Below are positions 1 through 20,316 of a stretch of 20,316 nucleotides of DNA, piece by piece (position 1 is the stretch's first letter; each line of letters starts with the position of its first letter). The notes beneath the pieces were generated by a model that was not told the origin of the DNA, searched no databases, and saw only the letters and a list, made by a program, of their open reading frames with translations. Source of the DNA: a virus; the IMG/VR virus record IMGVR_UViG_3300025450_000156, positions 1 to 20,316 of that record. One strand, written 5' to 3'. A program made the translations under genes and the position numbers.

Positions 1-404
1 CCATTTAAATCTGTGATGTTCTGTGTAGTTTGTATGCTAACTACTTTTAAATAACCCTGTCCAGCTAAGTTTCGTTTTGGAGTATAGCTTACAAGATTTG
101 CTAATTTAACTACACTATCTCTACGTTCTGCTGTATCAATAAAGTTTTCACGGGCATTTAAGTCGTTGCGAAACGCTAGACCTTGCCCCATGAACGCTAT
201 AACATCAAGTAAAGCAATAAACTCGCTGCTTTCAATATAATCATTAAATGTTTCTGGATATGTAATTTTGATATAATTGATAAAACTTTGACGTAAAGTT
301 TCATAGTTATAACTTGTAAAATCAGCGCCGGCATAAGTTTGGTAGACTTGTGTCCAGTAATTTATACCAAAAAGATTGCTTTGTCTATTACTTGATAATG
401 CCAT
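1..404 (-). CDS. 6: Baseplate wedge protein gp6, N-terminal part (runs off window)
   Basis: The reading frame runs from an ATG at 404-402 leftward to the window edge, giving about 134 residues without a stop. The product begins MALSSNRQSNLFGINYW and includes 'SSEFIALLDVIAFMGQGLAFRNDL' split over residues about 65-90, a pattern I recognise from the N-terminus of T4-type gp6. The family forms the inner ring of the baseplate wedge, together with gp25 and gp53, and is related to the Mu gp47/P2 J baseplate proteins. A late promoter box (GATAAATA, minus strand) lies 18 nt before the start codon, so the gene can be expressed separately from gp25 upstream. The C-terminal part is outside the window. 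Identity is from remembered family features, not a search. Confidence 0.85.
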   Translation of the reverse strand, partial: MALSSNRQSNLFGINYWTQVYQTYAGADFTSYNYETLRQSFINYIKITYPETFNDYIESSEFIALLDVIAFMGQGLAFRNDLNARENFIDTAERRDSVVKLANLVSYTPKRNLAGQGYLKVVSIQTTQNITDLN

Positions 405-422
405 AATTTAATCCATTTTAAT

Positions 423-430
423 TATTTATC
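423..430 (-). promoter_or_regulatory. T4-type late promoter box before gp6
   Basis: GATAAATA on the minus strand differs by one base from the T4 late octamer TATAAATA. It lies 18 nt before the gp6 ATG. The identical octamer occurs before gp25 and the gp48-like gene. In T4 such boxes are read by RNA polymerase carrying gp55, which this window encodes. Confidence 0.7.
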
Positions 431-436
431 GTACCT

Positions 437-452
437 AAAAACGCAGTTTTTT
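437..452 (-). terminator. Possible weak terminator after gp25
   Basis: Between the gp25 stop and the gp6 late promoter, the minus strand reads AAAAAC, TGC, GTTTTT, a 6-bp AT-rich stem with a 3-nt loop. The stem is weak, and its own 3' arm supplies the T run. It may end some gp25 transcripts, but chance in AT-rich DNA is a fair alternative. Confidence 0.25.
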
Positions 453-457
453 ATGTT

Positions 458-907
458 TTATTGTAAGACTGCGCTATTGGTGTTAGGGTTAAAATAAATG
501 TTTAACACCCCTGGATTATTGAATGGATTTATTGAAATTTGAACCTGAAGTAATATTCCATTTTCTTGAGGGAACGCTTGAACGTATCCTAACTGTATTC
601 TAGGGTCTAAATCTATAAGTCTTTTGATTTCTGCTTCTATTTGATATTGAGTATCAGAACTATTTGGTTCAAAAATAAATGACCACAGTGTGGTTCCATA
701 TTGCGGTTGCCCTACTTTTTGTCCCTGTGGTATGTTTAAACTATTTAAAAAGTCTCTTATAATTAATTGTTCATCTACTAACATGAATTTGTTACCATAA
801 CTAACAGGTTTTAATACGCTGCCAGGCGCTACACCTGTGCCACTATTTAAAGTAGTAGTTCTAGGATCGTTTGCTTGTATTGTTGAAAAACCTATATAGT
901 TTGGCAT
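458..907 (-). CDS. 25: Baseplate wedge protein gp25
   Basis: This 149-residue protein is slightly longer than T4 gp25 (132 residues). gp25 is the small wedge component at the inner baseplate that nucleates sheath assembly; the same fold occurs in type VI secretion TssE. The family 'EPR' motif appears here as DPR in LIDLDPRIQLGYVQAF (around residues 98-113), followed by a beta-rich C-terminus (ILLQVQISINPFNNPGVLNI). The upstream part contains the usual 'QLIIRDFLNSLNI' and 'GTTLWSFIFEP' segments. The start at 907 is supported by a purine-rich AAAAGAG about 9 nt upstream and by a late promoter box 16 nt upstream. The gene lies between the 837-residue structural gene and gp6, a normal baseplate setting. 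Confidence 0.88.
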   Translation of the reverse strand: MPNYIGFSTIQANDPRTTTLNSGTGVAPGSVLKPVSYGNKFMLVDEQLIIRDFLNSLNIPQGQKVGQPQYGTTLWSFIFEPNSSDTQYQIEAEIKRLIDLDPRIQLGYVQAFPQENGILLQVQISINPFNNPGVLNIYFNPNTNSAVLQ

Positions 908-923
908 ATCATTACTCTTTTAA

Positions 924-931
924 TATTTATC
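924..931 (-). promoter_or_regulatory. T4-type late promoter box before gp25
   Basis: GATAAATA on the minus strand, followed by TT as before gp48. It overlaps the stop codon of the upstream 837-residue gene and lies 16 nt before the gp25 ATG. An embedded late promoter would raise gp25 output independently of the upstream gene. Confidence 0.65.
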
Positions 932-3440
932 CAGCAGTTGTTTGTTTCAAAGCTGTGTACGTTTGTTGTGCTTGAATAATTCTTGGATCGCCCTGTGGAT
1001 AATTATTTTGAGCATATTGTAAATTATTATAAGCATTTGTAACTTGACTGTTTAACGCAATTAAGTTGTTGCTTGATGTTTGTGCGGCCGTTTGTGCTGT
1101 AGCTATAGAAGCCGCTGTCTTTAAGTTTGGTGTTGTGAAAGTTCCTCCCAATAAAGTAGGAGGTGTGGCAACACCGTTTAAAATTCTTAATACAGCAGCA
1201 TTGACTGCTGTTCTAACAATGGTATTAGTTGCTACTGTTGGAGTAATTATACCACCAGTTGCTGTGCTACCGCCGTTTCCTCCACTTACTGAACTGCTAC
1301 CTGCAAACATTTGAGCAGCACCCGAATTTGTTAAACTATTAACTAGCGATTGTAATGGGCTGCTAGTAATTTGATCTGGAGCAACCGCCACACTTGCTAT
1401 TTCACTGTTAAGCTGTGATTGCGCTATCTCCTCGTCTGTTGCCTGTGTGTTATCATTCCAAGCATCAGGATTAAATGCGTCAGCACCACTCGGCGTTGTG
1501 TCTACTTGATATTGAGCGTTTGGACTTAATTCTATTTCTTGTAATCCATTGTTGCCTGAAGATGCGTTTTGTGCTTGTACCGCAATAGATGTTGAGCCTG
1601 GTAAATTGCTATTTGTAGTATCACTTAAATCTACTGTGCTTGCTGTTGAACCGATTCCACCTGGTAATATTAATGCTCCTGCGGCAATTTCGGCAGCGTT
1701 TTGTCCACTAGCTATATTTTGAGCAAGAGGGGTTAATTCGCCTTCTCCTACTAAAAGGGTTGTACTGCTAGCAGCAAAAGTATTGTGGCACAAATCATCA
1801 GTTAAATTACCTGTACTTTGTTGTATTGGTATTGCGTTTGCTGTATTACTATAATCAGGTTTTAATGCGTTTGTAATTGATGTTGTAACAGAGTTAAGTG
1901 CGCCTTGTATGCTAGTACCAACTGCTTTACCTGCTGATTGTCCTAAGGCAGACACAACTGCATTTCCTGCCTGTCTTAGTGTACTACTTGCTATGCTACT
2001 TGCTATACTTGAAGCTGAACTTGGGCTTTTTGCTACACTTGCTACTAAAGTTGTTTTAGCTACGTTTACTAGTACTGCTGTTAAATTTACTGGGACACCA
2101 ACTTGTAATTTAGGCATACTTGATGCTATAGCAGTAAAGGCTGTTGCTGCTGTGCCTCTTTGTGAACTGTTTAATTGTGCGTAACTTGGAACTGTACTTA
2201 ATCCACCCAATGCTGTTTTTAAACCACTTAAGTTGGGGCCACCGCCGCCAAATAGTCCGCCAATAATATTACCAACACCTAAGGCTTGTAATCCTGCTCC
2301 TAGTGCTGCTCCAGCAACACTGCTGACAGCACCGCTAAAGGCATTACCTAGTGCGCCACCTACTTGACTACCAAAGGCACTTGTTAAACTACCACTTACA
2401 CTCTGAGTTAAACTAGTTAATGCGCCACCAGTAAGATTATTAATACCTGCCGTAGCTATGCCTCCTAATCCGCCACCTATTGCCCCAGTGACGCCTGATA
2501 TTCCTGCGCCAGCTGCGTTTTGTGCCACATTAAATCCTAAACTGCTTAATCCACTTTGAACTAAACTATTAACACCGCTACTTACAACATTTGTTAATGC
2601 GCCTGTGACTGCTTTACCTACGACACCACCTACGTTTTTTCCTAATACGCTGGTAAATGCATTATTAATACTGCCGCTGACGCTACCTACTAACATTCCT
2701 CCAACACCTTTGCTCAGTGATGTTCCAATGTTTACTACGGCATTATTAACCGATGTTCCCAAACTAGCAGGACTTGATGGATCTCCTATATAAACATTAG
2801 CATAGAAACTTGGACTTGATGGACCAAAACCGCCTGCTGCTATGCCTGTAACTGTTGGGACAGTTGATTGTGCTACTGGCTGAATACTGTTTAAACCTTT
2901 TACTAAAGTTATAGTTTGTGGTACACCAACTAAAGACCCAGCTAATACAGCACCTGCTATTTGACTACTATCTTCTTTACCTGTAATTAATCCTGAGTTT
3001 GTTAATTGTGTTTGTGATTGTTGTAAATTGGTTACAGCTACACTAGCTTGTGCGTTTTGATTTAATATTAGACTGTCAACATCAGTAACTCCTAACTTAC
3101 CTGTGAAAAACTGTGTTGGCATAGCTGTGCGTATATCGGCGCCGCCTGCTATTTGTGAGGCAACTAAATTACTACTACCTGGTTTGAGAATTCCCGCGCT
3201 TTCTAATTGGTAAGGAGTAAGAGCATATGCTCCTACAACAAGTTGATTGATTCCTTGGTCGTTTGGGCTAATAGCATACCCTACTGTGCTAGCGGCGACA
3301 GTATTTGTATTGTATGCTGTAAAAGCTGCGATAGTCCCCAACAATGCTGTTGTTGTAGACTTGTCAATGCTTTGACTGACAGCTTGAACTTCAGGCTGAC
3401 TATTAATAATACCTGTGCCAAACTGAACCGTAGAACTCAT
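927..3440 (-). CDS. Gly/Ala/Ser-rich virion protein, function unknown
   Basis: I do not recognise this 837-residue protein with certainty. Residues 1-130 look globular and contain ALTPYQLESAGILKPGS (residues 73-89), a segment I associate with structural proteins of marine T4-like phages. Residues about 236-401 are a long Gly/Ala/Ser/Val-rich tract with repeated GGxxG and GAxxSxV patterns and almost no charge, which could be membrane-active or a flexible channel-like segment. Residues about 410-780 are Ser/Thr/Asn-rich, with a single Cys in DDLCHNTF. The last 55 residues (QTSSNNLIALNSQVTNAYNN onward) look helical and may form a coiled coil. The ATG directly follows the gp5 stop (TAAATG), with a strong Shine-Dalgarno GGAGG 10 nt upstream inside the end of gp5, so it is translationally linked to the spike gene. 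A baseplate or spike-associated role is inferred from position alone. Confidence 0.6.
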   Translation of the reverse strand: MSSTVQFGTGIINSQPEVQAVSQSIDKSTTTALLGTIAAFTAYNTNTVAASTVGYAISPNDQGINQLVVGAYALTPYQLESAGILKPGSSNLVASQIAGGADIRTAMPTQFFTGKLGVTDVDSLILNQNAQASVAVTNLQQSQTQLTNSGLITGKEDSSQIAGAVLAGSLVGVPQTITLVKGLNSIQPVAQSTVPTVTGIAAGGFGPSSPSFYANVYIGDPSSPASLGTSVNNAVVNIGTSLSKGVGGMLVGSVSGSINNAFTSVLGKNVGGVVGKAVTGALTNVVSSGVNSLVQSGLSSLGFNVAQNAAGAGISGVTGAIGGGLGGIATAGINNLTGGALTSLTQSVSGSLTSAFGSQVGGALGNAFSGAVSSVAGAALGAGLQALGVGNIIGGLFGGGGPNLSGLKTALGGLSTVPSYAQLNSSQRGTAATAFTAIASSMPKLQVGVPVNLTAVLVNVAKTTLVASVAKSPSSASSIASSIASSTLRQAGNAVVSALGQSAGKAVGTSIQGALNSVTTSITNALKPDYSNTANAIPIQQSTGNLTDDLCHNTFAASSTTLLVGEGELTPLAQNIASGQNAAEIAAGALILPGGIGSTASTVDLSDTTNSNLPGSTSIAVQAQNASSGNNGLQEIELSPNAQYQVDTTPSGADAFNPDAWNDNTQATDEEIAQSQLNSEIASVAVAPDQITSSPLQSLVNSLTNSGAAQMFAGSSSVSGGNGGSTATGGIITPTVATNTIVRTAVNAAVLRILNGVATPPTLLGGTFTTPNLKTAASIATAQTAAQTSSNNLIALNSQVTNAYNNLQYAQNNYPQGDPRIIQAQQTYTALKQTTAG

Positions 3441-4946
3441 TTAGGGGCCACCTCCTGCTATACTATTTACGTTAGACAATGCTGGGTTAGCGTTGCTAGG
3501 GAAGTTTGCTGAGGCATCAAGATCAGATTTTACAGCTACACCCTGATTAGCATTTAGCCATGGCATATGTGCTGGACATCTGCTTGTAATTGACAATAAA
3601 CTATTTGGTGCTGCCAAAAAGCCTTTATCGTTGTCAAAAAGTGTATCTGTTTGGGCAGCAAATGGAATTGAACTTTGTCCTTGTGGCTGAGTGCCAATTT
3701 GCCCTGTGTTTAATAAAACTTTTGTTCCTGTCACATAAGCCGCTGCTGCTCCAGCAATACCTATTTCTGCGCCAGAACCTAAACTACATGACCCTCCTGA
3801 TAATACTGTAAATGTTTTATCAGCACTTATATTATAATCTGCGCCTACTCTATGTTTTGCGCCTGCTTCAGTATTAATGTTTAAAGCATTACTATGTATG
3901 TTTAATGTTTTAGTAGCGTGTATGTTAATATTATTATCTGCATGTAGGTTTAAATCACCCTGTGTTCTAACATTAAAACTATTAGTACTATAAATGTCTA
4001 CTGTGCCTTCTTTGCCTAATTCAATATAACTTTGTCCATTACTATGTAAAATTGTTAGTACTTGACCATCGTCACTCATAGTAATTTGATGACCCAAGGC
4101 AGTTCGTATTCTTATTAACTGATCACGTCCTGCGATATCGCCATCATCCATTACTATACTATGACCGCCTTTGCGGCTAATTACATCTAATGAACTGGCT
4201 GGTGCCGTGTTAGCGTCTTGAATTGCTGTGGCATCATCATATCCACCTTGATAAATTGGTCTACCTGGAGTGCTTACACCCCAGCCTACAGTACTTGGTG
4301 TTTCACGATTTGCGCTACTGCTAATTGGGCCTCGTATTGGATCTCTAATAGTACCCTGTTGAAACATTATTGCTGCTTGATAGCTATGAATAGGTTTAGG
4401 AGCACTTAAGTAAGTTGCTCCATCACTTATTCCTGAATTATCACCATTGATATTAGTTACTGGCAATCTTGGTGCGCCGCCTAAACTATTTGCTTCGCCA
4501 TCATTGTTAGGCACAACACTATCAACAGCACCTATAGCAGGTACCATTTGCAGTGCGCTTTCGTCTGGCACACAGCCTATATAATAACCTAAGCTAGGAT
4601 CTCCATTAACAAATACACAAATAACATTTGTGCCAACGTCAGGTGGACTATTCCACATACCATAACTTATTGGATTGCTACCGAATCCACCATAGCCTGT
4701 ATTATTACTATTACCCGATAATTGTCCATAAAACGGACTAGCAAAATTTACTTGCATCCAGCTAGTAGGATCTTCAGGTGGTTTATTGTTAATACCTGCT
4801 ATATAAACCATTAGTTTGCCTGAACGTGTAGCATCAATATTGCTTTTAACAACGCCTAATACAGGCCAACTTATACTAGCTGCTCCGCCTGCCTCGGGTT
4901 TATTTGCTTTACTAACGCCTTTTTGTTTAATATTATCTTGTGCCAT
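3441..4946 (-). CDS. 5: Baseplate central spike gp5, without lysozyme domain
   Basis: This 501-residue protein combines an N-terminal OB-fold (about residues 30-127: VLGVVKSNIDATRSGKLMVY, then PPDVGTNVICVFVNGDPSLG and YYIGCVPD) with a C-terminal repetitive beta-helix (about 255-412: VISRKGGHSIVMDDGD, RIRTALGHQITMSDDGQVL, then repeating NIHATKTLNIHSNALNI). gp5 forms the trimeric needle below the hub that pierces the outer membrane. T4 gp5 carries a lysozyme domain between these parts; here residues 130-255 are a Pro/Asn/Ser-rich linker with no lysozyme-like sequence. The beta-helix type is that of VgrG/gp5 spikes. The start is supported by AAAGAGAA about 8 nt upstream. The gene lies between the hub-like gene and the 837-residue gene. 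Confidence 0.88.
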   Translation of the reverse strand: MAQDNIKQKGVSKANKPEAGGAASISWPVLGVVKSNIDATRSGKLMVYIAGINNKPPEDPTSWMQVNFASPFYGQLSGNSNNTGYGGFGSNPISYGMWNSPPDVGTNVICVFVNGDPSLGYYIGCVPDESALQMVPAIGAVDSVVPNNDGEANSLGGAPRLPVTNINGDNSGISDGATYLSAPKPIHSYQAAIMFQQGTIRDPIRGPISSSANRETPSTVGWGVSTPGRPIYQGGYDDATAIQDANTAPASSLDVISRKGGHSIVMDDGDIAGRDQLIRIRTALGHQITMSDDGQVLTILHSNGQSYIELGKEGTVDIYSTNSFNVRTQGDLNLHADNNINIHATKTLNIHSNALNINTEAGAKHRVGADYNISADKTFTVLSGGSCSLGSGAEIGIAGAAAAYVTGTKVLLNTGQIGTQPQGQSSIPFAAQTDTLFDNDKGFLAAPNSLLSITSRCPAHMPWLNANQGVAVKSDLDASANFPSNANPALSNVNSIAGGGP

Positions 4947-4958
4947 AAATTCTCTTTA

Positions 4959-7241
4959 TTAGGGACCTCTTCCTTGATTTGTAAATAATATGCTTTGTGT
5001 ATTGTTTTGACTTTGTACAGATATTGGATTTTGATCATCGTTGGTACTAGGTACAGTTGGTGTTAAATTGGATGTAGACAATGCGCCTGATTTAATACCA
5101 AAATAACTTTCTACAAGACTTGGTTGAGTTTTTGTTGGGCTATTAGTATTATTATTGTTAGTGTTTCTATTTTGCGATGAGTTTGTATTATCTTTCGTAG
5201 CCAATTGCCATTGCGCACCATTCAATGTCAACTCTTGTTCAAATACACCTTGTCTAAAAGTATTGTTTACATCTAAAATCCACAATGGTATACCATTGAA
5301 TTTGATTCCATTTGGCAATGGTCCAAAACTTATATTGCTGTTTAAGTCTAATAATCCTGTACTATCATTATAATCTGTTGATTCTCTAATATTAACTTCT
5401 ACAAATACTTGCGAACTATTTGGATTTACTGTAAATGAATTAAAATTATAGTATTTGTTGTAGGGGGCATATGCGTTTAAATTTGGATTCATTAAAAAAT
5501 CTGGATCTCCTATGATTTTCATTCTAACATTTACATAAGCTCCTGGATCTTCTAAAAATGTTCTATAACTGTTAATTGCTTCCATTGTTGGACCAATTTT
5601 TCCTTGTTGATTAACATTATTCTTTTTGCCTGGAGCAATTGGAACATTACCGCCATTGTTTGCGCTATATGGATTATTAGGGTCATTTGTTATAAAACCA
5701 TAATAGTAAAGATTATCAAACTCAAAATGTAAATCTAATATTTCACTATTTTTTCCTGTAAAAATATAATTATAAAGTTTATATGCTCCAGGATAAGGAG
5801 GAGTGTTGGTACCAACAGAAGGTGCCTGAATAGCTGGAGTATCATAAGTTGTTATAATTAATATTATTTTGTAAACCCAGTCTCCTCTTTTTTTGTCCCA
5901 ACCTTTTACCTCAACATGCGAACTTAAATTATACCAACTGATTGTACTTGGCGATGCTATGGGCAAATCACTTTCGGCTCCTGTAGTAGGATCAGACTCA
6001 CTTGTACTTTTAGGTATGTTTGCTAAAGCATCTGTTATGTATGTGCTTTGCCCTATTATTTGTCCAATTATTGAACTTAAATTTTGACCAGAGCCAAAAG
6101 ATAATGTTCTTTGATTTGGATCAGGCTGTGTGGTAATTGATGTTACGGGATTTACTTGACTTGGATTTGTTATAGTACTTGGAGTAGCACTCCATGTTGC
6201 TTTGTTAACATCGGCAGGAGTAACTAATTTAGCAGTTCGTATTTTATCAGCATCTGGACCTTTGTAGATTATACTATATTCATTTGCTAATTCAGCAACA
6301 CCATCAGCGCTAACATATGATTGTTCAGTTTTATTAAAAGTATTGACTACATCATTTAAGGCATCTTCAACTGTAGCGCCATTTACTGTTATTGTACTAT
6401 CTAAACTGCCTCTTTTACTGCTTATTGCCTCGCCTGGAGGTAAACTTACTGCTACTATATTATAAACTGAGGGTTTCCCAGATAATTTAAATTTAAGTGT
6501 ATTAATTTTTAAATCATAGTAAGTATTGAAAATTCCATTGTTGTTGCCTTGATTATCTAACGTTACACCATTATAAACTTCACTGCCATTCGCTATGCTA
6601 CCATCTTTATTGTAACCTAAAAATTTTATACCTAAAATAAAAATACCTCTTAATGCGGTACTTGGTTTATCGCTATTACTTCCCTGAACACTACTATCTG
6701 GTTGTCCATATAACTGATCGCTAGCATAAGCTATATTTTTAATAAAACTAAAACCATAGGGTTCTATAATATCAAATTCAAAATTAATATTAAAATTATC
6801 ACCGCCTGCTGCTTTAGCAGTCATTAGTGTGTGAAATCTTAAATTGTCAATATAATAATCATATTGAAACCCTGGTGCTCTATTTGTTGTTTTATCATTT
6901 ATGCCACCACTTTGAGCAATTAAATATACACCATTGTTGCTGTTTGGTTGATTTTTAACTTGAGTAATATCATTTCTACCAGACTGAACCCATAGATTAT
7001 ACGCTGCGCTAGTAACCATATACAAACTTAATTGATAGGTATAATCAGCCAAATATCCTAATGGATTTTGTTGTCTAACGCCTGGAGTACTTACTTGATT
7101 TGGATTAGCTGTTGTACTTGGTGCTGCTGTTGATGTTGGGTTGCCTGCCGCGCCACTGCTACCCTGTCCATAAACACTGGGATTTTGTTGTTGATTAGAA
7201 CTTGGATTGTTACTTGCTGATTGATCGTCATTTGGTGCCAT
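4959..7241 (-). CDS. Large baseplate hub-like structural protein
   Basis: This 760-residue protein lies between gp53 and the gp5 spike, where a hub that mates with gp5 would be expected. The first 60 residues are Asn/Gln/Ser/Pro-rich and probably disordered. Two similar halves follow. The first has LGYLADYTYQLSLYMVTSAA, YDYYIDNLRFHTLM and NFEFDIIEPYGFSFIKNI. The second has DWVYKIILIITTYDTPAIQ, LDLHFEFDNLYYYG, GDPDFLMNPN and LWILDVNNTFRQGVFEQELT. This resembles a duplicated beta-barrel arrangement, as in gp27-type hub proteins, and I associate the pattern with virion structural proteins of marine T4-like phages. T4 gp27 itself is only 391 residues, so the gp27 equivalence is an inference from position and layout. 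The C-terminus is again Asn/Thr/Ser-rich. Only a weak ribosome binding site precedes the ATG. Confidence 0.6.
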   Translation of the reverse strand: MAPNDDQSASNNPSSNQQQNPSVYGQGSSGAAGNPTSTAAPSTTANPNQVSTPGVRQQNPLGYLADYTYQLSLYMVTSAAYNLWVQSGRNDITQVKNQPNSNNGVYLIAQSGGINDKTTNRAPGFQYDYYIDNLRFHTLMTAKAAGGDNFNINFEFDIIEPYGFSFIKNIAYASDQLYGQPDSSVQGSNSDKPSTALRGIFILGIKFLGYNKDGSIANGSEVYNGVTLDNQGNNNGIFNTYYDLKINTLKFKLSGKPSVYNIVAVSLPPGEAISSKRGSLDSTITVNGATVEDALNDVVNTFNKTEQSYVSADGVAELANEYSIIYKGPDADKIRTAKLVTPADVNKATWSATPSTITNPSQVNPVTSITTQPDPNQRTLSFGSGQNLSSIIGQIIGQSTYITDALANIPKSTSESDPTTGAESDLPIASPSTISWYNLSSHVEVKGWDKKRGDWVYKIILIITTYDTPAIQAPSVGTNTPPYPGAYKLYNYIFTGKNSEILDLHFEFDNLYYYGFITNDPNNPYSANNGGNVPIAPGKKNNVNQQGKIGPTMEAINSYRTFLEDPGAYVNVRMKIIGDPDFLMNPNLNAYAPYNKYYNFNSFTVNPNSSQVFVEVNIRESTDYNDSTGLLDLNSNISFGPLPNGIKFNGIPLWILDVNNTFRQGVFEQELTLNGAQWQLATKDNTNSSQNRNTNNNNTNSPTKTQPSLVESYFGIKSGALSTSNLTPTVPSTNDDQNPISVQSQNNTQSILFTNQGRGP

Positions 7242-7244
7242 AAA

Positions 7245-7559
7245 TTAAATGCCCAATGCTTGTTGAATTGTTGTTTGCTGTGGTAAGTAGATAGAAATTC
7301 CTGCGACTAAATTAAACACAGGGTCAGGACCTAATACATTTGGATTTCGTGACGCAAATACCCACCATAGTTTACTATCACCATATAAGTCATAGGCTAA
7401 CAAATCAGGTCTATATTGATAAACAATTGGCACTTGATAGTACACATCGCTAACTAAAGCGGGAATAGGACGATATACCATGACATCTAAAAATTTATTG
7501 TTAAAAACGTCTGTGTTATAGTAGTTGCTTATTTTTGGGTATATATTTTGATTTGACAT
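7245..7559 (-). CDS. 53: Baseplate wedge protein gp53
   Basis: This 104-residue protein matches the core of gp53, the baseplate wedge component that clamps around the gp6-gp25-gp7 wedge and lets wedges associate into the hexameric baseplate. The tell-tale segment is YQYRPDLLAYDLYGDSKLWW followed by VFASRNPNVLGPDPVFNLVAG and IYLPQQ, a LysM-like pattern of Tyr, Gly and Trp residues ending in a 'G..I.LP' strand, as in other T4-like gp53 proteins. T4 gp53 is longer (196 residues), so this is a shortened core version, as is common in marine relatives. Its ATG overlaps the TAA of the gp48-like gene by one base (TAATG), so translation is probably coupled. The hub-like gene follows after 3 nt. Confidence 0.85.
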   Translation of the reverse strand: MSNQNIYPKISNYYNTDVFNNKFLDVMVYRPIPALVSDVYYQVPIVYQYRPDLLAYDLYGDSKLWWVFASRNPNVLGPDPVFNLVAGISIYLPQQTTIQQALGI

Positions 7560-8968
7560 TACCAGTATCCTTTACTTAGCAGATTTCCTGTAGCGTAATC
7601 TTTTACGCTAAAGTTGTTGCTGATATCGTTTCTGCTGACAATTGGGTATGCTGATATTTGAAGTTGCATCATTGTAGGAACATACGTAGGCGATACAGTT
7701 CCAATAGGTGGAATTCCAAAATCAGGTGGAGGTACACTGCCTCCCTGTGTTACAGTATTACCTAATCGTTGTTGAGAAAGAGCGGGAGCGTTTGCTAAAG
7801 CACTGCTGCTTACACCAGGATTTACAGTTTGTGTGCCTGCTCTAATATAATCTACATCATTAGGTAAACTATAATTAAAATTTGTTATTACTAATGGATG
7901 ATTATTAAATTGAAAAGCTCCCAATCCATAAAGATAGCACAATGGGGGTGGAACTCCTGGCTTACTATCTTGTCCATAAAACATTTTTGTAACAGTTCTA
8001 AAAAAATGTATAACTGCTAACAAATATTCTGCTTCAGCATTATCTTGTGCTGTAAAATCACAGCCTATAGTTATTTCATCTACGCTGCTACTTTGATAAT
8101 TGTAAATTTTATAATTACTATGTGTTGGGCTTAATGACTCATAATTAGCACCATATCTTACTTGTACTACTGGGGTATATGGGAAAATTACCCCTTGAGT
8201 ACGTGCTAGTGGCCCAAGTATGCCTGGAACTTTAGCTTTATACAGTATAGGAGGAGTATTTGGAGCAAGCATTAATTTAACTCGCCAGTCATTTCCTTGT
8301 TGATAGTTTGTGCTATTTTGTAATGACGCTTGTTGTTTTGCGGCATTAGTTTTACTAGGAACACCACTATTAGAATTACTAGGGTTAGAAGTTGTACCTG
8401 ACCCAGTGTTAATTGGGACTGAAGTATTACCAGTTGATACTGTGGTACCCGTTAGTGTAGTTTGTACCCCAGAAACAGGTGAGGGGCTAGTTACAATTGT
8501 AATTGGTGTTGACACTGCTTGGCCAACTGCGGTTGAGCCGCCGATATTTAATTGGCTTCCATTGTTTAATTTAACATTACCAAATAAACCAGAAATAACA
8601 CCGCTAGCTATGTTAGCTACATTTGATGATTGCTGTGGGACAGGGTTCTCTGGTTGAGTTGTCGGACCAACTTCATCGTCTAACTGAGCATTAAATTCAG
8701 CAGATAAGTTATTATTATCTCCTATAATTTTTTGTGCGTCTGCATACGATAACGAACCATTTGATACAGCCAATGACAAATATGCTGCTTGTTGACCAGT
8801 TGGGGCACCTGTAGCTACTAAATCATTAAATTGTTGCTGTGCTTGGTCAAAGGTAATGCCAGGATATGGCTCTTGTTGGTCCACAGGAGGAATAACTATA
8901 TTACCTACATCAGGTACTTCTATTCCCGGATCCTGACCTTGGTCTACTGTTGTATTGTCATCTGCCAT
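7559..8968 (-). CDS. 48: Baseplate tail tube cap protein, gp48-like
   Basis: This 469-residue protein has a disordered N-terminal half (residues 1-210, rich in Gln, Asn, Thr, Ser, Pro) and a well-structured C-terminal domain. The latter begins at NDWRVKLMLAPNTPPILYKA and continues with GPLARTQGVIFPYTPVVQV, THSNYKIYNYQSSSVDEITI, LLAVIHFFRTVTKMFYGQD, and a stretch with NNHPLVITNFNYSLPNDVDY. I associate this pattern with proteins annotated gp48 (tail tube cap) in marine T4-like phages. gp48 and gp54 sit on the hub and start tail tube polymerisation; gp54 is the main alternative. It is the first gene of the leftward operon, with a late promoter box 39 nt before the ATG and a GGGAAA purine stretch just upstream. 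Confidence 0.7.
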   Translation of the reverse strand: MADDNTTVDQGQDPGIEVPDVGNIVIPPVDQQEPYPGITFDQAQQQFNDLVATGAPTGQQAAYLSLAVSNGSLSYADAQKIIGDNNNLSAEFNAQLDDEVGPTTQPENPVPQQSSNVANIASGVISGLFGNVKLNNGSQLNIGGSTAVGQAVSTPITIVTSPSPVSGVQTTLTGTTVSTGNTSVPINTGSGTTSNPSNSNSGVPSKTNAAKQQASLQNSTNYQQGNDWRVKLMLAPNTPPILYKAKVPGILGPLARTQGVIFPYTPVVQVRYGANYESLSPTHSNYKIYNYQSSSVDEITIGCDFTAQDNAEAEYLLAVIHFFRTVTKMFYGQDSKPGVPPPLCYLYGLGAFQFNNHPLVITNFNYSLPNDVDYIRAGTQTVNPGVSSSALANAPALSQQRLGNTVTQGGSVPPPDFGIPPIGTVSPTYVPTMMQLQISAYPIVSRNDISNNFSVKDYATGNLLSKGYW

Positions 8969-8987
8969 TTTATTTCCCAGCGTTAAA

Positions 8988-8995
8988 CATAAATA
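8988..8995 (+). promoter_or_regulatory. Possible rightward late promoter box
   Basis: CATAAATA on the plus strand differs by one base from TATAAATA. It faces right toward gp55, whose ATG is 105 nt away. It would give late expression of the gp55-gp47-gp46 operon in addition to the early promoter. The distance is long, and an AT-rich octamer can arise by chance. Confidence 0.35.
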
Positions 8996-9007
8996 GTTTG
9001 CTTATAA

Positions 9008-9015
9008 TATTTATC
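9008..9015 (-). promoter_or_regulatory. T4-type late promoter box before gp48-like gene
   Basis: GATAAATA on the minus strand, 39 nt before the ATG of the first baseplate gene. It is identical to the boxes before gp25 and gp6. It is the likely main promoter for the leftward baseplate operon. Confidence 0.7.
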
Positions 9016-9048
9016 GCCGAAAAAATCACCAATTTATTCAATAACTTA

Positions 9049-9077
9049 TTGACATTATCTAATGTATAGTGTAATAT
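9049..9077 (+). promoter_or_regulatory. Sigma70-like early promoter for the gp55 operon
   Basis: The plus strand has a perfect -35 TTGACA at 9049-9054, a 17-nt spacer, and TAATAT at 9072-9077 (4 of 6 matches to TATAAT). Transcription would start about 23 nt before the gp55 ATG at 9101. AAGGA at 9092-9096 serves as ribosome binding site. This fits early or middle expression by host polymerase of gp55, gp47, gp46 and the genes behind them. Confidence 0.7.
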
Positions 9078-9100
9078 GTGTTCAATAATATAAGGAAGCT

Positions 9101-9991
9101 ATGACAGTCGCAAAAAAACCAGTCAATTATTTAAACAATAAAGACATTTTGAAAGAAATTCACGCAAGCAAAACAAGTTATTGCTGTTATACCAAACAAG
9201 AATATCATCAATATGACTTAATTATAGATACACCTGACAGTAGTTTAGAAAATTCGGTAAAACATATAATAAAACCTAGTAAAATTAAAGAAGCCAAAGA
9301 AAACCGTGCTGCCAGATTATCAATTGGGTTAGAAGAAAAATTAACACATAAAGACATACCCACAACTGATTTAGTATTTCGTGTAATGACTTGGGATCAT
9401 ATCCCAGTTAGTGCTAAACAACCAAAGAAAGTTGTTAAAAAGAAAACTGCTAAAGATATTTTAGAATTTATTGACGATGAAGAAAATGAATTTGACGATT
9501 TAGAAGATACCACTACTAAAGATGAAGTAGATGACATGGTACATGTCAAAGTAAACTTTCCACCCTTTCAACACTTTAAGATTGATGAAAATGGCGATCC
9601 CTACTGTGTGGGCAAGAGTCATTGGAAAGGTGGGGTCAAAACTGGCGAATTTAGTAAAACTCATGGACAGATTACAGACAAACTAGCAAGAATGTATATG
9701 ATGCTATGTGAAAAGTATGCTATGAAGTTTAACTGGCGCGGTTACACATATAATGACGAAATGCGTGGTAGCGCAATATTACAATTAACATATGTTGGGT
9801 TACGATTTAATGAGGCAAAAAGTGCCAACCCATTCGCATATTACACAGCAGCTATTACAAATAGTTTCTGTAGAGTATTGAATACCGAAAAACGTAATCA
9901 AAACATTCGTGACGATATTCTAGAAATGAATAATTTAACACCAAGTTTTACACGACAAATGCAGGGAATGAAGTTCGATAGCGAAGAATAA
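9101..9991 (+). CDS. 55: Late-transcription sigma factor gp55
   Basis: This 296-residue protein is a T4-type late sigma factor, which replaces the host sigma on RNA polymerase and recognises the TATAAATA late box. The diagnostic part is the C-terminal third: HWKGGVKTGEFSKTHGQITD, LARMYMMLCEKYAMKFNWRG, YTYNDEMRGSAILQLTYVGL and KSANPFAYYTAAITNSFCRV. This is the sigma region 2-like helical core with the conserved 'NPFAYYTAAITNSF' helix. It is longer than T4 gp55 (185 residues): it has an N-terminal extension of about 150 residues with a Lys-rich then acidic stretch (KKVVKKKTAKD, then DDEENEFDDLED), as in marine relatives. A strong promoter and AAGGA precede it, and gp47 starts 1 nt after its stop. 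The late boxes elsewhere in the window are its probable targets. Confidence 0.88.
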   Translation: MTVAKKPVNYLNNKDILKEIHASKTSYCCYTKQEYHQYDLIIDTPDSSLENSVKHIIKPSKIKEAKENRAARLSIGLEEKLTHKDIPTTDLVFRVMTWDHIPVSAKQPKKVVKKKTAKDILEFIDDEENEFDDLEDTTTKDEVDDMVHVKVNFPPFQHFKIDENGDPYCVGKSHWKGGVKTGEFSKTHGQITDKLARMYMMLCEKYAMKFNWRGYTYNDEMRGSAILQLTYVGLRFNEAKSANPFAYYTAAITNSFCRVLNTEKRNQNIRDDILEMNNLTPSFTRQMQGMKFDSEE

Positions 9992-9992
9992 T

Positions 9993-11006
9993 ATGAATTT
10001 ATTTAAAAAAGCAGCCGTATTTACGGATATACATTTTGGTTTGAAAAGCAATAGTATACAACACAATGTTGATTGTAGTAACTTTGTTGACTGGTTTATA
10101 GAAAAAGCTAAAAGTGAAGGGTGTGAAACCTGTTTCTTTTTAGGTGATTATAACCATCATCGTGCTAGTATCAACATTGCGACATTGCAATATGGCTTAC
10201 GTGCGCTGGAAAAACTAAATGAAAATTTTAGCCAGGTTTATTTCATTCCAGGCAATCATGATCTATACTATAGAGACAAACGCGACATTCACAGCGTTGA
10301 GTGGGCTAAACATTTACCTAATGTAACAATTGTAAATGATTGGCATAGTGAGGGCGATGTAGTTATTGCTCCTTGGTTAGTTGGAGAAGATTATAAGAAA
10401 TTAAAGCGTCTTGAGGGAAAATACTTGTTTGGTCACTTTGAGTTGCCATACTTTTATATGAACGCAATGGTTGAAATGCCAGATCATGGTGAAATCAACG
10501 TAGATCATATGAAAAATTTTGAACAAGTATTTTCAGGACACTTTCATAAAAGACAACATAAAAACAATGTTTGGTACATTGGCAATAGTTTTCCACACAA
10601 CTATGCTGATGCTGGAGATGATCAAAGAGGTATGATGATACTAGCGTGGGGACAGGAACCAATATTTCATAGCTGGCCTAATCAACCAGTGTTTAGAGTT
10701 TACAAGTTAAGTGAAGTATTAGAGAATCCATCGGGCTATCTACTGCCCCATTCTAGTGTCAGAATACATTTAGATATTGATATCAGTTATGAAGAAGCCA
10801 ATTTCTTAAGAGAAGAACTAATTCCAAAACATAATTTACGTGAAATGATATTAATGCCAATTAAATCTGAATTACACGCAATTGATCTTGCCCCAGGCGA
10901 GTTGAAGTTTGAAAGCGTAGATAAGATAATAATTGATCAAATCAGTAACATAGAAAGCAATTCATATGAACCTAAGTTACTGTTAGAAATTTATAATAAT
11001 CTATGA
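9993..11006 (+). CDS. 47: Recombination endonuclease subunit gp47 (SbcD/Mre11-like)
   Basis: This 337-residue metallophosphoesterase is the nuclease half of the gp46/gp47 complex, which resects DNA ends for recombination-dependent replication and helps degrade host DNA. All family metal-binding motifs are present: D12-x-H14 in FTDIHFG, G51-D52 in FFLGDY, GNHD at residues 87-90, H148 in FGHFE, and GHFH at residues 182-185. Length is very close to T4 gp47 (339 residues). Its TGA overlaps the ATG of the 73-residue gene as ATGA, and gp46 follows that gene with another ATGA, so the three are likely translated in a coupled way. It is the second gene behind the gp55 promoter. Confidence 0.95.
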   Translation: MNLFKKAAVFTDIHFGLKSNSIQHNVDCSNFVDWFIEKAKSEGCETCFFLGDYNHHRASINIATLQYGLRALEKLNENFSQVYFIPGNHDLYYRDKRDIHSVEWAKHLPNVTIVNDWHSEGDVVIAPWLVGEDYKKLKRLEGKYLFGHFELPYFYMNAMVEMPDHGEINVDHMKNFEQVFSGHFHKRQHKNNVWYIGNSFPHNYADAGDDQRGMMILAWGQEPIFHSWPNQPVFRVYKLSEVLENPSGYLLPHSSVRIHLDIDISYEEANFLREELIPKHNLREMILMPIKSELHAIDLAPGELKFESVDKIIIDQISNIESNSYEPKLLLEIYNNL

Positions 11007-11224
11007 AAACAAGACAATATAGGGATTTAGAGTCGTTGATAAAAATCAATAAACATTTAGGTATTGCGTTAAATGAAATAACAAAAGTGCATCCTTATGT
11101 TGGTAGTTTAAGAGAACAGAGAACACTTATTAGCGCCAAATTAAAAATAGAAGGAATAATTGAAAGAACATTAAAGGCTGAAAATTTAGCCAAAAGTGAT
11201 TTTTTCAGAACACTAGAACAATGA
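11003..11224 (+). CDS. Small helical protein between gp47 and gp46, unknown
   Basis: This is a 73-residue protein of unknown function. It is rich in Lys, Glu, Leu and Arg and is predicted by eye to be almost entirely helical (SLIKINKHLGIALNEITKV, then LREQRTLISAKLKIEGIIER and TLKAENLAKSDFFRTLEQ). No Cys, signal peptide or membrane segment is visible. Both ends overlap neighbours as ATGA: its ATG with the gp47 stop and its TGA with the gp46 start. This tight coupling favours a real gene whose product is made in step with the nuclease complex, perhaps as a small accessory subunit. T4 also has small genes between 46 and 47, but I cannot show homology. Confidence 0.75.
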   Translation: MKTRQYRDLESLIKINKHLGIALNEITKVHPYVGSLREQRTLISAKLKIEGIIERTLKAENLAKSDFFRTLEQ

Positions 11225-12978
11225 TTATACTAAAAAATATTACATTAAGAAATTTCCTTTCAATAGGAAATGTTACACAAGCAGTAAACTTTGATACTAA
11301 AGAACTAACACTTATTCTAGGTGAAAACTTAGACTTAGGTGGTGATGGCGCAAGAAACGGTACAGGTAAGACAACTCTTATTCAAGGGTTGAGTTATGTG
11401 TTGTTTGGAACTCCAATCAATAACATTCGTAAAGATAATTTAATCAATCGTACCAATGGTAAGGGTATGATGGTGACACTTGAGTTTAGTTGTAATGGTA
11501 TTGAATATAAGATTGAACGTGGTCGTAAACCAAACATATTAAAATTTTATATTAACGATACAGTACAAAGCAATGATGCTCAGGGTGAGAATAGAGAAAC
11601 ACAAGAGCAAATTGAAAAAGCAATTGGTATGACACCTGATATGTTTAAGCACATTGTTGCGCTTAATACATATAGTGAACCATTTCTAGCAATGAGTGCT
11701 AATGATCAGCGTAATGTTATTGAACAATTATTGGGAATTACATTATTAAGTGAAAAAGCCGATTTGCTTAAAAACTTAATTAAAGATGTAAAAGATAGTA
11801 TTCAACAAGAAGAATTTAGAATACAAGGTGTTGAAGAAGCCAACAAACGTGTTAAAGAACAAATCGAAAGTACCAAACGCAGAAGTGCGTTATGGCAAAA
11901 GAAACATGCTGAAGATTTGGCTAAACTTGCTTTGGCTTATGATGATTTAACAAAAATTGATATTGATGTTGAACTTCAAGCACATAAAGATTTAACTCTT
12001 TACAATGAAAAACAAAAGAAAATTAATGATTTAAATAAATTAATTACTCGTTTGGAAAGTGACCAAACAAAAGAAAACAAAACTGTTAAAAAACTTTCTA
12101 AAGAAATTGAAGATTTAAAAAATCATACATGTTATGCTTGTGGACAAGAGTTCCATGATGAAAATCATAATACTGTTTTGTCCGATAAAGAAAAAGCATT
12201 AGAAGAGGCACTAGCACAATGTGAATCTATTGTGTCTCAAATAACTGAACATCAGTCTGAATTAAACAATTTGGGTGAGTTAGGTATTATACCAAAAACA
12301 CATTATGACACTGAAGCTGAGGCTGTAATGCATAGCAGTCAGATCAGTAATATATTAAAACAAATTGATAGTAAAAGTGAAGAAACTGATCCATATATTG
12401 AACAAATCAGTGAAATGGAAAGTCAAGCACTTCAAGTTGTAAGTTTTGACAAGATAAATGAATATACAAAATTAATGGATCATCAAAAGTTCTTGTTAGA
12501 CTTATTAGTAAGTAAAGATAGCTTTGTTCGTAAAAAGATCATTGATCAAAACTTAAGTTATTTAAACGCAAGACTCACACACTATCTTGATAGAATTGGA
12601 TTACCACATCAAGTAGTATTTCAAAATGATTTAAGTGTTGAAATTACAGAATTGGGCCGTGAACTTGACTTTGATAATTTAAGTCGCGGTGAACGCAACA
12701 GATTAATTCTAGGTTTAAGTTTTGCTTTCCGTGATGTATGGGAAAATTTATACTTCCCAATCAATACATTGTTTATTGACGAACTTATTGACAGTGGATT
12801 AGACACACTTGGTGTTGAAAACAGCATGGCTATCTTAAAAGAAATGAGTCGTAGACGCAGTAAGAGTATTTGGTTAGTCAGTCACAGAGAAGAACTAGCA
12901 GGTCGTGTGCCTAGTGTATTAAAGGTTGTTAAAGAAAATGGATTCACAACCTATAATAGTAGTCATGAGGTACTATGA
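11221..12978 (+). CDS. 46: Recombination endonuclease subunit gp46 (SbcC/Rad50-like)
   Basis: This 585-residue SMC-type ATPase is the partner of gp47 in DNA end resection. Walker A is GARNGTGKTT at residues 43-52. A helical coiled-coil arm (about 165-300) leads to a zinc hook C304-x-x-C307 (CYACGQ), and a second arm returns to the C-terminal lobe. That lobe has the ABC signature LSRGER (487-492), Walker B LFIDE (517-521, with D520 and E521) and the H-loop SH at 554-555. It is close to the T4 gp46 length (560 residues), and all catalytic elements are intact. The start overlaps the upstream 73-residue gene (ATGA), and its TGA overlaps the start of the radical SAM gene in the same way. Confidence 0.95.
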   Translation: MIILKNITLRNFLSIGNVTQAVNFDTKELTLILGENLDLGGDGARNGTGKTTLIQGLSYVLFGTPINNIRKDNLINRTNGKGMMVTLEFSCNGIEYKIERGRKPNILKFYINDTVQSNDAQGENRETQEQIEKAIGMTPDMFKHIVALNTYSEPFLAMSANDQRNVIEQLLGITLLSEKADLLKNLIKDVKDSIQQEEFRIQGVEEANKRVKEQIESTKRRSALWQKKHAEDLAKLALAYDDLTKIDIDVELQAHKDLTLYNEKQKKINDLNKLITRLESDQTKENKTVKKLSKEIEDLKNHTCYACGQEFHDENHNTVLSDKEKALEEALAQCESIVSQITEHQSELNNLGELGIIPKTHYDTEAEAVMHSSQISNILKQIDSKSEETDPYIEQISEMESQALQVVSFDKINEYTKLMDHQKFLLDLLVSKDSFVRKKIIDQNLSYLNARLTHYLDRIGLPHQVVFQNDLSVEITELGRELDFDNLSRGERNRLILGLSFAFRDVWENLYFPINTLFIDELIDSGLDTLGVENSMAILKEMSRRRSKSIWLVSHREELAGRVPSVLKVVKENGFTTYNSSHEVL

Positions 12979-13988
12979 GTCTAGCGCTTTGGCATTGGCA
13001 TATTGAGATAAGCAGTAAATGTACATTGCGTTGTCCAAGATGCGCACGAAGTGAAGTGCCTGAAAGTTTAGTCAACACAGAATTAGGTCTTGATTTTTTT
13101 ATAAAAAACTTTGATGAAAGTTTTATTAAAAATCATGTAGAAAAACTTACATTCTGTGGTGACGATGGTGACCCCATATACGCACATGATTTTTTAAGTG
13201 TGTTAAAGTATTTTAAAAATATTAAGCCGAACATCAGCATTGTTATAGTGACTAATGGCGGATATAAATCAAATGATTTTTGGAATGAATGTAGCAACAT
13301 ATTAAATGAATATGATACAATTCATTTTAGTTTAGATGGCTGGGATAATGCCAGTAATAATTTATATAGAGTTAATAGTAACTTTGATAGTTCAATCAAT
13401 GGTGCTAAAATATTAATTGAAAGTAATAAATGTTATGTAGTTTGGGACGCAATTGGATTTAAATTTAATGAAAACAAACTACGTCACATGAAACAACTAG
13501 CAAAGTCATATGGTTTTGATATGTTTCAATTAACTAAAAGTACAAAATTTGGTGCCATATATGAACACTATGGCAAAAATGATACATTACAACCAAGTAA
13601 AAAATTAATGAGTAGTAGTCATAGATTTGAAAGAGAATACACATATTTCACTGAAAGACGACCTAATGAAAGTTTTATGACTACTAACTTGTCACACTAT
13701 GATAGTGTAGAAAATATAGGAAATATTAAACCTTTATGTCATATTGGCAATAAAGGATTGTTTATTAACAGCAAGGGAGAGTTTTTCCCCTGTTGCTGGG
13801 TAGCTAATAGATATGGTCACAATAATAAATTTGTTGACTTAAGCAAAAGCTACAACTTACACAACGTAACTTTACAAAGTGTATTAGATTTAGATTTTTA
13901 TAAAAAAAATTTTGTTAATGATAGTTTTGAATGTAATATTAAATGTAACAAAGATATTGTTACAAAAAATTATGGTACAGAGTGGTAG
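12975..13988 (+). CDS. Radical SAM protein with SPASM-like C-terminus
   Basis: This 337-residue protein carries the radical SAM iron-sulfur motif C16-x3-C20-x2-C23 (KCTLRCPRCAR). FCGDDGDP (about residues 60-67) fills the place of the SAM-binding 'GGEP' motif, and a TIM-barrel-like pattern follows (IVIVTNGG, IHFSLDGWDN). Near the end, C255 (PLCHIGNKG), C273-C274 (FFPCCWVAN), C320 and C324 (ECNIKC) resemble a SPASM/Twitch auxiliary cluster domain with 'GLFINSKGEFFPCC'. Known SPASM enzymes mostly modify peptides or proteins, and I see no obvious precursor peptide next to it, so the substrate is unknown. Its ATG overlaps the gp46 stop, so it belongs to the recombination operon. Base composition looks like its neighbours. 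No radical SAM gene is present here in T4 itself. Confidence 0.82.
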   Translation: MSLALWHWHIEISSKCTLRCPRCARSEVPESLVNTELGLDFFIKNFDESFIKNHVEKLTFCGDDGDPIYAHDFLSVLKYFKNIKPNISIVIVTNGGYKSNDFWNECSNILNEYDTIHFSLDGWDNASNNLYRVNSNFDSSINGAKILIESNKCYVVWDAIGFKFNENKLRHMKQLAKSYGFDMFQLTKSTKFGAIYEHYGKNDTLQPSKKLMSSSHRFEREYTYFTERRPNESFMTTNLSHYDSVENIGNIKPLCHIGNKGLFINSKGEFFPCCWVANRYGHNNKFVDLSKSYNLHNVTLQSVLDLDFYKKNFVNDSFECNIKCNKDIVTKNYGTEW

Positions 13989-14002
13989 GAATATATAAAG
14001 CT

Positions 14003-14569
14003 ATGCCAAGTCCACAAAAAGCAAAAGGTTCAGGTTTTGAAAGAGAAGTCGCAAGATTTCTATCAGACTTATACAATGAATCATTTATACGCGCCCCAGG
14101 TAGTGGCGCATATGTGGGTGGCAAAAACAAAGCTCGTACACAAATATTACATGAAGGACAAATTCGTAGTTTTAAGGGAGATATTGTTCCAGGACAAAGT
14201 TTTCCTAAACTAAACGCTGAATGTAAAAGTTATGCTGATTTCCCATTTCATTTAGTTTTATCTGGAGAATGTAAAGTTCTTGACGGTTGGCTAGATCAAA
14301 TGATGGACGTAGCAGAAGATAATGATCTTAATGTGCTTTTTATGAAATTTAATCGTAAGGGGCGCTTTGTTGTAGTTCAGACTAAGTATACATGGGTCAC
14401 AGACCATTTCTTGTATTACACTAGTGCTAAACACAAAGATTGGATCATTATCGAATTTGATCACTTTTTTAAGTTTAATAAAGAAATATTTGCGGCATAC
14501 TCAGGCTCATCAGACACCAAATCAAACTCTCACACTTTACCTCTTAATTCAACTCAACAATTAGTTTAA
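14003..14569 (+). CDS. PDDEXK nuclease, Holliday junction resolvase-like
   Basis: This protein has 188 residues from the ATG at 14003. It opens with PSPQKAKGSGFEREVARFLS, the typical N-terminal helix of small PDDEXK resolvase-like nucleases. Candidate catalytic residues are E13/E15, D60 (FKGDIVPG) and E73-x-K75 (NAECKSY), matching the E-D-ExK order of the fold. A GTG at 13982 in the same frame would add 7 residues and overlap the radical SAM stop. I prefer the ATG because the conserved family start falls there and the GTG lacks a ribosome site. It follows the radical SAM gene after 14 nt and is the last gene of the rightward operon. A role in resolving recombination branches, in place of T4 endonuclease VII (gp49), is an inference from fold and context. 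Confidence 0.75.
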   Translation: MPSPQKAKGSGFEREVARFLSDLYNESFIRAPGSGAYVGGKNKARTQILHEGQIRSFKGDIVPGQSFPKLNAECKSYADFPFHLVLSGECKVLDGWLDQMMDVAEDNDLNVLFMKFNRKGRFVVVQTKYTWVTDHFLYYTSAKHKDWIIIEFDHFFKFNKEIFAAYSGSSDTKSNSHTLPLNSTQQLV

Positions 14570-15026
14570 TCGGGGTTGCCCGATTCTCCTTGAGCAAGCC
14601 TGGGAAGCCAGTCGCCTGCGGATTCTGGAGTAAGCATGGCATTTTTTTAAATGTCGTGGAACACCGAGGTGGCACTCGACTGAGATTGCGAACCACCAAC
14701 AAGTCTGTAACTACTATGTATTGATGTTACAGAATGTGCGTTGCTGAACACTAGCCCAAAGCTAGCAGATTCACTACAGACCCATAATACTTTACAGAGC
14801 AACCGGTGGCGAATAGCAGCAACAATAGCTGGCTAGTCGGGGTATATACATCAAAGGATGACGGGCAGGCAAGTTATTTTTTTGGTAGTGCTGTTTAGCA
14901 CTACCATGGCTTCTAAGCGGCAAGTGGTATGCATACCAAGTAAAGTTTTTAAATTTATAATAGATTAAGTTACTGTAAAAGATAAGACCGAACGAAGTGA
15001 GGGCTTAGACAAACGAAGTTTGTCTT
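14570..15026 (+). ncRNA. Candidate large structured RNA, class not identified
   Basis: No convincing gene lies in this 457-nt stretch, and it is visibly less AT-rich than its surroundings. Helices I can draw on the plus strand are: 14569-14574/14579-14584; 14608-14611/14625-14628; 14635-14644/14649-14658 (10 bp with two G-U pairs); 14668-14672/14693-14697; 14704-14711/14726-14733; 14740-14746/14817-14823; 14884-14892/14897-14905 (9 bp perfect). A long-range helix 14614-14619/14865-14870 could close the domain. 14750-14756 can pair with 14831-14837, crossing the 14740/14817 helix as a pseudoknot. The two G-U pairs would be C-A mismatches on the other strand, favouring plus-strand transcription. 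No tRNA T-arm, tmRNA tag, RNase P core or group I/II intron core was found. Large ornate phage RNAs such as GOLLD or ROOL are candidates to compare; I cannot assign it to either. Confidence 0.6.
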
Positions 15027-15028
15027 TT
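15007..15028 (+). terminator. Terminator-like hairpin ending the structured RNA region
   Basis: AGACAAAC (15007-15014), loop GAA, GTTTGTCT (15018-15025), then three more T. This is a perfect 8-bp stem with a T tail on the plus strand. It lies just before the convergent gp51-like frame, whose stop is at 15029-15027. The minus strand has no T tail after the hairpin, so plus-strand termination is the better reading. Confidence 0.6.
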
Positions 15029-15257
15029 AAAAGAAAGGCATTTGTGTTTTCTTAGTTGTTTCCAAATTACTTTCTATCAATTCATTTAAGGCATTTCTCT
15101 CATCACTGGACATATTCAAGATATCGGTATATGTAGCTCCACCTCTCATATACCAAGCCATGGTTAGGCAGTTCTTTTTAATGTCCTTGACTTCATTCTC
15201 ATATCCATCAAAAAGCTTCTTAATAGCGTCGGGTTTTAAATTAAGAAGCCTTAAACG
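15027..15257 (-). CDS. gp51-like domain in the -1 frame of gp26 (frameshift extension)
   Basis: An open frame of 76 codons begins inside the last codons of gp26, in the -1 frame, and ends at TAA 15029-15027. Its sequence includes LKPDAIKKLFDGYENEVKDI, then LTMAWYMRGGATYTDILNMS and SDERNALNELIESNLETTKK, ending in MPFF. This is coherent protein-like sequence with a W-Y-M-R-G-G core that I associate with small baseplate-hub or tail-assembly proteins next to gp26 in marine T4-like phages. The only in-frame ATG (15161-15159) falls just before that core, would give 44 residues, and would cut off the preceding helix. The frame is best explained as the C-terminal part of a gp26 fusion made by -1 frameshifting (272 + 76 residues). 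'gp51-like' rests on gene order (26 then 51 in T4), not on proven homology. Confidence 0.7.
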   Translation of the reverse strand, partial: RLRLLNLKPDAIKKLFDGYENEVKDIKKNCLTMAWYMRGGATYTDILNMSSDERNALNELIESNLETTKKTQMPFF

Positions 15258-15263
15258 AAAAAA
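15215..15263 (-). promoter_or_regulatory. Programmed -1 ribosomal frameshift signal at the end of gp26
   Basis: On the minus strand, the gp26 codons TTT TTC (15262-15257), preceded by T15263, form the canonical slippery heptamer T TTT TTC in the correct phase, one codon before the gp26 stop codon. After a 7-nt spacer, GCTTCTTAAT (15249-15240) pairs perfectly with ATTAAGAAGC (15224-15215) around a 15-nt loop, with one more possible G-U pair at the base. The open -1 frame runs 76 codons beyond. Slippery site, phase, spacer, hairpin and open frame all agree. Confidence 0.75.
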
Positions 15264-16072
15264 TCGGAAATGTTCAGTGTGAATTTAGTTTGGTATGGAT
15301 GCTGACAATTAACACAGGTAACGTCTAATGGTTTTAGTTCGCCTTCTTCACGAATTGAAGCATTTTGCTCACGTACTGCGTTATATGTATTTTTATCACA
15401 ATTCAATAAAAATTCTTTGATAAAAGTCTTTTCTTTTACAATACCGACTGGTGTTTTAATATAATCAATGGCATCAGTTAATATTTTGATAGTTAATTCT
15501 GTTATTTTTTCCAATGCTGTTTTATTTTTTTGAAGTCTAACTTCATCGCTATCACTTTCTACATAGGCTGTAGAAGTTGAAACATCAAATTGGAACAGAC
15601 TAATATCAGTCATTTCTTTAAATGTAAATGGTCTAAATTTAAAATACAATTCCCCGACATTGTATTCTTTGTCATAATTTCCTGATTTTAAATTCAATAA
15701 CAATCCAGTTAGGTTTACGTTATATTTGCCACTTTCTTCACATTTTGGGCAAACACTTTCAATTTCAAAGTTTTCCCCAGTGCTTGCTGCTTTAATGGCT
15801 ATAAGTATAGCATCTAAGTCCATGCTATTAATTTTCCATGGATCTAACATATTTGGTATACAACTCTTAACGATTTCTACTACCGCAGTTCCATTAAACA
15901 ATGCGTCTGGAGTTCGTGCTGTAATTTCATCAATAGCTGTCATTGGATAAACAGGTAAATCGCCTGTTTCTGTGTTGTTCAGTACAGATTTATCATAGTA
16001 TAAACCTTGACTAGGCAGTTTAACATATAATGCTGGTCTGCGAAAATATTGTTTAAGTGGGTTATCGGTCAT
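15251..16072 (-). CDS. 26: Baseplate hub assembly protein gp26
   Basis: This 273-residue protein matches the gp26-type baseplate family of T4-like phages: NPLKQYFRRPALYVKLPSQG, then LPVYPMTAIDEITARTPDAL, VVEIVKSCIPNMLDPWKI and MDLDAILIAIKAASTGENFE. T4 gp26 (208 residues) is needed for hub formation. Two Cys pairs, C108-x2-C111 (VCPKCEE) and C253-x2-C256 (TCVNCQH), probably make one zinc ribbon joining the middle and C-terminal parts. The C-terminus NISDFFV ends on the slippery codons TTT TTC described at 15215-15263, so a fraction of ribosomes may continue into the gp51-like domain. An AAGGAA ribosome site lies about 8 nt before the ATG, and an exact TATAAATA late box lies 46 nt upstream. The gene is divergent from the tape measure gene. 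Confidence 0.85.
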   Translation of the reverse strand: MTDNPLKQYFRRPALYVKLPSQGLYYDKSVLNNTETGDLPVYPMTAIDEITARTPDALFNGTAVVEIVKSCIPNMLDPWKINSMDLDAILIAIKAASTGENFEIESVCPKCEESGKYNVNLTGLLLNLKSGNYDKEYNVGELYFKFRPFTFKEMTDISLFQFDVSTSTAYVESDSDEVRLQKNKTALEKITELTIKILTDAIDYIKTPVGIVKEKTFIKEFLLNCDKNTYNAVREQNASIREEGELKPLDVTCVNCQHPYQTKFTLNISDFFV

Positions 16073-16104
16073 AAAATTCCTTATATATGTGTATTTTTTG
16101 GATA

Positions 16105-16112
16105 ACTAAATA
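16105..16112 (+). promoter_or_regulatory. Late promoter-like box before tape measure gene
   Basis: ACTAAATA on the plus strand, followed by C, 24 nt before the tape measure ATG. The same nine bases (ACTAAATAC) occur just before the portal gene. This repeat before two late genes supports a late promoter variant related to TATAAATA. Confidence 0.55.
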
Positions 16113-16118
16113 CAAGTA

Positions 16119-16126
16119 TATTTATA
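16119..16126 (-). promoter_or_regulatory. T4 consensus late promoter before gp26
   Basis: TATAAATA on the minus strand is an exact match to the T4 late octamer, 46 nt before the gp26 ATG. It faces the tape measure box only 6 nt away. Confidence 0.75.
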
Positions 16127-16136
16127 GGCGAAAATT

Positions 16137-19100
16137 ATGGCTGGCGAAAATCTTAATGAATCAACAGAAAAATTAACTGAAACGCAAAATGAAGCGTCTG
16201 CAGCTGCCAAAACTTTAGCCGAAGAACTTCTCAAACTTAGTAAGGTTAGTTCAAAAAGTACTAACCAACTTAAAGCTGAACAATTAACAGCAGAAAGCAA
16301 ATTAAAACTAGAACAAGATGTAGCCAAAGTAACTGCTCAGTTAAGCAACGGGCTTAATCAGGTTGTTAACGGCGTTAATACATTAGTAGGCTCGTTAAAA
16401 TCTTTTGGTAATGCGTTAGATAGTGCCGGATATGATTTAAGTAAATTTGGCGGCGCAATACAACAATATATTACTGGTGTCTATCAGCTTATACCGCAAA
16501 CTGAAGCTATAGGTAGAATCACAAATAATTTAGCAGGAGCAGCTGGTGAATTATATTCTAGTTACCTAAAACAAATTGACAACACTTACAAAGCTTATGG
16601 ATCATTAAGCAAATTTGGTGAAGGCGCAGAAATAACACTTGGTCAGTTCAAGTTAATGGCAAACGCAGCAGGTTACAATGCTGCGAATATGGATAAATTT
16701 ACAAAAGCTATCACAGACATTGGTCCTGGATTGCTTAGTTTTGGTGGTACTGTTCGAACAGGCGTAGCAGCCTTTAGTGATTTAAATTCATTAATTGGTG
16801 ATCATGGCGATGCCGTTCAAAAAGACATAGATCATTATAGAAAATTAGGTCTTGAACAAGATGAATATCTTGCTATGCAGGGTCAGGCACTTAATTATTT
16901 CTTAAAATCTGGTCAAACAATTTACAGTATTGTAGGTGAACAACAAGATAGAACAACAGCACTTAGAAAAGCATCTAACGAATACATTGATCAGTTATAT
17001 GAATTAGCAAATATAACTGGTAAAAATGTCAGTGATTTACAAAAAAGTCGTGAACAAGTATTAGCAAATACACAATATCAATTATATCTTACTCAGCAAA
17101 ATGCACAAGTTGAGACACTTAGAAGAAGTGGTCGTGATCAAGAAGCTGATGCTTTACAAAGAAGATTAGAAAGTATAACAAATACCTTAACAGTAGCAAA
17201 AGATTACTTAAGTCCAGAAAGATTTGCCGCACTTCAAAGAGGATTTGCCACACAAGGTCAATATTATGGCAACAACCCTGAGGCTGTAGCAGGTCTATTA
17301 GGATTGGTACCTAATCTTACAGAACTTATTAGAAACAGTGACCCACAAAAAGTATTAGCTACGTTAGGTGAAGCAAGTCAACGTAGAGCAGAAGGACCTG
17401 TAGGTGCTGGCGGAACCTTCTTAGAAGATAAAACATTGACAGCACTTGGTATAGACGCTGGATCCTTAGAACTTGGTCGTCAAATTAAAAACGCAGGCGG
17501 CATAGAAAATTTCTTAGAACAAAGAAAACCTAAACCAGGAACAGAAACAGAACAAGAAAAAACAGATATTGCTATAGATTCTCTTAACGCATATAAAGAC
17601 CAAATGCGTGATTTAGGTGTTTACTTTGATGATAACAAATTGGCAATGGCCAACCAATTAATACATTTAGCGAACATATCACAAACAATGGGTGGATTAC
17701 TATATGTTGCTGAATTATCACTTGGTGTATTAACTGCGATTAGAAGCTTAGAAGCAGTAAATGCTTTGACTGGAGGAAAAGGACTATCTGGTTTATTTGG
17801 AAAAGGCGCAGAAGGTTTACTAGGAGGAGCAAAAGGAGCATTAGGAAAAGCAGGAATGGCTGCTGGAGCTTTAGCAGTTGGTTATGGCTTATATGAGGGC
17901 TTTAAGGACGATGACGATGATGATAATACTGGGCAATCAACGGGTAATATACCCGGCATGCCATCGATGGGAATGGGACAAAATTTAGGATCAGACGTCA
18001 CAGGAACTGCTTTAAACATGATCGGTTTAAAACCAATCGGTGGATCTATGCCTGGAGGTGTTGTCCCTAACATTCCTTTACCTAGATTGAATCAACAACA
18101 AAGACAAGTTAATGAACAAAAAACAAAATTAGAAGAAAATACAAAGCAAAATGAAAAACAACTAAAAGAAATCAAAGATACAAGTGATGAATCTTGGGGT
18201 GTTTGGTTTCATAAACATAAGGAATTTTTAGAAGATGCCGCAATTTCAGGAAGTTTAGCAATTGCAGCAGGCGTTGTAGAAGGCGCAAGTTTTGGTCTTG
18301 CTACCCCTGTAGCGGCAGCACTGGGAACTGCTTCGCTTTATTATGGAGGTCAAGCATTAGCTGAAGGCGCTAAAGATTTGGGAAAAGATATAAAACAAAA
18401 TCGCCGTGCTGCTGATCAAAGAGATCAAAAAGCCAATGCGGCATCATCTAACACACCAGAAGCAATAATTGCTCAAAAAATTAAAAATCCAAAATATAAC
18501 CAAACTGTTTTCTATAAAGGAAAAGCCTACATATATAAACAAGGCAGATGGTGGCCAGCTGATGCTGCGCAAGCAACTATAGCAGCAGGAAGTAAGGATC
18601 TCAGTACTTTACAGAAAAATCAATATACTAGTTTAGAATTAAGCGATACAGCAAGTGTAGGTGAATCAGCAGCAAGAGGCACATCAAACTTGCCAAGTAT
18701 TACAACTGCTACATTGCCAAATGCTTCAGTAACAACAGATACATCAACTGAACGAAGATCACAAGTTGGATTAGACTCAGCTAATATGCTAACCTCACTT
18801 GTTCAAATACAAAAAAATACTGAAACTACAGCACATGAATTAGCAGACATCTATGACATTGTAAATGATTGGTACATCAAAACTGCGGTTGATACAGCCA
18901 TGCCAACTGGCGGTGCTGGCGGTGGCGTAAGTGGCGGCGGAAAGAATAAAGATTTAGGTGATGTTGCTAAGATTGGCGGAAAAACACGATCAGGCGGTGG
19001 AATTGCTTGGAGAGCAAATAATCCAGGCGATATTACTGCCGGCGCAACTGCAGAAAAACTCGGTGCGTTGCCTAATCAATCACTAAGAGTACAAGATCCT

Positions 19101-19709
19101 TCTGGTAAAATTATAAAAATTGCTGTATTTCCCGATGTGGAAACAGGTAGAAAAGCACATGAAGCTTTGCTTAAAGAAAAGTATGGAAATCTTAACATTG
19201 CTGATGCTGTATCATATTACACTGAAGGGGTAACAGGAGGAAGCCACCCTGAGTTGGCAAATATAATAAGAGATATACAAAAGGAAACTGGAGCAAAAAT
19301 CACAACTAAATTAGGAGATTTGAATAAAGATCAATTTAGTAAGTTTGCTCAAGTTCAAGAAAAATGGGAAGGTGGTCAAACCCCAGGTAAAGTACTGGGT
19401 ATGGGTGGCATTACTGATGGCATAAGCATTGCTGGCGAAGCAGGCCCAGAAGCAGTTGTTCCATTGCCAAACGGTCGTAGCATACCAGTTGAACTTACGG
19501 GTGATAAGACAGAAAAATTAACAAAACAAGATATGGAAAATATCATACAACCAGTGTTTAATAACAGCGAATTGACTAGAGCAATGCAAGAATTAGCAAA
19601 TCAAAACAAAACACTTAATAATACCTTTTCAGCAAAATTAGACACTGTGATAGCAAGATTAGAATCAAGCAATTCTTTACAAGACAAATTGTTAAGACAT
19701 TCTATATAA
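16137..19709 (+). CDS. Tail tape measure protein with embedded NNPG-type domain
   Basis: This 1190-residue protein is the likely tape measure (gp29 role), which sets tail length and passes through the tail tube on ejection. The N-terminal 80 residues are charged and helical (coiled-coil-like). Long helical stretches follow to about residue 510. Several hydrophobic segments occur around residues 515-590 and 690-755, including GMAAGALAVGYGLYEGF, which is followed by six Asp (591-596). Residues about 955-1080 start with GGIAWRANNPGDI (W958, N961-N962-P963-G964), the opening of a domain often found in phage virion proteins thought to act on peptidoglycan. The C-terminus has GEAGPEAVVPL (1100-1110), a hallmark of tape measure proteins. 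It is about twice the length of T4 gp29 (590), implying a longer tail or added domains. It is divergent from gp26 and precedes the portal gene. Confidence 0.82.
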   Translation: MAGENLNESTEKLTETQNEASAAAKTLAEELLKLSKVSSKSTNQLKAEQLTAESKLKLEQDVAKVTAQLSNGLNQVVNGVNTLVGSLKSFGNALDSAGYDLSKFGGAIQQYITGVYQLIPQTEAIGRITNNLAGAAGELYSSYLKQIDNTYKAYGSLSKFGEGAEITLGQFKLMANAAGYNAANMDKFTKAITDIGPGLLSFGGTVRTGVAAFSDLNSLIGDHGDAVQKDIDHYRKLGLEQDEYLAMQGQALNYFLKSGQTIYSIVGEQQDRTTALRKASNEYIDQLYELANITGKNVSDLQKSREQVLANTQYQLYLTQQNAQVETLRRSGRDQEADALQRRLESITNTLTVAKDYLSPERFAALQRGFATQGQYYGNNPEAVAGLLGLVPNLTELIRNSDPQKVLATLGEASQRRAEGPVGAGGTFLEDKTLTALGIDAGSLELGRQIKNAGGIENFLEQRKPKPGTETEQEKTDIAIDSLNAYKDQMRDLGVYFDDNKLAMANQLIHLANISQTMGGLLYVAELSLGVLTAIRSLEAVNALTGGKGLSGLFGKGAEGLLGGAKGALGKAGMAAGALAVGYGLYEGFKDDDDDDNTGQSTGNIPGMPSMGMGQNLGSDVTGTALNMIGLKPIGGSMPGGVVPNIPLPRLNQQQRQVNEQKTKLEENTKQNEKQLKEIKDTSDESWGVWFHKHKEFLEDAAISGSLAIAAGVVEGASFGLATPVAAALGTASLYYGGQALAEGAKDLGKDIKQNRRAADQRDQKANAASSNTPEAIIAQKIKNPKYNQTVFYKGKAYIYKQGRWWPADAAQATIAAGSKDLSTLQKNQYTSLELSDTASVGESAARGTSNLPSITTATLPNASVTTDTSTERRSQVGLDSANMLTSLVQIQKNTETTAHELADIYDIVNDWYIKTAVDTAMPTGGAGGGVSGGGKNKDLGDVAKIGGKTRSGGGIAWRANNPGDITAGATAEKLGALPNQSLRVQDPSGKIIKIAVFPDVETGRKAHEALLKEKYGNLNIADAVSYYTEGVTGGSHPELANIIRDIQKETGAKITTKLGDLNKDQFSKFAQVQEKWEGGQTPGKVLGMGGITDGISIAGEAGPEAVVPLPNGRSIPVELTGDKTEKLTKQDMENIIQPVFNNSELTRAMQELANQNKTLNNTFSAKLDTVIARLESSNSLQDKLLRHSI

Positions 19710-19712
19710 TTT

Positions 19713-19720
19713 ACTAAATA
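19713..19720 (+). promoter_or_regulatory. Late promoter-like box before portal gene
   Basis: ACTAAATA followed by C, identical to the box before the tape measure gene, ends 8 nt before the portal ATG. If it works as a T4 late box, the transcript would have almost no leader. Confidence 0.5.
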
Positions 19721-19728
19721 CTTAACGT

Positions 19729-20316
19729 ATGGCACATAAACGCAAATTTTTAAACAAAGCAGGTACCAGTAGCCCAATTTCGGGTATTAATAGCAATACT
19801 GGCGCATGGAATAGTAGTCCAGGACAAAATGGTTCAAGCACTGGCGGTTGGAATAACACTGACTTTGGTTATAAAAATTATATGTCACGACTTCCTGAAG
19901 TCTATACAGGACATCCTAATCGTATTGAACGTTATAACCAATATGAAATGATGGACGTTGACGCAGAAATTAACGCATGTTTAGATATTCTTGCTGAATT
20001 TAGTACACAGAAAAATCAACATAACAACACTCCATTTAACATTAATTTTAAAGATGATCCAACAAATCATGAAGTTGAATTGTTAAAACAACAGTTACAA
20101 CAATGGAGTAAACTTAATGAATTTGATGTGCGTATCTTTAAGATTTTCCGTAACGTTGTTAAATACGGAGATCAGGTCTTTGTTCGTGACCCAGAAAACT
20201 TTAAACTATATTGGGTTGATATGGTTAAAGTTATTAAAGTTATTGTAAACGAAAGTGAAGGTAAACTACCTGAACAATACGTAATTAAAGATATAAACAT
20301 CAACCTACAGAATTTA
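19729..20316 (+). CDS. 20: Portal vertex protein gp20, N-terminal part (runs off window)
   Basis: The frame opens at ATG 19729 and stays open for 196 codons to the window end. The product contains YMSRLPEVYTGHPNRIERYN, then QYEMMDVDAEINACLDILAE, FSTQ, and FKIFRNVVKYGDQVFVRDPE. This is the highly conserved N-terminal part of T4 gp20, the dodecameric portal through which DNA is packaged and ejected. The first 45 residues are Gly/Ser/Asn-rich and probably disordered. An in-frame stop just upstream (19723-19725) fixes this ATG as the earliest start. No clear Shine-Dalgarno sequence precedes it. It starts 19 nt after the tape measure stop, with its own late box between them. Confidence 0.92.
   Translation, partial: MAHKRKFLNKAGTSSPISGINSNTGAWNSSPGQNGSSTGGWNNTDFGYKNYMSRLPEVYTGHPNRIERYNQYEMMDVDAEINACLDILAEFSTQKNQHNNTPFNINFKDDPTNHEVELLKQQLQQWSKLNEFDVRIFKIFRNVVKYGDQVFVRDPENFKLYWVDMVKVIKVIVNESEGKLPEQYVIKDININLQNL

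Follow-up and report, generated by a model that had tools for sequence, protein, structure and literature searches.

The tape measure protein (TMP) of an uncultured T4-like virus carries a domain of the NNPG type near its C-terminal end, and we consider it likely that this region (residues ~947-1092) is a divergent, virion-borne Enc34-type homologue that cuts host peptidoglycan at DNA ejection. The basis computed here comprises homology, a predicted fold, a conserved Glu, the position within the TMP, the hydrolases in the TMPs of relatives, and a gp5 without a detected lysozyme. That the domain shares its fold and a family relation with the Enc34-type domain is, in our judgment, close to certain, and that it acts on the bacterial wall in some way is quite likely; we infer its presence in the virion, the timing at ejection, the enzymatic activity, and the bond that it cuts. 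The best reading is a virion-associated wall hydrolase on the tape measure, placed in an exchangeable slot.

The tape measure protein and its neighborhood

The window, by which we mean the whole stretch of DNA that was analysed, comprises positions 1 to 20,316 (20,316 nucleotides) of the record IMGVR_UViG_3300025450_000156, and its relevant features are compiled in Table 1. An identical TMP is encoded in a second record, IMGVR 3300025778_000016 (70.5 kb), and the two records differ by one mismatch in 9180 aligned bases; for these two reasons, they probably represent the same virus population. The TMP gave no match to the Pfam and PHROG tape measure models, and it owes its name to its position, its length, and its matches to the ORFs of relatives, in which its N-terminal part and its tail match ORFs located directly upstream of the portal gene. 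As a query against viral contigs, the TMP returned only the same virus, while tblastn in phages gave a single match, 42 residues long, which lay in the tape measure of a Rhizobium phage. Because these searches gave too little, the gene of the portal protein, which we take to be gp20-like, was chosen as the anchor. TMP length is strongly variable among the relatives.

Table 1. Coordinates of the features discussed in the text, measured in nucleotides of the window.
Feature	Position	Strand	Basis
gp5-like baseplate hub protein, 501 aa, no detected lysozyme domain	3441..4946	-	Pfam, PHROG
Tape measure protein (TMP), 1190 aa	16137..19709	+	ORF; named from position, length, matches to relatives
Enc34-type (NNPG) domain, residues ~947-1092	18975..19412	+	profile; AlphaFold2
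Signature WRANNPGDI, residues 958-966	19008..19034	+	alignment
Predicted beta-hairpin, residues ~982-996	19080..19124	+	model strands E39-43, E49-53
Tyr1028, counterpart of Enc34 Trp79	19218..19220	+	alignment
Ile1043, at the Enc34 Tyr95 position	19263..19265	+	alignment
Glu1078, candidate catalytic acid, counterpart of Enc34 Glu131	19368..19370	+	alignment
Conserved TMP tail (GEAGPEAVVP and C-terminal stretch)	19413..19706	+	after slot; tail profile
Portal protein, cut by window end	19729..20316	+	full copy in L001, anchor for related TMPs

Extent and detection of the NNPG domain

The earlier note on this DNA had proposed an NNPG-type domain embedded in the TMP, and the profile search bears this out: against a profile of 59 domains built without the window, the window ORF gives a match to a complete domain with 99.8 bits and an E-value of 6.7e-30 (Z set to 1000). 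The match spans residues ~947-1086 (950-1089 in the ORF numbered 3 residues higher), and the end of the domain was set at ~1092, where the conserved tail starts. The region 19002-19377, to which the domain had been assigned, falls inside these limits, and the GEAGPEAVVPL motif, said to follow it, does so shortly afterwards, with GEAGPEAVVP beginning at residue 1100. No other six-frame segment of at least 30 aa in the window matched the same profile at E≤10, and neither did the domain in any of 1000 shuffled versions; the match is well beyond chance.

As a single sequence, the window domain has no match in Pfam (E≤1) or PHROG, and the family is therefore visible only through its relatives. Compared singly with the PDB sequences, the domain returned one row, at chance level, and a literature search for NNPGN and phage found no paper. 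The NNPG loci are the best 80 among the matches listed, and because the pattern used to find them included the motif, its invariance in them is partly built in.

Relation to the Enc34 endolysin fold

The alignment used from here on contains 60 domains, namely 59 non-redundant relatives (among the matches listed) and the window. Compared with the PDB sequences, its profile matches Gp29 of 9vvp best (4.4e-18) and also the Enc34 endolysin 7q47 (3.4e-12), so that, as judged by profile comparison, the domain is homologous to the solved Enc34 domain. The AlphaFold2 model of the domain (mean pLDDT 89.2, pTM 0.80) has 7q47 as its best match both in Foldseek (E 4.6e-3, probability 1.00) and in VIA-align (Z 9.6, 3.3 Å, 116 aligned residues; next row Z 8.5 over 68 residues), where helical folds with Z under about 13 may share their arrangement only. 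The profile search and structure prediction that had been suggested as a check thus return the wall-acting Enc34 type and not an unrelated fold.

The helices of the model span residues 58-73, 78-90, 97-108, and 121-134, with Glu1078 (model residue 135) placed where the last one ends; helix order and fold match together suggest a permuted helical lysozyme-type core in which the Glu helix comes last. The predicted beta-hairpin follows the first short helices and precedes the first long one; it stems partly from an insertion (979-989) that is rare in the alignment (gap columns).

The fold rows below 7q47 are mostly ABC-transporter subunits aligned over ~70 helical residues, which we attribute to generic helix packing; a few rows of this type are aligned over >100 residues. 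An assignment to GH73 or GH23 was rejected, as there is no Pfam match at E≤1 and the Glu is C-terminal, not in the first helix. Weak signs of a distant kinship with these hydrolases are that 3 of the 60 domains touch Glucosaminidase (best E 0.098, among the matches listed) and that two FlgJ-type hydrolases, 2zyc (E 0.34) and 5dn4 (E 0.65), occur among the weak Foldseek rows.

Candidate active-site residues

The catalytic domain of Enc34 is described as having muralytic activity, a permuted lysozyme-type core, and a W79/Y95/E131 signature, in which Glu131 was assigned, according to the available portion of the paper, by superposition and not by a mutant (PMC8943055). Glu1078 of the window aligns with a Glu of 7q47 whose chain position, 132, is one above the number in the paper, and the same one-residue offset applies to the Trp (chain 80) and the Tyr (chain 96). 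In the 60 domains (among the matches listed), the Glu1078 column, which lies outside the search pattern, holds Glu in every case, and the alignment indicates that Glu1078 is probably the catalytic acid. The Tyr1028 column is likewise aromatic in 60/60 (Tyr 41, Trp 18, Phe 1). At the Tyr95 position, 58 domains have Tyr, one has His, and one, that of the window only, has Ile, so the window domain is without the tyrosine of the Enc34 signature; it also has Asp965 where 59/60 have Asn. Because of Ile1043, we file the window domain as a divergent homologue and not as a proven active member, and catalytic activity of this copy, as far as sequence can indicate it, seems somewhat likely but not assured. 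The earlier note had pointed to no certain catalytic acid; a candidate can now be named, although Ile1043 means that its caution is still justified.

If catalysis had been lost, the domain would serve the TMP without enzymatic action, by binding peptidoglycan or as a structural part of the tail tip; a non-enzymatic wall-binding domain had also been considered in the earlier note. Such a loss would agree with the replaced Tyr95 counterpart, with Asp965, and with the branch of the window in the 60-domain tree, which at 1.58 is among the longest, as expected of a relaxed copy. However, the candidate catalytic Glu and the aromatic residue at the Trp79 position are both kept, and many relatives hold recognised enzymes in the C-terminal region of their TMPs, and we regard such a loss as rather unlikely. 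The tree itself gave no placement of the window, whose branch is long and weakly supported.

Wall enzymes at the tape measure ends of relatives

The sample of related TMPs derives from the best 80 portal loci among the matches listed, and the frequencies apply to this sample. Fourteen loci were left out for having an upstream ORF of <380 aa; L031 and L032 duplicate L030, and the ORF of L014 is not TMP-like, which leaves 63 relatives and the window, a set that still includes L073 and its copy L074. The tally of 64 distinct ORFs keeps L014, drops L074, and includes the window. It was obtained with phmmer from the window domain and 12 enzyme seeds, eleven of them defined by Pfam at E≤0.01 and the twelfth, L083 (SLT), at a Pfam E of 0.025. 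At the TMP position, 35 of the 64 ORFs (among the matches listed) have another wall enzyme (VanY, M15_4, amidase_2, GH24, GH19, SLT, or GH73), 4 have the NNPG domain, and 25 are unassigned; nine of these 25 show a strict M15-like S..H..G.A.D pattern and were kept out of the tally. When 20 relatives were scanned singly, Pfam gave a wall-enzyme match at E≤0.01 for ten and a weak one for a further two, part of these matches falling under Pfam's own cut-off.

Among the matches listed, the domain ends ≤12 residues from the conserved tail in 24 of the 38 measurable cases; L067 and L079 (GH73) and L070 (VanY), which have no tail match, were excluded from these distances. The tail profile matches 53 of the 66 relatives' ORFs of ≥380 aa (among the matches listed), a rate that is partly by construction, as the profile was built from 47 such tails including that of the window. 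Of the 13 ORFs without a tail match, seven (L048-L053, L082) have no recognised domain at that place. Such ORFs without a tail match and the strong variation in TMP length are what one might see if the domain, as an evolutionary passenger, simply travelled with variable TMP ends and were devoid of wall function. Yet wall enzymes account for 10 of the 22 Pfam families detected in the TMP ends, the four most frequent families among them (with one glycine-zipper tie), which would hardly be expected from random passengers, and Glu1078 is invariant; a passenger is very improbable.

The best relative in the phage database is annotated as an endolysin and lies within a tail gene cluster, and endolysins, tape measures, and tail injection transglycosylases are among the PHROG families matched by relatives. 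Nine of the 59 non-redundant NNPG relatives (among the matches listed) are small proteins of ≤310 aa, two of which carry PG_binding_1. These small proteins, and the fact that Enc34 itself is an endolysin (PMC8943055), would suit a borrowed endolysin function, exerted inside the infected cell or at lysis and not at entry. Against this, the window domain lies inside a 1190-aa TMP, directly ahead of the conserved TMP tail, and T5 pb2 and TM4 have comparable muralytic domains, which are discussed as acting in infection (PMC10038345, PMC1796659). We find a lysis role very unlikely.

When the TMP-tail label was mapped on the 60-domain tree, it required at least 5 changes over the starred branches; because 36 rows are unlabelled and an equally low number was reached by 78 of 500 shuffles, no conclusion is drawn on the number of acquisitions. 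In the literature as far as it was available to our search, no description of wall enzymes being exchanged among T4-like TMPs was recognised. TMP enzymes in general have already been catalogued in a survey of the tail lysins of enterococcal phages (PMC10194240).

gp5 and the proposed mechanism

The domain had been connected in the earlier note with a gp5 that lacks its lysozyme, and as far as tested this lack holds: the 501-aa gp5 of the window has no lysozyme match in Pfam, and the PHROG that it matches best, 'baseplate hub subunit and tail lysozyme', is covered only at profile positions 18-394 of 887. Among the gp5 proteins of relatives, none of the 9 scanned (of 21 found) has a detected lysozyme, 7 of the 9 being truncated. 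The view that the TMP bears a peptidoglycan-acting domain likewise gains support, from the modelled Enc34 fold and from the wall hydrolases in the relatives' TMPs.

In the mechanism that we propose, the domain would be a circularly permuted lysozyme-type glycosidase fold carried in the virion within the TMP. As the TMP leaves the tail at DNA ejection, the domain would act on host peptidoglycan, with Glu1078 as the putative general acid and Tyr1028 as a substrate-positioning aromatic residue, and would fill the role that the gp5 lysozyme has in T4. The protein is a TMP by its position, length, and homology, and with the predicted action on the wall it would be a candidate for the group of TMPs with a muralytic domain, the T5 pb2 and TM4 kind. 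Extended to the relatives, it is an even question whether the tail lysozyme was relocated, in a large uncultivated T4-like lineage, from gp5 to the C-terminus of the TMP, where a slot before a conserved tail is repeatedly refilled with glycosidases, transglycosylases, amidases, DD-carboxypeptidase-type peptidases, and the permuted Enc34 type; this refilling is perhaps a match to host wall chemistry.

Points that speak against the main reading are Ile1043, Asp965, the long branch, a Foldseek E-value of only 4.6e-3, and the soft helical Z. Further ones are the 25 of 64 ORFs without an assigned enzyme and the weakness of some Pfam matches (among the matches listed).

The proposed mechanism offers a testable account of the way in which a T4-like virus may cross the wall when its gp5 has no lysozyme, and it adds the Enc34-type fold to the wall enzymes known in tape measure proteins. 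The swapped wall enzymes form a natural series in one protein context, which opens the question of how tail enzyme and host are matched. The surprise is limited, since the component parts, TMP hydrolases and the Enc34 fold, are each already known.

Comparison with known systems

The closest described counterpart is the catalytic domain of the Enc34 endolysin ORF39 (PHA02564, PDB 7q47), which the window domain resembles in profile homology, in predicted fold, in a Glu ending the last core helix, and in the aromatic residue at the Trp79 position. The two differ at Tyr95, which is Ile in the window; moreover, ORF39 is a small endolysin that has a transmembrane domain at its C-terminus and is described as all-helical (PMC8943055), whereas the window domain is part of a TMP and has the predicted beta-hairpin before its long helices. 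Gp29 of PDB 9vvp (1295 aa, residues 4-114) also has an NNPG domain in a large protein, at the N-terminus, unlike the window TMP; a literature search for 9vvp found no paper.

Muralytic motifs within tape measures have been reported in siphoviruses. That of T5 pb2 also lies towards the C-terminal end, but it is a metallopeptidase motif, in contrast to the glycosidase fold of the window domain (PMC10038345). Motif 3 of the mycobacteriophage TM4 tape measure, a peptidoglycan hydrolase motif of a different family in a siphovirus of mycobacteria, is dispensable, yet it helps the infection of stationary cells (PMC1796659). The T4 gp5 tail lysozyme presumably has the same task in a contractile tail, but there the lysozyme domain is in gp5 (PMC10038345), whereas in the window no gp5 lysozyme was detected and the TMP has a different fold. 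Finally, PM2 P5 and related Vinavirales lysins also match 7q47 in their AlphaFold2 fold and keep the W/Y/E residues, although they belong to tailless viruses and are not part of a TMP (PMC9502842).

Position of the NNPG domain in the tape measure protein

The tape measure protein (TMP) of this uncultured T4-like virus had been described in an earlier note as carrying an NNPG motif just ahead of GEAGPEAVVP, which is part of its conserved C-terminal tail, and the positions in the table below bear this out. The window is one virus record, 20,316 bases long. A second record of 70.5 kb has an identical TMP and is not counted as independent evolutionary evidence, since it shows 1 mismatch in 9180 aligned bases relative to the window.

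Coordinates of the features discussed in the text
Feature	Location	Strand	Remarks
Tape measure ORF	window 16137..19709	+	1190 aa; portal gene directly downstream
NNPG domain	TMP residues ~947-1092
WRANNPGDI	TMP residues 958-966
GEAGPEAVVP	TMP, first residue 1100
Conserved TMP tail	window 19413..19706		includes GEAGPEAVVP
gp5-like baseplate hub protein	window 3441..4946	-	501 aa
ORF next to gp5	window 927-3440	-
Junction of gp5 and next ORF	window 3435-3446	-	parted only by TAA then ATG
ORF beginning CTLRCPRC	window 12975-13988	+	337 aa
Small NNPG protein	L101:3545-4393		PG_binding_1, N-terminal
Small NNPG protein	L150:1376-2275		PG_binding_1, N-terminal
LysM protein with NNPG-type domain	L004:2435-4036		Salmonella houtenae record; downstream of vgrG gene
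ORF upstream of portal	L014:397-2142		no match to the tail or to the window's TMP

The domain belongs to the Enc34 type

Queried as a single sequence, the domain has no match in Pfam or PHROG. By tblastn it matched three of 50,697 phage records. One match (27%, 5e-4) is to a 697-aa "endolysin" of Acinetobacter phage Ab1-TPeters, whose gene has tail tube genes on one side and baseplate genes on the other; the remaining two are to a LysM protein encoded downstream of vgrG (0.1) and to a protein from a podovirus (0.2). The PHROG named endolysin is matched by all three proteins, a PHROG of tape measure proteins by one of them and a PHROG of tail injection transglycosylases by one; other matches are to families of unknown function. 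An IMG/VR scan with an alignment of six domains returned at least 600 pattern matches, of which 108 were confirmed and the best 80 of these kept; in all 80 the profile match extends over most of the profile, including the Glu region. Made non-redundant at 90%, they left 59 domains, or 60 rows with the window. The 59-domain profile, built without the window, matches the window's TMP with 99.8 bits (E 6.7e-30), and at E<=10 it matches no other frame of the window and none of 1000 shuffles.

Among PDB sequences, the 60-row profile finds Gp29 of 9vvp (4.4e-18) and the endolysin catalytic domain of phage Enc34, 7q47 (3.4e-12), with the third row at 0.039. The AlphaFold2 model of the domain (mean pLDDT 89.2, pTM 0.80) retrieves the two chains of 7q47 at Foldseek ranks 1 and 2 (E 4.6e-3 and 6.6e-3, probability 1.00). 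VIA-align gives 7q47 a Z of 9.6 over 116 residues, the second row a Z of 8.5 over 68, and most lower rows about 70 aligned helical residues. We consider the sequence profile the firmer evidence, because, as the tool cautions, helical folds with Z below ~13 can share a common arrangement only. The suggestion that the domain acts on peptidoglycan is thus strengthened, profile search and predicted structure both leading to 7q47, and by homology and modelled fold we assign the domain to the Enc34 type. The T6SS effector domain Tae5-Nt is reported to match 7q47 likewise (PMC13340143).

Active-site residues

Lysis of outer-membrane-permeabilised E. coli, P. aeruginosa and H. alvei by the Enc34 domain is reported by Cernooka et al. 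2022 (PMC8943055). They describe the domain's core as a GH73/GH23 core in permuted order, the Glu131 helix coming after, not before, the other helices, and they place its large loop between helices 1 and 2 at the site of the GH73 beta-lobe. In our model, a beta-hairpin is predicted at ~982-996, in the loop ahead of the long helices. The same source proposes the signature Trp79, Tyr95 and Glu131 and argues from structure that the Enc34 type has glucosaminidase specificity; for the related M4Lys it refers to activities of two kinds, glucosaminidase and endopeptidase.

Profile alignments and a column table of the 60 domains relate these residues to the window. Glu131 corresponds to Glu1078, in a column outside the search pattern that is Glu in 60/60 domains, which supplies a candidate for the catalytic acid that the earlier note could not name. 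Trp79 corresponds to Tyr1028 (aromatic in 60/60) and Tyr95 to Ile1043, where 58 domains have Tyr, one has His and only the window has Ile; the window also has Asp965 where 59/60 have Asn. Glu1078 favours catalysis by the window's copy and loss of the tyrosine counts against it, and because this signature residue was checked and found absent, we do not file the domain as a proven active member. In the domain tree the window sits on a long branch (1.58), and support for its position is weak.

Wall enzymes at the TMP ends of relatives

As TMPs diverge fast, relatives were fetched through the portal protein; the best 80 were taken and the ORF upstream of portal treated as TMP, many of these ORFs matching the N-terminal part and tail of the window's TMP. 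The one from contig L014 is not TMP-like; judged by eye, it resembles an insertion of the homing endonuclease type. Scanned singly, 10 of 20 relatives' TMPs have a C-terminal wall-enzyme match at E<=0.01, and L072 and L083 a weaker one there (E 0.025-0.028). In the C-terminal parts, at most 700 residues long, of 64 TMPs (window plus 63 relatives, E<=0.01), 22 Pfam families occur, ten of them wall enzymes: VanY (10 members), amidase_2 (5), GH19 (5), phage lysozyme (4), SLT (4), M15_4 (3), Transglycosylas (3), glucosaminidase (2), M15_3 (2) and M15_2 (1). Of the other 12 families, a glycine zipper is the most frequent, being present in 5 of the 64 TMPs.

A seed search assigned 39 of 64 distinct ORFs and left 25 without assignment (VanY 13, SLT 5, GH19 5, amidase 5, NNPG 4, GH24 4, M15_4 3, GH73 2, two ORFs being counted with two enzymes each). 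The TMPs of L009 and L019 carry two in tandem, GH19 or SLT and then VanY. The domain ends at most 12 residues from the tail in 24/38 cases (amidase 5/5, NNPG 4/4, GH24 4/4, M15_4 3/3, VanY 8/12, SLT 0/5, GH19 0/5), SLT and GH19 lying 38-295 residues ahead of it. The same tail terminates 14 of the 59 other NNPG proteins, directly after the domain in 8; three of the 14 (L088, L091, L111) are on the same contigs as L033, L017 and L012 from the portal search. Small proteins make up nine of the 59, and the two among them with PG_binding_1, those of L101 and L150, look like stand-alone endolysins.

The Enc34-type domain occupies the TMP region where many relatives carry other wall enzymes. Wall enzymes in TMPs are already known: T5 pb2 is described as having a metallopeptidase motif of muralytic type, with nothing but the C-terminal part left behind it, and 35 C-terminal residues are modelled inside the distal hub cup (PMC10038345); the TM4 TMP hydrolase motif is reported to help infect stationary cells and to be non-essential (PMC1796659). 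As far as our searches of the open-access literature show, a T4-like TMP with a domain of Enc34 type at this place, where relatives have other wall enzymes, is a new variant. Most likely, the distal end of the TMP would be set free at ejection and its Enc34-type domain would cut glycan strands locally, with Glu1078 as the putative general acid.

gp5 and neighbouring ORFs

The absence of a lysozyme from gp5, also claimed earlier, holds in what was scanned: the window's gp5 has no lysozyme match in Pfam, nor at E<=0.05 do nine scanned relatives, seven of them covered to ~1000 residues only. These nine were drawn from 21: of the 28 records searched, 22 have a gp5 relative, and one of the 22 is the same virus. 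In eight of the nine records (L012, L017, L036, L042, L057, L061, L085 and, by motif only, L028) the TMP has a wall enzyme, NNPG domain or M15-like motif; none was assigned in L053. From this pattern of presence and absence, the TMP would assume the task of the tail lysozyme.

At the junction of gp5 with the next ORF the frame is the same and AGGAGG lies upstream. The gp5 frame stays open to 711-1425 aa in 20/21 relatives' matches, and 16/21 have same-frame sequence after gp5 that matches the window's next ORF. The junction has the look of a gene cleanly split in the window's virus. Elsewhere in the window, the cysteine pattern at the start of the 337-aa ORF is, by eye, what we take to be radical SAM enzyme-like.
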